In this document: positions 1 through 64,000 of the stretch, one piece after another | Layout of the letters: each line of letters opens with the position of its first letter | How positions within the stretch are numbered: position 1 is the first letter of the stretch | Notes under the pieces: generated by a model | The model's input: the letters and a program-made list of their open reading frames with translations, nothing else | Told to the model about the DNA's origin: nothing | Database searches by the model: none | Translations under genes and position numbers: made by a program | From: Bacteroidota bacterium | GTDB taxonomy: Bacteria > Bacteroidota > Bacteroidia > Bacteroidales > Lentimicrobiaceae | Direction: 5' to 3' | NCBI GenBank assembly: GCA_009773455.1 | Contig: WSXU01000001.1 | Span: 374,073-438,072, forward strand | DNA length: 64,000 nucleotides

Positions 1-899
1 CAGGTAAATATCAGTTCTTCCGGTGTCGACCGTATACCAATGTCAATATGGGATGGCTCACGGTAGCTGACCCCATGTTTGAAAGCATTCTCGATGAGTG
101 AAATAAAGATCATCGGAGGGAGGCTGATTTCACCGGAATGCGGCCTGAAATCGACACTGACCTCAACTTTTTCGCTCAACCTTAGCCTCATCAGATCGAT
201 GTAATGGTTCATAAAACTAATCTCCTGATCAAGTGTCGTGTTCTCAAAATCAGACTCATACAGTACATACCGCATCATTTTTGAGAGCTTCAGCACAGCA
301 TTACCGGCCTCATGGTTTCCCGCTTCGGTGAGTGCGTATATGTTGTTCAGGGTATTGAAAAAGAAGTGAGGGCTGATCTGGCTTTTCAGCAGACTGAGAT
401 CAGCAGCCAGTTTTTCCTTCTCCAGTTCCCTGTTCCTTTTATCTTTCTCCGAGTAAGCCTCCGTGATACGAATTCCTGTAGCCATAACTGCAATCATGAT
501 GGATGCAAAAACAGAATTAGCATAACGCATCATTGGGGCAGGTCCCCCGAATTTCAGCCCTTCGCCGGCCATTTTCTCCCTGATCAGATCCAGACGCTGG
601 ATAAGCAGATCATCGGGGAACAGCCAATTGCTCAGCAGTTCAGTTGCTCCGTAAAGGAGCCCGATGGCCAGAATAATCATCGAAAAGAAATATACTCTCC
701 GGTTATTGAGATAAAAAACCGGAACCAGATAAAAGTAAGTCAGATAAAACACCAACCCACCATTGAGCAGTCTCAGATAATACCTGCCTTCGAAGAAACC
801 CGGCTCCTCAAGGTTACCTGAAACCATAAACCAGGGAAGGGTAATCACGACGGCCCAGAAGGCCAGATGTAGAAGAACCTTAATCTTATTCCCTTTCAT
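1..899 (-). CDS. LytS/YehU-type sensor histidine kinase (3' part cut by window edge)
   Basis: Reading from an ATG at 899 down to the window edge gives 299 residues of a membrane histidine kinase. The first ~150 residues hold about four hydrophobic segments. They are followed by a short coiled linker and the His_kinase domain, with phospho-acceptor motif SQISPHFFFNTLNN and the ATP-site N box IENAFKHG near the edge. This is the LytS/AlgZ-like architecture, which normally pairs with a LytTR response regulator. That partner would lie beyond base 1 and cannot be seen. The gene sits 56 bp downstream of the efflux permease on the same strand, so it may be co-transcribed with and related to the efflux operon. 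The family call is firm; the signal sensed is unknown. Confidence 0.9.
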   Translation of the reverse strand, partial: MKGNKIKVLLHLAFWAVVITLPWFMVSGNLEEPGFFEGRYYLRLLNGGLVFYLTYFYLVPVFYLNNRRVYFFSMIILAIGLLYGATELLSNWLFPDDLLIQRLDLIREKMAGEGLKFGGPAPMMRYANSVFASIMIAVMATGIRITEAYSEKDKRNRELEKEKLAADLSLLKSQISPHFFFNTLNNIYALTEAGNHEAGNAVLKLSKMMRYVLYESDFENTTLDQEISFMNHYIDLMRLRLSEKVEVSVDFRPHSGEISLPPMIFISLIENAFKHGVSYREPSHIDIGIRSTPEELIFT

Positions 900-955
900 A
901 TTGCTCAATTTAAACTCAAAAGTAAAGCATTATTGTCAAAGTTGTTGCTCACCCG

Positions 956-2176
956 TTATTCAAACCGCAAGGCATCAATCGGGTTGAGACCGGCGGCTTT
1001 TCTGGCCGGATACCACCCGAAAAAGACACCAATGGCTGTGCATACAAGAAACGATACAACGATTGCCAATGGCATCACAGCAATAGGCCAGCCGGTAAGG
1101 TTACCGATCACTGCAGAGGCTGTTACGCCCACCAGAATACCTATAATCCCCCCGATCACACTCAACAGTATACTTTCGATCAGAAACTGCATCAGGATAT
1201 CGAGACCACGACCGCCGATGCTCATGCGAAGGCCGATTTCACGTGTCCGTTCCGTCACCGAGACGTACATGATATTCATGATACCTATACCACCAACAAG
1301 CAGTGAAATGGCAGAAATGGCGCCCAGCAGTGTAGTAAGAATGTCGCTGATCGAACTGAAGGTGCTAACCAGTTCGGCCTGGGTCCTGATCTGAAAGTCA
1401 TCTTCCTCACCCTCCGAGAGTTTATGGGAGGTCCTCATCGCCGTTGTGATTTCAGTCACAGCCTGTGATGTAGCCTCTTCGTTTACGGCTGAACCAAGAA
1501 TGGCATTGATGTGGGTGACCGCAAGAATTCGTTTCTGAACCGTAGTAAACGGTCCGATCAGCAGGTCATCCTGATCCATACCAAACGTATTCTCCCCTTT
1601 TTCCTCCAGTAATCCGATGACACGGACAGGAATATTCTTGAAACGGATGGTCTGCCCGACAGGATCCACCTCTTTACCAAACAGATTATCGGCCACTGTT
1701 TGTCCGATCAGACAAACTTTGGCGGCAGAGGCTACTTCCTGTTCGCTAAACATACGGCCTGTTTTGACTTCCACTTTTTTTATGTCGAGGTAATTTACAT
1801 CCCCACCATAAAATGTGGTCGGCCAGTTATTTCCGCCTGCTACTACCTGTCCCCCACCCCTGACTTCCGGTGATACCGCTGAAACTGAAGGGCAATCCAG
1901 ACGTATGGCTTTCACATCTCTGACATCAAGCGCTTTTGATGACGCATTTCCCTGTTGTACACCCCCCATCATCTGGGTACCGGGCATTACGATCACAAGA
2001 TTGGATCCCATGCTGCTGATCTGATCCTGTATGCTCTTTTTGGAGCCCTCCCCGATAGCCAGCATTGCAATGACCGATGCCACACCGATGATGATTCCCA
2101 GCATGGTGAGGAAAGCCCTGAATTTATTACGAAGCAGGGCATTGAGTGCTATTTTGGATAAATTGGTTATGTTCAT
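956..2176 (-). CDS. MacB-like ABC transporter permease (FtsX family)
   Basis: A 406-residue inner-membrane permease. One transmembrane helix lies near residues 20-42 (motif TMLGIIIGVASVIAM). A MacB periplasmic core domain of roughly 220 residues follows. Three C-terminal FtsX helices span about 280-392, ending in the typical tail YPARKAAGLNPIDALRFE. The ATPase is encoded separately just upstream, unlike E. coli MacB where ATPase and permease are fused. With the adjacent ATPase, membrane fusion protein and TolC homologue it should form a tripartite pump exporting a drug, peptide or lipid-like substrate. The substrate cannot be read from sequence. About 180 bp separates it from the ATPase gene, with no clear terminator. 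Confidence 0.93.
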   Translation of the reverse strand: MNITNLSKIALNALLRNKFRAFLTMLGIIIGVASVIAMLAIGEGSKKSIQDQISSMGSNLVIVMPGTQMMGGVQQGNASSKALDVRDVKAIRLDCPSVSAVSPEVRGGGQVVAGGNNWPTTFYGGDVNYLDIKKVEVKTGRMFSEQEVASAAKVCLIGQTVADNLFGKEVDPVGQTIRFKNIPVRVIGLLEEKGENTFGMDQDDLLIGPFTTVQKRILAVTHINAILGSAVNEEATSQAVTEITTAMRTSHKLSEGEEDDFQIRTQAELVSTFSSISDILTTLLGAISAISLLVGGIGIMNIMYVSVTERTREIGLRMSIGGRGLDILMQFLIESILLSVIGGIIGILVGVTASAVIGNLTGWPIAVMPLAIVVSFLVCTAIGVFFGWYPARKAAGLNPIDALRFE

Positions 2177-2356
2177 GGTTTTAAGCTCAAGGTTTCCGGT
2201 AAATGGTTACTGGTTTTATCGTCAGAATTGACTATTGCAGGTCGGTGCTTATTTACTCCCGGTAAAATCCTGATTGTTATTTCTACCTCAGGTTGAATAA
2301 ATCCTGACAATTGAAACACGACATCTGTATTTTTCCATCAGATATAAGAGTTAAGG

Positions 2357-3127
2357 CTATGAATCCACTTCAAGGGGCATCGCCATGATCATTTCCCTTG
2401 CCGAACCCCTGTTGGTTACAAGGTTTTCTTTTATGATGTTTCCATCGCGGAAATGCACGTTACGTGTGGTAAATCCTGCGATCTCAGGCTCATGGGTTAC
2501 AAAAACAATGGTTTTCCCCTTCGCATTCAGTTCCTGGAACAATGCCATAATTTCATAGGAAGTCCTTGTATCTAAATTCCCGGTGGCTTCATCGGCCAGA
2601 ATAACAACCGGATCATTTACAAGCGACCTTGCAATGGCAACACGTTGTTGCTGACCACCCGACAACTGGTTCGGCATATGATGCATCCTGTCTGCCAGAC
2701 CAACGGCTCCGAGCGCGGCGATGGCCCTTTCCCTGCGTTCGCGGGGCTTTACTGAGTCGTTGTAGAATAATGGGAGTTCCACGTTCTCGAGGGCCGAAGT
2801 TCTGGGTAACAGGTTATAGGATTGAAATACGAATCCGAGTTTCAGATTGCGTAACCGGGCAAGTTCGTTTTTATTCAGGGTACTGATGTCTATTCCGTCA
2901 AGCAGATAGATGCCTTCCGTCGGTTTGTCAAGGCAACCAAGAATATTCAGCATGGTCGATTTCCCGCTTCCGCTGGTGCCCATAATGGCGACGAATTCGC
3001 CTTCAGTAATGTCAAGGTTTACACTTCTCAGTGCATGAACCGTGACCTCCCCGACAATAAAGTCCTTTTTCAGCGAACTGACACTTATAATATTTCGTTT
3101 CATTGCAGATGTAATTTGCCTTATCAT
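2357..3127 (-). CDS. ABC transporter ATP-binding protein (MacB/LolD type)
   Basis: A 256-residue ATPase with Walker A GTSGSGKST, Q-loop FVFQSYNLLP, signature LSGGQQQRVAIARSL, Walker B VVILADEAT and a switch histidine in FVTHEPE. This order and the LPRTSALENVELPL stretch are typical of the LolD/MacB/FtsE subfamily that drives FtsX-type permeases. The gene begins 5 bp after the stop of the membrane fusion protein gene. An internal ATG at 3103 (MKRNIISV) is an equally good start and would give 248 residues. It powers the permease encoded downstream. The function class is certain; the substrate is unknown. Confidence 0.95.
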   Translation of the reverse strand: MIRQITSAMKRNIISVSSLKKDFIVGEVTVHALRSVNLDITEGEFVAIMGTSGSGKSTMLNILGCLDKPTEGIYLLDGIDISTLNKNELARLRNLKLGFVFQSYNLLPRTSALENVELPLFYNDSVKPRERRERAIAALGAVGLADRMHHMPNQLSGGQQQRVAIARSLVNDPVVILADEATGNLDTRTSYEIMALFQELNAKGKTIVFVTHEPEIAGFTTRNVHFRDGNIIKENLVTNRGSAREMIMAMPLEVDS

Positions 3128-3132
3128 ACTGA

Positions 3133-4326
3133 TCAGGGCTGTGGTAATTTTGTTTTTGATGATCCCGGCCTTTTCGGAACAAATGGACTTGAAACGGTTT
3201 TTTCACCGGCATCCGCTGTTTCTGCGGTTCTAACACTGAGCACCACTTTTTCACCTGTTTTTAGCCCCGATTTGATTTCGATGTGAATTCCATCACTGAG
3301 CCCGGTTTCTACAGTTCTCGGATGTAGCTGCTTTCCGTCATGAACCCACACATGAGGACCTTTACCCGGTTTTTCCATGGTAAGTTCCTTTGCAGAATCA
3401 TAGTCTACCGGAGGTTCAAATCTGAGAGCTTTCACAGGAACAGCTACCACGGAACTGACTTCCGAAATAAAAACCGTGATGCTGGCAGTCATTCCAGGCA
3501 TTAACTTCTTCTCGGGATTCGGAGCATTGACAATGACTGTATAGGTCACTACATTGGAACTGATAACCGGTTGAAGCCTGATTTCAGTAACGGTACCATC
3601 AAAGGTTTCTCCGGTGAAAGCGTCAACAGTAAATTCAACCCTTTGACCGGGCCTGACCTGTCCTATGTCGGCTTCATCCACATCGGCCTGGACCTGCATC
3701 CGGGTAAGGTCGTTGGCAATTGTAAAAAGCGTTGGTGTATTGAAACTGGCGGCTACGGTCTGCCCTTCATCCACGGCCCTGTTCAGGACAACCCCGTCAA
3801 TGGGTGAATAGATCGAAGCATAGTCAAGGTTGACCTGGTTACGCTGCAGAGCTGCTTTCGCATTGGCCACGCTGGCGAGAGCCCGTTTATAGTTGTACTC
3901 AACCTGGTCGAAATCCCCCTGGGCAACAAGATTTTTGTCAAACAGGGCTTTGGAACGGTGGTAGGCTGTCTTCTGAAAATTCAGGTCGGCTTCGGCATCC
4001 ATCAGGGTAGCTTTACTCTGATCAAGACTGGCCTGTAACATGGTTTCGTCAAGGGTTGCCAGCAACTGGCCCTTCTTTACCACCGAATTGAAATCGGCAT
4101 ATAGTTTCTCTATCACCCCTGAGACCTGGGTTCCCACCTCAACAGTGGTGATGGCTTCAATTGTTCCGGTAGCCGTAACCGTCAGGCTGATATCGCCTTT
4201 TTCAGCGACAGCAGTATCTATAGTCAGCGCATCCTTCTTAGCCCCGCAGCCAAATACTATACCTGCAGTGATGCCGGTAGCCAGGATGGCAATTCCAATG
4301 ATTTTTGTGATTCGTTTCATTTTCAT
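3133..4326 (-). CDS. Efflux periplasmic adaptor (MacA/HlyD family), likely lipoprotein
   Basis: A 397-residue membrane fusion protein. The N terminus has a hydrophobic segment ending in a lipobox-like GIVFGC, so it is probably lipid-anchored in the inner membrane facing the periplasm. Biotinyl-lipoyl halves flank a coiled-coil hairpin (about residues 95-165, with LDQSKATLMDAEADL and the matching return strand with YSPIDGVVLNRAVDEGQ), then a beta-barrel and a membrane-proximal domain. It would bridge the permease to the TolC homologue encoded immediately upstream. Order in the transcript is tolC-like, this gene, ATPase, permease. The start could instead be the second Met (MKRITK). Confidence 0.93.
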   Translation of the reverse strand: MKMKRITKIIGIAILATGITAGIVFGCGAKKDALTIDTAVAEKGDISLTVTATGTIEAITTVEVGTQVSGVIEKLYADFNSVVKKGQLLATLDETMLQASLDQSKATLMDAEADLNFQKTAYHRSKALFDKNLVAQGDFDQVEYNYKRALASVANAKAALQRNQVNLDYASIYSPIDGVVLNRAVDEGQTVAASFNTPTLFTIANDLTRMQVQADVDEADIGQVRPGQRVEFTVDAFTGETFDGTVTEIRLQPVISSNVVTYTVIVNAPNPEKKLMPGMTASITVFISEVSSVVAVPVKALRFEPPVDYDSAKELTMEKPGKGPHVWVHDGKQLHPRTVETGLSDGIHIEIKSGLKTGEKVVLSVRTAETADAGEKTVSSPFVPKRPGSSKTKLPQP

Positions 4327-4400
4327 TTGAAGTTTGTTTTTTATAAGTCAATGAAGATGCCGGGTCAATTGGATAAGGGACATTTTTCTGATTCATGCCC

Positions 4401-5723
4401 TTACAAATCCAGCGGCTTACCCTGATAAAAATCCAGCACCTTGTAACTGAAGATCAGGTTATACCTGGCTTGCAACAACTGGCTTTCGGCATTGATCAGG
4501 TTTGTTTTTTCGTACAGGTAATCAACCGAATTGATAACGCCAAGATTGAACCTTTCAGTCGCCACTGTGAATGAGGCTTGCGTGGCTTCGAACTGACCTG
4601 TGCCGGCATCCAGTTCCTTTTCGGCCGAAAGCACATCTACCCAGGCTGTTTCAATGGATTTCCTCAACTGGTTCAATGTTGTTTGTTCAGCCAGATCGGC
4701 AGAAGCTGCATTGATCCTGGCAAGCGACACCTGTGATTTTACCTGTTTTTTCTGAAAAATCGGAATACTCAGTGTTAAACCGAGGGTGGGTGACAGGTTA
4801 TGATCAAGCTGAGAGGCAAACTTCAGTTTCTCTGCCAGACTGTTGTAGCTGGTGCCGAGGCCCGCTGTCAGGCTGAGCGAAGGAAGATATCCTCCTTTAG
4901 CAATTTCAATATCATAGGCTGCGATCTGTTTCTGGAGGGCAGCGCTTCTTACCTCCGGCTTAAACCCAAGGGCAGTATTGTAAACCCCGGCGGCATCGGT
5001 GGTGAGCAACTGCCGACCTGCACTGGCATAATCGGGGATTACAATAGCGAATGTATCATTCACCGGCAATTCAAGCAGCTGCATCAGGTTAAGCCGGCTG
5101 AGCTGAAGCTGCTTTTCGGCATTGGCCAGGGTCAGCTTTTCACTGGCCTCCTGGGCCTTTACCTGTAGATAGTCGGCCTGGGATATGACCCGAAGGTCCA
5201 GCCGTTCCTTAGCCAGACCAAGCTGACTTCCCGTGGAAAGGAGCTGGTTCCGGCTGTTTGTCACCAGTTCCCCGGCATAAAGGACCTGAAGATAACTCTC
5301 CAGTACCAACAGGCTGATGTTTTCACGCATGGTCTCAACATCAAGCCAGGCGCTGTTGTATTCCAGTTCAGCCTGTTTGATGGCGTTTTCATTGCGGAAC
5401 CCATTAAACAGGACCAGTCCTGAATTGAGTGAAACCGAATTTCCGTTGCTTCCGGTAAATACATATGAACCATCGGCGTTTTGCTGATCCGACCAGGAAA
5501 AATTCTGCCTCACAGTGGCATCGAGGGTTGGAAAACGAACGGCAGCAGCCTGTTCCCTGTTAACCTGCGTGATCTCGGTGTTGAGTCCGGCCTGCCTCAC
5601 CTGCAGGTTATTTTCCAGTGCCCTGGTAATGCAGTCACTGAGCGAATAGGCATTTGGCTGAGCATAGGACCAGGTGCTGAGCGAAGATAGCAGCAATGAA
5701 ATTATGAATAATCTGATTTTCAT
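4401..5723 (-). CDS. TolC family outer membrane efflux protein
   Basis: From the ATG at 5723 this is a 440-residue protein starting with a clean signal peptide, MKIRLFIISLLLSSLSTWSYA, cleaved before QPNAYSL; the ORF extends 13 codons further upstream but those lack signal character. Two OEP repeats are visible, each with long helices and the conserved start SLSDCITRALENNLQ. A second TolC-like half ends in VDYLYEKTNLINAESQLLQARYN. It should form the outer membrane channel for the MacA-like adaptor and ABC permease encoded directly downstream. The gene is first in the visible efflux operon. Confidence 0.92.
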   Translation of the reverse strand: MKIRLFIISLLLSSLSTWSYAQPNAYSLSDCITRALENNLQVRQAGLNTEITQVNREQAAAVRFPTLDATVRQNFSWSDQQNADGSYVFTGSNGNSVSLNSGLVLFNGFRNENAIKQAELEYNSAWLDVETMRENISLLVLESYLQVLYAGELVTNSRNQLLSTGSQLGLAKERLDLRVISQADYLQVKAQEASEKLTLANAEKQLQLSRLNLMQLLELPVNDTFAIVIPDYASAGRQLLTTDAAGVYNTALGFKPEVRSAALQKQIAAYDIEIAKGGYLPSLSLTAGLGTSYNSLAEKLKFASQLDHNLSPTLGLTLSIPIFQKKQVKSQVSLARINAASADLAEQTTLNQLRKSIETAWVDVLSAEKELDAGTGQFEATQASFTVATERFNLGVINSVDYLYEKTNLINAESQLLQARYNLIFSYKVLDFYQGKPLDL

Positions 5724-5830
5724 AGCGGGTTTGATTGATGCAGCAAAACTAGGGTGCATCAATCCGCCCCGAAAATCATTTAGACGGATGGGCGGTATTT
5801 AACGACTGAATTCCGGTTTCTTCCGCACAA

Positions 5831-8491
5831 TCATTCCTGACCGGCATGGATGGTTGCCTTCAGCCTGATGTCTTTTGAGGAGGATCCGATCATAATCCTG
5901 AAATCACCGGGTTCGACGACCGGTTTAAGATTGAAATCAAGCATCTGGAGCATCTCTTGGGTGACCGTAAAAGAAGCCGGCACCGACTCTCCGGGCTTCA
6001 GGCTGATCCTCCTGAATCCCTTCAGTTCCTTCACCGGCCGCGCCACCGAAGCAATCAGATCGCGAAGGTAAAGCTGTACTACCTCATCGCCCTCCATCTG
6101 ACCGGTATTGGTGAGACTGAATGAAACTTCAAAGGATTTTTCCTTCCTGTTTTCAAGTATCTGTAAATTACTGTATTCAAAATCTGTGTAGCTGAGCCCG
6201 AAGCCAAACGGGAAAAGAGGCTGGCCTGTCAGATTGAGGTAATCATCTCCCCTGCCGGTAGGTTTGTGGTTATAAACGAGGGGCAGTTGTCCTTCATGAA
6301 CGGGGAAAGTCACCGGCAGGCGCCCGGCGGGATTGTACCTGCCAAACAGGACATCCGCAACAGCGGTTCCCCCGGCTTCACCCGGATACCATACATCGAT
6401 CAGACCTTCTGCCTTATCCAGCCATGAAGACATGGTTACTGCACTCCCCCCCACAAGCACCACCACCACCGGTTTACCGGATGCAGCCACCCTATGGATA
6501 AGCTCTTCCTGGTTACCCGGCAAACCGAGCAGTGCCCTGTCGCGGAACTCGCCTTCTTCAATGCCGGCAACCACGATAACCACATCAGACTGTGCCGCAA
6601 GTTCAACCGCTTCCGATAGCTGTTTTTCATAAGGGTTCTCCACCCCAAAATCCCACACCAGCCTGAACCATGCATTTCCTGAAGGTTCCGCATACTCGAT
6701 GCGGATATCATATTCTTGTCCTTCAATGAAATCAAATTCAGCCAGGGTAAGATTCCGCCCTTTGTATATCCGGTTATCAATCAGAAGTTGATCACCGATG
6801 AAAAGCCGGTACCCGTCGTTGCCATCGATCCCGATTTTAACTTTTCCTGTTACCGGTCCCCTGATTTTGCCTACCCAGCAGACGGAATAAAAATCATAAC
6901 TGAGTTTCTCGGGGTCGGGTGAGAAAAGGGTCCACTGAAAATTTACCTGTTTGTCGGTCCTGATAAATGCCGGCTTTCCGGAAAAACCAATGTTTGAATA
7001 ATAAGAACCTGTAAGACCCTCTACTACCCTTCCGTTTTCAGTGGCCGATAGAAAATCTGACGGGACAGGGCTATTGGTAACGATCTCCCTTTCACTGCCA
7101 CGGGCATAACGGATGATGGTTTCGTTGCCGGCCAGTTGTCTGATTCCTTCAAGGATAGAGATTATATTGTTCCCTGGGCCACTATACCCTCCCAGCCTTG
7201 ATTCCACGGCATCGGGACCGATCACCGTGATTGATTTAACAGAAGGTTTCAGGGGAAGAATATTGTCCTGGTTTTTAAGCAGAACGATGGATTTTCGTGC
7301 CGCTTCAAGGGCAATCTGCCGGTGTACGTCAGAGCCGTTTAATACACCGGCCCTGACGGGATCCGCATAAGGGTGATCGAATAATCCCAGTTCAAATTTA
7401 GCCCTCAGCACCCTGGCCACAGCACTGTCGATCACTGCAGCAGGAATATCGCCAGATGTGAAGGCTTCAATAAACAAAGGATAATGCTCATAAGCGGTCT
7501 GGAAAATCACATCAAGTCCGTTGCTGATGGCTTTTCCGGCCGATTGCCGGTAGTTTTCAGCTGTGAAATGAAGCACATTGGCGCCCCCGGTGGCACCGGC
7601 ATCCGAAATCACAAAGCCTTTGAAGCCCCACTCCTCCTTCAGCAGGGTATTCAATAACCAGTTGCTGGCGGTGCATGGACTTCCGTCAAGTGAATTATAA
7701 GATGTCATCACTGATCGGGCTCCCCCGCGGCTGAAAGCTGCTTTAAATGGCATCAACTCCGTTTCCCGGAGATAACGCTCATTGTAATGTACAGGATAAC
7801 TGTCGCGTCCGCCATCACCATAATTGGAAACAAAATGCTTGGGGGTGGCGATGATGCCGCGCTTTTCGAATTCTGAAATGAAAGCCACGGCCATTTCTGA
7901 CGTCAGGAAAGGATCTTCTCCATAAGTCTCTTCAACACGACCCCAGCGGACATCGCCTGCCAGGTTGATCACCGGCGACAGTACCTGCCTGATTCCACGG
8001 CTCTTTGTTTCAAGCGCAATGGCAGCTGCTACGCGGTGCATCAGGGCTGTGTCGAATGTAGCGGCCAGGGCAATGGATTGAGGGAAAGCCGTGGCTCCCG
8101 GACGGACCAGTCCGTGCAGTGCTTCATCAAAGGGGAGTATCGGGATACCCAGCCGGGTATGCTCAAGGAAGAATTGTTGAGCTTTGTTGATCTTTTCAGC
8201 CATTTCAGACGCAGTACCCGGAGTAACATTCTGAATTATCTGTGCAACAGTACCTTCTTCTCCTGCAGAAGTTCCTCCTTCAAATCCAAAGGCACCATGC
8301 ACATACCTGCTTTTATCAAGATTCCAGTCTTCGGCCAGCATAAAGAGCTGCCAGAATTTTTCTTCCGGACTCATCCGTCCCAGAAGATCTTTCACCCGGG
8401 CATCCACTATGACAGTGGAGTCCTTGTAGAGCTGTGCGTTAGCATTCAGGGTTAAGACCAGCAAAACCAGCATTGATAAAACATGTCTCAT
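5831..8491 (-). CDS. Secreted glycoside hydrolase family 3 with inserted PA14 domain
   Basis: From the ATG at 8491 the protein has 886 residues; a start 21 bp upstream is possible. A signal peptide (MRHVLSMLVLLVLTLNANA) sends it across the inner membrane. The GH3 N-terminal barrel carries the nucleophile Asp in GFVISDAGA (about residue 297). The C-terminal GH3 domain has the EEGEFRDRALLGLPGNQ region that supplies the acid/base Glu in this family. It is interrupted by a PA14 module (about 470-610, from GLTGSYYSNIGFSG). A fibronectin III-like domain closes the protein. Likely activity is beta-glucosidase or beta-xylosidase on plant oligosaccharides. No SusC/SusD pair is adjacent, so it is not in an obvious polysaccharide utilization locus. 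Confidence 0.92.
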   Translation of the reverse strand: MRHVLSMLVLLVLTLNANAQLYKDSTVIVDARVKDLLGRMSPEEKFWQLFMLAEDWNLDKSRYVHGAFGFEGGTSAGEEGTVAQIIQNVTPGTASEMAEKINKAQQFFLEHTRLGIPILPFDEALHGLVRPGATAFPQSIALAATFDTALMHRVAAAIALETKSRGIRQVLSPVINLAGDVRWGRVEETYGEDPFLTSEMAVAFISEFEKRGIIATPKHFVSNYGDGGRDSYPVHYNERYLRETELMPFKAAFSRGGARSVMTSYNSLDGSPCTASNWLLNTLLKEEWGFKGFVISDAGATGGANVLHFTAENYRQSAGKAISNGLDVIFQTAYEHYPLFIEAFTSGDIPAAVIDSAVARVLRAKFELGLFDHPYADPVRAGVLNGSDVHRQIALEAARKSIVLLKNQDNILPLKPSVKSITVIGPDAVESRLGGYSGPGNNIISILEGIRQLAGNETIIRYARGSEREIVTNSPVPSDFLSATENGRVVEGLTGSYYSNIGFSGKPAFIRTDKQVNFQWTLFSPDPEKLSYDFYSVCWVGKIRGPVTGKVKIGIDGNDGYRLFIGDQLLIDNRIYKGRNLTLAEFDFIEGQEYDIRIEYAEPSGNAWFRLVWDFGVENPYEKQLSEAVELAAQSDVVIVVAGIEEGEFRDRALLGLPGNQEELIHRVAASGKPVVVVLVGGSAVTMSSWLDKAEGLIDVWYPGEAGGTAVADVLFGRYNPAGRLPVTFPVHEGQLPLVYNHKPTGRGDDYLNLTGQPLFPFGFGLSYTDFEYSNLQILENRKEKSFEVSFSLTNTGQMEGDEVVQLYLRDLIASVARPVKELKGFRRISLKPGESVPASFTVTQEMLQMLDFNLKPVVEPGDFRIMIGSSSKDIRLKATIHAGQE

Positions 8492-8532
8492 CTCAAAGCG
8501 GATAAAATTCAAAGGATCAAATATAAAACAAA

Positions 8533-8559
8533 AACCCCCGTACTGTGGGTACAGGGGTT
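8533..8559 (-). terminator. Intrinsic terminator after pgk
   Basis: On the minus strand an imperfect hairpin (AACCCC paired with GGGGTT plus GTAC paired with GTAC, one mismatch) is followed directly by a T-rich run, TTTTTGTTTTATAT. It lies about 55 bp past the pgk stop codon and ahead of the GH3 gene, separating the two transcripts. Confidence 0.85.
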
Positions 8560-8612
8560 AACCATATGGTAAATCCTTACTTGTTATTCTGATCCATTAC
8601 AGGACCACGGAA

Positions 8613-9875
8613 TCAGGCCTCAATGGCTGCCACACCGGGAAGTACTTTGCCTTCGATAAATTCGAGCATGGCACCGCCACCCGTGCTGACATAGCTTACC
8701 TTGTCGGCCAGTTTGAATTTGTTGACTGCTGCCACGGAATCACCGCCACCCACGAGTGAGAAAGCTCCTTTCTGTGTGGCATTGGCTATGGATTTGGCTA
8801 CCTGTATGGTTCCTTCGGCGAAATTCGGCATTTCGAAAACACCCATCGGTCCATTCCAGAGTATGATTTCAGAATTCATCAGTACTTTATCGAAAAGGGC
8901 AATGGATTCCGGACCAATGTCAAGACCCATCCAGCCTTCAGGAACTTCACCGGCCTTCACAAGTTTGGTTTCAGCATCGTTGGCAAATCCGTTGGCGGCA
9001 ATGGTGTCGACCGGAAGAATGATATTCACGCCGTGGAGTTTTGCACCCTCCAGTGTATTCAGCGCCAGTTCAAGCAAATCATCCTCAACAAGAGAATTGC
9101 CTACTTTCCCTCCCTGTGCCTTGATAAAGGTAAACATCATGCCTCCCCCGATGATGAGGTTATCCACCTTGTCGAGCAGATGATCGATGATCTGAATTTT
9201 ACCGGAAACCTTGGCACCGCCTAATACGGCAGTAAAAGGTTTCTTGCCCGATTTCAACACCTTGTTCAGACTGCCAACCTCGGCATTCATCAGGTAACCG
9301 AACATTTTATCCTCAGGGAAATAAGCGGCAACCAGGGCCGTGGAAGCATGGGCACGGTGTGCTGTACCGAAGGCATCGTTGATATAACAGTCGGCATAAG
9401 AAGCGAGCTGTTTGGTAAACTCTTTCTGTTTTTCCTTGGTAACCGCCTTTGCTGCCTTTTTTTCTTCATCAGTAGCTGTTTCAGGAAGACGGGGTTTCCC
9501 TTCTTCTTCCTCGTAATAGCGGAGGTTCTCAAGCAAAAGCACTTCACCCGGCTTCAGACCGGCGCTCATTGTTTTAGCAGATTCGCCCATGCAGTCATCG
9601 GCAAATTGAACATCCAGTTTCAATACATGATTCAGATAGGGAACAATATGTTTCAGCGAGAGTTTGTTTTCGAAATTTTTCTTGGGCCTGCCCAGGTGTG
9701 ACATAAGAATTACCGAACCACCGCCGGAGAGCACTTTGCGGATGGTCTGCAGGGCAGCATCGATGCGTGTAGTATCGGTAATCTTCAGGTTATCGTCAAG
9801 GGGCACATTAAAATCAACCCTGATCAACGCCCGCTTACCGGTAAAGTCATAAGAATCAATCGTTTTCATATTCAT
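8613..9875 (-). CDS. pgk: Phosphoglycerate kinase
   Basis: A 420-residue cytosolic enzyme that transfers phosphate between 1,3-bisphosphoglycerate and ADP in glycolysis. The N-terminal signature [14 protein letters not shown] is present, as are the SHLGRPK substrate loop, [11 protein letters not shown], the nucleotide-site [10 protein letters not shown] and the C-terminal GGGDSVAAV. The length matches the family (about 390-420), with a small charged insertion near residues 125-155 ([20 protein letters not shown]). It is transcribed alone: a -7-like box lies 22 bp upstream and a terminator lies downstream. A start two codons later (MKTIDS) is also possible. Confidence 0.98.
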
Positions 9876-9897
9876 TGATTTAAGTTAAAAACGTTTA

Positions 9898-9905
9898 CGA
9901 AGATA
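9898..9905 (-). promoter_or_regulatory. Putative -7 promoter box of pgk
   Basis: The minus strand reads TATCTTCG, one mismatch from the Bacteroidota -7 consensus TAnnTTTG, 22 bp upstream of the pgk ATG. The intergenic region to 10070 is shared with the divergent aminotransferase gene. Confidence 0.55.
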
Positions 9906-10039
9906 CGGCTTTTCACACAAAACGGAAACAGGTAAGAACCATAATTTTATAACCTGAAGGAAAGCAGATCCGAAAAAAGACAATGATTCCGCTGTCAGAT
10001 TCCGGTCAAGGAAAAGGGGACACCGCAACAACTTTTTTC

Positions 10040-10047
10040 TACCTTTG
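10040..10047 (+). promoter_or_regulatory. -7 promoter box of the aminotransferase gene
   Basis: TACCTTTG is an exact match to TAnnTTTG, 23 bp before the ATG at 10071. It overlaps the GTG at 10047 that would extend the reading frame by eight codons, arguing against that GTG as the translation start. Confidence 0.7.
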
Positions 10048-10070
10048 TGTCATACCAAATCATTGAGTTC

Positions 10071-11228
10071 ATGCATAATTACACAGGTAACCTGGTCTCA
10101 AAACTTCCGTTTACCGGTACCAGCATTTTTGCGGTTATGTCGGGCATGGCGCGCGAATACAATGCCATCAATCTTTCACAGGGGTTTCCTGACTTTCCTG
10201 TTTCGGATGAATTGGTAAAACTGGTGAACAGCTTCATGAAAAAGGGGTTCAACCAGTATGCCCCGATGCCCGGGATTCTACCTTTACGGGAAGGCATTTC
10301 AGCTATGTTCCAGGCTAAGTACAATGCTGAATACCACCCCGAGACTGAGATTACCATCACGGCAGGAGCTACCCAGGCCCTGTTTACGGCCATTGCGGCA
10401 TTTATCCGGCCGGGTGATGAGGTCGTGGTTTTCGAACCGGCATACGACAGTTATGCACCGGCTGTTACCCTGCAGGGGGGGCTGGTTAAATATGCGAAAC
10501 TCAGGGAGCCGGATTACAGCATCGACTGGGATACCCTTCCATCACTTATTTCGGGCAATACGCGGATGATCATCATCAACTCACCGCATAACCCCACAGG
10601 CAGTATCCTTAAGGCAAACGACCTCAAAAGACTGGAGAAGCTCACAGCAAACCGCGATATCCTTATCCTGAGTGATGAGGTTTATGAACACCTGATTTTC
10701 GACGGACTGATTCACGAAAGTGCCTGCCGTTACCCATCACTGGCGAAACGGTCGCTGGTGATCGGATCGTTTGGCAAAACTTTTCATACCACCGGCTGGA
10801 AATGCGGCTTTGTACTGGCGCCTGCCAACCTCACGGCTGAATTCAGAAAAGTGCACCAGTTTGTCGTTTTCGCCGTGAACACACCTGTTCAGTATGCCGT
10901 AGCCGAATTTCTTAAAAAACCTGAAAACTATCTTAATCTCGGTGAATTCTACCAGCAGAAACGCGACCTGTTTCTAAAACTGACCGCTTCTTCCAGATTC
11001 AAATCTGTTCCCGCCGGAGGAACCTACTTTCAGTTGCTCGACTATAGCCGCATCAGCGATGAAAAGGAGTTCGATTTTGCTGTAAGACTCACCAAAGAAT
11101 ACGGAATTGCTTCCGTACCGGTTTCATCGTTTTATCATAATCAGGCCGACAACAAAGTGCTGCGGTTTTGTTTTGCCAAGACCACCGAAACGCTTGAAAA
11201 AGCGGCCGAAGTCATCTGCAGGATCTGA
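10071..11228 (+). CDS. PLP-dependent aminotransferase class I/II (methionine/kynurenine aminotransferase-like)
   Basis: A 385-residue fold-type I aminotransferase from the ATG at 10071. It shows the opening INLSQGFPDFPV, substrate-binding NSPHNPTGSI, LSDEVYEHLIFDG and the PLP-lysine motif SFGKTFHTTGWKCGF, followed by the C-terminal arginine in VLRFCFAKT. This combination matches the YbdL/kynurenine aminotransferase subgroup, which moves amino groups from methionine, glutamine or aromatic amino acids to 2-oxo acids. An upstream GTG at 10047 is in frame but sits inside the promoter box. The gene is monocistronic and divergent from pgk. Exact substrate preference is inferred only. Confidence 0.92.
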   Translation: MHNYTGNLVSKLPFTGTSIFAVMSGMAREYNAINLSQGFPDFPVSDELVKLVNSFMKKGFNQYAPMPGILPLREGISAMFQAKYNAEYHPETEITITAGATQALFTAIAAFIRPGDEVVVFEPAYDSYAPAVTLQGGLVKYAKLREPDYSIDWDTLPSLISGNTRMIIINSPHNPTGSILKANDLKRLEKLTANRDILILSDEVYEHLIFDGLIHESACRYPSLAKRSLVIGSFGKTFHTTGWKCGFVLAPANLTAEFRKVHQFVVFAVNTPVQYAVAEFLKKPENYLNLGEFYQQKRDLFLKLTASSRFKSVPAGGTYFQLLDYSRISDEKEFDFAVRLTKEYGIASVPVSSFYHNQADNKVLRFCFAKTTETLEKAAEVICRI

Positions 11229-11366
11229 TCCTGATGCGCCAGCCTGAAAACGGGCAAGGCAGTACACGAATACTATCAATGCGAAGAAGTTATGCTTAAT
11301 GGTTGGCGGATTACCGACTTGTTATAACTATTCAGTCTTTCTTTCTGTTTTATCTGATAATTTTCT

Positions 11367-11374
11367 TATATTTG
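11367..11374 (+). promoter_or_regulatory. -7 promoter box of the 88-residue membrane protein gene
   Basis: TATATTTG, an exact match to TAnnTTTG, lies 21 bp upstream of the ATG at 11396. It supports this small ORF as a real, separately transcribed gene. Confidence 0.65.
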
Positions 11375-11395
11375 TCATAATCAGCAATTTCAGCC

Positions 11396-11662
11396 ATGGC
11401 AAATCATCCTTCAGAATCACCGGTCAGCCCCACCCAACGCGATTTTCAGGAATTTATGCAGCGGGGTGACGACTTTTTCAAGATCGAACTTCTTCGTCCG
11501 GCCAGGGCCTGGTACAACAAAGCCCTGGAGCTTAACATTGAAACGGATACAGTCAGACAGCGGATTGCGGAGTGTGACCGTATGCTCTCTTTTGAAAACA
11601 AGGTCGTCGGCCTGCTTTCTATTGTAGCAGCCATTCTGCTGATTGCCCTGTTTGTCATCTGA
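11396..11662 (+). CDS. Small C-terminally anchored membrane protein of unknown function
   Basis: An 88-residue protein not recognised as a named family. Residues about 15-65 form a soluble part rich in charged and aromatic residues (RGDDFFKIELLRPARAWYNK followed by ALEL), resembling one and a half TPR-like helices. The last ~18 residues (VVGLLSIVAAILLIALFVI) form a single terminal transmembrane helix, so it should be a tail-anchored inner membrane protein facing the cytosol. It has its own -7 box and a clean ATG. It stands between the aminotransferase and transaldolase genes without operon linkage. The coding call is good; the function is unknown. Confidence 0.75.
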   Translation: MANHPSESPVSPTQRDFQEFMQRGDDFFKIELLRPARAWYNKALELNIETDTVRQRIAECDRMLSFENKVVGLLSIVAAILLIALFVI

Positions 11663-11830
11663 ATCATTCGCCTGTTTCAGATTTGTAATGTGCGTGCTTA
11701 GGGTGCGTGCAACCTGCACTATTATTATTTACCCAATCGAATTGCAATCGCCGAAACCTGCGCCGGTTCTGGTGATTAATAACAGCAATATTATTCCGGG
11801 TTGTTGATTTCCCTGCTTAAACATACTTCC

Positions 11831-11838
11831 TATCTTTG
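11831..11838 (+). promoter_or_regulatory. -7 promoter box of transaldolase
   Basis: TATCTTTG, an exact consensus match, lies 17 bp upstream of the ATG at 11856, implying a very short 5' leader. Confidence 0.7.
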
Positions 11839-11855
11839 CAAAAACACCTTCCCGG

Positions 11856-12818
11856 ATGAATGCCCTTGAACAATTAAAACAGTACACCCGTGTAGTCGCC
11901 GATACCGGCGATTTTGAATCAATGCAGGCCTATCTGCCCGTTGATGCCACCACCAACCCCTCGCTGATTTATGCTTCAGCAAAGGATGAAAGGTACAGGC
12001 ACCTGGCCGCACAAGCCGCGGCTGAAGCCCGGATGCTGAGCAACGATCCGGCTACACAGCTTTCGCTGTGCCTCGATCGTGTTGCCGTTAAGTTCGGACT
12101 TGAAATCCTTAAAATTGTACCGGGACGTGTCAGCACCGAAGTGGATGCCAGGCTGTCGTTCGACTCCGAGGCAACCATCAACAAAGCCTTTGAACTGATA
12201 AACCTTTATGAGGCGGCCGGCATCGGCCGGAACCGTATCCTCATCAAGGTAGCCGCCACCTGGGAAGGCATCCGGGCTGCCAGGACACTCGAAAAGGAAG
12301 GCATCCACTGCAACCTCACCCTGCTCTTTTCAAAGATCCAGGCCGTGGCTTGTGCCGATGCCGGGATAACCCTGATTTCTCCATTTGTGGGACGCATCCT
12401 CGACTGGTATAAAAAAGAAAGAAACCTTGACAATATCGATCCGGCAGAAGATCCGGGTGTTGTGTCGGTAACCGAAATTTTCAATTACTACAAGAAATTC
12501 GGCTATGCCACCGAAGTGATGGGCGCCAGCTTCCGCAACAAAGGCGAAATTATTGAACTGGCCGGGTGCGATCTGCTGACCATTGCCCCTTCATTGCTAA
12601 AGGAACTTGAAGAATCCGATGAAGTGGTCGGACTGAAACTCGATGCGGCAAAAGCAGCCCTGCTCACACCCGCCAGAATCCCATCCGATGAGAAATCATT
12701 CCGCTGGCTGATGAATGAAGATGCCATGGCTACCGAGAAACTGGCCGAAGGCATCCGGAAATTCACGGTTGATCTTCTGAAACTTGAAGATTTCCTGAAA
12801 AAAGAGTTTTTGAACTAA
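11856..12818 (+). CDS. tal: Transaldolase (TalB type)
   Basis: A 320-residue cytosolic pentose phosphate enzyme moving a dihydroxyacetone unit between sedoheptulose 7-phosphate and glyceraldehyde 3-phosphate. The family start [19 protein letters not shown] and the DATTNPSLI motif are present. The Schiff-base lysine lies in [15 protein letters not shown], followed by [11 protein letters not shown] and [13 protein letters not shown]. The length equals that of E. coli TalB. It has its own promoter box. No transketolase is adjacent. Confidence 0.97.
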
Positions 12819-12908
12819 TCAGAATCAGCTCCATTCTTTTTTCAGAAAGTGCCGGATGTAATCCCGTGAACTTTCATTTCCGTATCCCGCAAACCTTGAA
12901 AATTTCCA

Positions 12909-12916
12909 TACATTTG
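12909..12916 (+). promoter_or_regulatory. Possible -7 box upstream of the PfkB kinase gene
   Basis: TACATTTG matches TAnnTTTG exactly, 140 bp upstream of the ATG at 13057. The implied leader would contain the hairpin and heptad repeats at 12981-13053. Confidence 0.45.
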
Positions 12917-12980
12917 CACGCCCGTTTTCGAATGTCATGAATTTGTTATTGAAATTCAATTTATTACCGGGATTTAAATC

Positions 12981-13053
12981 CTTTACCTTTTACCTGCCTG
13001 CAGCAGGCAGGCTTTAGACTTTTTACTTTTTACTTTTTACTTTAAACTTTAAT
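12981..13053 (+). repeat. Heptad repeat tract with embedded GC-rich hairpin
   Basis: Two heptads (CTTTACC, TTTTACC) are followed by a hairpin CCTGCCTG-CAG-CAGGCAGG at 12993-13011. Six consecutive heptads of the form CTTTNNA follow at 13012-13053 (CTTTAGA, CTTTTTA three times, CTTTAAA, CTTTAAT). The tract ends 3 bp before the PfkB kinase ATG. Similar heptads occur at 19592-19605, 63706-63733 and 63857-63884. Confidence 0.8.
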
Positions 13054-13056
13054 AAC

Positions 13057-13980
13057 ATGAGTTTAGTTGTTGTCGGAACCGTCGCTTTTGATGCCATTGA
13101 AACCCCTTTTGGAAAAACAGATAAAATACTGGGCGGTGCCGGTACCTTCATCGGGCTTGCCGCCGGAAAGCTGAATGTTGAGACAAAGATTGTTTCTGTG
13201 GTCGGAGGTGATTTCCCGAAGGAATATCTTGATCTGCTGAACAGGAATGGCGTGGAGACTTCAGGAATACGCGTTATCCCTGAAGGTAAAACCTTCTTCT
13301 GGGCCGGACGCTACCACAATGATATGAATACCCGCGATACACTTGCAACAGAATTGAATGTTCTGGCCGACTTCGACCCTGTTCTTCCGGACTCATATAA
13401 AGATTGTACTTTCCTGATGCTGGGTAATCTTACCCCTCAGATTCAGAAGTCGGTAATTGATCAGCTTCCGGTTAAGCCGAAACTCATTGTGATGGATACC
13501 ATGAATTACTGGATGAACACCGCCTGGGATGACCTGTTGGAAGTGATCGGTATGGTGGATGTACTTACCATCAACGACGAAGAGGCAAGGCAGTTATCGG
13601 GCGAGTATTCACTGATGAAGGCTGCCCGGAAAATTATTGGCATGGGACCTGAATTCCTGGTGATTAAAAAAGGGGAACATGGTGCACTGCTTTTCAACAA
13701 AGAGAGTGTATTCTTCGCCCCGGCCCTACCGCTTGAAGAAGTATTTGATCCGACCGGAGCAGGCGATACCTTTGCCGGTGGCTTCATCGGATATCTGGCT
13801 AAAACCGGCGATATCTCCTTCGAAAATATGAAGCGCGCCATCATCTTCGGTTCGGCCATGGCTTCATTCACGGTTGAGAAATTCGGTACCGAGGGACTCC
13901 AGGCGATGCAGAACGGAGATCTGAGCGACCGTATCCGACTGTTCTCCGACCTGGTTCAGTTTGATATCGACCTTGACTGA
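13057..13980 (+). CDS. PfkB family carbohydrate/nucleoside kinase
   Basis: A 307-residue ribokinase-fold kinase. The N-terminal substrate region has LGGAGTFIGLAAGKL. The C-terminal PfkB signature DPTGAGDTFAGGF contains the catalytic aspartate and the anion hole. The family includes ribokinase, adenosine kinase and fructokinase; motifs alone do not fix the substrate. The length is normal. It lies between transaldolase and the EF-G-like gene, and an unusual repeat tract directly abuts its start codon. A weak palindrome (CACAAACCCCGGGGCTTGTG, 13991-14010) follows the stop and may end transcription. Confidence 0.92.
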   Translation: MSLVVVGTVAFDAIETPFGKTDKILGGAGTFIGLAAGKLNVETKIVSVVGGDFPKEYLDLLNRNGVETSGIRVIPEGKTFFWAGRYHNDMNTRDTLATELNVLADFDPVLPDSYKDCTFLMLGNLTPQIQKSVIDQLPVKPKLIVMDTMNYWMNTAWDDLLEVIGMVDVLTINDEEARQLSGEYSLMKAARKIIGMGPEFLVIKKGEHGALLFNKESVFFAPALPLEEVFDPTGAGDTFAGGFIGYLAKTGDISFENMKRAIIFGSAMASFTVEKFGTEGLQAMQNGDLSDRIRLFSDLVQFDIDLD

Positions 13981-14068
13981 CGGATCTATACACAAACCCC
14001 GGGGCTTGTGATATATTCTGCTTCTTTAACAATCATCTTTAAACCTCTTTTTCAGGTCCGAGAGCCTG

Positions 14069-14089
14069 TTGCCTGCCACTAACAGGCAA
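14069..14089. repeat. Intergenic hairpin of the GCAGGC type
   Basis: TTGCCTG and CAGGCAA form a 7-bp stem with a 7-base loop, in the 243-bp gap between the PfkB kinase and EF-G-like genes. The stem sequence resembles the hairpins at 12993-13011 and 19462-19587. Confidence 0.55.
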
Positions 14090-14149
14090 ATGGCGGACTG
14101 AAGCTTCCTGTTGATTCCGGTTCTAAATAATCCATTTTTCAACAGGCAT

Positions 14150-14179
14150 TTTGTTATTGTACAGATTTTTATAACTTTG
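14150..14179 (+). promoter_or_regulatory. -33/-7 promoter of the EF-G-like gene
   Basis: TTTG at 14150-14153 and TAACTTTG at 14172-14179 are separated by 18 bp, close to the Bacteroidota consensus TTTG-N19-TAnnTTTG. The gene starts 44 bp downstream at 14224. Confidence 0.75.
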
Positions 14180-14223
14180 TCGCCCTTTCGAAATCGGATT
14201 AATCATCATAACTTGCTAAAAAC

Positions 14224-16359
14224 ATGAAGGTTTACAAAACAAATGAGTTAAGGAATATCGTACTCATCGGTGGCGCTAAAACAGGAAAGACAACCCTGTC
14301 GGAAGCCATTCTATTTGAAAGCGGCGTAATTAACAGGCGCGGCTCGATCGAAGATAAGAATACTGTTTCGGATTATCGTGAAATTGAGCTGGAGCGCCAG
14401 AATTCAGTTTCATCAACCATACTTTATGCTGAGCATAAAGGGCATAAGATCAATGTGATCGATGCTCCCGGTTTCGATGATTTTATCGGAGAAGTTGTTG
14501 CAGGCCTTCATGCAGCCGATACCGCATTTATGGTAATCAACGGTCAGAATGGCGTGGAAGTCGGTACCGAAATCAACTGGAGGCAGGCCACTGCAAACCA
14601 CAAACCGGTTGTTTTCCTCATTAATCATCTCGAACACGAAAAATCCAGTTTCGAAGAAAGTATCCGCCAGCTCAAAACACAGTTTGGTGGCAGTGTTACT
14701 CCGCTTCAATATCCGGTAAACGAAGGTCATAGCTTCAACTCCATCATCGATGTGCTGCAGCAGAAAATGCTCAAATATCCTTCAGGCGGAGGAAAAGCTG
14801 AAGTGCTGGATATTCCGGCAGATCAGAAAGCCAAAGCTGAAGAGATGCTCAACAGCCTGATTGAGACCGCTGCCGAGAACGATGAAACCCTCATGGAATC
14901 ATTCTTTGAAAACGGAACCCTCACTACCGACGAACTGAAACGAGGATTGAAACTTGGTATTATGAACCGCGGTTTGTTCCCGGTACTCTGTATCGGTGCC
15001 AAGCTCAATATCGGTGTTGATTCCATGCTTGATTTTGTCATCAATTATCTTCCTGCCCCGGACGAAATGCCGGCCCGCAAGACGAAAGAGGGGAAAGAAC
15101 TCAAATGCAAAGCAACCGATCCAACCTCAGCGCTGATTTTCAAGACTTCGATCGAAGAACATCTTGGCGAAATTTCATTCTTCAAGGTGTTGGCAGGTGA
15201 AATCACCGAAGCCATGGATATGGTGAATGGTGTAAACGGGTCGAAAGAGCGTATTTCGCAGTTGTTTGCCGTTGCCGGTAAGAAACGCGAAAAACTTGAG
15301 AAGGTAGTTGCCGGTGATATTGCAGCAACCATCAAACTGAAGAATGCCCGCACCAATCAGACCCTCAACGCCCCAAAGAACTCGGGCGATGTGATTGAAC
15401 CGATCGAATTCCCGGCCCCTAAAATTACCATGGCCATCAAGGCAAAGAATACCGCCGATGACGAAAAGCTGGGTGTTGCCCTGACCGAAATCCAGAAGGT
15501 TGACCCGACCCTCACGATTGAATATTCGAAAGAACTGAAGCAGATCATCATCCGCGGACAGGGTGAACTTCACCTGAATATTGCCAAATGGCTGATCGAG
15601 AACATCGAAAAGATCGGCATTGAGTATTATGCCCCGAGAATTCCTTACCGGGAAACCATCACCAAGTCAGCCAAGGCGATGTACCGTCACAAAAAACAGT
15701 CGGGCGGATCCGGTCAGTTTGGAGAGGTACATATGCTCATCCAGCCTTATACCGAGGATATGGTTCCTCAGAAAGAATTCCCGATCAGGGGTACTGAAGA
15801 GCATCTGCTTCCCTGGGGTGGAAAACTCATTTTCAACAACTGTATCGTCGGCGGATCTATTGATGCCCGCTTCCAGCCTGCTATCCTGAAAGGGATCATG
15901 GAGAAGATCGAAGAAGGTCCTTTGACCGGTTCCTATGCCCGTGATATCGTGGTTAACATCTACGACGGTAAAATGCACCCTGTTGACTCCAATGAACTTG
16001 CCTTTAAACTTGCCGGACGTCAGGCATTCAAAGAAGCCTTTAAAAATGCAGGTCCGAAGATTCTTGAGCCCATCTATGATGTTGAAGTCATGGTGCCCTC
16101 CGATCGCATGGGTGATATCATGACCGACCTTCAGGGTCGTCGTGCCATCATCATGGGAATGGACAGTGAAGGCAACTACCAGATCGTAAAAGCCAAAGTT
16201 CCTCTTGCTGAGATGAACCGTTATTCTACCGCACTGAGTTCAATCACCAGCGGCAGCGGAACCTATTCGCTCAAATTTGCCGAGTATTCTCAGGTTCCGG
16301 GCGATGTTCAGACAGCTCTGCTCAAAGCTTACGAAGAACAGGAGAAAGAAGACGAATAG
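14224..16359 (+). CDS. EF-G-like translation factor with degenerate GTPase centre
   Basis: A 711-residue protein with full EF-G domain order: G domain, domain II, domain III, domain IV (SGGSGQFGEVHM; tip loop HPVDSNE) and domain V. The P loop GGAKTGKTT is intact, but three GTPase elements differ from canonical EF-G. Switch I RGITI is replaced by RQNSVSS. Switch II DTPGHVDF is DAPGFDDF, so the catalytic His is Phe. The NKxD box is NHLE. From what I recall, Bacteroides has an EF-G paralogue reported to support translocation without GTP hydrolysis; this gene is a plausible counterpart. No rpsL/rpsG/tuf neighbours are present, so it is not the housekeeping fusA. It has its own promoter and terminator. 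Confidence 0.9.
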   Translation: MKVYKTNELRNIVLIGGAKTGKTTLSEAILFESGVINRRGSIEDKNTVSDYREIELERQNSVSSTILYAEHKGHKINVIDAPGFDDFIGEVVAGLHAADTAFMVINGQNGVEVGTEINWRQATANHKPVVFLINHLEHEKSSFEESIRQLKTQFGGSVTPLQYPVNEGHSFNSIIDVLQQKMLKYPSGGGKAEVLDIPADQKAKAEEMLNSLIETAAENDETLMESFFENGTLTTDELKRGLKLGIMNRGLFPVLCIGAKLNIGVDSMLDFVINYLPAPDEMPARKTKEGKELKCKATDPTSALIFKTSIEEHLGEISFFKVLAGEITEAMDMVNGVNGSKERISQLFAVAGKKREKLEKVVAGDIAATIKLKNARTNQTLNAPKNSGDVIEPIEFPAPKITMAIKAKNTADDEKLGVALTEIQKVDPTLTIEYSKELKQIIIRGQGELHLNIAKWLIENIEKIGIEYYAPRIPYRETITKSAKAMYRHKKQSGGSGQFGEVHMLIQPYTEDMVPQKEFPIRGTEEHLLPWGGKLIFNNCIVGGSIDARFQPAILKGIMEKIEEGPLTGSYARDIVVNIYDGKMHPVDSNELAFKLAGRQAFKEAFKNAGPKILEPIYDVEVMVPSDRMGDIMTDLQGRRAIIMGMDSEGNYQIVKAKVPLAEMNRYSTALSSITSGSGTYSLKFAEYSQVPGDVQTALLKAYEEQEKEDE

Positions 16360-16378
16360 TTTTCAGTTACCCTGCCAT

Positions 16379-16412
16379 AAAAAGGCTGTTCCTCCTGGAA
16401 TGGCCTTTTTTT
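16379..16412 (+). terminator. Intrinsic terminator after the EF-G-like gene
   Basis: AAAAAGGC pairs with GCCTTTTT across a 16-base loop and runs into TTTTTTT, 20 bp after the stop codon. Confidence 0.8.
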
Positions 16413-16506
16413 ATAGTTGGCCCGCATCTTACCCGCCACAGGCGGGGAGCCCTTATGATGCGGACTCCCACAACTTCTATTTTAAGTCCACTCAGAAAAG
16501 CAGGAA

Positions 16507-16569
16507 ATTCAATGATTTTCAGCTGTCTGACCCCCAACCCCAAAGGGGGACATCTGAAAATCATTGAAT
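16507..16569. repeat. 16-bp inverted repeat enclosing a C5/G5 hairpin
   Basis: ATTCAATGATTTTCAG (16507-16522) is exactly complementary to CTGAAAATCATTGAAT (16554-16569). The 31-base centre itself folds: TGTC/GACA and CCCCC/GGGGG arms around AACCCCAAA. Transcribed, it would make a long two-tier stem-loop. It is too far from a gene end (about 150 bp) and lacks a U run, so it is unlikely to be a simple terminator. Confidence 0.8.
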
Positions 16570-16733
16570 CAAAATGTCCTCCCTCCTGGTAATAGGGCAC
16601 CAAAAGACCATCCGGAGCAGGCTCAATTTCAAATAGCAGGAATGGAGGATACCAGCTGAATATTATTCAGTAACAGGCGAAGAACATCCGGAAAATTTCT
16701 TCAATCGGCTGAACAACAATATTTCAAAAATAG

Positions 16734-16741
16734 TATCTTTG
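16734..16741 (+). promoter_or_regulatory. -7 promoter box of the GH30 gene
   Basis: TATCTTTG, an exact match to TAnnTTTG, 79 bp upstream of the chosen start at 16821. Confidence 0.6.
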
Positions 16742-16820
16742 CTCTTCAACGTTAGTGTAACTTTCACACCAACCCGATATATTCCGGTTCAGGCTTTTTA
16801 TAATGATCAAATCCACCGAT

Positions 16821-18269
16821 ATGAAACGACTTATCTTATGCATGGCAGCAGCTTCACTGGTACATTTCACCACTGCCCAGGTTCAGCCGGTAAAACCCGG
16901 TTCAACGGAATCGAAGGTTAAAGTTTACACAACTGCCGATAACAGCGATTACCGTCTGACACAGACCGCAACCCTTGAATTCAGTGAGACAGGTCAGCCG
17001 TTTGAAACGGAAATCTGTGTCTTTGTCGATCCGTCGCGGACATTCCAGACATTCCTCGGAATCGGGGGTGCCATCACCGATGCTTCGGCCGAAACATTTT
17101 ACAAATTGCCTGAAAAAAGGCAAAAGGAAATCCTGAATGCCTATTTTAATCCGAAGGAAGGCATCGGATATAGCCTGCTGCGCACAAACATGAACAGCTG
17201 TGATTTTTCCAGCGGAAGCTATACCTATGTCACCGAAGGCGATGCCGATCTGAAATCATTTTCTGTAGATGTTGACAAGAAATTCAAAATACCAATGATA
17301 AAACAGGCCATGGCTGCTGCCGGTGGAACTCTTCCACTGTATATCAGTCCGTGGAGTCCGCCGGCCTGGATGAAAGACAACAACAATATGCTTCAGGGAG
17401 GGAAACTGAAACCGGAATTTTACAAGAGCTGGGCCAACTATTATGTGAAATACATCAACAGCATCGAAAAGGAAGGCGTTCCGGTTTGGGGCCTGAGCAT
17501 TCAGAATGAACCCATGGCAAAGCAAAGGTGGGAAAGCTGCATCTATACAGCCGAAGAGGAGCGCGACTTTCTGAAGAAATTCCTGGGGCCCACCCTGAAG
17601 AACGCGGGTTTATCAGATAAGAATGTTATTGTCTGGGATCATAACCGCGACCTGATCTATCAGCGTGCCCAGACCTATTTTTCTGACCCTGAAGTGGCGA
17701 AGTATGCCTGGGGAATCGGGTTTCACTGGTACGAAGACTGGAGCGGCGGCCTGCCTGTGTTTGAGAATGTGCGCAGGGTTCATGAAGCTTTTCCGGATGA
17801 AAATATCCTGTTTACCGAAGGATGTGCCGAAAGCTTTGATGCAAACCGCTATAGCTTCTGGGGCCTTGGCGAGGAGTATGGCCGGTCGATGATACACGAT
17901 TTCAACAACGGCGCTGTAGGCTGGACCGACTGGAATATCCTGCTGGATGAGTTCGGTGGTCCGAACCATGTCGGCAATTTCTGTTTCGCCCCCATGCATG
18001 GGAATACCAAAACCGGGGAACTTACCTTAACAAACTCCTATTATTACATCGGCCATTTCTCTAAGTTTATCCGTCCGGGAGCCAAAAGGATCATAGCCTC
18101 GCCCAGCCGCAGCCAGCTGATTGCCACAGCCTTTGTCAATACGGACGGATCGGTGGTCGTGGTGGTGATGAATGAAAGCAATCAGCCAACGGAGTATAAG
18201 CTCTGGGTTAACGGTAAAACTGTACCGGTAACCAGTCTGCCGCATTCAATAGCGACACTGGTCTTCTGA
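16821..18269 (+). CDS. Secreted glycoside hydrolase family 30 (glucosylceramidase-like)
   Basis: A 482-residue enzyme from the ATG at 16821, which begins a clean signal peptide (MKRLILCMAAASLVHFTTAQ); an ATG six codons earlier is also in frame. The GH30 (beta/alpha)8 barrel shows the acid/base Glu in LSIQNEPMA (about residue 230) and the nucleophile Glu in ILFTEGCAES (about 333), with conserved GIGGAITDASAET and SPWSPPAWMKDNN. A short beta-sandwich domain closes it. Family activities include beta-glucosylceramidase, beta-1,6-glucanase and xylanase; the GIGGAxTDA and WSPPAWMK motifs fit the GH30_1/GH30_3 group best. It converges with the reductase gene that follows. Confidence 0.93.
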   Translation: MKRLILCMAAASLVHFTTAQVQPVKPGSTESKVKVYTTADNSDYRLTQTATLEFSETGQPFETEICVFVDPSRTFQTFLGIGGAITDASAETFYKLPEKRQKEILNAYFNPKEGIGYSLLRTNMNSCDFSSGSYTYVTEGDADLKSFSVDVDKKFKIPMIKQAMAAAGGTLPLYISPWSPPAWMKDNNNMLQGGKLKPEFYKSWANYYVKYINSIEKEGVPVWGLSIQNEPMAKQRWESCIYTAEEERDFLKKFLGPTLKNAGLSDKNVIVWDHNRDLIYQRAQTYFSDPEVAKYAWGIGFHWYEDWSGGLPVFENVRRVHEAFPDENILFTEGCAESFDANRYSFWGLGEEYGRSMIHDFNNGAVGWTDWNILLDEFGGPNHVGNFCFAPMHGNTKTGELTLTNSYYYIGHFSKFIRPGAKRIIASPSRSQLIATAFVNTDGSVVVVVMNESNQPTEYKLWVNGKTVPVTSLPHSIATLVF

Positions 18270-18302
18270 TCCTGAAGTTCCGGTCAGAAGGAAATAACCC
18301 TT

Positions 18303-19382
18303 TCAGGAAATATACGGGTAATCAATGTACCCCTCCGGCCCCCGTGTATAGAAGGTGTCGGGGTCCGGTGCATTGAGGTGTGCATGGTTCAGGATACGCG
18401 CAGGCAGGTCGGGATTGGCAATAAACAATCGTCCGAAGGCCACCAGGTCGGCATCACCTGCTTTAACAGTTTGCTTGCCGCTTTCCGGAGTATAATTTCC
18501 GGCAGTGACCAGTGTTCCGGTGTAGTGCTTTCTGAAATGCCGGGCCACATGGGGTATCATATGCGGATGATTTTCAAGCGAAAGCATGGGCTCCACCAGG
18601 TGAAGGTAAGCCAGCTTCTGCTGATCAAGCTCACGGATGACATATCCGAAAAGCTCGGCCGGATTTTCATCGTCCATGCCATAACGGATATTCGAGGGTG
18701 AAAGCCTGATTCCGGTTTTGTCGTTTCCGATTTCCGAACAGATGGCATCGGTCACCTCCAGGGTGAGGCGGCAGCGGTTTTCGATGCTCCCGCCATATTG
18801 ATCGGTTCTGGTATTGGAAGAGGAATGCATGAACTGATCCAGCAGGTAGGAATTGGCTGCATGGATTTCAACCCCGTCGAAGCCCGCTTCCATAGCGTTT
18901 GTCGCGGCTTTCCGGTAATCTTCCACAATGCCGGGAATTTCACTCAGCTCAAGGGACCTTGGGACCTCCATTGGTCTTTTGCCTTCCGGTGTGGTGATAT
19001 AATCACCGCCTGAGATGGCAGAAGCCGATACCGGCAAGGCATGCCCCGGTTGCAGCAGCGAATGGGAAACCCTACCGACATGCCACAACTGCAGAAAAAT
19101 CAGACCACCTTCTGCATGAACGGCCGCTGTAACTTTTTTCCATCCCTCAACCTGCGCTGTCGAGTGAATTCCAGGCGTGTTCATATAGCCTACACCCTGG
19201 GGTGATATCTGGCTGGCTTCGGCAATGATCAGGCCTGCAGAGGCACGCTGGGCATAATAGAGGGCATTCATCTCCCCGGGTACACCACCTTCACCGGCAC
19301 GGCGGCGGGTAAGTGGCGACATCACCAGGCGGTTTTTGAGGGTTATATTTCCGAGTTGATAGGGTTGAAGTAGTGGATTCAT
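18303..19382 (-). CDS. NADH:flavin oxidoreductase, Old Yellow Enzyme family
   Basis: A 359-residue FMN-dependent ene-reductase from the ATG at 19382 (MNPLLQPYQLGNITLKNR). The ORF runs 48 codons further upstream, but that extension overlaps the intergenic repeats and looks non-coding. Typical OYE motifs are visible: NRLVMSPLTRRRA, FLQLWHVGRVSH with the substrate-binding pair, GVEIHAANSYLLDQF and the C-terminal DLVAFGRLFIANPDLP. NemA-type members reduce activated alkenes, nitroesters and N-ethylmaleimide. The gene stands alone between GH30 (convergent) and the thiolase gene. The physiological substrate is unknown. Confidence 0.93.
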   Translation of the reverse strand: MNPLLQPYQLGNITLKNRLVMSPLTRRRAGEGGVPGEMNALYYAQRASAGLIIAEASQISPQGVGYMNTPGIHSTAQVEGWKKVTAAVHAEGGLIFLQLWHVGRVSHSLLQPGHALPVSASAISGGDYITTPEGKRPMEVPRSLELSEIPGIVEDYRKAATNAMEAGFDGVEIHAANSYLLDQFMHSSSNTRTDQYGGSIENRCRLTLEVTDAICSEIGNDKTGIRLSPSNIRYGMDDENPAELFGYVIRELDQQKLAYLHLVEPMLSLENHPHMIPHVARHFRKHYTGTLVTAGNYTPESGKQTVKAGDADLVAFGRLFIANPDLPARILNHAHLNAPDPDTFYTRGPEGYIDYPYIS

Positions 19383-19461
19383 CTTTCTAAAGGGATTGTG
19401 TATCCATAAACTAAACTTCCGGCACAAAGTTGCACCGGAAGGTTGTTTTTTTAATTGGTCT

Positions 19462-19587
19462 GTCAGCAGGCAGAGCCTGTCAGCATATCCCGACGCCGGC
19501 ATAGCCGCCACCGACCGTTTTTTCAAAATTTCGTTAGCAGGCAGAGCCTGCTGTTATATTCCGACGCCGGCAGAGCCGACGCCGACC
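19462..19587. repeat. Two tandem 55-bp intergenic repeats with nested hairpins
   Basis: Copy A (19462-19516) and copy B (19533-19587) are the same length and match at 45 of 55 positions by eye. Each contains an inverted repeat around GCAGGCAGAGCCTG and a second GC-rich part with GACGCCGGCA. They lie between the thiolase stop and the reductase start. Two CTTTNNA-like heptads (CTTTGAG, CTTTTAC) follow at 19592-19605. Confidence 0.85.
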
Positions 19588-19609
19588 AAGACTTTGAGCT
19601 TTTACACTC

Positions 19610-20851
19610 TCAAACCGTCTTTTTAAACACAATCGCCACCACTGTCCGGTCGTCACCACCCATATTAACGGTGAGTCCGTATGGCCTGTCGGAAGGGATG
19701 GTGATTTGTGCAGCGCCTGCCTTACCTGTCAACTGTTCCCAGATGGTAACGGCCTGGTGAACGCCGGTGGCACCCGTAGGATGACCCCAGCCTATAAGAC
19801 CTCCAGTGGTATTGACGGGTATTTTTCCATCACGGGCGGTGTTTCCTTCGAGTACGAAATCTGCACCCTTACCTTCAGCGGCCAGGCCTATGGCTTCCAT
19901 GCCAAGTATTCCGGCGATGCTGAAACAGTCGTGGGTTTCTACGGTGGCAAGCTGATCAACCGTGATTCCTGCCGATTTCAGGGCTTCCTTTGCAGCATAG
20001 GCAATGGTATTGAGGCGGGTAAGATCGTCGGGCAAAGCCGTGATATCATCGGCAGCATGACCCACGCCGACCACTTCCACTGCATCCTTCAGGGCGACAC
20101 CGCAACGCTTCAGCCCTTCTTCCGAAACAATCGCTATGGTCGATGCGCCATCAGAAACCTTGGAGCAATCAAAAACATTCAGGTGGTCGGTAAATGATTT
20201 CGGGTTGGGTTCCATCAAACCCTGAGCCTCCAGATCAGCGGTTTTATTTTCAAATTCCTGAGCCGTCGGGCACAGGCGGGCATTCTCAATGGCATTGCGG
20301 TACCAGCGTGCCATGGCTTTTCTGGCTTTATCACGGCCAATTTTTTCATAATAAGCACCTGCCCTGTCGCTGAACTGTCCGGGGAAGAAATAGGCGTGCC
20401 CGTCTTTCCGTCGGGGGAACCAACCTGCTCCGGCAAGAATATCGGCACCGTAAATTGCCTTAACGGTATTCTGAACTTCAACACCCATGGCCAGTACAAC
20501 TTCAGCCGAACCCGACAAAACGGATTTTATGCCACTCACCAGGGCCAGTCCTCCGGAGGCACAGGCCCCTTCAACGCGGAGTGAGGGTTTGTATCTCAGC
20601 CCGGGATCAACCATGGCCATAAAGGCACCAAGGTGAGCCTGCTTGTTAAAGCGGGAGGCCATGAAATTGCCCACCACCCCTTCATCAACATTTCCGGCAC
20701 CACCGATCTGCGCCAGGGTGGCCTGACCGGCTTCCTTCATGTAATGCTCCAATCCCGGACGTTCTTTTTTCGGATTGAATTCCTTGCGGCCGGTACCCAT
20801 TGAAATGGTATTGTAGCCGGCAATCATGTATATTTTTTTGTGAGGGTTCAT
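19610..20851 (-). CDS. Acetyl-CoA acetyltransferase, SCP2/nondecarboxylating thiolase type
   Basis: A 413-residue thiolase from the ATG at 20851 (MNPHKKIYMIAGY). The nucleophilic Cys lies in EGACASGGLALVSG. Later active-site motifs are VETHDCFSIAGI and the His in GGLIGWGHPTGATGVHQ. This spacing and the HDCFS motif place it with SCP-x/SCP2-like thiolases rather than the FadA/AtoB group. It should cleave or form 3-ketoacyl-CoA. It is last in a transcript with enoyl-CoA hydratase and 3-hydroxyacyl-CoA dehydrogenase, completing a beta-oxidation-type or butanoate module. Its start lies 17 bp after the dehydrogenase stop. Confidence 0.92.
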   Translation of the reverse strand: MNPHKKIYMIAGYNTISMGTGRKEFNPKKERPGLEHYMKEAGQATLAQIGGAGNVDEGVVGNFMASRFNKQAHLGAFMAMVDPGLRYKPSLRVEGACASGGLALVSGIKSVLSGSAEVVLAMGVEVQNTVKAIYGADILAGAGWFPRRKDGHAYFFPGQFSDRAGAYYEKIGRDKARKAMARWYRNAIENARLCPTAQEFENKTADLEAQGLMEPNPKSFTDHLNVFDCSKVSDGASTIAIVSEEGLKRCGVALKDAVEVVGVGHAADDITALPDDLTRLNTIAYAAKEALKSAGITVDQLATVETHDCFSIAGILGMEAIGLAAEGKGADFVLEGNTARDGKIPVNTTGGLIGWGHPTGATGVHQAVTIWEQLTGKAGAAQITIPSDRPYGLTVNMGGDDRTVVAIVFKKTV

Positions 20852-20867
20852 AAGGAAGGGGATTTGA

Positions 20868-22205
20868 CTAAAGAACAAAATCGTTTACAGGGCCATAAGC
20901 ATGGAAAAAACCGGTCAGTAATACCGTATTGACATCGGCTGCGGAATGGGCAACCCCGTCACTCACCAGTTTTGCACCGATCTCCCTGGAACGGCGGGCA
21001 TAGGCAAGTGCCAGCGAAGCACCGGTATCACCTGATTTTTTATAATCGGCGAATGCAAGCGCAGCCATGGCATCCTTGTCAGCAGCTTTTACCAGGTTTT
21101 TCCAGGGCATTGCGGTTGCAGGAAGTGCACCCAGCCAGGCATCTGCTTTTGCCGCAAAACCTTCTGTAGCTGCATAATCTCCCTTTTCAATGCTATAAAC
21201 AGCAACCGGCCTGCCCTTTTCATATTTCAGGAATCCATCCTTCTGGCTGCCGTCGGAGAACTGACCACCTTTTACCCCTTTATCGAAGAGTTCATCGAGT
21301 ACCGGGCTGTGCAGGTTCTCTCCGGGCATATGGGGGTTCATCACATTCATAATAAACCTGACCACATCCACCCCAACATAATCGATCAGCTGAAAAATAC
21401 CCATTGGTCGCATCAGATAATCCTGACTCACCCTGTTGACAGCATAAATGGCTTCATGTAAGGGCATTTCTGCTGAAAGCCGTCCGGCTTCACCAAGGGC
21501 ATACAGGGCATCACGCATAAAGTGACCGTTGCCGATGAAACCGGCAATGTCGTTTGAAGGTACCACCACCTTGCGCATGTTTTTTGCCAGCTGCAGGGCA
21601 AATTCCTTCATACCTTCAGGATTGGTCCCGATGGTGATGAGTTCCACGAGTTTCTGAATTGCGGGGGGATTGTAAAAGTGAAACCCGAGAATCCTGCCTT
21701 CAAGGCCTGCATCTTTATCCAATCCGCCAATGGGGACAGAAGATGTATTGGTAAAAATCCAGGGTTTATTAGGGTTGTTTTCATTGATCTGCCTGAAGAG
21801 TTTGGTTTTGAGCGCAGCGTTTTCACTGACCGCTTCAAAAACCAGGGTGCTGTCGTAGGCCGCTTCGATGCGGGTACCCGGCCTGATCAGGTTCATTACA
21901 TCATTGATATAGGCTTCAATGATATCGCTGTTTTCGATCAGGTCTTTCCGTCCGGCATAAACCTTTCGGAGCATCACTACCTTTTTTTCAGCTGCTTTCA
22001 GCACCTGTCCGCGGATGTAATTCATCAGCCCGGGAAGTGCCCCGGAAGTGACATCCACTGCATTTACCACAAAATGCCTGTCCTTGTTTTCAGGTTTCAG
22101 CATCAGGTCGGCGATTTCAAGGGAGGTAAGCAAAAGGATTCCGCTTCCCATTTTCCCGGCGGCCCCCAGCACCGTGACATTTGACAATCTTTCAGTATAA
22201 TCCAT
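20868..22205 (-). CDS. 3-hydroxyacyl-CoA dehydrogenase, NAD-binding
   Basis: A 445-residue protein. The N-terminal Rossmann motif is GAAGKMGSG, unusual in having Ala-Ala-Gly-Lys where GxGxMG is common. It is followed by NTSSVPIGGLD and GFHFYNPPAIQKLVELI, which hold the catalytic His of this family, and DIAGFIGNGHFMRDAL. A C-terminal helical domain follows. It is longer than single-domain HBD (about 280) and has no fused enoyl hydratase. It should oxidise L-3-hydroxyacyl-CoA with NAD+. It is in the middle of a three-gene transcript with the hydratase and thiolase. Confidence 0.92.
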   Translation of the reverse strand: MDYTERLSNVTVLGAAGKMGSGILLLTSLEIADLMLKPENKDRHFVVNAVDVTSGALPGLMNYIRGQVLKAAEKKVVMLRKVYAGRKDLIENSDIIEAYINDVMNLIRPGTRIEAAYDSTLVFEAVSENAALKTKLFRQINENNPNKPWIFTNTSSVPIGGLDKDAGLEGRILGFHFYNPPAIQKLVELITIGTNPEGMKEFALQLAKNMRKVVVPSNDIAGFIGNGHFMRDALYALGEAGRLSAEMPLHEAIYAVNRVSQDYLMRPMGIFQLIDYVGVDVVRFIMNVMNPHMPGENLHSPVLDELFDKGVKGGQFSDGSQKDGFLKYEKGRPVAVYSIEKGDYAATEGFAAKADAWLGALPATAMPWKNLVKAADKDAMAALAFADYKKSGDTGASLALAYARRSREIGAKLVSDGVAHSAADVNTVLLTGFFHAYGPVNDFVL

Positions 22206-22236
22206 ATCGGGTTTTGTTTATTTCGTTTTATGAAAT

Positions 22237-23004
22237 CTACCAGTTGGGTTTCCTTTTTTCAAGAAAAGCTTTCATCCCTTCAGCCCCTTCGTTTCCGAAA
22301 GGATCTCCAAAATGGGTGCGCTCAAGTTCTTCCCCTGCAACATGTGACATTCCCAGACCCCTCCGGGTCACTTCCTTCACGAGACGAACAGCCAAAGGTC
22401 CTTTTTGCGCAATCGAACCAGCCAGCCTGCGGGCCTCTACAAGAAGATTTTCAGGCTCGGTCACCTTCTGGACCAGACGCATCTGAAGGGCGGTGGCTGC
22501 ATCGATGATTTCGGCCGTAGTCAGCAGGTAAAGGGCATCGGCCAGGTTGGTCAGACGCGGCAATCGCTGGGTTCCGGCATAGCCGGGAATAAGTCCCAGG
22601 TTAACTTCGGGTTGACCAAATTTTGCATTCGAGGAGGCTATCCTGAAATCGCAGGCCATGGCGAGTTCCATACCTCCGCCCAGGGCAAATCCATTAACAG
22701 CCGCTATTACCGGGAAGGGCAATTCACCCAGCCGGTTAAAAACAGCCTGCCCCCTGCCCGAAAAAATCCGTCCTTCGTCGGGGCTCATATTCACCATCTC
22801 GGCGATATCGGCTCCGGCAACAAATGCCTTTCCTTCCCCGGTGATGATCAGTGCCCTGAGTTCCGGTTTCCCCGATATTTCCGTGATAAAATCATCCATC
22901 TCATTAAAAAACACCGAATTAAGGGCATTCAAGGCCTGTGGCCGGCTGATGGTTAGTGTAACGATCGGCCCGTCAAAGGCAGGCCTGAGGATGGTATACT
23001 CCAT
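22237..23004 (-). CDS. Enoyl-CoA hydratase/crotonase
   Basis: A 255-residue crotonase-fold enzyme from the ATG at 23004 (MEYTILRPAFDG). The oxyanion-hole segments are AFVAGADIAEM and NGFALGGGMELAMACDFRIA. The catalytic Glu pair appears in GGGMELAMACD and FGQPEVNLGLIPG. The tail [14 protein letters not shown] is typical. It hydrates trans-2-enoyl-CoA, giving the substrate for the dehydrogenase encoded 31 bp downstream. A crotonase relative with a different role (MenB) lies at 27126. No acyl-CoA dehydrogenase or acyl-CoA ligase is linked. Confidence 0.93.
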   Translation of the reverse strand: MEYTILRPAFDGPIVTLTISRPQALNALNSVFFNEMDDFITEISGKPELRALIITGEGKAFVAGADIAEMVNMSPDEGRIFSGRGQAVFNRLGELPFPVIAAVNGFALGGGMELAMACDFRIASSNAKFGQPEVNLGLIPGYAGTQRLPRLTNLADALYLLTTAEIIDAATALQMRLVQKVTEPENLLVEARRLAGSIAQKGPLAVRLVKEVTRRGLGMSHVAGEELERTHFGDPFGNEGAEGMKAFLEKRKPNW

Positions 23005-23100
23005 ATTTTGGTCTGTTTGCAATGGTTTTGCACCTGTTAACAACAGCAGGAATGCAGAAAAGGTTTATTCAGTATCGGGTAGATCAGACAACGACCGTTA

Positions 23101-23715
23101 TCAGGTAAAGTGCTTAAGGTTCTCCGCTACAGAACCATAAAAGGAGCAGGCAGTTATTTCTTTGGCAAAAGCAAGCCAGTCAATAATTTCCAGGGCAGTG
23201 TCGTGATTGAGTGAACTGATGGGAAAAGAATAGATGACATGGAATTTTTCCGGCTTTTCGGTCTTCTCCCGCTTCGATGATTTGTCTGTTTTTAAAACTT
23301 CACGCTGGAGAATATTCTCCTTGATCTCAATTTCAATCATTCCATCATCATCGGAAATATTCATAAAAACCACCCTGATGTGCTTGAAATGACTGGATTC
23401 GAAGAACGGGATAAAGCCCCAGAATTTCCTGCGCTTCATCCGTTTACTGCTCGAAAAGATATTCAGATGATTATTGAGCTTTGATTCCTTCTCCCGTCCT
23501 TCCATTTTTCCAAAGGGAACCCTTTTATGTGCCGGTAGTCTGTTGACCCTGGAGATGAGCCCATGAAGATCCTCCATGAATGAATCGTATACCCTGCCAT
23601 TCCTGGCATAATTCTCCTGAATTTTATGGAACCGCTGATTAATCCTTTCTGCACGTAAAGCAGACTCATTATCAGGATGATGTGATTTTTCCGCTTCTTC
23701 TAACCAATGTGGCAT
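23101..23715 (-). CDS. Conserved-looking hypothetical cytosolic protein
   Basis: A 204-residue protein from the ATG at 23715 (MPHWLEEAEKSHHPD), chosen because a -7 box (23747-23754) lies inside the longer open frame. The N-terminal half is helical and rich in Arg, Glu and His. The middle has a basic stretch (SSSKRMKRRKFWGF). The C-terminal half looks like alternating strands and helices ending in TACSFYGSVAENLKHFT. There is no signal peptide or membrane segment. I do not recognise a family. It is divergent from the menaquinone operon and not clearly linked to the hydratase gene. Confidence 0.7.
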   Translation of the reverse strand: MPHWLEEAEKSHHPDNESALRAERINQRFHKIQENYARNGRVYDSFMEDLHGLISRVNRLPAHKRVPFGKMEGREKESKLNNHLNIFSSSKRMKRRKFWGFIPFFESSHFKHIRVVFMNISDDDGMIEIEIKENILQREVLKTDKSSKREKTEKPEKFHVIYSFPISSLNHDTALEIIDWLAFAKEITACSFYGSVAENLKHFT

Positions 23716-23746
23716 ATTTGAGTTGAATTGAAAGTCTGACCTGATA

Positions 23747-23754
23747 CAAAAATA
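23747..23754 (-). promoter_or_regulatory. -7 promoter box of the 204-residue protein gene
   Basis: The minus strand reads TATTTTTG, an exact TAnnTTTG match, 31 bp upstream of the ATG at 23715. It excludes the upstream start at 23796. Confidence 0.6.
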
Positions 23755-23832
23755 ATTAAATTTCAACACCATAATTAAAAATCGGGCAAACACCAACCCA
23801 TTATACCGGAACTATATATGGTTTTTATTACT

Positions 23833-23840
23833 TATTTTCG
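23833..23840 (+). promoter_or_regulatory. Possible -7 box of the menaquinone operon
   Basis: TATTTTCG differs from TAnnTTTG at one position and lies 58 bp upstream of the first gene of the operon. No better candidate was seen in this gap. Confidence 0.45.
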
Positions 23841-23898
23841 CATTGCCAAGTGCATTGAATGAGTAAGAATAATCTCCCAAATAAATTCAAAATTCCCG

Positions 23899-24324
23899 AT
23901 GCTTACAAACATGTCGCTTGAAACGATGAACGCCCATTCAGAAGGTACGATGATGAAACAACTGGGCATCGTTTATACGGAAATCGGCAATGATTACCTG
24001 TGTGGTTCCATGCCTGTTGATCACCGTACAAAACAACCGGCAGGGTTGCTTCATGGCGGAGCTTCGGCAGCATTGGCCGAAACCCTGGGCAGCATGGGTT
24101 CCATGTCGATCATCGACCTTGAAAAACAATCGATCGTAGGCATCGAAATCAATGCCAATCACATCCGCAGCGTGAAGGAAGGTTTTGTGCACGGGAAAGC
24201 CTCACTGATCATGCGTTCACGCAAACTGCATGTCTGGGAAATCAGGATCACCAACGATGGCGGTCACCTGGTCTGTTTGTCAAGGCTTACCATCATGGTG
24301 CTTGAAAAGGAAATGTCGAAATAG
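23899..24324 (+). CDS. menI: Hotdog-fold acyl-CoA thioesterase, likely DHNA-CoA hydrolase
   Basis: A 141-residue PaaI/YdiI-like thioesterase. The signature LLHGGASAALAETLGSMGS carries the HGG motif and the catalytic Glu of the YdiI group, followed by EINANHIRSVKEG. In this position, first of a run of menaquinone genes, the natural role is hydrolysis of 1,4-dihydroxy-2-naphthoyl-CoA before prenylation by MenA. That role is inferred from context; the fold assignment is from sequence. The start could be 23899 or the Met four codons later. The next gene begins 6 bp after its stop. Confidence 0.85.
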   Translation: MLTNMSLETMNAHSEGTMMKQLGIVYTEIGNDYLCGSMPVDHRTKQPAGLLHGGASAALAETLGSMGSMSIIDLEKQSIVGIEINANHIRSVKEGFVHGKASLIMRSRKLHVWEIRITNDGGHLVCLSRLTIMVLEKEMSK

Positions 24325-24330
24325 CCGGGA

Positions 24331-25425
24331 ATGCAAAACAATAAAAATACGATTGCACAATCATTATACCGGGGAAATCCCATCCCGGGTTCATATGTAT
24401 TATACCGTTTACCCGGAAAATCTGAAAAATCACTGATGTCCGGAACGGCATTCCTCCTGGCTGATGGATTACCCTTACTGCAGGAAAGGAAAGGGTTCGT
24501 TCTGGCCCCGTTTCCGGGAAGTTCTCCGGTTATATGGCTGGATGCCATAAGCATAAACAGCTATCCTTCAGGCGACTTACTTGACAATTCAATAACACCC
24601 GTTATGCCGGATTTACCGGGCGATGGCTTTGTTCCTGAGGTTTCCGGAGAGGAATACATGAACCAGGTTGACAGCATAAAGAAACTGATTCTGGAAGGAA
24701 CTGCCGGCAAGGTTGTACTTTCACGTCAGTTGCCGGTTGAACTGGACAAAGAATTCAATGCCGTCAGGTTTTTTAATGTATTGAGCGATTTGTACCCTGA
24801 AGCCTTTGTATACCTGGCAAGCTTCCCCGGCTATGCCGTATGGACGGGAGCAACCCCTGAAACCTTACTCAGAATCAGGGGAACGAAGCTGACAACCATG
24901 GCACTGGCCGGAACGAGAAAATCAGGCGAAACAGGAGAATGGGGAGAAAAAGATGTTGCGGAACACAACTTTGTTGCCGATTTCATTGACATGCAACTCA
25001 AAAGTGCCGGCTGTCAAAACATCCTGAAATCAGAAGCACATTCATTGAATGCCGGCATGGTCATGCACCTGCGTACCGATTTCAGCGCTGATTGCCGGAG
25101 GGATCAGATATCTGATATTGTTCAGGCTCTGCATCCCACCCCAGCAGTTTGTGGCTGGCCCCCCGAAAAAGCCCTTGAAATTATAAAACGTACTGAAACA
25201 TATGAACGCGGTTATTACGCCGGTTACCTGGGCCCGGCCGGTGAAGATACTACGGATCTTTTTGTCAATCTGCGCTGTATGCAGCTGTTCAAAGGCAAAG
25301 CCATTGTTTATGCCGGTGGTGGTCTTACTGCCGGCTCCGATCCTCAGAAAGAATGGGATGAAACGGTACTTAAAAGTACAACCATGTTGTCAGCAATTGA
25401 AAAAATGCGGAATTTAGCGGTTTGA
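24331..25425 (+). CDS. menF: Isochorismate synthase
   Basis: A 364-residue chorismate-binding enzyme converting chorismate to isochorismate, the first committed menaquinone step. The conserved C-terminal core shows TGATPETLL, MALAGTRKSGE, HNFVADFIDMQLKSAG, HPTPAVCGWP and ERGYYAGYLGPAG, and ends with YAGGGLTAGSDPQKEW, which holds Mg2+-binding residues of the family. Anthranilate synthase and salicylate synthases share this fold, but linkage to menD fixes the assignment. It is shorter than E. coli MenF (about 430) because the N-terminal domain is reduced. Confidence 0.95.
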   Translation: MQNNKNTIAQSLYRGNPIPGSYVLYRLPGKSEKSLMSGTAFLLADGLPLLQERKGFVLAPFPGSSPVIWLDAISINSYPSGDLLDNSITPVMPDLPGDGFVPEVSGEEYMNQVDSIKKLILEGTAGKVVLSRQLPVELDKEFNAVRFFNVLSDLYPEAFVYLASFPGYAVWTGATPETLLRIRGTKLTTMALAGTRKSGETGEWGEKDVAEHNFVADFIDMQLKSAGCQNILKSEAHSLNAGMVMHLRTDFSADCRRDQISDIVQALHPTPAVCGWPPEKALEIIKRTETYERGYYAGYLGPAGEDTTDLFVNLRCMQLFKGKAIVYAGGGLTAGSDPQKEWDETVLKSTTMLSAIEKMRNLAV

Positions 25426-25434
25426 TATCTGAAA

Positions 25435-27129
25435 ATGAGCAAAGGGAAGGAACAGATCAGCCTGCTGGCTGAAATCATGTCGGAAAAAGGCATTTCACAG
25501 GTAGTTGTTTCGCCGGGCTCGCGCAATGCGCCTGCCATTATACTTTTCGCCAGGCAAAAAAATCTGAATCTTATCAGTATTGCCGATGAAAGGAGTGCCG
25601 GATTCTTTGCCCTTGGTATTGCCATCAGCACCCGCAAGCCTGTTGCACTCCTGTGCACCTCAGGTACGGCCGTTCTTAATTATGCTCCTGCCATCGCCGA
25701 AGCCTATTACCAGAAAGTTCCCCTACTCGTGATCACTGCCGATCGTCCGGCAGAATGGATTGACCAGGGTGACGGTCAGACCATCCGGCAGGAGAAGATT
25801 TTCTCGAACTACATCAGAAAAAGCTTTAACCTTCCTGCCGTTTTCGAAACCCCCGATTCTTACTGGCTGGCCGGAAGAGTCATCAATGAAGCCATTGACC
25901 GCTGTCTTTATCCTGCTCCGGGTCCGGTTCATCTCAACCTTCAGATAGCAGAGCCACTATATAAGCTGGATGCCAGCGAATCGAATCCTTCTGTCAGGCT
26001 TATCCGGATGGCCGATGTTGATAAGAAGATTTCCCTCAACACCCTGAAACAGCTGTCGGACCAGTGGAATACATCCCGATCGAAGCTGATTCTTGTCGGT
26101 CAGATTCAGCACAGTGCACAAACCGGGGCACAACTTGAGGCATTTGCAGCTGATCCCTCGGTCATCATTATGACCGAAACCACTTCGAACCTGCACCATC
26201 CGGGTTATATCGGGTGCATCGACCGGGTTATTGACGGAATGAAGGAACCCCTGATTCATGACCTGAAGCCCGACATCCTTGTCACTTTTGGCGGTGCGGT
26301 GGTTTCGAAAAAAATCAAAGCCCTGCTCCGGAAGATGAAACCAATGACCCACTGGCACATTGGTGATGATCCGGATGATTTCTACACAGATACTTACCAG
26401 GCATTGACATTGACAATCCCGGTAACGGCCGAAGTATTTCTCGATCAGCTAAGCAAGGTAAGTGTACCGGTAAGCAGCGATTACAGTAAAAAATGGTCGG
26501 AACTGAATCTTAAAAGGAAGAAGAAGCACGAAACTTATATCCGGTCAATGGGTTTTTGCGATATGCAGGTTTACGATGTGCTGTTCAACCATATTCCGGA
26601 AGGAATGGTGATCCATCTTGCCAACAGTACACCGGTAAGGTATGCACAGTTGTTTGACCATCCGCGAAGTCACCGGTTTTATTCAAACCGTGGTACCAGC
26701 GGCATCGATGGTTGTGTATCAACAGCGGCAGGTTTTGCCAGCGCAACAGACACACCGGTAACAGTAATTACAGGCGATATCGGCTTTTTTTATGATAGCA
26801 ATGCATTGTGGAACAATAACCTGAACAAGGATTTCAGGATCATCATCATCAACAACGGGGGAGGAAATATCTTCAGGATACTGGATGGTCCGTCAGAATA
26901 TGAACAACTTGAACCCTACATCGAAACAGCACACCATCTGAATGCTGAAAACCTGGCCCTGAATTTCGGTCTGAGGTATTATAAAGCGGAAAATGCAGCA
27001 TCCCTGGAAAAGCAGCTTGCCGGCTTCTTCGATTTCAGTCACGCAACCCCGGCCATTCTGGAGATCATCACGCCAAACATTATCAGCGCTGAGGCGTTAA
27101 AAGAGTACTTTAAATATTTAAATGCATGA
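25435..27129 (+). CDS. menD: 2-succinyl-5-enolpyruvyl-6-hydroxy-3-cyclohexene-1-carboxylate synthase
   Basis: A 564-residue thiamine diphosphate enzyme joining isochorismate to 2-oxoglutarate-derived succinic semialdehyde. The N-terminal domain has [10 protein letters not shown] and [20 protein letters not shown] central domain follows. The C-terminal domain has the ThDP/Mg2+ motif starting [10 protein letters not shown] and ending NNN about 15 residues later, plus [11 protein letters not shown]. The length is usual for MenD. Its stop overlaps the start of menB by 4 bp (ATGA), implying translational coupling. Confidence 0.97.
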
Positions 27130-27950
27130 CTTCCATGAGAACCTGGAAACCCATCAGGGTTTATGAAGAAATAAAGTTCGACTTTTTCGAAGGGATTGCC
27201 CGCATTACCATCAACAGGCCAAGGTACCGCAACGCATTCACACCCGATACCATCAAGGAGATGATCGATGCCATGCATCATTGCCGCGAAAACGATGAAG
27301 TCGGCGTGGTTGTAATAACCGGTGAGGGTGATAAGGCATTCTGCAGCGGTGGTGACCAGAACATCAAAGGTGTTGGAGGATATGTTGGTAAAGACGGTAT
27401 TCCCCGTTTAAACGTTCTCGACCTGCAAAAAATGATCCGATCCTTACCAAAACCAGTGGTAGCCATGGTAAATGGCTATGCCATCGGCGGAGGCCACGTG
27501 TTGCATGTGGTTTGTGATCTGAGTATTGCTTCTGACAATGCGATTTTCGGTCAAACCGGCCCTAAAGTCGGCAGTTTCGATGGCGGGTTTGGATCCTCTT
27601 ACCTTGCCCGGATTGTTGGTCAGAAGAAAGCCCGTGAAATCTGGTTCCTGTGCAGGCAGTATTCAGCTCAGGAGGCGCTCGAAATGGGGCTGGTAAACAA
27701 AGTTGTTCCTTTTGCACAACTCGAAGACGAAGTGGTTGACTGGTGTAAAACGATGATGGAACGAAGCCCGCTTGCACTCAGAATGCTGAAGATGTGCCTG
27801 AATGCCGAACTTGACGGTCAGGCCGGGATTCAGGAACTGGCCGGAAACGCAACCCTGCTTTATTATCTGACGGAGGAAGCCCAGGAAGGCAAACATGCTT
27901 TTCTTGAGAAACGCAAACCCGATTTCGGAAAATTCCCGAAATTTCCGTGA
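27126..27950 (+). CDS. menB: 1,4-dihydroxy-2-naphthoyl-CoA synthase
   Basis: A 274-residue crotonase-superfamily ring-closing enzyme that converts o-succinylbenzoyl-CoA to DHNA-CoA. MenB-specific features are [42 protein letters not shown] and [18 protein letters not shown], the last with the conserved Asp/Ser region. The C-terminal tail [14 protein letters not shown] is standard. These separate it clearly from the fatty-acid hydratase at 22237. The start overlaps the menD stop. The gene order menD-menB is unusual only in that menC and menE follow later. Confidence 0.97.
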
Positions 27951-27967
27951 TTGCAGCACTGACAAAA

Positions 27968-28876
27968 ATGGAAAAAATCAAACTGAAAGCCTGGATCCAC
28001 GCCATTCGTCTTCGGACCTTACCGCTGGCATTCTCCAGTTCATTGCTCGGGAGTTTCATTGCCTTCCACGATAAATCATTCAAATGGAGCGTACTGTGGC
28101 TTGCACTGCTTACAACGCTCTTCCTGCAGATACTTTCAAACCTTGCCAATGATTACGGCGATTCAAGGAATGGTGCCGACAACCCTGAACGGGTGGGACC
28201 TAGCAGGGCAGTTCAAAGTGGTATCATCAGCGCAGGTGAGATGAAGATTGCAGTTATCCTGACAGGGATTCTGGCTTTTATCTCAGGAATACTGCTGATT
28301 GGAGAAGGCATCGGCTTTATTGTTTCGCTGAAGTGGATACTGTTTCTGATCCTTGGAACCGGAGCCATTGCGGCAGCCATCAACTACACCGTTGGTAAGA
28401 AACCCTATGGTTATATGGGCTTCGGTGATCTCTTCGTTTTCCTCTTCTTTGGGTTGACAGGTGTTTTAGGAACGTATTACCTGCATACCGGTCATCTGCA
28501 GTCCGATCTTCTGCTACCTGCTTCTGCCATGGGATTTCTGAGTGCCGCTGTTCTCAATCTCAACAATATGCGCGACATTCAGGGCGACAGCCGTGCCGGA
28601 AAGCGCACGCTTGTAGTGATCATGGGGCCTGACCGTGCCAGGTATTACCATCTCCTGCTGATTGCCGGAGCCCCCGTTACACTGATTGTATATACAATGT
28701 TTAATTACAGTGGGCCTGTCCAGTATATTTTTCTGCTTACCCTTCCCCTGCTCCTGATTCACCTGTTATCGGTATTCCGCATCAAGGTGCCCTCTGAACT
28801 TGATCCGCAACTCAAACGGCTGGCCCTGACCATCTTCGCAACTGTCATTATTTTCGGAATCGGACTCATCTTCTGA
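27968..28876 (+). CDS. menA: 1,4-dihydroxy-2-naphthoate polyprenyltransferase
   Basis: A 302-residue UbiA-family membrane prenyltransferase from the ATG at 27968 (MEKIKLKAWIHAIRLRTLP); the in-frame GTG at 27947 overlaps the menB stop and is less likely. About eight to nine transmembrane helices are evident. The two aspartate-rich Mg2+/prenyl-diphosphate motifs are NDYGDSRNGADN and NNMRDIQGDSRAGK. It attaches the isoprenoid tail to DHNA, giving demethylmenaquinone. Its stop overlaps the menC start by one base. Confidence 0.96.
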   Translation: MEKIKLKAWIHAIRLRTLPLAFSSSLLGSFIAFHDKSFKWSVLWLALLTTLFLQILSNLANDYGDSRNGADNPERVGPSRAVQSGIISAGEMKIAVILTGILAFISGILLIGEGIGFIVSLKWILFLILGTGAIAAAINYTVGKKPYGYMGFGDLFVFLFFGLTGVLGTYYLHTGHLQSDLLLPASAMGFLSAAVLNLNNMRDIQGDSRAGKRTLVVIMGPDRARYYHLLLIAGAPVTLIVYTMFNYSGPVQYIFLLTLPLLLIHLLSVFRIKVPSELDPQLKRLALTIFATVIIFGIGLIF

Positions 28877-29928
28877 TGTTAGCCGCACGCTATAAAAAAC
28901 ACACCCTCTATTTCCTCAAACCGGCAGGAACTTCACGTGGAATTCTGCTGTCAAAAAACAGTTATTTCATACTGATCAGCGATACCGACCAACCAGGAAT
29001 AACGGGGGTGGGTGAATGCAGCATCATTCCCGGTCTCAGCCCTGACGACAGGCCCGGTCTGGAAGCAAAGCTATCAGAAGCCTGCCGTGACATTAACCTT
29101 TCATGGCAGAACAGGAGTGATTCCCTTGCTGCATGGCCGGGCATCAGCGCCGGAATTGAAATGGCCCTGAGGGATCTTGACAAAGGCGGAAACCGCATTC
29201 TCTTCTGCTCACCATTCACCGGAGGTGAGCGTACAATTCCTATCCATGGCCTCATCTGGATGGGAAAACCTGAAACCTTGCTTCAGCAGATCGATGAAAA
29301 ACTGAACAACGGTTTCAGGGTCATTAAAATGAAAATCGGGGCTCTCCCGTTCAACGAGGAGATTATGATCATCCGGCACATCAGAAGACATTTCAATGAA
29401 ACCGAAGTTGAACTCCGGCTCGATGCCAACGGAGCCTTCCTGCCCGACGAAGCCGCCGGGAAACTGGAACAGCTGGCGGAATTTCATATTCATTCTGTGG
29501 AGCAGCCGATCCTTCCGGGACAGGCAGAAGCCCTGGCAGAACTTTGCATGAGTTCTCCCGTCCCGCTTGCGCTGGATGAAGAACTGACCGGCATTTGCGG
29601 CATTGAAAATATAAACCGGTTGCTTGATCTGATCCGACCACAATACCTTGTGATTAAACCTTCCCTGCTGGGTGGTTTTGAGTCGGCTGAATCGTGGATT
29701 CAGGCTGCATCAAAGCGGGGCATCGGCTGGTGGGCCAATTCAGCCCTCGAATCAAACATCGGGCTGAATGCCCTGGCACAATGGGTAGCAATTTCCGATA
29801 ACCTTATCGTACAGGGCCTGGGAACCGGCAGCCTCTTCACCAACAACATTCCCTCGCCCCTGACTGTTCTTGATGGTGAGCTCAGGTACAATCCCTTGTT
29901 TCCCTGGGATTTTTCAGCAATTCTATAA
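28876..29928 (+). CDS. menC: o-succinylbenzoate synthase (enolase superfamily)
   Basis: A 350-residue enzyme that dehydrates SHCHC to o-succinylbenzoate. The KxK catalytic lysine is in FRVIKMKIG. Metal ligands follow in LRLDANGAF, HSVEQPI and LALDEELTG, and the second catalytic lysine is in YLVIKPSLLGG. This is the full muconate-lactonizing subgroup set. The gene starts at the menA stop (1-base overlap). Dipeptide epimerases share the fold, but operon context supports MenC. Confidence 0.94.
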   Translation: MLAARYKKHTLYFLKPAGTSRGILLSKNSYFILISDTDQPGITGVGECSIIPGLSPDDRPGLEAKLSEACRDINLSWQNRSDSLAAWPGISAGIEMALRDLDKGGNRILFCSPFTGGERTIPIHGLIWMGKPETLLQQIDEKLNNGFRVIKMKIGALPFNEEIMIIRHIRRHFNETEVELRLDANGAFLPDEAAGKLEQLAEFHIHSVEQPILPGQAEALAELCMSSPVPLALDEELTGICGIENINRLLDLIRPQYLVIKPSLLGGFESAESWIQAASKRGIGWWANSALESNIGLNALAQWVAISDNLIVQGLGTGSLFTNNIPSPLTVLDGELRYNPLFPWDFSAIL

Positions 29929-29940
29929 ATAAACACAATC

Positions 29941-31035
29941 ATGAAATTTATTCCGAAAGCCCTGACCCTGAACGGGAAATACTTTTCCGAAGATGCGATC
30001 CACGGGTTGGCGGATGATCTGATGACACCCGGTAAACCTGACTGGGAGCAGGCTTTGGGAAGTTTTCTCAGGCAATGGATAGATGAGAATGATACGATAC
30101 AGGTCAGAACTTCAGGATCAACCGGTGATCCGAAGTTACTGAGCCTGAGCAAGAGGTCGATGCTTACTTCGGCCTCCATGACGGGTAGTTTTCTTGGTTT
30201 TCGCGAAGGCCAGACAGCGCTGTTGTGCCTGAATTCAGGCTTTATCGCAGGAATGATGATGGTTGTCAGGGCCATGGCTTACCAGATGAACCTGATTGCA
30301 GTTCCACCTTCCGGTTCCCCGCTCTGCCAGATCTCTAAAGAACGTATTGATTTTGCTGCCATGGTGCCTGCGCAGGTTTATAATTCCCTCCCGGTTCCGT
30401 CATCAAAGCAAATTCTTGAGTCCATCGGCACACTGATCATTGGTGGAGCAGCCCTCAGCCCTGAACTTGAGAAAATGATTGAGAAACTGGATGGCAACAT
30501 ATACGCTACTTTTGGGATGACCGAAACCATCACCCACATTGCGCTGCGCCGTCTGAATGGCCCGGAACGGAGCGATGCCTTTACCGTTTTACCGGGAATT
30601 ACCATCGAAAGCGATGTCAGGGGTTGCCTGGTGGCCAGCGTTCCCTGGGATGCCGGCAAAATTGTTTCAAATGACATTGTCAGTATAGAGTCGCCAGCGT
30701 CGTTCAAATGGTTGGGCAGGGCCGATAATGTGATCAACACCGGCGGCATCAAGCTGATACCGGAAACAATTGAAAAGAGGATCGCTGAATTTGTCGGAAA
30801 CCGGTTTTTTATTGCAGGCCTGCCCGATCCCGTACTTGGTAATATTCCGGTGTTGGTTGTGGAATCGGTTGTTCCCCTGACTGCAAAGCAAATTGAAGAA
30901 ATTTCAGTAAGGATAACACCTAAGCTGACCAAATCTGAAATGCCACGCAGGGTAATCCGATCGGAGAAATTCTCAGAAACCGGGAATGGTAAGATAAACC
31001 GGAAGGAAAGTCTGCAACAAGCGCTGAAAACCTGA
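29941..31035 (+). CDS. menE: o-succinylbenzoate-CoA ligase, short form
   Basis: A 364-residue AMP-forming acyl-CoA ligase. The P-loop-like motif is VRTSGSTGDPKLLSLSK, followed by YATFGMTETITHIALRR, the adenylate-binding GRADNVINTGGIKL and the C-terminal catalytic lysine in GNGKINRKESL. Canonical MenE is about 450-490 residues; here roughly the first 100 are reduced to a ~40-residue lead. I believe this is common for Bacteroidota MenE and not a truncation, because all catalytic motifs remain. It is last in the operon, converging on tsaB with 7 bp between stops. Confidence 0.93.
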   Translation: MKFIPKALTLNGKYFSEDAIHGLADDLMTPGKPDWEQALGSFLRQWIDENDTIQVRTSGSTGDPKLLSLSKRSMLTSASMTGSFLGFREGQTALLCLNSGFIAGMMMVVRAMAYQMNLIAVPPSGSPLCQISKERIDFAAMVPAQVYNSLPVPSSKQILESIGTLIIGGAALSPELEKMIEKLDGNIYATFGMTETITHIALRRLNGPERSDAFTVLPGITIESDVRGCLVASVPWDAGKIVSNDIVSIESPASFKWLGRADNVINTGGIKLIPETIEKRIAEFVGNRFFIAGLPDPVLGNIPVLVVESVVPLTAKQIEEISVRITPKLTKSEMPRRVIRSEKFSETGNGKINRKESLQQALKT

Positions 31036-31044
31036 AACAGGTTT
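31028..31044. terminator. Possible small hairpin at the menE/tsaB convergence
   Basis: AAACCTG-AAA-CAGGTTT forms a 7-bp stem covering the ends of both convergent genes. There is no U run, so termination activity is uncertain. Confidence 0.3.
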
Positions 31045-31747
31045 ATTGCAGGCCTTTTACCCTGGGCTTACCGGCAATAAAATCCTTCAGGTAAAATGGT
31101 TCAAAGTAAGCGGTATTTTCAAAAGTACCGGATTCATACAGGGCACTTACCCTGGCAGCCATATAAAGTGAAGATGTCTCAAAATCATCCAGGTAAGTAA
31201 TGTTTGAATGAGCCAGGGTTGATCGGCATTTGCCGGCTCCGTCACCGGCGATAATCAGGTGATGGCCGGGCAACAGGTCAGCAAATGATTCTCCCGTGAT
31301 AATCTCAGCCGTTGCAGCCTTTACAGTGGTAAGGTTCTGGTCGAACAAAGCAGTATATACCTCCATGCGGCGGGCATCGATCATCGGAACAAACAAAACC
31401 GGAAGATTAAACTTTTCAGCCGGAACAAGTTGTTTAATTCCCCGGGCCATGGCTTCAAGGGTGCCAACTCCGATCAGTGGAATGTCCAGTCCGTAGCATA
31501 GTCCTTTGGCTGTAGAAACACCTATTCTCAGCCCGGTATAGGAACCCGGGCCCATGCTGACTGCAACGGCATCCAGTTTACTTCTGTCGGTTCCTGTCTC
31601 CTTCAGAATCTCCTCTATAAATACCGCAACAACCTTAGAATGGGAGTTATGATCCCTTGTTTCTCTGAGCCCGAGGATTTTATCCCCGTCGGACAGGCAA
31701 ACGCTGCAGACAGTCGTCGCAGTTTCAATATTAAGAATCATGGCCAT
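31043..31747 (-). CDS. tsaB: tRNA threonylcarbamoyladenosine biosynthesis protein TsaB
   Basis: A 234-residue ASKHA-fold partner of TsaD needed for the universal t6A37 tRNA modification. It starts with ILNIETATTVCSVCL. The family hallmark is VSMGPGSYTGLRIGVSTAKGL, followed by DARRMEVYTALFD. It lacks the metal-binding His pair of TsaD, as expected. It lies 12 bp downstream of an efflux adaptor gene, probably in the same transcript. Confidence 0.95.
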   Translation of the reverse strand: MAMILNIETATTVCSVCLSDGDKILGLRETRDHNSHSKVVAVFIEEILKETGTDRSKLDAVAVSMGPGSYTGLRIGVSTAKGLCYGLDIPLIGVGTLEAMARGIKQLVPAEKFNLPVLFVPMIDARRMEVYTALFDQNLTTVKAATAEIITGESFADLLPGHHLIIAGDGAGKCRSTLAHSNITYLDDFETSSLYMAARVSALYESGTFENTAYFEPFYLKDFIAGKPRVKGLQ

Positions 31748-31759
31748 AAGTCAGAATTG

Positions 31760-33121
31760 TCAGTCTTTTTTAAACAATTCCTCTTTTTCAACCACCTTTA
31801 TTTTGTCGCCGTCTTTCAACGATTTGGAAACAGCACGGTACGGTCCGCTGATCACTTCGTCACCGGCTTTCAGTCCATCTGTAATCTGAATATAGGTGTT
31901 GTTCTGGATGCCTGTTTTTACCTTTTGGAGCCTGGCGACTCCGTCTTTAACAACGAAAACATATTCCTGAACAGGTTCTGTCCGTTTTACGGTCTCTTTT
32001 TCCTTTTCGCTTTCACTACCCTCTGTTTCCGGCTTTTTCTTTTCAATCTTCGTTGAATCTTCACGTGCAGTGACTGCCTGGATGGGCACGGTTAATACAT
32101 TTGAAGCCATTTCTGTCTGAATATCTACAGTGGCTGACATTCCCGGTCTGAAAGGAGAGGTATTCGGCGTAGCAGCCGGAATCAGGTCGCTGTATGATGA
32201 AGGCAACATTCTTATCTTCACATCAAAATTTGTTACCTGGTCAGCACTCAGCCCACTTACATTGGCTGATGTGGCAATCTCGGTAACGATTCCCTTGAAC
32301 TTTCGGTTCAGGTATGAATCAACTTCAACCAGGGAAGTATCGTTAAGCGAAACGCGGACAATGTCGTTTTCATTTACACTCACAATCACCTCCATAACCG
32401 CAAGGTTGGCAATACGCAGAATTTCAGTTCCCGCTGAGAACTGGGATGCACCAGCGACCCTTTCACCTTTTTCAACATTCAGTTTCGAGATGGTTCCCGA
32501 CACAGGCGCATAAATGGAGGTTTTATAAAGGTTCTCACCGGCTTCTTTCACCGAGGCTTCCGCACTTTTAACTGAATAATCGGCACCCTTCACATTCTCT
32601 TCGGCGGCTGTAACTTCAGATTTTGCTACCTCATAGGCCGATTTAGCCGCATCATATTCAGATGCTGAAATGGCTTTCTCATTCCAGAGTCGCTGATTTC
32701 TTTCGTAGCTTGCCTTGGCATTGATAAACTGGGCCTGCACCTGTGCCAGACGGGCACGGGCATTTGCAAGGCTGGCCTTGGTGGTGTTCAGGCTGGCAAG
32801 AATACGGTCGTAGTTGGATGCATAAATTTTAGGGTCGATTTTGGCAAGCAGAGTTCCGGCCTGAACTTCATCCCCCTCTTTCACAAATACATCAACAACT
32901 TCCCCGCTTACATCCGGTGAAATCTTCACCTCTGCTTCCGGTTGTATCTTCCCGTTAGCAGAAACCGTTTCGATGATTGACCTTTTTTCGGCCTTCTCAG
33001 ACGTGACTTTTGTAAGGTCTTCCTTGCCGATCAACCCCTGTTTGCGGGCAACGGCAAGGGCAATAATAATCAGTACCACGGCTGCAATGCCAATCCTGAT
33101 CAGATTCTTTCTCTTTTTCAT
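31760..33121 (-). CDS. Efflux periplasmic adaptor (HlyD/RND MFP type)
   Basis: A 453-residue membrane fusion protein anchored by an N-terminal helix (IGIAAVVLIIIALAVARK). A lipoyl domain (GEVVDVFVKEGDEVQAG) is followed by a long coiled-coil hairpin (about residues 105-195) and the return strand IYAPVSGTISKLNVEKGE, then beta-barrel domains. A highly charged insertion (KKKPETEGSESEKEKETVKR, near 380-400) breaks the membrane-proximal region. It pairs with the TolC homologue immediately upstream, but no permease or ATPase gene follows; tsaB does. The partner pump must be elsewhere. Confidence 0.92.
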   Translation of the reverse strand: MKKRKNLIRIGIAAVVLIIIALAVARKQGLIGKEDLTKVTSEKAEKRSIIETVSANGKIQPEAEVKISPDVSGEVVDVFVKEGDEVQAGTLLAKIDPKIYASNYDRILASLNTTKASLANARARLAQVQAQFINAKASYERNQRLWNEKAISASEYDAAKSAYEVAKSEVTAAEENVKGADYSVKSAEASVKEAGENLYKTSIYAPVSGTISKLNVEKGERVAGASQFSAGTEILRIANLAVMEVIVSVNENDIVRVSLNDTSLVEVDSYLNRKFKGIVTEIATSANVSGLSADQVTNFDVKIRMLPSSYSDLIPAATPNTSPFRPGMSATVDIQTEMASNVLTVPIQAVTAREDSTKIEKKKPETEGSESEKEKETVKRTEPVQEYVFVVKDGVARLQKVKTGIQNNTYIQITDGLKAGDEVISGPYRAVSKSLKDGDKIKVVEKEELFKKD

Positions 33122-33309
33122 TTTCGATGCTTTTCCTTTGTTGATGCTTTTTCTTCAGGGACACTCTCACTGCCCCGGCTCCCGGTGAATGATTCACCGC
33201 TATTAACAAATTAAAACCCTTTTCAGTAGTTTCAATGTATAAAAAAACTGTTAAAATGCAGAAACCGTTCCGGCTATACAGAACGGCGGCTGATACTGCA
33301 GGAATCCTG

Positions 33310-34668
33310 TTATTTCTTCAGGGTTAAAGGTTTACCCATATAAAAATCCAGAACAGTTGTCTTAAAAATAAAATCAAATTTACTCTGTATTTGCTCCGAC
33401 TCGGCATTCGACAAATCTTTTTTGGCATTATTATAATCAACCGAATTCATGATTCCGACATCAAATTTCTGTTCTGCGTAACGGAATGACTCCCTGGTGG
33501 CATTTACCTTCTTCTCAGAGGCATGGTATTGCTTGAGCGAGGCCCGGGCATCGGCCCATGCCTGCTGAATGGTCTTGCGCAGCATCATTTTCTGCAATTC
33601 ATAATCCAGCTTTGAATTATCCAGTGAAATCTTTGCTTTGCTTACCATCGTTCTGCTCTGCCACCCGTTCAGGATTGGAATGGTCAGGTACAATCCGATC
33701 GTCTGGTTATTGTTGTCCCTGATCTGATCGTCCCAGGGCGTTGTTTTAAGACTGAAATCAGTACTGTCGAGATACTGGCTTGCTCCGGAATATCCTGTTC
33801 CCCAGCTACCACTTAATGATAATGACGGGTAATAATTGCCCTTAGCCCTGGCGAGCTGCCTTTCACTGCTTTGCATGCGGTATTCAGATGCTTTGATTTC
33901 AGGCATATTTGCCTGGGCATACAGAAATATCTGGTCGGGATTCCCCACAAGTTTCGGATCACCTTCGATGCTCAGGGCAGGAACTTCGATGTCGAATCCT
34001 TCGGCTGAAGGCAGATCGAGCAGCTGACTCAGTGTAAGCAATGAAACATCAAGATTATTCTCTGCATCGATCAGGCTAGATTCTTCAACAGCATATTGCG
34101 CTTCGATGGTATAGGCATCACCCGGAGCCATCGTTCCTGCATTGACAAGCTTCTTCATCCTTTCAACCTGCTGACTGGTAATGTCAAGCTGTTTGGTCCG
34201 GATCTGGACCAGTTCCTTGTAAAAAAGCACCTGGAGGTAGAATGTCGCGATGTTGATCGACATATCATTCATGTACTTATCGGCATCCTGCTGGCTCGCC
34301 ATCAGGTTCAGCTGATTCTGCTTTATTCCGTTCAGTTTCTGGAATCCGTTAAACAGTGTAACGCCTCCCTGGAGGTAGAAGTTATTTGACTGTACCCTGC
34401 TTGTAGCAAACCTGTTGGTATACCGGTCAATCGTTTGTCCGTAATTATAGGCATGCGAGGCATTGCCTGAAATTCCCGGCAACAGGTCAAGTTTCGATTG
34501 CAGCAGGTCGGCTTTTGCAATCTCAACCAGCAGCATCTGTTGCTTCAACTGCAGATTATTGGTGATGGCATGGTTAACACACTGTTCAAGTGTCCATACC
34601 TGCTGTGCGCCCGCGTTCAGGGCTAAAAAGGTGAAAAATACCGCAAAAAGCGCAATTTGTTTTTTCAT
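33310..34668 (-). CDS. TolC family outer membrane protein
   Basis: A 452-residue outer membrane channel protein with signal peptide MKKQIALFAVFFTFLALNAGA cut before QQVWTL. It has two OEP halves, the first starting TLEQCVNHAITNNLQ, with long amphipathic helices (MLRKTIQQAWADARASLKQY). Its length and ending (VLDFYMGKPLTL) closely parallel the other TolC homologue at 4401 (VLDFYQGKPLDL), so the two are paralogues. The downstream adaptor gene is 188 bp away on the same strand. Confidence 0.92.
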   Translation of the reverse strand: MKKQIALFAVFFTFLALNAGAQQVWTLEQCVNHAITNNLQLKQQMLLVEIAKADLLQSKLDLLPGISGNASHAYNYGQTIDRYTNRFATSRVQSNNFYLQGGVTLFNGFQKLNGIKQNQLNLMASQQDADKYMNDMSINIATFYLQVLFYKELVQIRTKQLDITSQQVERMKKLVNAGTMAPGDAYTIEAQYAVEESSLIDAENNLDVSLLTLSQLLDLPSAEGFDIEVPALSIEGDPKLVGNPDQIFLYAQANMPEIKASEYRMQSSERQLARAKGNYYPSLSLSGSWGTGYSGASQYLDSTDFSLKTTPWDDQIRDNNNQTIGLYLTIPILNGWQSRTMVSKAKISLDNSKLDYELQKMMLRKTIQQAWADARASLKQYHASEKKVNATRESFRYAEQKFDVGIMNSVDYNNAKKDLSNAESEQIQSKFDFIFKTTVLDFYMGKPLTLKK

Positions 34669-34985
34669 TTCAGATTGGTTTTTCCTTTGTGATCCTCAGT
34701 ACTTAATAAACAGAAAATGTGACCCTGTCGTATAAAGACCATGCCACAATTTATAACATGCTATCTTTCTGTTGATTGACCATTATTATAAAACAACGAT
34801 TGTACGGTTTCGCTCAGTCCGGGTTCATATGTGAACACCAGCATTCTTGTTATAGCCGCCGAATGAGAGGGACGTTTCAACTATTGTTCAAATTTATATG
34901 TTTGGTTGCTATAATTGGATTAATTTTACGAAAATTTCACTAAAGCCCGTCAAACGGCCTGTTGAACATATAATACCGTGACATT
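34669..34985. other. Divergent intergenic region
   Basis: A 317-bp AT-rich gap between the TolC homologue (minus) and the M1 peptidase (plus). TATGTTTG at 34896-34903 matches the -7 consensus for the plus-strand gene, 82 bp from its ATG. No other feature is recognised. Confidence 0.5.
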
Positions 34986-37325
34986 ATGATCAGCAAGTTC
35001 ACGTTTATCACAGTAGCTTTGACGCATATCCTTATGATAGGGTTACACCTGAATGCTCAAAATCAGCATAACCGGGCCATCAGTGACACCATTGATGTCG
35101 TAAGCTATGAACTTCACCTCACTGTTACCAACCTGTCGCAACAGGTCATCTCAGGCCAGGCCGGGATCAGGTTTACAACCCCCCTCGATGGCATTCATCA
35201 GCTGCCGCTTGAACTTAAACAACTTCAGGTCGATTCTGTTAAATCGGATGAAGAAATAATGCTTGGTTTTACACATACCGGTGAACGGCTCCTGGTTGAA
35301 CTTGATCAGACGGTTGCTCCGGGAGATACCCTGCTGGTTTGGATTTATTACCACGGGCAGCCGTTTCATGAGTCCTGGGGCGGGTTCCATTTTGCAGGCA
35401 CTTATGCATTCAATCTGGGTGTTGGGTTTGAATCGATTCCCCACAACCTGGGTAAAACCTGGTTCCCCTGTGTGGATGATTTTGTTGACAGGGCCTTTTA
35501 CGAATATTATATCCGTGTAGAAAACACCAATACCGCTGTTTGTGGCGGGCTGCTCCAGTCGGTTTCCCCGATGGGTGACGGAACACAGATCTATCACTGG
35601 AAATCCGTCAGGACATTGCCTACCTACCTCGCTTCGGTCGCAGTAGGCCCCTATGCCCTTGTGAATGATACGGTTCAGGGTGAACAGGAACAAATACCGG
35701 TTACCTATTATGTCCGGCCTTCCGACACAACCCGCGCCAGGGGAAGCTTTGTAAATCTCCCTGAAATTACAGCAATTTATGAAGAGGCTTTCGGGCCCTA
35801 TCCCTTTCAAAGGATAGGTATCACCGGCACTTCCCTTGGAGCTATGGAGCATGCTGAGAATATCTTCTACCCTCACGGCAGTATCAACGGCAATCTTTCG
35901 GATGAGTGGCTGTATGCCCATGAATTATCGCACATGTGGTTTGGCGATGAGGTCACCTGTTCTTCGGATGCCGATATGTGGCTGAACGAAGGCTGGGCCC
36001 GCTGGTGTGAGACCTATTACCGCGAAAAACTATATGGTATTGAAGCGGCGCGGAACAATATGCGCCCGCTTATGCGCGATGTGCTTCAGTTCATTCATAC
36101 CAAGGAAGGTGGTTACCGCCCACTTTCACCGATGCCATCCGAGTATACCTATGGTGACAACGTCTACGACAAGGGAGGGATAACCACCCATGCCCTTCGC
36201 GGATACCTGGGCGACAGTCTTTTCTTCGCCGGTGTTAAAGCTTACCTTGAAGCCTATTCCTTCAGCCCGGCATCATCCTACGATCTGCGCGATATCCTTA
36301 CCCAGGAGACTGGTACCGATATGACAGGCTTTTTTGATTTTCATGTTTTCGGGCCCGGATTTAACCAGTTTACCGTTGACTCATTTAAGGTCGTACCGGC
36401 AGGAAATGAATTTGATGTGGAAGTTTTTATCAGACAGCGCCTGAAAGGGACCAGCGTTTATGCGTCCGATTGCAGGTTAGAGATTTCCTTTATGAACGAT
36501 GGCTGGCAGACAGAAACCAGGAGAATAAGTTTTCCGGGACCACATGGATCAGGAATCTTCAGGATACCTTTTGAACCATCGGCGGTAATGACTGATCTCT
36601 TTGAAAAAGCAGGCGGTGCTTCGACCGACAGCTATAAAACCATTAAAAGCACAGGTTTATTCGATTACACCGATACTTACTTCAAACTTGATGTCACTCA
36701 GATTGCCGATTCAGCCTTTGTAAGGGCCACTCACAACTGGGTGCCTCCCGACAGTCTTAAAGTTCCTGTCCCTGGCCTGACCCTCAGTGATTACAGGTAC
36801 TGGACCATCGAAGGCATCTTTCCTGAAGGGTTTGACGCCACCGGAAGATTCTTCTACAACAAGAATGCTTACCTCGACAACACACTCATTACGAATTCTG
36901 AAGATTCACTCGTTATTCTTTTTCGCCCGGATGCGTCTCATGAATGGCAACCCGTATCATTTACCAGAGTCGGGCCATGGCAGCTTGGCACCATCTATGT
37001 TGACCATTTAAGACCGGGTGATTATACCCTTGCCCTGTGGGATGCGCTTTATGTAGGATGTAATGTGAAACCGGCTCAGGATGGATCAATCAGAATATTT
37101 CCGAATCCGGCCGATTCCGGTGTCAGTTTTGAAACAGCAGGTGCCGGCAACGGAACCCTGAGGGTTTTCGACACTTCCGGGAAAACAGTTTTTGTTAAAA
37201 ATACTTCGGGCAGCAAAAAACCAGTTTACTGGAATTGTGTTTCTGTGAACCCCGGCACCTACCTTGTGACCTTCGATCAGGGAAAAGGGCTTACCCGGAG
37301 CAGTAAATTAGTAATCAAGCACTGA
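34986..37325 (+). CDS. M1 family metallopeptidase with T9SS C-terminal sorting domain
   Basis: A 779-residue secreted zinc aminopeptidase. An N-terminal signal peptide ends near LHLNAQNQ. The M1 domain carries the exopeptidase motif GAMEHAENIF (GxMEN variant) and the zinc site HELSH at 312-316, with the third ligand Glu335 in NEGWARW, exactly 18 residues after the second His. The last ~80 residues form a type A T9SS domain (IFPNPADSGVSFETA and later PGTYLVTFDQG), so the enzyme should cross the outer membrane and be released or attached to the surface. GAMEH in place of GAMEN is a small deviation. AlkD and GNAT genes follow closely. Confidence 0.93.
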   Translation: MISKFTFITVALTHILMIGLHLNAQNQHNRAISDTIDVVSYELHLTVTNLSQQVISGQAGIRFTTPLDGIHQLPLELKQLQVDSVKSDEEIMLGFTHTGERLLVELDQTVAPGDTLLVWIYYHGQPFHESWGGFHFAGTYAFNLGVGFESIPHNLGKTWFPCVDDFVDRAFYEYYIRVENTNTAVCGGLLQSVSPMGDGTQIYHWKSVRTLPTYLASVAVGPYALVNDTVQGEQEQIPVTYYVRPSDTTRARGSFVNLPEITAIYEEAFGPYPFQRIGITGTSLGAMEHAENIFYPHGSINGNLSDEWLYAHELSHMWFGDEVTCSSDADMWLNEGWARWCETYYREKLYGIEAARNNMRPLMRDVLQFIHTKEGGYRPLSPMPSEYTYGDNVYDKGGITTHALRGYLGDSLFFAGVKAYLEAYSFSPASSYDLRDILTQETGTDMTGFFDFHVFGPGFNQFTVDSFKVVPAGNEFDVEVFIRQRLKGTSVYASDCRLEISFMNDGWQTETRRISFPGPHGSGIFRIPFEPSAVMTDLFEKAGGASTDSYKTIKSTGLFDYTDTYFKLDVTQIADSAFVRATHNWVPPDSLKVPVPGLTLSDYRYWTIEGIFPEGFDATGRFFYNKNAYLDNTLITNSEDSLVILFRPDASHEWQPVSFTRVGPWQLGTIYVDHLRPGDYTLALWDALYVGCNVKPAQDGSIRIFPNPADSGVSFETAGAGNGTLRVFDTSGKTVFVKNTSGSKKPVYWNCVSVNPGTYLVTFDQGKGLTRSSKLVIKH

Positions 37326-37328
37326 TCG

Positions 37329-38018
37329 ATGACAGCCTCAGAATATGCTGGTGCCCTGCAGGCCTTTTTTATGCCGCATTCCAACGCTTATAATGCCGGG
37401 AGAATGAGCAGATATATGCTTGACAAATATGAATTTTTCGGTATTCATTCACCGCTCAGGAAAAAACTGGTTGCCGGATTTGTCAGCATGAATGGCCTTC
37501 CGTCTCCTGAACAACTCGACGATACGGTAAGGCACACCTGGCAATTGCCGCAACGCGAACTGCATTATGCCATCATGGAGATTGCCTCACGAAAGGTTTA
37601 TCTCACCGATCCGGAGAGAATCAGACTGTTTGAATTTATGATTACAACCAATTCATGGTGGGATACCGTGGATTTTATCGCTGCCAACCTGGTCGGGCCC
37701 TGGCTTGTAAGACACAAGGCGGCGACCGGAAACATCACCCAGGCATTCATGGAGTCGGACAATATATGGCTGCAACGTACGGTATTGCTTTTTCAGCTCA
37801 AATACAAAAAAGAAACAGACCAGGAATTATTGTTCTCAACCATCCGGCAACTGAACAGTTCGAAAGAATTTTTTATCAGAAAAGCCATTGGCTGGGCACT
37901 TCGTGAATATTCAAAGACAAATCCCGGATCGGTTATTTCTTTTACTGACAATACGGAATTGTCGCCCCTGAGCAGGCGTGAAGCATTAAAAGTCATTTCA
38001 AAAAAAGGAATCATATGA
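37329..38018 (+). CDS. DNA alkylation repair protein, AlkD-like
   Basis: A 229-residue all-helical HEAT-like repeat protein of the AlkD/AlkC group. Landmarks are FFGIHSPLRKKLV, TNSWWDTVDFIAANLVGPWL with the conserved Trp-Asp, and FFIRKAIGWALREYSKTNP. AlkD-type glycosylases remove bulky N3/N7-alkyl purines. The gene starts 3 bp after the peptidase stop and overlaps the GNAT gene by 4 bp, so the three are likely co-transcribed despite unrelated roles. Confidence 0.9.
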   Translation: MTASEYAGALQAFFMPHSNAYNAGRMSRYMLDKYEFFGIHSPLRKKLVAGFVSMNGLPSPEQLDDTVRHTWQLPQRELHYAIMEIASRKVYLTDPERIRLFEFMITTNSWWDTVDFIAANLVGPWLVRHKAATGNITQAFMESDNIWLQRTVLLFQLKYKKETDQELLFSTIRQLNSSKEFFIRKAIGWALREYSKTNPGSVISFTDNTELSPLSRREALKVISKKGII

Positions 38019-38563
38019 ATGAAATTGCCGCAACCACCTGGTGGATGCAGATGACTTCACCACCACCTTCCATAACTCCGGAGAGCCTCCCCGAAGGATG
38101 CATGGCCATGCAGGCCATCAGGCCCATCCGGGCATTTTACCTGTATCTGTACACTTCAGTAGGCAGACCCTATCAATGGTATAACCGGCTGATGATGCCG
38201 GCCAGTGAACTTCAGCAACTGCTGAATGATGATCATACTGAAATCTGGGTATTATACTACAATGGCGTGCCTGCCGGATTCGTTGAGTATGATATTTCCC
38301 GATCAAAGGAGACCGAGATTGTTTATTTCGGACTTAGTTGCGACTTTACAGGGAAAAAACTGGGTCTTCCCTTTCTGAAATGGTGTATACAAAAAGCCTG
38401 GGAGAGGCCGGTTAGCCGGCTCTGGCTCCACACCTGCAACCTCGATCATCCTGCTGCCCTCAGCCTATACCAGAAAGCCGGTTTTGAAATCTACGATCAG
38501 GATACCATTATGCAGCAGACTCCGGACCCCGAGGATGATCCATACCTTTTGCTGCCATGGTAA
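38015..38563 (+). CDS. GNAT family N-acetyltransferase
   Basis: A 182-residue acetyltransferase. The central strands (EIWVLYYNGVPAGFVEYD) and the acetyl-CoA segment FTGKKLGLPFLKWCIQKA (a Q/RxxGxG/A-like loop in modified form) are followed by the C-terminal LYQKAGFEIYDQ typical of GNATs. The start overlaps the AlkD-like gene (ATGA). The acceptor substrate is unknown. A TTGGGT-TT-ACCCAA hairpin at 38569-38582 just after the stop may end the transcript. Confidence 0.85.
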   Translation: MNEIAATTWWMQMTSPPPSITPESLPEGCMAMQAIRPIRAFYLYLYTSVGRPYQWYNRLMMPASELQQLLNDDHTEIWVLYYNGVPAGFVEYDISRSKETEIVYFGLSCDFTGKKLGLPFLKWCIQKAWERPVSRLWLHTCNLDHPAALSLYQKAGFEIYDQDTIMQQTPDPEDDPYLLLPW

Positions 38564-38722
38564 CAGTTGGGTTTACCCAAATAGTTTTCAATCAAAAAAA
38601 TGAAAAGCCGGGAGTTAATGGTCAGGTTGACTTTTCTGACAATCATAAAAGGAGTATTGCAATAGCCGCCGTACAAATCAGTATATAATTTCCAGCGTTC
38701 AAAAAAATCATCAGAAATCAAC

Positions 38723-39355
38723 ATGACTGAAATAAACCAATTGATGGAAGAAAAAATTGCTGCGATCATTTCATGGGTATTGCATCCTATGCTTATACCT
38801 ACCTATGCCTTACTGCTTATTTTCAGCCAGGATGCCTTTTTTGTGATGATACTTCCCGGGAAGCTTAAACTCATCCTCACCGGCCTCATTGTTGCCAATA
38901 CCCTGCTGTTGCCGCTTATTTTTATCTGGATGATGCGGAAACGTGGAATCATCACCAGCTACCAGATGCCTCACAGAGCCGAACGGACTTTCCCTTTTGT
39001 GACTACTGCACTATTTTATTTTGCCACCTGGATTATGATGAATAACCTTGGATTACCGGGCGTATATTATTTGTTTGTTCTGGGTGGGGCTATCCTGATT
39101 GCGGTGGCAATGATCATCAACCTGTTCTGGAAGATCAGTATTCATATGGTTGGCATGGGTGGACTAACAGGTGGATTTATCGGTCTGAACTATCAGATGC
39201 TGATTAATTCTGGACCCCTGATTCTAATTCTGATTTTTTTATCGGGCCTTGTTGGTTTTGCAAGGCTCAAACAAAACACCCACGATGAGGCCCAGGTTTA
39301 TGTGGGATTCATGGTGGGTATTGCAGTAATGTCGGGTATTACTGTACTTCTCTGA
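38723..39355 (+). CDS. PAP2-like integral membrane protein
   Basis: A 210-residue protein with about six transmembrane helices. Between them lie traces of the three PAP2 phosphatase motifs: MPHRAERTFPF (for KxxxxxxRP), KISIHMVGMGG (for PSGH, with Ser-x-His) and ARLKQNTHDEAQVYVG (for SRxxxxxHxxxD, with Gln in place of the final Asp). This suggests a divergent lipid phosphatase or an inactive relative. It may be conserved in Bacteroidota, though I cannot check. It follows the GNAT gene by 160 bp. Confidence 0.75.
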   Translation: MTEINQLMEEKIAAIISWVLHPMLIPTYALLLIFSQDAFFVMILPGKLKLILTGLIVANTLLLPLIFIWMMRKRGIITSYQMPHRAERTFPFVTTALFYFATWIMMNNLGLPGVYYLFVLGGAILIAVAMIINLFWKISIHMVGMGGLTGGFIGLNYQMLINSGPLILILIFLSGLVGFARLKQNTHDEAQVYVGFMVGIAVMSGITVLL

Positions 39356-39356
39356 A

Positions 39357-40046
39357 TCAGAAAGGTCTGAGCGAAATGCCGATGGAAACCGGGTAAATGC
39401 CTGGACCTGCATTACTCTTAAATACTTTTGTCACCGAATAGAAGGCTGTGATGTTCACCCATTTGTAACCAACCTGAACAGTCGGTCCGAATCGCCAGGT
39501 TTCAAAATTGGGAAGATCGCTCTCTTTGGTTTTGATTTTGCTGGCATCGGTCATATCATCTCCCTTGTACTTGGTGTGTGCATTCAGTTTTACTCCAACC
39601 TTGGCACCTATGGCAAACCGGAAACCCTTTTCGCTTTTGTACCTGATTTCAAGTGGAAAATCAAGATAGGTCAGGCTGATTTTATTCTTCTTGTAATCAA
39701 TTTTATCGCCATTCAGGGCTTTTAAGGTATCGAGCGAGACAAAATAGGATGTACCGGTTGAATCCATCAGCATACCATTGCTAAAGAAATTGTGCATACC
39801 GAATCCGGCTCCGATTGAAAATGCAAAATTGCTTTCTTTGATCGGGAACGTGTACAATCCATAAATACTTGCCCCCTGGTTTATAGCGCGAAAATCTATG
39901 CCATCAGGAGCATCCATTACAAAATCATTAAAAATATCCGCACCGGTGGTAAATTTCTTCAGGAATGGTTCACCAACCTGCTTTTGTGCAGAAACAATTG
40001 AAGAAACTGTTATCACAGCCAGTAATAGGAGAATGGTTCGTTTCAT
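39357..40046 (-). CDS. Outer membrane beta-barrel (porin family) protein
   Basis: A 229-residue protein with signal peptide MKRTILLLLAVITVSSIVSA. The rest is alternating hydrophobic and polar strands (FAFSIGAGFGMHNFF, LTYLDFPLEIRYKS, FRFAIGAKVGVKLN) ending in VSIGISLRPF. The terminal Phe is the usual outer membrane insertion signal. This matches the PorT/OmpX-like "outer membrane beta-barrel" group of Bacteroidota. Its function is unknown. The stop is one base from that of the PAP2-like gene, so the two genes converge. Confidence 0.85.
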   Translation of the reverse strand: MKRTILLLLAVITVSSIVSAQKQVGEPFLKKFTTGADIFNDFVMDAPDGIDFRAINQGASIYGLYTFPIKESNFAFSIGAGFGMHNFFSNGMLMDSTGTSYFVSLDTLKALNGDKIDYKKNKISLTYLDFPLEIRYKSEKGFRFAIGAKVGVKLNAHTKYKGDDMTDASKIKTKESDLPNFETWRFGPTVQVGYKWVNITAFYSVTKVFKSNAGPGIYPVSIGISLRPF

Positions 40047-40123
40047 TGGTTAAAGTTTTATATGAGAGGGAGCTGATACAAAACGAATGCCGGAATGAAT
40101 GCCGGCCCGTATATATCTGAGTA

Positions 40124-40131
40124 CAAAGATA
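40124..40131 (-). promoter_or_regulatory. -7 promoter box of the outer membrane barrel gene
   Basis: The minus strand reads TATCTTTG, an exact consensus match, 77 bp upstream of the ATG at 40046. Confidence 0.6.
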
Positions 40132-40236
40132 GTGATTTTAAGAAAGGTTGAGACCCCACTGCCTGAATCGCTTCAGCAGAAAAAACAGATAATTCTCATT
40201 TGAGGGGAACGCGTTGGAAAATAATCAAATCAGACT

Positions 40237-40443
40237 TTATTCCTGGTCTGACTGAACATTGATGTCATTGATGTCGTTCGGTCCGGTCTGCTCCAGTTTG
40301 TCATGATGAAACAACCTGGCCCACTGTTCAACCTTGTCAAGTTCATCCTGCTTCAGCCATCGCCTGGATTTCTGAAACTCCTTCAGGAACAATGTCCTGT
40401 CAAAGCTGACTCTTTTTAATTTTTCGATGAAATAGTCCTGCAT
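40237..40443 (-). CDS. Small hypothetical protein (68 residues)
   Basis: A 68-residue, highly charged, predicted helical protein (LKQDELDKVEQWARLFHH) with an acidic Asn/Asp-rich tail ending NVQSDQE. There is no signal peptide or membrane helix. A near-consensus -7 box (CATCTTTG on the minus strand, 40474-40481) lies 30 bp upstream of its ATG, which supports it being a real gene. I do not recognise a family. Confidence 0.55.
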   Translation of the reverse strand: MQDYFIEKLKRVSFDRTLFLKEFQKSRRWLKQDELDKVEQWARLFHHDKLEQTGPNDINDINVQSDQE

Positions 40444-40589
40444 AGAAATCTATGACCTTACGAATCTGTAAAGACAAAGATGGCATAAAAAAGAATACAA
40501 ATGCTTGTTAAATTATCAAACGCCGGGATATTTTTATCCACCGGCATGGTTTCATGAACAACTGCCTGAATTTCAATCAGCGTCCTGTT

Positions 40590-41333
40590 TCAATCATCGA
40601 ACCCGGGGCGTTTAAAATCCATTGCTTCCGGGAAAACTTTGAGTGCCCGCTTTTTTATTCTTTCGAGCCTGACGAGGGCTTCGAGCAGAACATCTTCTTC
40701 GGAAGGTAAAAACCGCAACACCAAAGCCAGGGCTTCGATCGACCTGTTTACGGCTATTATGGCGATTTTTGCTGATCCATTGTTATCAGAGCGCCCTTCG
40801 GTGGTATCTTCGAACGGGGCAAGCGAAGCCCGTGAGAACTTAACCGCTATAAAATGAATGTACCATTTTAAAACCTCGAGGGCATCCTGCAGCACCAGGT
40901 AATCGGCATGTGAATTTTCATTCAGTGCAGAAAGGGTTTCTTCTATCTTTTTATTGTTCTTGCCAAGCCACTTGAACAGCCATTTGGCATGCTCATCAGA
41001 TTTTTTTACAAGATAGCTGTCTTTCCCCGGCTTCCTCAGATCGGTATCATCTTCATCCAGTGCATCGAAATCGATTCCATGCTCTTTCGCTAGGTCGTGG
41101 AGCAGTTCCATGGCATCCTCAAGCATTGCGCCTACGTAGCTGGCCAGGTCCTTTTCGGGTTCGTTGCTTTCTTTGCGGATGCGTTCTTCTTCTTCTCCCA
41201 TGGCAAAAACAGTGCATCTGGAAGTAAAAGCACATCGCTCACACCACCTGTCGCAATAGTTATGTATGCCTGAAATTATGTCCCTCGTTTCCCTGATTCT
41301 CTGAAATTGATCCAGGGCACTTTTACCACTCAT
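40590..41333 (-). CDS. Unknown cytosolic protein with N-terminal cysteine cluster
   Basis: A 247-residue protein. Near residues 27-40 it has CDRWCERCAFTSRC, a C-x3-C-x2-C-x5-C cluster that could bind zinc or an iron-sulfur centre. The remainder is acidic and mostly helical (EDAMELLHDLAKEHG, ALEVLKWYIHFIAVKFSRA, LLEALVRLERIKKRALKVFP). There is no signal peptide. The family is not recognised. It sits between a small hypothetical gene and an S9 peptidase without tight spacing to either. Confidence 0.75.
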   Translation of the reverse strand: MSGKSALDQFQRIRETRDIISGIHNYCDRWCERCAFTSRCTVFAMGEEEERIRKESNEPEKDLASYVGAMLEDAMELLHDLAKEHGIDFDALDEDDTDLRKPGKDSYLVKKSDEHAKWLFKWLGKNNKKIEETLSALNENSHADYLVLQDALEVLKWYIHFIAVKFSRASLAPFEDTTEGRSDNNGSAKIAIIAVNRSIEALALVLRFLPSEEDVLLEALVRLERIKKRALKVFPEAMDFKRPGFDD

Positions 41334-41428
41334 AAGTCCGGTTTTGTTACAATATAATCACCGGAAAAACGAAAGGTAACTCAATAATCCTGTCTGATTA
41401 CATGAAAACGGTACAAAAATGGCGAAAT

Positions 41429-43579
41429 CTATTCAGCAATACCGACCCTGTTCAGAATAAATGCCACCTCAAAGGCCGTCTCCTTCAGCGCATCAAACCT
41501 TCCGGTTGCTCCGCCATGACCTGATTCCATGTTGGTTTTGAGCAACAGAATGTTGTTGTCTGTCTTAAGAGACCGGAGTCGGGCAACGAACTTGGCCGGT
41601 TCATGGTACCCGACCTGTGAATCGTTCAGACCACCTGTTACCAGCATGTGCGGATAATTTTGTGCCTTAACATTGTCGTAGGGTGAGTAGGAAAGCATAT
41701 ACCTGTAATACTCCTCTTCGTTAGGATTGCCCCATTCTTCATACTCCTGGGTTGTCAGCGGAAGGCTTGTATCGAGCATGGTATTGATCACATCCACAAA
41801 GGGCACCTGGGCCACAACCGTATGAAACAGGTCAGGCCTTATATTGACAACTGCACCCATCAGCAAACCACCCGCACTGCCGCCCATGATGGCAAGTTTA
41901 TCAGAAGCAGTATACTTGTCGGCAATCAGTTGCTCCCCACAGGAGATAAAGTCCGTAAAGGTATTTTTCTTTTTCAGCAGTTTCCCGTCTTCATACCACT
42001 GCTCACCCATATCGCTGCCTCCCCTGATCTGGGCGATGGCAAAAACAAATCCACGGTCAATCAGGCTGTAGAAACTTGAAATAAAGTAGGCATCTGAACT
42101 ATAACCATATGAACCATAGGAGTAGAGCAGAGCCGGGTTGCTCCCGTCCTTTTTCAGTGATTTCTTATATACCACCGACATGGGCACTTTAACACCGTCG
42201 CCGGCTGTTGCCCATACCCGCTCAACTGTATAATCGTCGGGATTAAAACCACCCGGGATCTCCTGTTGTTTAAGCAGGGTGCTTTTACCCGACTTCATAT
42301 CGTAATCAAAAACACTGGTAGGACGGTTCAGAGAGGTATAACCGTAACGAAGGCTGGTTGCAGTATATTCAGGGGTTCCGCTCAGGTAAGCTGTATAAAC
42401 CGGTTCAGGGAAATCAATGGACTGCCGTTTACCATCTTTCAGTCCAAGTAATGAAATCTCACTCAGACCATTCCTGCGGACCTGAACAGCAAGAAAATCC
42501 TGAAAAACCTCCAGCCCTTCAATTTTTGCATTTTTATCATGCGGTACGACCACCTTCCAGCTATTCCTGTTTTCATATCCTTTCAACGGTGCCTCATAAA
42601 CCATAGAATTGAGGTTATCCCTGTCTTTATACTGAATAAAGAATTTATCCCTGTGATGATATACATGATACTCAACATCTTTAACCCTGGGAATAAATAC
42701 TTTAAACTTCCCGCCGGGCTCATTCGCCGGAAGGTACTGATATTCAGATGTAGAGAAGCTTCCTGATGTGATGAAAAGGAAATCATCGGTTTTACTCTTT
42801 TCCACATTCACAGTAAACTGCTCGTCCGATTCCTCGAAAATCAGTTCATCCGGCTGATCAGATCCAAGGATATGCCTGTAAACGCGATAGGCCCGCAGGG
42901 CATCGTTTCCGAGGGTGTAAAAGATGGTTTTGCTGTCGTTGGCCCAGGCAAATCCCTGAACTTTATCAATGCTCAGCGGCAGATCACTTCCGGTAACAAG
43001 ATCCCGGATTTTAAGGGTAAAATCGGCATATGATCCGGTTTCATTTGAAGCATAGGCCGCAAGCTTGTTATCGGTGCTGATATTATACCCGGCAAAAATA
43101 AATGCCTGCTTTCCCTCTGCCATATTGTTCACATTAAATATCACCTCTTCCGGGGCAGCAACACTCCCCTTTTTGCGGCAATATATTCTGTACTGTTTTC
43201 CTTCTTCAGTCCTGGAATAATAATAGTAACCATGATCGAGCTGAGGTACCGTTTCATCGGTTTCCTTGATGCGGCCCTTCATTTCAGCGAAAAGCTTCTC
43301 CTGCAATGGCTGTGTTGTTTTCATCACGGTATCGCAATAGGCATTTTCTGCATTCAGGTAAGCAATCACATCAGGATTGGTTTTTTCTTTCAGCCAGAAA
43401 TAATTATCGGTTCGCTGATTACCGAATTCATTGAATAGTTCTGGTTTGATCGCGGCTACCGGTGGTGCCGGGAAATCGCCTTGCATGGTTATTTTCACTT
43501 TAGTTTCGGTTGTTTGGTTGCAGGCAGCCAGGCCAAGGGCCAGGGCTATTGCCATAAGTAATCTGATACCCTGTGACAT
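41429..43579 (-). CDS. Prolyl oligopeptidase family (S9A) serine peptidase, lipoprotein
   Basis: A 716-residue peptidase resembling oligopeptidase B/PtrB. The N terminus has a lipobox (LALGLAAC), so it is exported and lipid-anchored. A seven-bladed propeller follows. The alpha/beta-hydrolase domain has Ser568 in GGSAGG, Asp653 in GGLNDSQV and His688 in MESGHGG, a complete catalytic triad. It should cleave short peptides after proline or basic residues; which of these is not fixed by motifs. It is transcribed alone, downstream of rpoN by about 145 bp on the same strand. Confidence 0.95.
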   Translation of the reverse strand: MSQGIRLLMAIALALGLAACNQTTETKVKITMQGDFPAPPVAAIKPELFNEFGNQRTDNYFWLKEKTNPDVIAYLNAENAYCDTVMKTTQPLQEKLFAEMKGRIKETDETVPQLDHGYYYYSRTEEGKQYRIYCRKKGSVAAPEEVIFNVNNMAEGKQAFIFAGYNISTDNKLAAYASNETGSYADFTLKIRDLVTGSDLPLSIDKVQGFAWANDSKTIFYTLGNDALRAYRVYRHILGSDQPDELIFEESDEQFTVNVEKSKTDDFLFITSGSFSTSEYQYLPANEPGGKFKVFIPRVKDVEYHVYHHRDKFFIQYKDRDNLNSMVYEAPLKGYENRNSWKVVVPHDKNAKIEGLEVFQDFLAVQVRRNGLSEISLLGLKDGKRQSIDFPEPVYTAYLSGTPEYTATSLRYGYTSLNRPTSVFDYDMKSGKSTLLKQQEIPGGFNPDDYTVERVWATAGDGVKVPMSVVYKKSLKKDGSNPALLYSYGSYGYSSDAYFISSFYSLIDRGFVFAIAQIRGGSDMGEQWYEDGKLLKKKNTFTDFISCGEQLIADKYTASDKLAIMGGSAGGLLMGAVVNIRPDLFHTVVAQVPFVDVINTMLDTSLPLTTQEYEEWGNPNEEEYYRYMLSYSPYDNVKAQNYPHMLVTGGLNDSQVGYHEPAKFVARLRSLKTDNNILLLKTNMESGHGGATGRFDALKETAFEVAFILNRVGIAE

Positions 43580-43723
43580 AATAAGGTTGGTTAATGTTTC
43601 CGGATGTAAATGTAGAAAAAAGAAAAAGGCAGGGGAGCTAAAAAGGCGACTTCAGCGAACTGTGCGATAAAACCGGTGCTAATGTCCGATCAATGCTGGC
43701 TGGTTGACGTGAGGAAAATTACT

Positions 43724-45190
43724 TTAAAGTTCCTTCCTCAGCCTTGCCACAGGGATATTCAGCTGCTCACGGTATTTGGCTACAGTGCGCCGGGCTATGT
43801 TGTACCCCTTGTCTTTAAGAATGTCCGTCAACTGCTCATCGGTAAGCGGTTTCCCTTTTTCTTCAGCCTCGATACAATCGGAGAGAATTTTCTTGATTTC
43901 ACGGGTGGAAACCTCTTCACCTGAATCTGTTTGCATCGATTCCGAGAAGAAGCTCTTCAGGAGGAAAGTGCCGTAAGGGGTTTGCACGTATTTGGAATTG
44001 GCAACACGCGATATGGTGGAGATGTCAAGGCCTACAACCTCAGCAATGTCCTTGAGGATCATTGGCCGGAGTTTGGTTTCGTCTCCCGTAAGGAAATATT
44101 CGCGCTGATAATTCATGATGGCATCCATCGTAACATAAAGCGTGTTCTGTCGTTGCTTGATGGCATCGATAAACCATTTCGCAGAATCAATTTTCTGCCT
44201 GATAAACATTACTGCCTCTTTCTGGCTGGTGCTTTTCGATTTGCTTTCAGCGTAGGTTTCGAGCATATCCACATACGTCCTGCTGAGCCTGAGTTCAGGC
44301 ATATTGCGCGAATTCACCTGAAGTTCGAGATCTTCATCCTTGTTGTAGATGAAGAAATCGGGCATGATATAATGATTCGACTTTGTGGTATCGCTCATCG
44401 AATTTCCCGGTTTGGGATTGAGCTTCAGTATTTCATTAACGGCATCGCGCAGTTCTTCGTCACTGACCCGCGCTTTTTTGGATATCTTATCGTAATGCTT
44501 CTTGGTAAGTTCATCAAAATAACGCTCAATCAGGAGGATGGCCAGCAAGGTTGCAGGGGTAGGCGGATCCTGTCTTCTGAGTTGTATGAGCAGGCATTCG
44601 CGCAGATCGCGTGCGCCGACACCGGGTGGGTCAAACTCCTGGACTACCTTCAGCATCCGGTTCAACTCTTCAGGTGTAGTGGTAATGTTCTGCGTAAAGG
44701 CAAGGTCGTCGACCATGGCATTCAGGTTGCGGTTCAGGTAACCCGAATCGTCAAGATTTCCGATGATATAAGTGGCAATCTGAACCTGTCGTTCATCCAG
44801 AAGGCGCAATCCAAGCTGTGAGATAAGCATCTCGTTGAAGCTGATACCTGAGGCATAAGGCACTTCACGGTGTTCATCATCTGCACTGCTGTTGTTCGCG
44901 TTCAGGCGGTATGCAGGAACATCATCATCATCCAGGTAATCGGTAATATCAAAATCATCGCGTTCACGGTCCAGTTCTTCTACGGGATCCGGTTCTGTCT
45001 CAGGCAACTGGTCGCTGACTTCCCCGTCTGATTCCGGATCCCCTGAATCCTCAAGGGCCGGATTTTCTTCGATCTCCTGTTTGATACGCTGCTCAAGGGC
45101 AATGGAAGGGATTTGCAGCAATTTCATAAGCAGAATCTGCTGTGGCGACAGTTTCTGGAGTAGTTTCTGCTGTAGTTTCTGGGTTAACAT
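43724..45190 (-). CDS. rpoN: RNA polymerase sigma-54 factor
   Basis: A 488-residue sigma-54 from the ATG at 45190. The N-terminal activator-interacting region starts QKLQQKLLQKLSPQQILLMKLLQIP. An acidic linker follows (residues about 45-110), then the core-binding domain (GVGARDLRECLLIQL). The DNA-binding region has the helix-turn-helix (DISTISRVANSKYVQTPYGT) and the C-terminal RpoN box ARRTVAKYREQLNIP. Upstream in-frame codons to 45229 overlap the -7-like box and are unlikely to be translated. No enhancer-binding activator is adjacent. Confidence 0.97.
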   Translation of the reverse strand: MLTQKLQQKLLQKLSPQQILLMKLLQIPSIALEQRIKQEIEENPALEDSGDPESDGEVSDQLPETEPDPVEELDRERDDFDITDYLDDDDVPAYRLNANNSSADDEHREVPYASGISFNEMLISQLGLRLLDERQVQIATYIIGNLDDSGYLNRNLNAMVDDLAFTQNITTTPEELNRMLKVVQEFDPPGVGARDLRECLLIQLRRQDPPTPATLLAILLIERYFDELTKKHYDKISKKARVSDEELRDAVNEILKLNPKPGNSMSDTTKSNHYIMPDFFIYNKDEDLELQVNSRNMPELRLSRTYVDMLETYAESKSKSTSQKEAVMFIRQKIDSAKWFIDAIKQRQNTLYVTMDAIMNYQREYFLTGDETKLRPMILKDIAEVVGLDISTISRVANSKYVQTPYGTFLLKSFFSESMQTDSGEEVSTREIKKILSDCIEAEEKGKPLTDEQLTDILKDKGYNIARRTVAKYREQLNIPVARLRKEL

Positions 45191-45214
45191 GCAATTTCCT
45201 TCATTAAAACGATG

Positions 45215-45222
45215 CGAATATA
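45215..45222 (-). promoter_or_regulatory. Possible -7 box of rpoN
   Basis: The minus strand reads TATATTCG, one mismatch from TAnnTTTG, 24 bp upstream of the ATG at 45190. Confidence 0.45.
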
Positions 45223-45358
45223 CTGGCAAGTTACGAAAAATCCGCCACTGATAAAACGATTTTTTATCCGGTTTATTGGTTAAGGTGTTGTTCTATCCCT
45301 AAATTCTGTCTATTTATCGGGTTAGGCTGAAAATGTAACTCAGGTGCAGTAAAAAGTA

Positions 45359-46765
45359 TTAAAACTCGGCATTCTGTGGTGTCCTTGGGAAAGGGATAAC
45401 ATCGCGGATGTTTGCCATACCGGTAACAAACAGGATCAGACGTTCGAAGCCAAGACCGAACCCGGCATGAGGCGCCGTACCAAACCGACGGGTATCGAGA
45501 TACCACCAGATGTCCTTTTCGGGTATATGCATCTCGCGGCAACGATCGGTCAGCTTTTCAAGTACTTCTTCACGCTGCGAACCACCGATGATCTCGCCGA
45601 TGCGCGGAAACAACACATCCATGGCCCTCACGGTTTTTCCATCGTCGTTCTGCTTCATATAGAATGCCTTGATCTGTCTGGGGTAATCGGTCAGTATTAC
45701 CGGACGCTGAAAATGCTTCTCGACCAGGTATCGCTCATGTTCGCTCTGCAGATCGGTTCCCCAGTCTACCGGGAATTCAAATTTCTGCCCTGAAGCCATC
45801 AGAATTTCGATGGCTCCGGTATAGGTCAAACGTTTGAAATCGTTGTCAACCACGAATTTCAGCCGGTCAATCAACTCATTGTCATACATTTTATTGAGGA
45901 ATTCCAGATCGTCGAAGCAATGCTCCAGGGCATAGCTCACGAGGTATTTCAGAAAATCCTCAGCAAGATCCATGTTATCTGTAATATCATAAAATGCCAT
46001 TTCGGGTTCTATCATCCAGAATTCAGCCAGATGACGCGGGGTGTTGGAGTTCTCGGCCCTGAAAGTCGGCCCGAAGGTATAGATGTTTGAAAGGGCAAGG
46101 GCTCCAAGTTCACCTTCAAGCTGGCCTGACACGGTAAGATTTGTGGCTTTACCAAAAAAATCCTGGGTGTAATCCACCTCTCCTGTCTCCGTTAAAGGTG
46201 GCTTTACCGGATCGAGCGTGGTAACACGGAACATGGCACCGGCTCCTTCAGCATCTGATCCCGTGATAATCGGTGTATGAAGATAGAAGAAACCATGGTC
46301 GTTGAAGTATTTGTGAATGGCGAAAGCCATGGCATGACGGATGCGCAGTACAGCCCCGAAAGTATTGGTTCTTGGCCTGAGATGTGCTATTTCACGCAGA
46401 AACTCAAGCGTGTGGCCCTTTTTCTGAAGGGGATAGGTTTCAGCATCGGCAGTGCCATAAACTTCAATCTCCTTTGCCTGAACTTCAACCGCCTGTCCCT
46501 GGCCGGGAGATTCAACGAGAATACCGTTTACCGAAATACAGGAACCCGTGGTAATCAGTTTCATGGTTGTTTCATCAAAGCCGGCCAGATCAACCACGAT
46601 TTGGATGCTGTGAACAATTGAACCGTCGTTGAGTGCTATAAAGGCCACATTTTTGTTACCCCGCTTTGTACGTACCCATCCCTTCAGGTTTACCATGTTA
46701 CCGGCTCCTATCGACTGCCAGTTATGCAGAATATCTGCAATTTTAGTTCTCTTCAACAGTTCCAT
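45359..46765 (-). CDS. asnS: Asparaginyl-tRNA synthetase
   Basis: A 468-residue class II synthetase. The N-terminal OB-fold anticodon domain ([21 protein letters not shown]) is followed by the class II catalytic core: motif 2 [22 protein letters not shown] and motif 3 [17 protein letters not shown]. The Asn-specific start and length match bacterial AsnRS rather than AspRS (about 590 residues with a GAD insertion). It has its own consensus promoter box and is followed by rpoN after 130-170 bp. Confidence 0.97.
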
Positions 46766-46832
46766 TTCAAAAATTTAAAATTGATTTTCAGGAATTAATA
46801 ATACCTAACCGGTACAACCGGTAAAGCGAGGG

Positions 46833-46840
46833 CAAAGTTA
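46833..46840 (-). promoter_or_regulatory. -7 promoter box of asnS
   Basis: The minus strand reads TAACTTTG, an exact consensus match, 67 bp upstream of the asnS ATG. Confidence 0.6.
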
Positions 46841-46936
46841 AGAAATTTCCGGATGAGATGGGAAGAGGGTTACCGACATCGGACCAACATGAATATGCCA
46901 GGAAATACCTCTTTGCTCCTGCCCGCAGGATTTTAT

Positions 46937-46944
46937 TACTTTTG
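46937..46944 (+). promoter_or_regulatory. -7 promoter box of the DAHP synthase gene
   Basis: TACTTTTG matches TAnnTTTG, 14 bp upstream of the ATG at 46959. A TTTG at 46912-46915, 21 bp earlier, may be the -33 element. Confidence 0.6.
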
Positions 46945-46958
46945 CTGAAAATAGCAAG

Positions 46959-48038
46959 ATGAACTTTCTCCCTGTTCTAAGCTGGATCCCGGGCAATGCC
47001 AGACCTTTGGTGATTGCCGGGCCATGCAGCGCTGAAACGGAAGCACAGGTTTTACAAACAGCCCACGCACTGAAACTGATACCCCAGGTCAGGGTATTCA
47101 GAGCCGGCATCTGGAAACCACGTACCCGCCCCGGTTCCTTTGAAGGTGTTGGTTCTGCAGGACTGTTGTGGATGAAAAAGGTAAAGGAAGAGACCGGATT
47201 GCTTACCACAGTTGAAGTCGCCAAGCCGCACCATGTGCAGGAAGCCATTGAGCATGGCATTGATATTCTCTGGATTGGAGCAAGAACAGTTGTAAATCCC
47301 TTTTCCATGGAGGAGCTGGCCGAAAGCCTTTCAGGCATAGATGTTCCTGTCCTGGTTAAAAATCCGGTGAACCCTGACCTGAAACTCTGGATCGGAGCAA
47401 TTGAACGCCTTCATAAAAACGGGATACATCGTATTGCAGCCGTTCACCGGGGATTTTATCAGTATGAAAATACACGTTACCGCAATGCACCCCACTGGGA
47501 AATTCCCATTGAACTGATGCGGCAGATGCCCGGCCTGCCGGTACTCTGCGATCCAAGCCACATCGGTGGAAGCCGGAATCTTATCCAACCCATTGCCCAG
47601 CAGGCGATGGATCTTGAAATGGACGGGTTGATGATTGAGACCCACCCTGATCCTGACAAAGCCTGGACAGATGCATCGCAGCAGCTGACGCCCGGTGCCC
47701 TCAGCGATATCCTCAACGGGCTCGTACTCAGGGAGCACAAAGGAAGCCGTGAATTTGAACGCAACCTGGAAGAACTGCGCCACGAAATTGACCTGATAGA
47801 TTACGAACTGATCCGCCTGCTGGCCGAACGTATGTTAAAGGCTGAAGAGATGGGTCGTTACAAATATGCCCATAACATCACCATTCTGCAGTTACAGCGC
47901 TGGAAAGAACTGTTCGCCGACCGCATCAAAAAAGGAAGTAAAGCCGGACTCGATACCCGGTTCCTGGCTGCACTTCTTCAGTTGGTTCACGAACAATCCA
48001 TTGAAATCCAGACCAATGTGATGAATAAACTGGAATAA
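46959..48038 (+). CDS. Bifunctional DAHP synthase / chorismate mutase
   Basis: A 359-residue fusion. Residues about 15-255 are a KDPS/DAHPS-type barrel (VIAGPCSAETEAQVLQ, TRPGSFEGVGSAGLLW, VLCDPSHIGGSRNLI) that condenses erythrose 4-phosphate with phosphoenolpyruvate. Residues about 265-359 are an AroQ-type chorismate mutase (LRHEIDLIDYELIRLLAERM, KYAHNITILQLQRW). This arrangement is the Bacteroidota AroA(Q)-type enzyme, in which the mutase domain also mediates control. It commits carbon to chorismate, the substrate of MenF in this window. Its last 73 bp (47953-48025) are copied at 49354-49426. Confidence 0.95.
   Translation: MNFLPVLSWIPGNARPLVIAGPCSAETEAQVLQTAHALKLIPQVRVFRAGIWKPRTRPGSFEGVGSAGLLWMKKVKEETGLLTTVEVAKPHHVQEAIEHGIDILWIGARTVVNPFSMEELAESLSGIDVPVLVKNPVNPDLKLWIGAIERLHKNGIHRIAAVHRGFYQYENTRYRNAPHWEIPIELMRQMPGLPVLCDPSHIGGSRNLIQPIAQQAMDLEMDGLMIETHPDPDKAWTDASQQLTPGALSDILNGLVLREHKGSREFERNLEELRHEIDLIDYELIRLLAERMLKAEEMGRYKYAHNITILQLQRWKELFADRIKKGSKAGLDTRFLAALLQLVHEQSIEIQTNVMNKLE
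47953..48025 (+). repeat. 73-bp direct repeat, copy 1 (inside chorismate mutase 3' end)
   Basis: Matches 49354-49426 at 71 of 73 positions by eye, same orientation and reading frame. It covers the codons for TRFLAALLQLVHEQSIEIQ and the next few residues. Confidence 0.95.
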
Positions 48039-48214
48039 AATTAGTTTTCCTTATGATTACCCTGAGAATTGAAGGAATCTGAAATAAATGAAGCGTATCA
48101 AGACCATCCCAAGAACAAGTAAAGCAAATGCAGAATTTCACTGACCAAAAAGCAGGTCAGGAAAGTCCGTTGCCTGTTGAATCGTCACTTATCTCATTGT
48201 TATGAATAAATTAT

Positions 48215-48994
48215 TCATTCAACGTATTTATATGTGATAATTGCAGGAATGGTTCCCGGTCCTGAAAAGTCATTTCTCACAATTCTGTTCTTTTCATCGA
48301 ATTGATATGAATTTTGTATAATGTAGCTGGCATGTGAGAAACGAGTTTCCATAACAGGATTGGAACTTGCTTTACCCAGAAATGTGATACCCATGTTCTC
48401 ACGTGCAACGGTATTGGATTTGTCAGTATAATAGTCATAAAATATATATGAAGTTCCGCCCGGATATTCTACTCTGGCAGACACGATGTTATTGTTCTCA
48501 ATAGTAAAAAACGATGTTGTTTCATAAGGAGGAAGACCGGAGATTATTCTGTCGGTGATCTTCACATGAGATTCTACTATAAAGCCGCTATCATCAAATA
48601 TTCGCGAAAATTCACGGTAACTGTGCGGTTGAATATATAATTCATTAACTGCCTCACCTTTGTTGTTCAGCGTATAGATTGTTGTATCAGCAACACCCTC
48701 CGGATCTGTTAAAGGCTCTGAAATGCTTTCAATTATGCCTCCATTATGATAATTATACCTGGTTAACCTGGTTTCAATCCCATTGGTTGTTGTTTTTACC
48801 GATGCAATTCTGTTGTTTTGATCATATTGATATTCGCTAAAACTTATAACCGAGTCATTGTCAATATTTGTTGTTCTCAAAGTGACTGACTGAATCAGCG
48901 GAACGATTTTTCCTGAGAGGGTGTCATGCTCCTTTTTGCACGATACCAAAATTGATACAATGAGAGAAACTGCAATCAGTGATTTGTTTTTCAT
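48215..48994 (-). CDS. Putative lipoprotein with YD-like repeats
   Basis: A 259-residue exported protein with a lipobox (LIVSILVSCKKE), so it is expected to be lipid-anchored. The mature part contains YD/RHS-like stretches (YQYDQNNRIASVKT, YQFDEKNRIVRND) and beta-strand-rich sequence, as in the many unassigned Bacteroidota surface lipoproteins. It looks more AT-rich than its neighbours. It is the only minus-strand gene in its area and lies exactly between the two copies of the 73-bp repeat, suggesting it arrived as an insertion. Its function is unknown. Confidence 0.8.
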   Translation of the reverse strand: MKNKSLIAVSLIVSILVSCKKEHDTLSGKIVPLIQSVTLRTTNIDNDSVISFSEYQYDQNNRIASVKTTTNGIETRLTRYNYHNGGIIESISEPLTDPEGVADTTIYTLNNKGEAVNELYIQPHSYREFSRIFDDSGFIVESHVKITDRIISGLPPYETTSFFTIENNNIVSARVEYPGGTSYIFYDYYTDKSNTVARENMGITFLGKASSNPVMETRFSHASYIIQNSYQFDEKNRIVRNDFSGPGTIPAIITYKYVE

Positions 48995-49353
48995 GGCTAT
49001 TTATGTTATAGATCTGATATAATTACAGAGTGAAATAGAAATAAACATGCTTGTTAAAGCAATGCTATAATTACTGGAATTCATTCAATTGATATGGCAA
49101 TGCATTGGGGACTGATTATAGCCCTTTCCCCAAGAGGAACCGGAAAATAAACCAGCAAGGATGATTAATTCATATGATGTCATCGGGCTTCAAAGTATAT
49201 TCCACCTGAATAGCGAGATTTGAATACAAATATAATTTGTTTTAATGATTAAATTTATGTTAGGTCTCAATATTAAACAATCAGCTTTTCTGAAAATCCA
49301 ATCTGATTTTCTCATTTACAGGATAAGAATACATTGCTTCCTTTACAGGAAAA

Positions 49354-49426
49354 ATACCCGTTTCCTGGCTGCACTTCTTCAGTTGGTTCACGAACAATCC
49401 ATTGAAATTCAGACCAATGTGATGAA
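49354..49426 (+). pseudogene. 73-bp duplicate of the chorismate mutase 3' end (copy 2)
   Basis: Near-identical to 47953-48025, with two substitutions seen by eye. It lacks the rest of the gene. After the repeat the frame diverges and closes at 49451 (PDVSGK, then stop) instead of the original KLE end. Confidence 0.93.
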
Positions 49427-49520
49427 CAGGCCTGATGTTTCGGGAAAATGATCCGTACAAAGTTGCTCCCTGTTATCTATTCCGGATGTTTGCAAACAAC
49501 CATCCAACTTTCCTTTACAC

Positions 49521-49528
49521 TATCTTTG
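49521..49528 (+). promoter_or_regulatory. -7 promoter box of hflX
   Basis: TATCTTTG, an exact match, 25 bp upstream of the ATG at 49554. Confidence 0.65.
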
Positions 49529-49553
49529 CACCTCCAAATTCAAATTTTTACGG

Positions 49554-50738
49554 ATGTTTGATAATTCCCCGATTACTGAGACTGCCGTTTTGGTCGGACT
49601 GATCACCGGACGCCAGGATGAGGCCAGGGTAACCGAGACACTTGATGAACTTGACTTTCTTTTTGACACTGCCGGTGGAACTGCCGTCAGGCGTTTTGTT
49701 CAGAAACTGGATAAGCCTGATACACGGACTTTCGTTGGTTCCGGAAAGCTGGAGGAAATCAAAGCCTATATTAAGACTGAAAATACCGGAACTGTTGTAT
49801 TTGACGATGAATTAAGCCCATCGCAGCTTCGGAACATTGAGAAGGAACTGGAATGTAAGGTTCTTGACCGTACCACCCTGATCCTGGATATTTTCGCGAA
49901 AAGGGCCCGTACAGCCACTGCACGCACCCAGGTAGAACTTGCTCAGTTACAGTATATGTTGCCGCGGTTGTCGAGGATGTGGACCCACCTTGAAAAACAA
50001 CGTGGAGGGATTGGTATGCGTGGCCCAGGTGAGAAGGAAATAGAAACCGACCGCCGCATCATCCGCGATAAAATATCGTTGCTTAAGGAGAAACTGAAGG
50101 ACATCGACAAGCAAAAGATCACACAGCGCAGCGGCAGGGAAAAGCTGGTCAGGGTCGCCCTCATCGGCTATACGAATGTAGGTAAATCAACCCTGATGAA
50201 CCTGCTAAGTAAATCAGAGGTTTTTGCCGAAAACAAACTTTTTGCCACCCTCGACACAACTGTGCGTAAGGTTGTTATTGATAATCTCCCCTTCCTCCTG
50301 ACCGATACGGTCGGATTTATCAGAAAATTACCGCACAGCCTGGTCGAATCCTTTAAATCGACCCTTGATGAAGTAAGGGAAGCAGATCTGCTGTTGCATG
50401 TTGTTGATATTTCACATCCCGGGTTTGAAGACCAGATTGATGTGGTGAATCAGACACTGGCTGAGATCAGGGTTGCTGACAAACCGGTAATGATGGTATT
50501 TAATAAGGTGGACGCCTATTCATTTATTGAAAAGGAGGACGGAGACCTTAGCCCTGCTACCAGGGAAAATGTTACCCTCGAAGAGTTAAAAAGAACCTGG
50601 ATCGCCAAAGTGAACAATCCGGCACAGTTTATTTCTGCCACAAAAAAACTGCATCTGGAAGAATTCAGGGAAGAACTCTACAAGTCTATCCATGATATTC
50701 ACGTTATCAGATATCCCTATAATAAATTATTATATTGA
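49554..50738 (+). CDS. hflX: Ribosome-associated GTPase HflX
   Basis: A 394-residue OBG-like GTPase that splits stalled or hibernating 70S ribosomes. The N-terminal HflX domain (TRTFVGSGKLEEIKAYI, DELSPSQLRNIE) leads into the coiled-coil linker with the GPGEKEIETDRR motif. The G domain follows: P loop GYTNVGKST, G3 DTVGFIRKLPHSLVESF, G4 NKVD. The length is typical. It has its own promoter; the T9SS cargo gene downstream is 170 bp away across an AT-rich gap. Confidence 0.97.
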   Translation: MFDNSPITETAVLVGLITGRQDEARVTETLDELDFLFDTAGGTAVRRFVQKLDKPDTRTFVGSGKLEEIKAYIKTENTGTVVFDDELSPSQLRNIEKELECKVLDRTTLILDIFAKRARTATARTQVELAQLQYMLPRLSRMWTHLEKQRGGIGMRGPGEKEIETDRRIIRDKISLLKEKLKDIDKQKITQRSGREKLVRVALIGYTNVGKSTLMNLLSKSEVFAENKLFATLDTTVRKVVIDNLPFLLTDTVGFIRKLPHSLVESFKSTLDEVREADLLLHVVDISHPGFEDQIDVVNQTLAEIRVADKPVMMVFNKVDAYSFIEKEDGDLSPATRENVTLEELKRTWIAKVNNPAQFISATKKLHLEEFREELYKSIHDIHVIRYPYNKLLY

Positions 50739-50908
50739 TTTTGATTGTTTTATGACGAATTAATATCTAGTATATTAAATTATAATCTTCCCGGTAAAAA
50801 AAAATTTGAAATTTTTATAATATCAGGGTTACTTTTTTAATCCAGGGTTATTAAGTTTAGAATAATTGCCCCGAACCGGAAATTCTACAACTTGATAAAA
50901 CTGGAATT

Positions 50909-52912
50909 ATGAAAACCCGTCTACTCTCTTTACTGATTGTGATTCTTCCCTTTATGGCGAATGCACAGTGGAGTAATTACACAGAAAACTATGACACCTG
51001 GGCAAACTGGCAGGGGAGTTCTCCGGCCGCTTTTGGTCCGCAATCCTACATCAACGGCGGTGCGCCTGAAAATGATGTTTTCTCATCCAACAGCGCCAGG
51101 GTGATGTTCAATGCAGGATGTCAGAGCGCACCCTATCACCTGAGGTTAAACCAGAGTATAGTACCGGTTAACTTCAGATATGAAACCAAGGCTACTATCA
51201 ATTCATTCCAGTTTTACATGAACCGGCAGTTACTGGCTGAAGATCCGACCATCATCATGCGGTACAGCACCAACAGCGGTGATTCGTGGACCGAAATAGA
51301 GACCCTGAACGCAAGCTGGTTCAATGGAAACACGTACAAATTATACAGTTACACCTTCCCTGCTCCGGTTTATCCTGAATTCGGCAAGTCGCTGATTATT
51401 GAACTGAACAAGACGTATGGGACTTACATTAACATAGATGACTTTACCTGCAGCTATACCCCTGCCTGTATCTGGGCCGGGAATGATGACAACGGCTGGC
51501 AGAAAGAATCGAACTGGTCAGGTGGCATACCCTGGGAATACAGCAATGTAACCATTCCGGCCGGAGTGGCAAATTTCCCCACCATCAGTGAAGCCTCAGA
51601 GTGTTTTAACCTTTACATTCTCTCAGGGGCATCCATGATCAATACCTCCCCGCTGACCATTCATGGCCAGGCCTATGTTTACCGTAATATTTCAGGAACG
51701 GGCGAATATCACTTTATCAGCACACCAGTTGTAAATCCCAACCTGGATGATATTTTTCCTGCCGGACAGTTTGACAATATCTGGCTCAGAAGATATGATG
51801 AACCTACCGGGAACTGGGTAAATATGTATATCCCTTCAACCATGAATCCGGGAAGCGGTTATTCTTTCTTTATGAATGAAGCCAGCACGACTGTTACATT
51901 TGCCGGAGCATTAAACAGCAACAATATTACACCGGTGCTTTCCTATGCCGGTAACACCGGTGATGCGGACTGGGACAACTGGAACCTGCTCGGAAATCCA
52001 TATACAAGTGCTCTTGACTGGGATCTTGGTAGTTGGAACAAGACAGGCCTTAATGGTTCGGTTTATGTTTGGGACGGAGCCTCCGGTAATTATGTGAGTT
52101 GGAACGGATCAGCCGGAAGTTTAACCAACGGGCTCATTCCTGCACAGCAGGGTTTCTTTGTGAAAGTTGAAAATGAAGCCGCTCCTTCCATCACAATCCC
52201 GCTTGACGCGAGAGCCCATTCCGTAGATGGTTTCCTGAAAAATCAGGCCAATCCATCCCTGGAACTCATGGTTCAGAATTCAGTCAACAGCTACTCCGAC
52301 AAAACCTATATTGAAATCAACCCTGAAGCTTCCAATGATTTTGACACCCGTTGCGATGCGTATAAACTGGATGGAAATACAGATGCCCCCGGACTTTACA
52401 CAGGAGCCTCAGGCAAAAACCTTTCTATTAATGCAATCAATCAGATCAACAACAATCTGACCATACCACTCTATCTGAAACCCGGTGTTGATGCCGGCTT
52501 TACCATCACAGCAAGAGGAATTGAGCAATTCGCAGGAAACACCAACATCATGCTGCAGGATCTTCTGACAGGAATAACCAAAGACCTGAGATCGGAAAAT
52601 TCCTATTCATTCCAGGCTTCGCCCGGAGATGACGCGCACAGGTTCAACCTGGTATTCGGAACCCTAGGTATAGATGATGGAAGTCAACTGAATGCCGGAA
52701 TTTACAGCAACCGGAAAAACATCTTTATCCAGGTTGAAAACAACTTCACAGGACAAGTCAGCGTAACCAATGTTACAGGCCAGACTGTCATAAAATCAGA
52801 CCTTACAGACGGTGGATTACAAACCATTGTGACCGATCTTCCCTCAGGGATTTACCTTGTGACTGTTGCAGACCAAAACAGCAGAACAACCCGTAAGGTA
52901 TTCATTCAGTAG
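50909..52912 (+). CDS. Large secreted protein with T9SS type A sorting domain
   Basis: A 667-residue exported protein with signal peptide MKTRLLSLLIVILPFMANA. The mature part is beta-rich, with a lectin/jelly-roll-like N-terminal region (residues about 20-180), a WAGNDDNGWQKESNWSGGIP repeat-type motif and a GSGYSFFMNE region often found in Bacteroidota adhesin-like proteins. The last ~75 residues (KNIFIQVENNFTGQVSVTN and later SGIYLVTVADQ) form a T9SS type A domain. No enzyme motif was recognised. It is followed after 21 bp by a small PID-CTERM-like protein. Confidence 0.88.
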   Translation: MKTRLLSLLIVILPFMANAQWSNYTENYDTWANWQGSSPAAFGPQSYINGGAPENDVFSSNSARVMFNAGCQSAPYHLRLNQSIVPVNFRYETKATINSFQFYMNRQLLAEDPTIIMRYSTNSGDSWTEIETLNASWFNGNTYKLYSYTFPAPVYPEFGKSLIIELNKTYGTYINIDDFTCSYTPACIWAGNDDNGWQKESNWSGGIPWEYSNVTIPAGVANFPTISEASECFNLYILSGASMINTSPLTIHGQAYVYRNISGTGEYHFISTPVVNPNLDDIFPAGQFDNIWLRRYDEPTGNWVNMYIPSTMNPGSGYSFFMNEASTTVTFAGALNSNNITPVLSYAGNTGDADWDNWNLLGNPYTSALDWDLGSWNKTGLNGSVYVWDGASGNYVSWNGSAGSLTNGLIPAQQGFFVKVENEAAPSITIPLDARAHSVDGFLKNQANPSLELMVQNSVNSYSDKTYIEINPEASNDFDTRCDAYKLDGNTDAPGLYTGASGKNLSINAINQINNNLTIPLYLKPGVDAGFTITARGIEQFAGNTNIMLQDLLTGITKDLRSENSYSFQASPGDDAHRFNLVFGTLGIDDGSQLNAGIYSNRKNIFIQVENNFTGQVSVTNVTGQTVIKSDLTDGGLQTIVTDLPSGIYLVTVADQNSRTTRKVFIQ

Positions 52913-52933
52913 AAAAAAGAAAAACACAACGAT

Positions 52934-53170
52934 ATGAAAAATCGACTGGTTAACACACTCGCAATACTTGTCCTCGTAGTCGGCCCTGCTTTAACAAGCC
53001 TGGCCCAGCCAAATCCAAACAAACAACCAAGCGGAGATGCCGTCGGAGGAGGCCCTGTAGGAGGTAACGCCCCCATAGGCAGCGGTCTGATACTGACAAT
53101 CGGTATGGGTATTGCTTATGGAATCAAGAAATTGTCAGAACCCAAAACAGAGTTGACAGAAAAAGAATAA
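52934..53170 (+). CDS. Small exported protein with PID-CTERM-like C-terminal segment
   Basis: A 78-residue protein. The N terminus is a signal peptide (MKNRLVNTLAILVLVVGPAL followed by TSLA), with a Gly/Pro-rich middle (GDAVGGGPVGGNAPIGSG). The C-terminal hydrophobic segment (LILTIGMGIAYGIKKL) ends in basic residues and an acidic tail. The P-I-x-x-G, Tyr-Gly and Lys-Lys pattern matches what I remember of the PID-CTERM protein-sorting family of Bacteroidota, a small exosortase-like tail signal. It lies 21 bp after the T9SS cargo gene and before a strong terminator, so the two form one transcript. Confidence 0.75.
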   Translation: MKNRLVNTLAILVLVVGPALTSLAQPNPNKQPSGDAVGGGPVGGNAPIGSGLILTIGMGIAYGIKKLSEPKTELTEKE

Positions 53171-53188
53171 ACCATTGCTGGTTTAACA

Positions 53189-53232
53189 AAAAACTGCTTT
53201 CCGGATGACAATTTCCGGGAAGCAGTTTTTTA
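53189..53232 (+). terminator. Intrinsic terminator after the PID-CTERM-like gene
   Basis: AAAAAACTGCTT pairs with AAGCAGTTTTTT, extended inward by TCCGGA-like arms (one bulge), with the U run built into the stem base. It ends the T9SS cargo/small protein transcript. Confidence 0.88.
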
Positions 53233-53333
53233 TTTCCTTCCAGACCCCGGATAACAATATTTCCCATTCATTTGACGGAAGAAATCCGCCCTGTCCCGGT
53301 ATGATTCACAGCACAAAGGTTGATATAATTCAA

Positions 53334-53341
53334 TACATTTG
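53334..53341 (+). promoter_or_regulatory. -7 promoter box of the P-loop kinase gene
   Basis: TACATTTG, an exact match, 52 bp upstream of the ATG at 53394. It lies inside the longer open frame from 53205, which therefore is not the true start. Confidence 0.6.
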
Positions 53342-53393
53342 CATCCGTATCCCTGCACAAAATGTATCGGAAAACAGATTCAGAAAAAGACTT

Positions 53394-53951
53394 ATGATCA
53401 TCATCGGAATAACTGGAACCCTCGGTGCCGGCAAAGGTACCATTGTTGATTTCCTGATCAGGGATAAAGGATTTACGCACTTTTCGGTTCGCGGTTTTCT
53501 TAATAAAGAGATTGTAAAACGGGGGATGGTCCTAAACCGTGACAGTATGGTCGTGGTAGCCAATGATCTCCGCACAACCCATTCTCCGAGCTATATCGTT
53601 GATTGTCTATACCAGGAAGCCTTGTCAACAGGCAAAAACTGCATCATAGAAAGTATTCGTACTCCGGGAGAGGTGATTTCACTCAAAGCAAAGGGAAGTT
53701 TTTACCTTTTGGCTGTGGATGCCGATCCCGGAACCCGATACGCCCGCATCTCAGAAAGGCAGTCGGAAACCGATCTGATCAGTTTCGAAACCTTTATCCT
53801 TAACGAAGAACGTGAAATGTCTTCAGATAACCCAAATCATCAGAACCTGCGCAGGTGCATTGAAATGGCAGATTTTGTTTTCAACAACGATGGTACAGTA
53901 AAAGCCCTGGAAGCAGCTGTTTCCGGAATAATTGACAAAATTCTCAGATAA
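53394..53951 (+). CDS. P-loop nucleoside/dephospho-CoA kinase-like protein
   Basis: A 185-residue AAA/P-loop kinase from the ATG at 53394. Walker A is GTLGAGKGT near residue 9. A lid-like region follows later (YARISERQSETD), and VDADPGTRYARI resembles the phosphate-binding segment of nucleotide monophosphate and dephospho-CoA kinases. CoaE itself would be expected to start IGLTGGIGSGKS, which this does not. The substrate is unassigned. The upstream 63 codons overlap the preceding terminator and promoter box and are rejected. Confidence 0.82.
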   Translation: MIIIGITGTLGAGKGTIVDFLIRDKGFTHFSVRGFLNKEIVKRGMVLNRDSMVVVANDLRTTHSPSYIVDCLYQEALSTGKNCIIESIRTPGEVISLKAKGSFYLLAVDADPGTRYARISERQSETDLISFETFILNEEREMSSDNPNHQNLRRCIEMADFVFNNDGTVKALEAAVSGIIDKILR

Positions 53952-54051
53952 TATTCAGTGTCATTCCGGGCGATCGTAATGAGCTTTTGAACCATGGCGC
54001 CATAGTGTACCGGGATTTTTTTAATGCCCATACTATTAAAACCCTGAAATC

Positions 54052-54633
54052 TTGAAACTATTTTCCATTTTCAGTGTCTCCGTTCTCAATCTGGCAATGG
54101 CCATATATTATTACTGGCTGATCTATCACAAAAAAATCAGGCCATCACTGGCCATGTGGGTATTTTTTACACTGGCAGTCGGAATGAGTTTGTTTACCTA
54201 CATGAAGGAAGGATCACACAGCCCATGGGACAATGTGCTCAATACCACCGACCTGTTGTTTGTGAGTTCTGTGACCTTGTCGATTCTTTTATTCGGCGAC
54301 CGTTCCACCCGTTTCAACCGGTTCGATCTTGGCTGCCTGTTTGTGGTAGCCCTGATTGTTGCATTCTGGTTCATCACAGAAAATAATGTGATTACGCATC
54401 TGATGGTCCAGGGCATTCTTGTGATTGCCTACTTTCCGGTGGTAAGCCGGATGATCCGGACAAAGGAGAACAATGAGAGCTACCTGCTCTGGGGCGGCAT
54501 GCTGCTGGCTGCATTGCTGGCCTTGCTTTCAACCAGGGGCAACCTCGCTCTGATCTATACCGGCAGGGCTGTCGTCTGCATTATTCTGCTGATGCTGATC
54601 ATGACATGGGCTGACAGAAAAAAACCAGCCTGA
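54052..54633 (+). CDS. Multi-pass membrane protein of unknown function
   Basis: A 193-residue protein with about six transmembrane helices (e.g. VSVLNLAMAIYYYWLIY, VTLSILLFG, LGCLFVVALIVAFWFI, LLWGGMLLAALLALL) and short basic loops (FGDRSTRFNRFD). The start is a TTG at 54052 giving MKLFSIF; an internal ATG at 54097 (MAIYYYW) is an alternative that would shorten the first helix. No family is recognised. It ends ahead of the large palindrome at 54738. Confidence 0.7.
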   Translation: MKLFSIFSVSVLNLAMAIYYYWLIYHKKIRPSLAMWVFFTLAVGMSLFTYMKEGSHSPWDNVLNTTDLLFVSSVTLSILLFGDRSTRFNRFDLGCLFVVALIVAFWFITENNVITHLMVQGILVIAYFPVVSRMIRTKENNESYLLWGGMLLAALLALLSTRGNLALIYTGRAVVCIILLMLIMTWADRKKPA

Positions 54634-54737
54634 TGCAGCAGATGATATGCTGTGAACATCCGTTGGGGCAATGAAAGTTTCCGGAGTTTTGAGCAGATAG
54701 TAGAGACCATTCAAACTATGATGTCTGAAAGTAACTG

Positions 54738-54779
54738 AAACGGAGGAGGGAAACTAAATTTAGTTTCCCTCCTCCGTTT
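54738..54779. terminator. 42-bp perfect palindrome, probable bidirectional terminator
   Basis: Two 21-base arms (left arm AAACGGAGGAGGGAAACTAAA) are exact reverse complements with no loop spacer. It lies between the convergent membrane protein and M16 protease genes. The A-rich outer ends become U runs on either strand, as expected for a shared terminator. Confidence 0.8.
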
Positions 54780-54813
54780 GATCATTCCAAAAATTAACAA
54801 AAAGGTAAATCCG

Positions 54814-57663
54814 TTACTTCACAACCGGATTTCCCTCAATATCAACCAACAATGGTTCACCCAGGCCGGCATCCTTTAAGCGGTCGAACTGGGTACGGGC
54901 ATCACCCACCACTACATAAACCATCTTTTCGGGCCGGATATACCTGCTGTAAAGCGCCTTTGCTTCATCAAGGGTGATTTTATCTGCTTTCATCTCTTCC
55001 TGTTTGATAAAATCGAGCGGCAGGTTAAAACTGCTGATTTCCTGAAGCATTCCCATCAGGCTGTTGATGGTTTCGAACTTGCCGGCGTTTGAACGTATGG
55101 TCGCATTGCGTGTAATTTCCAACTCTTCGGCCGTATATTCGGTTCCATAGCTGGTCAGAATCTCATTGAAGAGTTTTACCGACTCCAGGGTAAATTTGGA
55201 CTGTACACTCGAACTTGCCACGAAAGGCCCGGGAACAGCACGCGGCATAAAGAAAGAATATGCTCCATAGGTGTAACCTTTTTCAAGCCTGAGTACTTCA
55301 AAAAGTTTAGAACCCGATCCGTCACCCAATTTGTAGTTGACAAAAGTGGCCGGAAAGTAATCCGGATTATTCCGGGCCATAGCGAGCGAACCAATCATCA
55401 GAACCGATTGTTTGGCATCCGGCACATCAACAAAACAGATCTGTGCTTTTTCAGGAGCTTTCGGCAGATTGTATTGCGGAAATTCAACTTTAACGGGTGA
55501 CCAGCTTTTTTCGACAGATTTCAGTGATTCAAACACACTTTCACGGGTAATGTCGCCGGCAATATGAAAACTTGCCACTGTTGGCGAGAAGTTGGCTTTA
55601 TGATATTGCTTCAGGTCTTCAAGTGTAATACTTTCAACAGATTTCAGTGTGCCGGTGGCCGGTTTTGAAAAGATATGGTTATCTCCATAAAGCATTTTAT
55701 AAAATACATTTCCGGCTATTGCGTTGGGATTTGCATTCCGTTGCTTGATGTTGCTGATGGCAGCCTGTTTCAGACGGTCGAACTCATTAACATCCCAACG
55801 GGGTTGTGTAATGATCTCTTCAACAATATCCAGAACGGCCTTATAATTTCTCGAAAGACAGTTGGCTGTAATGGTCATGTTCTCGGCACCGGTATTGATA
55901 TCAATGCTCGCACCCAACTGGCCGATGGCCTCTTCAAGCTCTTCAGGCGAATGTTTTGCAGTCCCTTCCATCAGAAGGTCTGAAAGCAGCCTGGCTACGC
56001 CGGGTTTGGCAGGATTTTCGCCAAGCTGACCACCCTTTAACCGTATGCTGAACTGGATCAAAGGCAACTCATGACTCTCGATTCCAAAGACTTTCATGTT
56101 GTTCCGGAGTGAAGACGTAAAAATATCCGGGGCATTGAGCAATGGTTTCTGACCAAGCGGTGGTTCGATGGTGCGATCAAAAGTACTGGGGGTTTTTTCA
56201 AAAGTATCCGCGGTTTCTTCAACACTTTCTGACTGAGAACCGGTTTCCTCAATTTTCTCCTCGATGATACTGGCAACCTCAGATCCAGTCAGGGCCAGTT
56301 CAGGACGGCCTTTGGGAACAAAACTGGTGGCAAGGGAATTGCGTCCTTTCAGGTAGGCGTTGTAGACCCGCATAATGTCATCCCTGGTCACGGCATTCAG
56401 CAAACGAACATCTTCCATCATTCGCGAAGGATCCCCGCCAAAAACATTGGCCTGTACCAGCTGGAATGATTTGCCGAGCAGACTTGAAATACCGTTATAG
56501 AATGAGGTCTCACGCAGGTTCTTGATACGCTGAAGATCCTGATCGGTGAACCCGTTGGCTTCAAACTGCCTGAAAGCTTCGTTGATCGCATCCTGGACAC
56601 TGTCAAGATCAACCCCTTCGAATGCACGGACAATGATGTTGAATTTACCGGCCAGTTCCATAGGGTTGTTGTACACGGAAACTTTCGGGGCAAGCTTCCT
56701 GTTTTCTACGATTTCCTTATACAGCGGAGCTTTCTTACCCTCTGAAAGCAGATCGGCCAGCACTTCCAGTGCATAGGAGTCGGGATGGTAATTTTCAACC
56801 GTGGGGAAAATCAGATTCAGCTCCGGAAGCTTTGCAAAATTGTCCTCGTGAAAAAGCCTCTTACTTGAAGAAAGAACAGCCGGCATTGGCTTCATGACTT
56901 CGGGTTTCGTCCTCGGCCTGAATTCGCCAAAATATTTTTGAACCAGCGCTTTGACTTCAGCTTCATTGAAATCGCCGGCAATGACCATGGTGGCATTGTT
57001 TACCGGGTAATACCTGTCATAAAATTCTTTCACATCATCGAGGGTAGCGGCCCTGATGTCTTCCATCGACCCTATGACCTGCCATGAATAGGGATGCGAT
57101 TTCCCGTATAAATTCATGTCAATCACATCACCGGTATGTCCATAAGGCTGATTGTCGACACGCTGGCGTTTCTCATTGATAACAATGTCCTTTTCGCGCT
57201 CCAGGGCACCCTGGGTTACAGTATTGATAAGAAAGCCCATACGGTCACTTTCCATCCACAGGATTTTCTCAAGGGCATCTTTTGGTACTACCTCATAGTA
57301 GACAGTTCCATCGTTCCAGGTTCCCCCGTTGAAAGTACCACCCAGATCATCTATTTTCTTGAAGAATTCTCCTTTGCCGACATTCTCTGAATTCTGGAAC
57401 AGCATATGTTCAAAAAAGTGGGCAAATCCGGTTTTGCCGGGCTTTTCACGGCTTGAGCCAACATGAAACAGGATGGCTACAGATACAATGGGGTCGGAAT
57501 GATCCTGATGCAGAACGACTTCAAGTCCATTGTCGAGTTTGTATTTTTTGAAGTCAACACGGAAACTTCCGGTTTCATTCTTCTGGGCATTGCCGCTCAG
57601 GTTGCCCAGTAGCAGTGAGCATGTCATCATTCCCATAGTAAGGATTTTGGATACTGGTTTCAT
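54814..57663 (-). CDS. M16 family zinc metallopeptidase (two-repeat pitrilysin/processing-peptidase type)
   Basis: A 949-residue exported protease with signal peptide ending near GNLSGNAQ. The first M16 half has the inverted zinc motif HFFEH at 82-86 with a downstream Glu in the DIVINEKRQR helix. The second half (from about residue 510, SLRNNMKVFGIESHELPLI) lacks HxxEH (MEGTAKHSPEE), as usual for the inactive partner half. The two halves are joined by a Thr/Glu-rich linker (SVEETADTFEKTPSTFD). It probably degrades peptides in the periplasm. It is monocistronic, with a bidirectional terminator downstream. Confidence 0.95.
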   Translation of the reverse strand: MKPVSKILTMGMMTCSLLLGNLSGNAQKNETGSFRVDFKKYKLDNGLEVVLHQDHSDPIVSVAILFHVGSSREKPGKTGFAHFFEHMLFQNSENVGKGEFFKKIDDLGGTFNGGTWNDGTVYYEVVPKDALEKILWMESDRMGFLINTVTQGALEREKDIVINEKRQRVDNQPYGHTGDVIDMNLYGKSHPYSWQVIGSMEDIRAATLDDVKEFYDRYYPVNNATMVIAGDFNEAEVKALVQKYFGEFRPRTKPEVMKPMPAVLSSSKRLFHEDNFAKLPELNLIFPTVENYHPDSYALEVLADLLSEGKKAPLYKEIVENRKLAPKVSVYNNPMELAGKFNIIVRAFEGVDLDSVQDAINEAFRQFEANGFTDQDLQRIKNLRETSFYNGISSLLGKSFQLVQANVFGGDPSRMMEDVRLLNAVTRDDIMRVYNAYLKGRNSLATSFVPKGRPELALTGSEVASIIEEKIEETGSQSESVEETADTFEKTPSTFDRTIEPPLGQKPLLNAPDIFTSSLRNNMKVFGIESHELPLIQFSIRLKGGQLGENPAKPGVARLLSDLLMEGTAKHSPEELEEAIGQLGASIDINTGAENMTITANCLSRNYKAVLDIVEEIITQPRWDVNEFDRLKQAAISNIKQRNANPNAIAGNVFYKMLYGDNHIFSKPATGTLKSVESITLEDLKQYHKANFSPTVASFHIAGDITRESVFESLKSVEKSWSPVKVEFPQYNLPKAPEKAQICFVDVPDAKQSVLMIGSLAMARNNPDYFPATFVNYKLGDGSGSKLFEVLRLEKGYTYGAYSFFMPRAVPGPFVASSSVQSKFTLESVKLFNEILTSYGTEYTAEELEITRNATIRSNAGKFETINSLMGMLQEISSFNLPLDFIKQEEMKADKITLDEAKALYSRYIRPEKMVYVVVGDARTQFDRLKDAGLGEPLLVDIEGNPVVK

Positions 57664-57736
57664 ATCGGTGAGTAATTGGTTTTCGACTTAATAAACACCG
57701 GACCATCAGAAAAACCGTCAGCCCCGGTCATTATTT

Positions 57737-58999
57737 CTACCATTCAACGTGTGCTCGTTTAACAGGCATGGTCATGCAACGGCACCCTCCACCGCCCCTC
57801 GACAATTCAGCCCCTTCAATGGTAATCACGCATTTTTCACTGGAAGAAATATCTGTTTTCCCCTTGATGATATCAATGGCTTTATAGATGGCAAAACCAT
57901 GCCTGTCCATCTCTTCAAGGGTATTCACATTGCGTCCGTATCCCATGACTTTGCCCGGTGCGATGGCGAAAAAATTGGCTCCGCTGTGCCACTGTTCCCG
58001 CTCCTGTGTAACAATATCGCGCGAACCGCCGCAATTGATGGTCTTTATGTCCATGCCCAGGCTTCGCAAAGCGGAAGGGATGTTCAGTACTTCGCAGATT
58101 TTTACTTTACCATTGTCAATGGTAATATGAATGGTCAGGAACCGGCTGAGGTGCATGATCAGAGGCTCATAAATCATACACAGATCACGGTCGAGAAAGG
58201 TAAATACCATGTCGAGGTGAATGAAAGATTCAGGCTCGTAGGGCAGTTCCTGGACGATGATGTGCTTTACAGTTTTGTCTTTTTTAAACTGATCAACAAG
58301 GAAATCAATCCCTTTGGGTGTGGTTCGCGATCCTGTTCCGACAAGGATGATGTCTTCGCGTGCCACCAGGAAATCACCGCCCTCGTAACTGAAATCGCGG
58401 CACATGTGCCTGCTGGATGAAGGATTGACGGTCTGTGTATTGAAGGAAGGGTGATAATCGAAAATGGATTCCATGATGATGGACTCTCTGTCGCGGACAC
58501 GGCTGGCCATTTTGCTGATGAAAACCTGATCGCCTATGGCAATGGAAGCATCCCTTGTAAAAAAGAAATTATGCAGAGGTTCAAGTTCAAACCGTTCCTT
58601 GCTCAGGAACCTTGACAGATTATCGCGTTCAAGTTCAACGCCTTCGATGAATGCTCCGGTCAGGGTTTCAGGATCCATGTCGAGCAATACATCGCGGATA
58701 CTGTCGACCTTTTCATGATCGGCTATCCGGTTGACGAGTCCTGTTTTCACCTTATCGTTATGCAGAATGTCGCGGAGCAGATCGCGCACCTGGAAGGTCC
58801 TGGTAATTTTATCAAGCACACCGCTAAACTGGCTGTATTCGTTTCCTGCCACACTGAGGTTCAGAATATCACTGTACAAGGCTTTCTGAACGGTATTCGG
58901 GGTCATGTTTTCAACCTCACTCCCCGGTGTATGCAGAATAACACCTTCCAGTACCCCGATCTCAGAATTAATCCCGATGTTGATTTTTTCCCTGTTCAT
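57737..58999 (-). CDS. arcA: Arginine deiminase
   Basis: A 420-residue guanidino-group hydrolase that converts arginine to citrulline and ammonia. The family sites are FFFTRDASIAIGD, EGGDFLVA, HLDMVFTFLD with the catalytic His, and the nucleophilic Cys in GGGGCRCMTMPVKR about 15 residues from the end. The length matches bacterial ArcA. No ornithine carbamoyltransferase or carbamate kinase is nearby, so it is not in a classical arc operon. The start at 58999 directly abuts the queG stop; a -7 box lies within the queG 3' end. Confidence 0.95.
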   Translation of the reverse strand: MNREKINIGINSEIGVLEGVILHTPGSEVENMTPNTVQKALYSDILNLSVAGNEYSQFSGVLDKITRTFQVRDLLRDILHNDKVKTGLVNRIADHEKVDSIRDVLLDMDPETLTGAFIEGVELERDNLSRFLSKERFELEPLHNFFFTRDASIAIGDQVFISKMASRVRDRESIIMESIFDYHPSFNTQTVNPSSSRHMCRDFSYEGGDFLVAREDIILVGTGSRTTPKGIDFLVDQFKKDKTVKHIIVQELPYEPESFIHLDMVFTFLDRDLCMIYEPLIMHLSRFLTIHITIDNGKVKICEVLNIPSALRSLGMDIKTINCGGSRDIVTQEREQWHSGANFFAIAPGKVMGYGRNVNTLEEMDRHGFAIYKAIDIIKGKTDISSSEKCVITIEGAELSRGGGGCRCMTMPVKRAHVEW

Positions 59000-59941
59000 T
59001 TATTCCTTTTCAAAATCGCTGACAAAGCTAATGCTATTTTTTAGTTTCATGAAGCCGGCCCGCATCAGTGGTGATCTGCCAAATAATTTCGTGAATGTGA
59101 GTTTTTCCATATTCATCCACTCATCTCTGTTCCATTCCATCCATTTCCCGCTTGGATGGAAGGCCGTTTCATTGCCTGCAATGGAAAACCGGTTCCAGGG
59201 ACAAACATCCTGGCAGATGTCGCAACCGAAGACCCATCCTTCCATCCGGCTTTTAAACTCTTCCGGAACAGACTCCTTCAGTTCTATGGTCAGGTAGGAG
59301 ATGCACTTTGACGCATCAAGCTGTCTTGGACCGGTAATGGCGCCTGTGGGGCAGGCATCGGAACAACGGGTGCAGTCGCCGCAGTAGTTTCCGCCAAACG
59401 GACTGTCGTATTCAAGTTCCAGATCGGTGATTATTTCAGCCAGAAAGAAAAAAGAACCATTGCGCCGGCTGATCAGCATGGTATTTTTTCCGATCCACCC
59501 TATTCCGGCATTGACTGCCCATGCACGTTCGAGAACCGGCGCCGAATCAACAAAAATCCGGTAATTGATACTGCCGGCCTCGGCTTCCAGCCTGTTGGTC
59601 AGCAAACGGAGCTTTTCTTTGATCACATGGTGGTAATCGCTGCCCCATGCATATTTTGATACTTTCAGCGGAGTTTTGTAATTGCCCGGGGTTGGCGGAA
59701 AATAACTGATCATCAGCGAGATTACCGATTTTGCGCCATCAACCAGTAATCTTGGATCGAGGCGCTTGTCGAAATGGTTTTCCATCCAGGCCATCTCTCC
59801 GTGTCTCTTTTCTTTCAACCATTGCTCCAGGCGGGGAGCTTCCTCATCAAGTCGTCTGGCCCTGCTTACACCACAAAAAGAAAATCCAAGCTCTGTGGCC
59901 AGTTGCCTGATCATCCTGGTATGGTTTTCCTGTTGATTCAT
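59000..59941 (-). CDS. queG: Epoxyqueuosine reductase
   Basis: A 313-residue cobalamin- and iron-sulfur-dependent enzyme doing the last step of queuosine tRNA modification. Two ferredoxin-type 4Fe-4S motifs are seen: CGDCTRCSDACPTGAI and CDICQDVCPWN. They follow the DUF1730 region with KYAWGSDYHHVIKEKL and FVDSAPVLERAWAVNAGIGWIGKN. The length is at the lower end for the family, as the HEAT-repeat tail is absent. It lies between ruvB and the arginine deiminase gene on the same strand. Confidence 0.96.
   Translation of the reverse strand: MNQQENHTRMIRQLATELGFSFCGVSRARRLDEEAPRLEQWLKEKRHGEMAWMENHFDKRLDPRLLVDGAKSVISLMISYFPPTPGNYKTPLKVSKYAWGSDYHHVIKEKLRLLTNRLEAEAGSINYRIFVDSAPVLERAWAVNAGIGWIGKNTMLISRRNGSFFFLAEIITDLELEYDSPFGGNYCGDCTRCSDACPTGAITGPRQLDASKCISYLTIELKESVPEEFKSRMEGWVFGCDICQDVCPWNRFSIAGNETAFHPSGKWMEWNRDEWMNMEKLTFTKLFGRSPLMRAGFMKLKNSISFVSDFEKE
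59023..59030 (-). promoter_or_regulatory. -7 promoter box of the arginine deiminase gene
   Basis: The minus strand reads TAGCTTTG, a consensus match, 23 bp upstream of the ATG at 58999 and inside the end of queG. It would let arginine deiminase be expressed independently. Confidence 0.5.
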
Positions 59942-60034
59942 AAGGAGTATGCTAAAGAAAATGAGTGGTTGAATTCTTCCGGAATCCGGAATTCAGATTT
60001 AATCCGGGCAATTACACCTGACATGCCTGGCTTT

Positions 60035-61057
60035 TCAGAAAAGTTCAGACTGGTTTCCGGGCTTGAATTTACCCAGGTGCGAATATGCCAGGGGTGTCAC
60101 CTCCCTGCCTCGCGGAGTCCGCATCAGGTAGCCTTCCATAATGAGGAAAGGTTCATATACTTCCTCTATGGTTCCCGGATCTTCACCCACAGCAGTGGCA
60201 ATGGTTGTGAGTCCTACCGGACCTCCCTTAAATTTGTCGATGATGGTGGTGAGTATTTTATTATCCATCTCATCCAGTCCGTTTTTGTCAACATTCAGGG
60301 CAGCGAGTGAATACTGTGATATGGCAAGATCGATGTTTCCGTTGCCTTTGATCTGGGCAAAATCGCGCACCCTGCGCAGCAGAAGGTTTGCTATTCGGGG
60401 GGTTCCACGACTGCGCCGGGCAAGTTCAGAAGCAGCATCGTTGGTGATGTCGACCCTGAGTATGCCGGCAGAACGCCTGATGATTTTTTCAAGGGTTTCT
60501 GCATCATAATAGGCCAGGCGGGAATTGATTCCAAATCTTGAACGAAGCGGCGCTGTAAGTAAACCTGACCGGGTTGTAGCCCCGATCAGCGTAAACGGGT
60601 TTAATGTGATCTGAACACTTCGTGCGTTCGGACCTGTTTCAATCATAATATCGATGCGGTAATCTTCCATGGCAGAGTAAAGATATTCCTCCACCACCGG
60701 GCTAAGCCTGTGAATTTCATCGATAAAAAGAACATCGTTGGGTTCAAGGTTGGTAAGCAATCCTGCCAGATCTCCGGGCTTATCGAGCACGGGACCTGAG
60801 GTAATGCGGATATTCACACCCAGTTCGTTTGCTATGATGTGTGAAAGTGTGGTTTTCCCAAGTCCAGGCGGGCCATGCAAAAGGACATGGTCAAGCGATT
60901 CACCCCTTAACTTTGCCGCCTGAACAAAAACCCTCAGATTTTCAACCACCCCGGGCTGACCAGAAAAATCAGTGAAATCGGAAGGCCGTAAAACCTTTTC
61001 GATTTCCTTTTCGGCCGGGCTCAGATGCTCGCTGCCGGCATCAAGGTTTTGGTTCAT
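60035..61057 (-). CDS. ruvB: Holliday junction branch migration ATPase RuvB
   Basis: A 340-residue AAA+ motor acting with RuvA on Holliday junctions. It shows [19 protein letters not shown], Walker [16 protein letters not shown], Walker [11 protein letters not shown], sensor [21 protein letters not shown] and the C-terminal winged helix ending in [13 protein letters not shown]. The chosen start (MNQNLDAGS) is supported by a consensus -7 box at 61076-61083 that lies inside the longer frame beginning at 61117. queG follows after 93 bp. Confidence 0.97.
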
Positions 61058-61075
61058 AAACTGATAATTGGAAAG

Positions 61076-61083
61076 CAAAGGTA
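61076..61083 (-). promoter_or_regulatory. -7 promoter box of ruvB
   Basis: The minus strand reads TACCTTTG, an exact match, 18 bp upstream of the ATG at 61057, implying a short leader. Confidence 0.65.
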
Positions 61084-61335
61084 ATAAAATCGGACAAGCA
61101 GACCCTGTTAACTTCAACGGAAAGATTGCTTGTAACCTCCACAGAAACAGTATCTGCTTGCTTTAACAACTGCCTGTATGCCGGGTTCTGATTCCAAGAT
61201 TCATCATTATTTTTCTATGGAAAACCGGAATTCAAAACTGGTTTGCTCATCCGAAAACTAAAGCAGTACTATAAGTCCTGTTTATATTGAAATATTTAAT
61301 AAATTAGCAATCTGTAACCTAAATACCAAAGCGCC

Positions 61336-62187
61336 ATGAAAGACATTCTTGTTGCCATCGATTTCTCGAAGGGCTCGCTTCATGCCCTGGATTACGCTAT
61401 AGAATTCGCCAATCACGTTAAGAGTAATGTGATCATGGTGTGGGTTGACAGCCATATAAATCATGATTTCACTTTTTCCTCCGAAGGGAATGAATTCCGT
61501 GATGAAGCCAACAAGAATCTTGATGAAATCATGAAAGCCAACAAGGGCAGACTGAAACACGGAAAGCTCACTTTCAAACTCCGGAAAGGGAAAGTATATC
61601 AGGAAATTGCAACGCAGGCAAGGTTAACCGATGCCTCATTGATTATTGCCGGCACCCATGGTGTTACAGGCTATGAAGAATTCTGGATCGGGAGTAATGC
61701 ATACAGAATTGTCTCCTATGCCCCCTGTCCTGTGATCACGGTAAGGCATGATTTTGAAATCAAACCGGCCGGAATTACCAGTATCATACTGCCTGTTGAC
61801 AGCACCCTGGACACACGGCAGAAAGTTCCCATCACTGTTCAGATTGCCAAAGCGTTCGGCGCTGACGTTCATCTTCTGACCCTTTACACCACCACCATAA
61901 AAGTAATGCAACGGAAAGTTGATAATTCTGCCAGGCAGGTTCAGAAATTCCTGGAGGAAGCGGGTGTAAATTATAGTACCGAAAGCATGATGGCAGATAA
62001 CATTACAAATGCTGCCATAGAATATGCCGGAAGGGTTGATGCCGATCTGATCGCCATTATGACTGAACAGGAGACAACAGCCTCCAACATATTGTTAGGC
62101 CCTTTTGCACAGCAAATGGTAAATTATTCCCCGGTTCCCGTGCTTAGTATTCAACCCAAGGAAATAATTGCCATCTCAACCCGTTAA
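61336..62187 (+). CDS. Universal stress protein with two UspA domains
   Basis: A 283-residue cytosolic protein of two tandem UspA domains (about 1-140 and 150-283). The first has the ATP-binding pattern IIAGTHGVTGYEEFWIGSNA and later APCPVITVR (GxxG-x9-GS type). The second ends in LLGPFAQQMVNYSPVPVLSI, with a weaker nucleotide loop. Tandem-domain members often act as ATP-dependent stress or starvation regulators. It has the same length and layout as the protein at 62848, so the two are paralogues flanking a SPOR-domain gene. Confidence 0.93.
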   Translation: MKDILVAIDFSKGSLHALDYAIEFANHVKSNVIMVWVDSHINHDFTFSSEGNEFRDEANKNLDEIMKANKGRLKHGKLTFKLRKGKVYQEIATQARLTDASLIIAGTHGVTGYEEFWIGSNAYRIVSYAPCPVITVRHDFEIKPAGITSIILPVDSTLDTRQKVPITVQIAKAFGADVHLLTLYTTTIKVMQRKVDNSARQVQKFLEEAGVNYSTESMMADNITNAAIEYAGRVDADLIAIMTEQETTASNILLGPFAQQMVNYSPVPVLSIQPKEIIAISTR

Positions 62188-62193
62188 TAGCCA

Positions 62194-62601
62194 ATGAAGC
62201 GTCTTCTTTATAGTATTTTCTTATTGGTTTTGGGGTGCAGCGCCTATGCCCAGGTTGCAGGTGAAAATATTGTCGCTGATCCGGAAATCAACCGGTTGGT
62301 TGAAAAACACATTTACCTTAACCAGCATATGAGTACGCTTGATGGCTGGCGGGTCCAGATATTTTTCGATTCAGGTGCCAATTCCAAAAAAAGGGCAACC
62401 GACATTCTGAACCGATTTAATAACCAATATATCGATTCAAAAGCCTATTTGTCATTTAAAGAACCCTATTACAGGGTCAGGGTGGGAGATTTCCGTACCC
62501 GGCTCGAAGCGGAGGGTTTTATGAAAACAATACAGGCAGAATACCCTAATGCTTTTGCTACTGCTGATAAAATCAATCCCCCTCCTCCTGAAAAAAACTG
62601 A
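62194..62601 (+). CDS. Small exported SPOR-domain protein
   Basis: A 135-residue protein with signal peptide MKRLLYSIFLLVLGCSAYAQ; the Cys in LGCSAY could alternatively be lipidated. Residues about 45-130 form a SPOR domain (GWRVQIFFDSGANSKKRA, PYYRVRVGDFRTRLEAEGF), which binds glycan strands lacking stem peptides at division sites. A proline-rich end (NPPPPEKN) follows. It lies 6 bp after the first universal stress gene and is probably co-transcribed with it. Confidence 0.87.
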   Translation: MKRLLYSIFLLVLGCSAYAQVAGENIVADPEINRLVEKHIYLNQHMSTLDGWRVQIFFDSGANSKKRATDILNRFNNQYIDSKAYLSFKEPYYRVRVGDFRTRLEAEGFMKTIQAEYPNAFATADKINPPPPEKN

Positions 62602-62847
62602 CCTTTCTGCCCAAACGTAGTAAAACGAAGCATTCTGATTACGTGCGATAACCGGTTCTGAAAATATACAATCATCGGGTTGAATTATCTTCAGTATTGG
62701 TTTTGCTTTAAAGGATAATTCTGTGAAAAAGGAATAAACTATGGTGAAGCCCGGGTGTATTTTTTTTGCCGGATTATCAGAAGACACAGAATTTTTTTAT
62801 ATTAGCTGAACCAAATACACTGTAATACCACCAAAAACAGGCCAGTC

Positions 62848-63699
62848 ATGAAAACGATCATCTCAGCAATCGATTTTTCCGATTGCTCCATCAACGCCCT
62901 CGAGCACGCGGTAAGCATAGCAAAGAGTTCCGGTTCGGATCTTCTGATGCTTTGGGTGAATAACCCTTATACAACAAAAACCATTCTGTCGTCAGATATG
63001 TCAGACGATCTTGTTGAAGAGGTCGAACATCAGTTTACCAGGCTGATCAGTAAATACGGGCCGGAACTAAAGGATTCCAAAATAGATTATATCATCAGGG
63101 AAGGTAAAGTTTATAAAGAGGTCGTAAATCAGGCAAGGGAATCCGAAGCATGGCTGATCGTTGCCGGCACCCATGGATCTTCAGGGTTTGAAGAACTCTG
63201 GATGGGTAGCAATGCCAACAGGATTGTAACCTCTGCACCCTGTCCGATCATTACAATTCGCTCAGGCATTGAAATCAGCCGGAACCTCGAAAAGATCGTT
63301 ATGCCCATGGACAGCACCATGGAGACAAGACAAAAGGTGCCTTTTACCTGCGAACTGGCCCAGGCCTTTGATGCTGAAGTTCATGTTCTGGCGGTGTACA
63401 CGACTATTGTGGATGACGTACGCGGGAGGGTATTGAGTTACGCAAAACAGGCAGCGAAATACCTGAAGGAAAACGGCGTAAAACATCAGATTGTTGAAGT
63501 TGAAGCTGAAAACCTGAGTACCACCACCATTGAATACGCAAAAAAGATTGATGCCAACCTCATTTCAATCATGACTGAACAGGAAAAAACAGCCATCAAT
63601 CTCTGGCTTGGCCCGTATGCCCAGCAAATGGTGCACCATTCACCTATTCCTGTCTTAAGTATTCACCCGAAAGAAATTCTGATTTCGATGGGGTATTGA
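62848..63699 (+). CDS. Universal stress protein with two UspA domains (paralogue)
   Basis: A 283-residue twin of the protein at 61336. Shared landmarks are AIDFSDCSINALEHA, IVAGTHGSSGFEELWMGSNA, the DSTMETRQKVPFTCELAQAF segment after the first domain, and LWLGPYAQQMVHHSPIPVLSI at the end. An intergenic gap of 246 bp separates it from the SPOR gene. The pair appears to come from an old gene duplication. It is followed by heptad repeats and a terminator. Confidence 0.93.
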   Translation: MKTIISAIDFSDCSINALEHAVSIAKSSGSDLLMLWVNNPYTTKTILSSDMSDDLVEEVEHQFTRLISKYGPELKDSKIDYIIREGKVYKEVVNQARESEAWLIVAGTHGSSGFEELWMGSNANRIVTSAPCPIITIRSGIEISRNLEKIVMPMDSTMETRQKVPFTCELAQAFDAEVHVLAVYTTIVDDVRGRVLSYAKQAAKYLKENGVKHQIVEVEAENLSTTTIEYAKKIDANLISIMTEQEKTAINLWLGPYAQQMVHHSPIPVLSIHPKEILISMGY

Positions 63700-63705
63700 G
63701 GCAAG

Positions 63706-63733
63706 ATAAAAGTCTAAAGTCTAAAGCTCAAAG
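63706..63733 (-). repeat. Four heptads of the CTTTNNA family (inverted orientation)
   Basis: The plus strand reads ATAAAAG, TCTAAAG, TCTAAAG, CTCAAAG, the reverse complement of the CTTTNNA-type heptads seen at 13012-13053. It starts 6 bp after the stop of the second universal stress gene. Confidence 0.7.
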
Positions 63734-63747
63734 TCTGAAATAAAATT

Positions 63748-63781
63748 AAAATCCCCGGTTGAATGATCAACCGGGGATTTT
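63748..63781. terminator. Bidirectional intrinsic terminator
   Basis: AAAATCCCCGGTTGA and TCAACCGGGGATTTT pair perfectly over 15 bp with a 4-base ATGA loop, between the convergent stress protein and aldolase genes. The A/T ends provide a U run in either direction. Confidence 0.9.
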
Positions 63782-63856
63782 CAATGAACAGAATACAGTA
63801 GTGCTTTTCTGTGAAATAGTAAAAAAGTTAAAAACTCAAACTCAGCCAGAATTCCT

Positions 63857-63884
63857 CTTTTAACTTTTTACTTTTTACTTTTTA
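63857..63884 (+). repeat. Four heptads of the CTTTNNA family
   Basis: CTTTTAA followed by CTTTTTA three times, ending 6 bp before the aldolase stop codon. Same unit as at 13019-13039, where CTTTTTA is also repeated three times. Confidence 0.75.
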
Positions 63885-63890
63885 CTTGAC

Positions 63891-64000
63891 TTAGTTCCTG
63901 TCGATGTTGTTCAGATCTTCGAAAGCTGTCTTCAAACGGGCAATCATCGTTTTCTGTGCTTCGTTCAACCATTTGCGAGGATCGTAATACTTCTTATTGG
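63891..64000 (-). CDS. Class II fructose-bisphosphate aldolase (C-terminal end only)
   Basis: The minus strand at the window edge encodes 35 residues ending the protein: NKKYYDPRKWLNEAQKTMIA, then RLKTAFEDLNNIDRN and a stop. This matches the C-terminal tail of class II FbaA enzymes (YYDPR..W....MI.RL..AF..LN). The rest, including the zinc site, is outside the window. With pgk and transaldolase it belongs to central sugar metabolism. Confidence 0.88.
   Translation of the reverse strand, partial: NKKYYDPRKWLNEAQKTMIARLKTAFEDLNNIDRN

Follow-up and report, generated by a model that had tools for sequence, protein, structure and literature searches.

Probable Displacement of an aro Gene End by a Young Insertion in a Lentimicrobiaceae Genome

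Introduction

Why does the 3′ end of a housekeeping gene occur twice in a chromosome, in the same orientation, with unrelated DNA between the copies? The question is raised by a locus in the 64,000-nucleotide stretch of a Lentimicrobiaceae genome (G000) analyzed here, hereafter the window. The gene for a DAHP synthase/chorismate mutase fusion (aro; 46959..48038, + strand; PF00793 and PF01817) is intact and is followed by a second copy of part of its own end. Upstream of aro is asnS, on the opposite strand, and downstream of the second copy is hflX (49554..50738, + strand; TIGR03156). The contig that holds the window is 502 kb long and belongs to a draft assembly of 159 contigs and 95.4% completeness. 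Among named relatives, the closest one found is L083, a metagenome-assembled genome of Lentimicrobium, with an aro protein that is 82% identical.

Results

Structure and age of the repeat

The direct repeat is 73 bp long. Copy 1 (47953..48025) and copy 2 (49354..49426) are both on the + strand and are identical at 71 of 73 positions, and an earlier note on this DNA, which gave these coordinates, a common orientation, and 2 differences by eye, was exact in all of them. When the window is compared with itself, the pair has an E value of 2e-28, too low to reflect chance, and ranks second after a diverged 595-bp pair elsewhere. Similarity ends sharply at both edges, with outer flanks identical at 7 and 6 of 30 positions. 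The mismatches, at repeat positions 8 (G/T) and 56 (C/T), are both at synonymous third-codon positions. Copy 1 is in frame with aro. The earlier note had it end together with the coding region; it does lie within the 3′ end of the gene, but 13 further bases, stop codon included, come after it, and aro ends in MNKLE and a stop. The reading frame of copy 2 continues as MNRPDVSGK and a stop, running on to RPDVSGK instead. The inserted segment between aro and hflX amounts to 1,401 bp, consisting of 1,328 bp of unique DNA and one 73-bp copy.

Divergence among relatives bears on the age of the event. In 15 relatives, 46–64 of the 73 positions (63–88%) are identical to either copy, versus 71 of 73 (97%) between the copies, and the event therefore seems to postdate the divergence from every species sampled. 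Relative to the genus, this supports the earlier suggestion of a recent event. Codons that cover the mismatched positions vary among the same 15 relatives (CGT in seven, CGG in four, and others in four at position 8; ATT in seven, ATA in seven, and ATC in one at position 56), so the mismatches cannot place a crossover.

Relatives without the insert and the order of the copies

Relatives in which aro is followed directly by hflX, proposed earlier as a check, are common: 11 of 18 same-genus genomes have this arrangement and lack the insert. The distance from the aro stop to the hflX start is 33–138 bp in the nine of these 11 loci that were measured. The seven genomes without an adjacent hflX are kept in the denominator (G015, G010, G006, G012, G017, G018, and G004). 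In two of them an empty arrangement is unobservable, as aro is cut by the contig end (G015) or the contig stops 1.9 kb downstream without reaching hflX (G010). In G006, G012, G017, and G018, hflX is absent from the 15–17.4 kb fetched downstream of aro. In G004, aro and hflX are separated by 4.6 kb (L037; G004:C540, 2604-7211) with ORFs that include ones of 272 and 889 aa and without an aro-end repeat, indicating that the spacer accepts insertions.

Flanking sequence suggests which copy is the original. We compared flanks to the aro–hflX spacers of the nine hflX-adjacent loci with known coordinates, which leaves out G002 and G003. The right flank of copy 2, the native hflX spacer (49427..49553, + strand), is matched by the sequence before hflX in six of the nine relatives (at scores reached by at most 1 of 500 shuffles). 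The three that lack the spacer sequence (L046, L047, and L048) are the more distant ones, and the six that share it are not six independent witnesses, because they are in part close kin. The shared spacer includes a TATCTTTGC-type sequence, which we take to be promoter-like on the model of Bacteroidota promoters. DNA to the right of copy 1 and to the left of copy 2 has no significant spacer match in any of the nine relatives (lowest shuffle counts of 16/200 and 25/200). Since relatives match the native spacer only on the right-hand side of copy 2, that copy probably represents the old end, with copy 1 as its replacement. Judged from these alignments, copy 2 is most likely the displaced original end, and the new DNA would be the 1,401 bp to its left. 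We also considered copy 2 as the remnant of a decayed tandem paralogue and rejected this, since homology does not extend past the 73 bp and copy 2 precedes the native spacer.

The inserted DNA and its gene

The unique DNA (48026..49353) is single copy in the genome, and a 34-bp match in G013 is the only one across 18 same-genus genomes. Its GC content is 35.0%, versus a mean of 45.2% for 2,564 equally long sliding windows across 856 kb of the same genome, in line with the earlier impression that DNA between the copies is AT-richer. As few as 2.6% of the 2,564 windows are as GC-poor, and none of these is among those inside the 64-kb window. The GC content of the insert is unusual, not unique.

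The insert has a lone gene, predicted to encode a 259-aa putative lipoprotein (48215..48994, − strand), which the earlier note had already listed at these positions as a lipoprotein gene on the opposite strand; the lipoprotein-type signal was judged by eye. All remaining ORFs in the insert are shorter than 75 aa. The homologue search places the protein as distant kin of YD/RHS-repeat-like lipoproteins of the order. Across the 18 genomes of the genus there is one weak match (G003; 26% identity, E = 3.7e-5), and of 392 other genomes in the order sample, 6 have weak homologues. Four of five homologues scanned gave RHS_repeat matches (E up to 1), of which one exceeds the Pfam cut-off and another equals it. 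The lipoprotein itself has no family match above cut-off, to RHS_repeat or to any mobile-element family. The gene is probably an ordinary passenger.

Other identities for the insert were considered. Defence or phage cargo was rejected, as the lipoprotein lacks a PADLOC or PHROGs match. In phage, plasmid, and viral collections, the repeat, insert, and lipoprotein have no relatives (one of the searches used an exact 23-base pattern). A known RNA in or next to the insert was likewise rejected, with no Rfam match up to E = 1.

Recombinases and other occupants of the site

The direct repeats at aro are att-like in that they flank the insert and one of them restores the gene. The earlier note saw no integrase, and none emerged from a search of the 502-kb contig with the tyrosine recombinase profile PF00589. 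G006 is the only member of the genus with a PF00589 match on the aro contig and no more than 1 Mb from the gene; this match is weak and ∼19 kb away, and many of the contigs are short. The insert has no transposase-like ORF, and its best terminal inverted repeat is not significant (29 of 300 shuffles are as good).

Different cargo bounded by the same repeat, another check put forward in the earlier note, was not encountered. No second aro-end copy is present at 15 other same-genus aro loci, over a downstream reach of ∼1.9 to 17 kb. The aro C-terminus has a match in 170 of the 393 genomes sampled from the order, and four, G000 among them, have two matches. Those of the other three are probably full genes, because both matches are in frames of 363–382 aa. 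None of the 169 other matching genomes has an orphan aro end, in a search that would miss diverged ends of distant genomes (∼45% identity). Of the earlier proposal that an element integrated at a gene 3′ end, one part is thus upheld by the 11 of 18 genomes and by the spacers of six of nine relatives: there was an insertion, the gene was restored, and the old end lies on the far side. The integrating element itself finds no such backing, given the lack of a tyrosine recombinase on the contig, of a second occupant, and of a significant terminal inverted repeat.

Direct repeats elsewhere in the genus

We surveyed 1.33 Mb (856 kb of G000, 400 kb of G001, and 77 kb of four others) for direct repeats of at least 88% identity that are shorter than 400 bp and 200 bp to 20 kb apart. 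The survey yielded 31 pairs, the aro repeat included. Only the aro pair copies the 3′ end of a gene of at least 200 aa around unrelated DNA, where 13 + 2 pairs were looked at directly and the others were judged by ORF columns alone. An IS accounts for one pair. A few others reach into the 3′ end of short frames (102–128 aa); most of these are in repeats with 6–15 matches in the sample, and one is a two-copy repeat of a tRNA end (L168, below). Another pair joins two neighboring paralogues of G001 (511 and 523 aa) with a common 3′ end of 223 bp (G001:C1, about 223802-224024 and 225582-225804; 91%), perhaps a common secretion-signal domain or gene conversion. A stricter filter across 80 wider loci (1.2 Mb) yielded two pairs, one intergenic (L088) and one seen as sequence only (L101).

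Several repeats of G000 are described here in their own right. One (L173; G000:C12, 180332-181443) is outwardly like the aro insert, with just two 102-bp copies (90%) around 907 bp of 29% GC and a lone 189-aa ORF, but seems to be intergenic. On the same contig, a two-copy repeat (L168; 93120-93647; 91% over ∼150 bp, 228 bp apart) takes in an apparent tRNA gene 3′ end and the start of a small ORF, presumably GIY-YIG-like. At G000:C49, 127280-128446 (L069), a 185-aa ORF that we take to be REP-associated transposase-like lies between 129-bp GC-rich repeats with nine matches in 856 kb. A 47-bp GC-rich repeat, 94% identical, is shared by window positions 16416-16462 and G000:C49 360889-360935, ∼29.5 kb apart on the contig. 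Window positions 61580-62165 and 63095-63677 form a diverged direct repeat, nearly 600 bp long and with 65% identity.

Elements of the IS1634 family show what transposition produces in this genus. In G001, one that the survey brought up is inside a gene (L204; G001:C1, about 561868-564277), between the two copies of a perfect 390-bp direct repeat, and its inverted ends lie immediately inward of those copies. Its transposase scores 304.8 bits with NF033559 versus a cut-off of 100, and the family label was tested on this protein only. A copy in G013 (L205; G013:C124) has an identical transposase and a 41-bp direct repeat. Two relatives of 42% identity, in G002 and G018, have repeats of 38 and 17 bp (L206/L207), and two more distant copies in G018 (L210 and L211) are without a clear flanking repeat. 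Of the six near-full-length copies of IS1634-like elements that were tested in the genus, four therefore have long direct repeats of 17–390 bp, and 73 bp falls within this range. Because such elements make long repeats of variable length, the 73-bp repeat alone is no proof of an attachment site. The G000 genome has no match to the transposase of G001 and G013 and the insert is without inverted ends, so this route is unlikely here. Repeats of 8–514 bp are given for IS1549 and IS1634 in the cited passages of PMC2266710, which give 5–6 bp as usual for the family and state that there was no mechanistic model for the long repeats at that date; PMC8024623, where it treats a Geobacillus member, reports 6 bp. 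An identical transposase with very different repeat lengths in two species offers a case for the question left open in those passages of PMC2266710.

Discussion

Explanations of the insertion

The structure at aro is most likely a real, young, and single insertion. How it arose is less certain, and we give about an even chance to a single homology-anchored event that placed apparently foreign DNA at the aro 3′ end. The incoming DNA would already have included a near-identical copy of that gene end, derived from the same or a very close lineage. Recombination through the shared stretch could have been a single crossover of a circular molecule or, alternatively, could have combined pairing of homologous DNA at one edge with an illegitimate join at the other. 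The new copy completes the aro frame with a few different last residues, and the other copy is still joined to the native hflX spacer; the old end would have been shunted downstream rather than deleted. The insertion is probably neutral, since it leaves aro with an end and hflX with the upstream region it had. No donor with aro followed by this insert is among the 18 same-genus genomes, though one may be unsampled, and capture through homology is therefore something that we infer. A length of 73 bp is short for RecA-type recombination, and a gene 3′ end is a typical choice of integrases too.

The main rival is the relic of an integrase-driven island, which we regard as possible but doubtful. 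The insert would be a shrunken relic or a satellite mobilized in trans, the 73-bp copies would be attL and attR, and the element would have brought the replacement gene end. Position at a gene end, a restored frame, a displaced old end, and AT-rich cargo all fit, and decayed integrative elements (CIMEs) without integration and transfer genes are described as retaining attL and attR in the cited part of PMC5704250. But the 502-kb contig is devoid of PF00589, the only such match near aro in the genus is the weak one of G006 ∼19 kb away, the 4.6-kb insert of G004 occupies the same spacer without an aro-end repeat, and the 169 other matching genomes yielded no orphan aro end, diverged ends aside. 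A broader version, in which the locus is the first example of a genus-wide class of minimal single-gene islets that bring a replacement 3′ end for a housekeeping gene, use a recombinase in trans, and have siblings in unsampled strains, strikes us as highly improbable. Transposition would make the 73 bp a long and variable target duplication of the IS1634/IS1549 type and the insert a nonautonomous or decayed product. The repeats at four of six IS1634-like copies in the genus, and the 8–514 bp of the passages cited from PMC2266710, are consistent with this, but the insert is without a significant terminal inverted repeat or transposase-like ORF, the genome is without this transposase, L210 and L211 lack a clear repeat, and the lengths usual for the family (5–6 bp in PMC2266710 and 6 bp for Geobacillus in PMC8024623, as far as the passages cited go) are much shorter; we consider it quite improbable.

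Two further accounts are improbable to a similar degree. Misassembly could have joined two strain variants of aro or spliced in a foreign piece, and assemblers do fail at near-identical repeats, in a draft that here has 159 contigs. A random misjoin would not produce the order asnS, aro, and hflX that is seen in relatives, the insert is single copy, and copy 2 is joined directly to the native spacer. The other account begins with a tandem duplication that decayed and had its middle replaced later, the second reading offered in the earlier note, or with a replication template switch that put in unrelated DNA before resuming 73 bp upstream. A template switch produces such a repeat structure without a mobile element, but DNA after copy 1 is unlike the aro–hflX spacer of relatives, copy 2 is without homology upstream of the 73 bp, which also speaks against the duplication, and the genome, in an assembly that is 95.4% complete, has no second copy of the insert as a source for a switch. 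Homology-anchored insertion remains our preferred reading, and the locus is a clean snapshot of how a housekeeping gene can take in foreign DNA with neither neighbor evidently harmed. With one event and no recombinase in sight, it adds little to what is known.

Comparison with known systems

The insertion is of a kind already known, and e14 at icd is a precedent for it. Known systems resemble it in different respects. CIMEs, in the part of PMC5704250 cited, share cargo between two sequence copies at a gene end and the lack of a recombinase, but no related intact element, second repeat-bounded occupant, or nearby tyrosine recombinase was found for the aro insert. IS1634 and IS1549, in the cited passages of PMC2266710, share direct repeats of such length around an insertion, seen in this genus too; the aro insert differs in lacking a transposase and significant inverted ends. 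Homology-facilitated illegitimate recombination, proposed for the displacement of T6SS effectors (PMC5361080) and described with small variable segments (PMC2884548) in the passages cited, is alike in that one homologous anchor imports unrelated DNA and the resident sequence, in one case the 3′ end of an effector gene, is pushed back. Unlike the aro insert, the T6SS loci of those passages carry effector and immunity genes.

In position and sequence, an old 3′ end downstream of a restored gene is a likeness to the displacement of C-termini at rhs loci. There, according to the relevant part of Jackson et al. (2009; PMC2935791), a new gene end and downstream DNA recombine in via shared sequence and shunt the old end to a silent downstream position, and the proposed route is a single crossover with a circular intermediate. 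The rhs ends of that account are variable and in arrays, whereas aro shows a single event that leaves the protein end almost as it was, with a shared stretch of only 73 bp. A donor with the same gene core and a new end was not found among the 18 same-genus genomes. A gene displaced in the rhs manner would belong to a family with interchangeable C-terminal tips, whereas aro encodes a conserved enzyme, the 3′ end of which aligns across the genus members examined. Because aro has no such tips, we suggest that its insertion works like rhs displacement but is not a member of that system.
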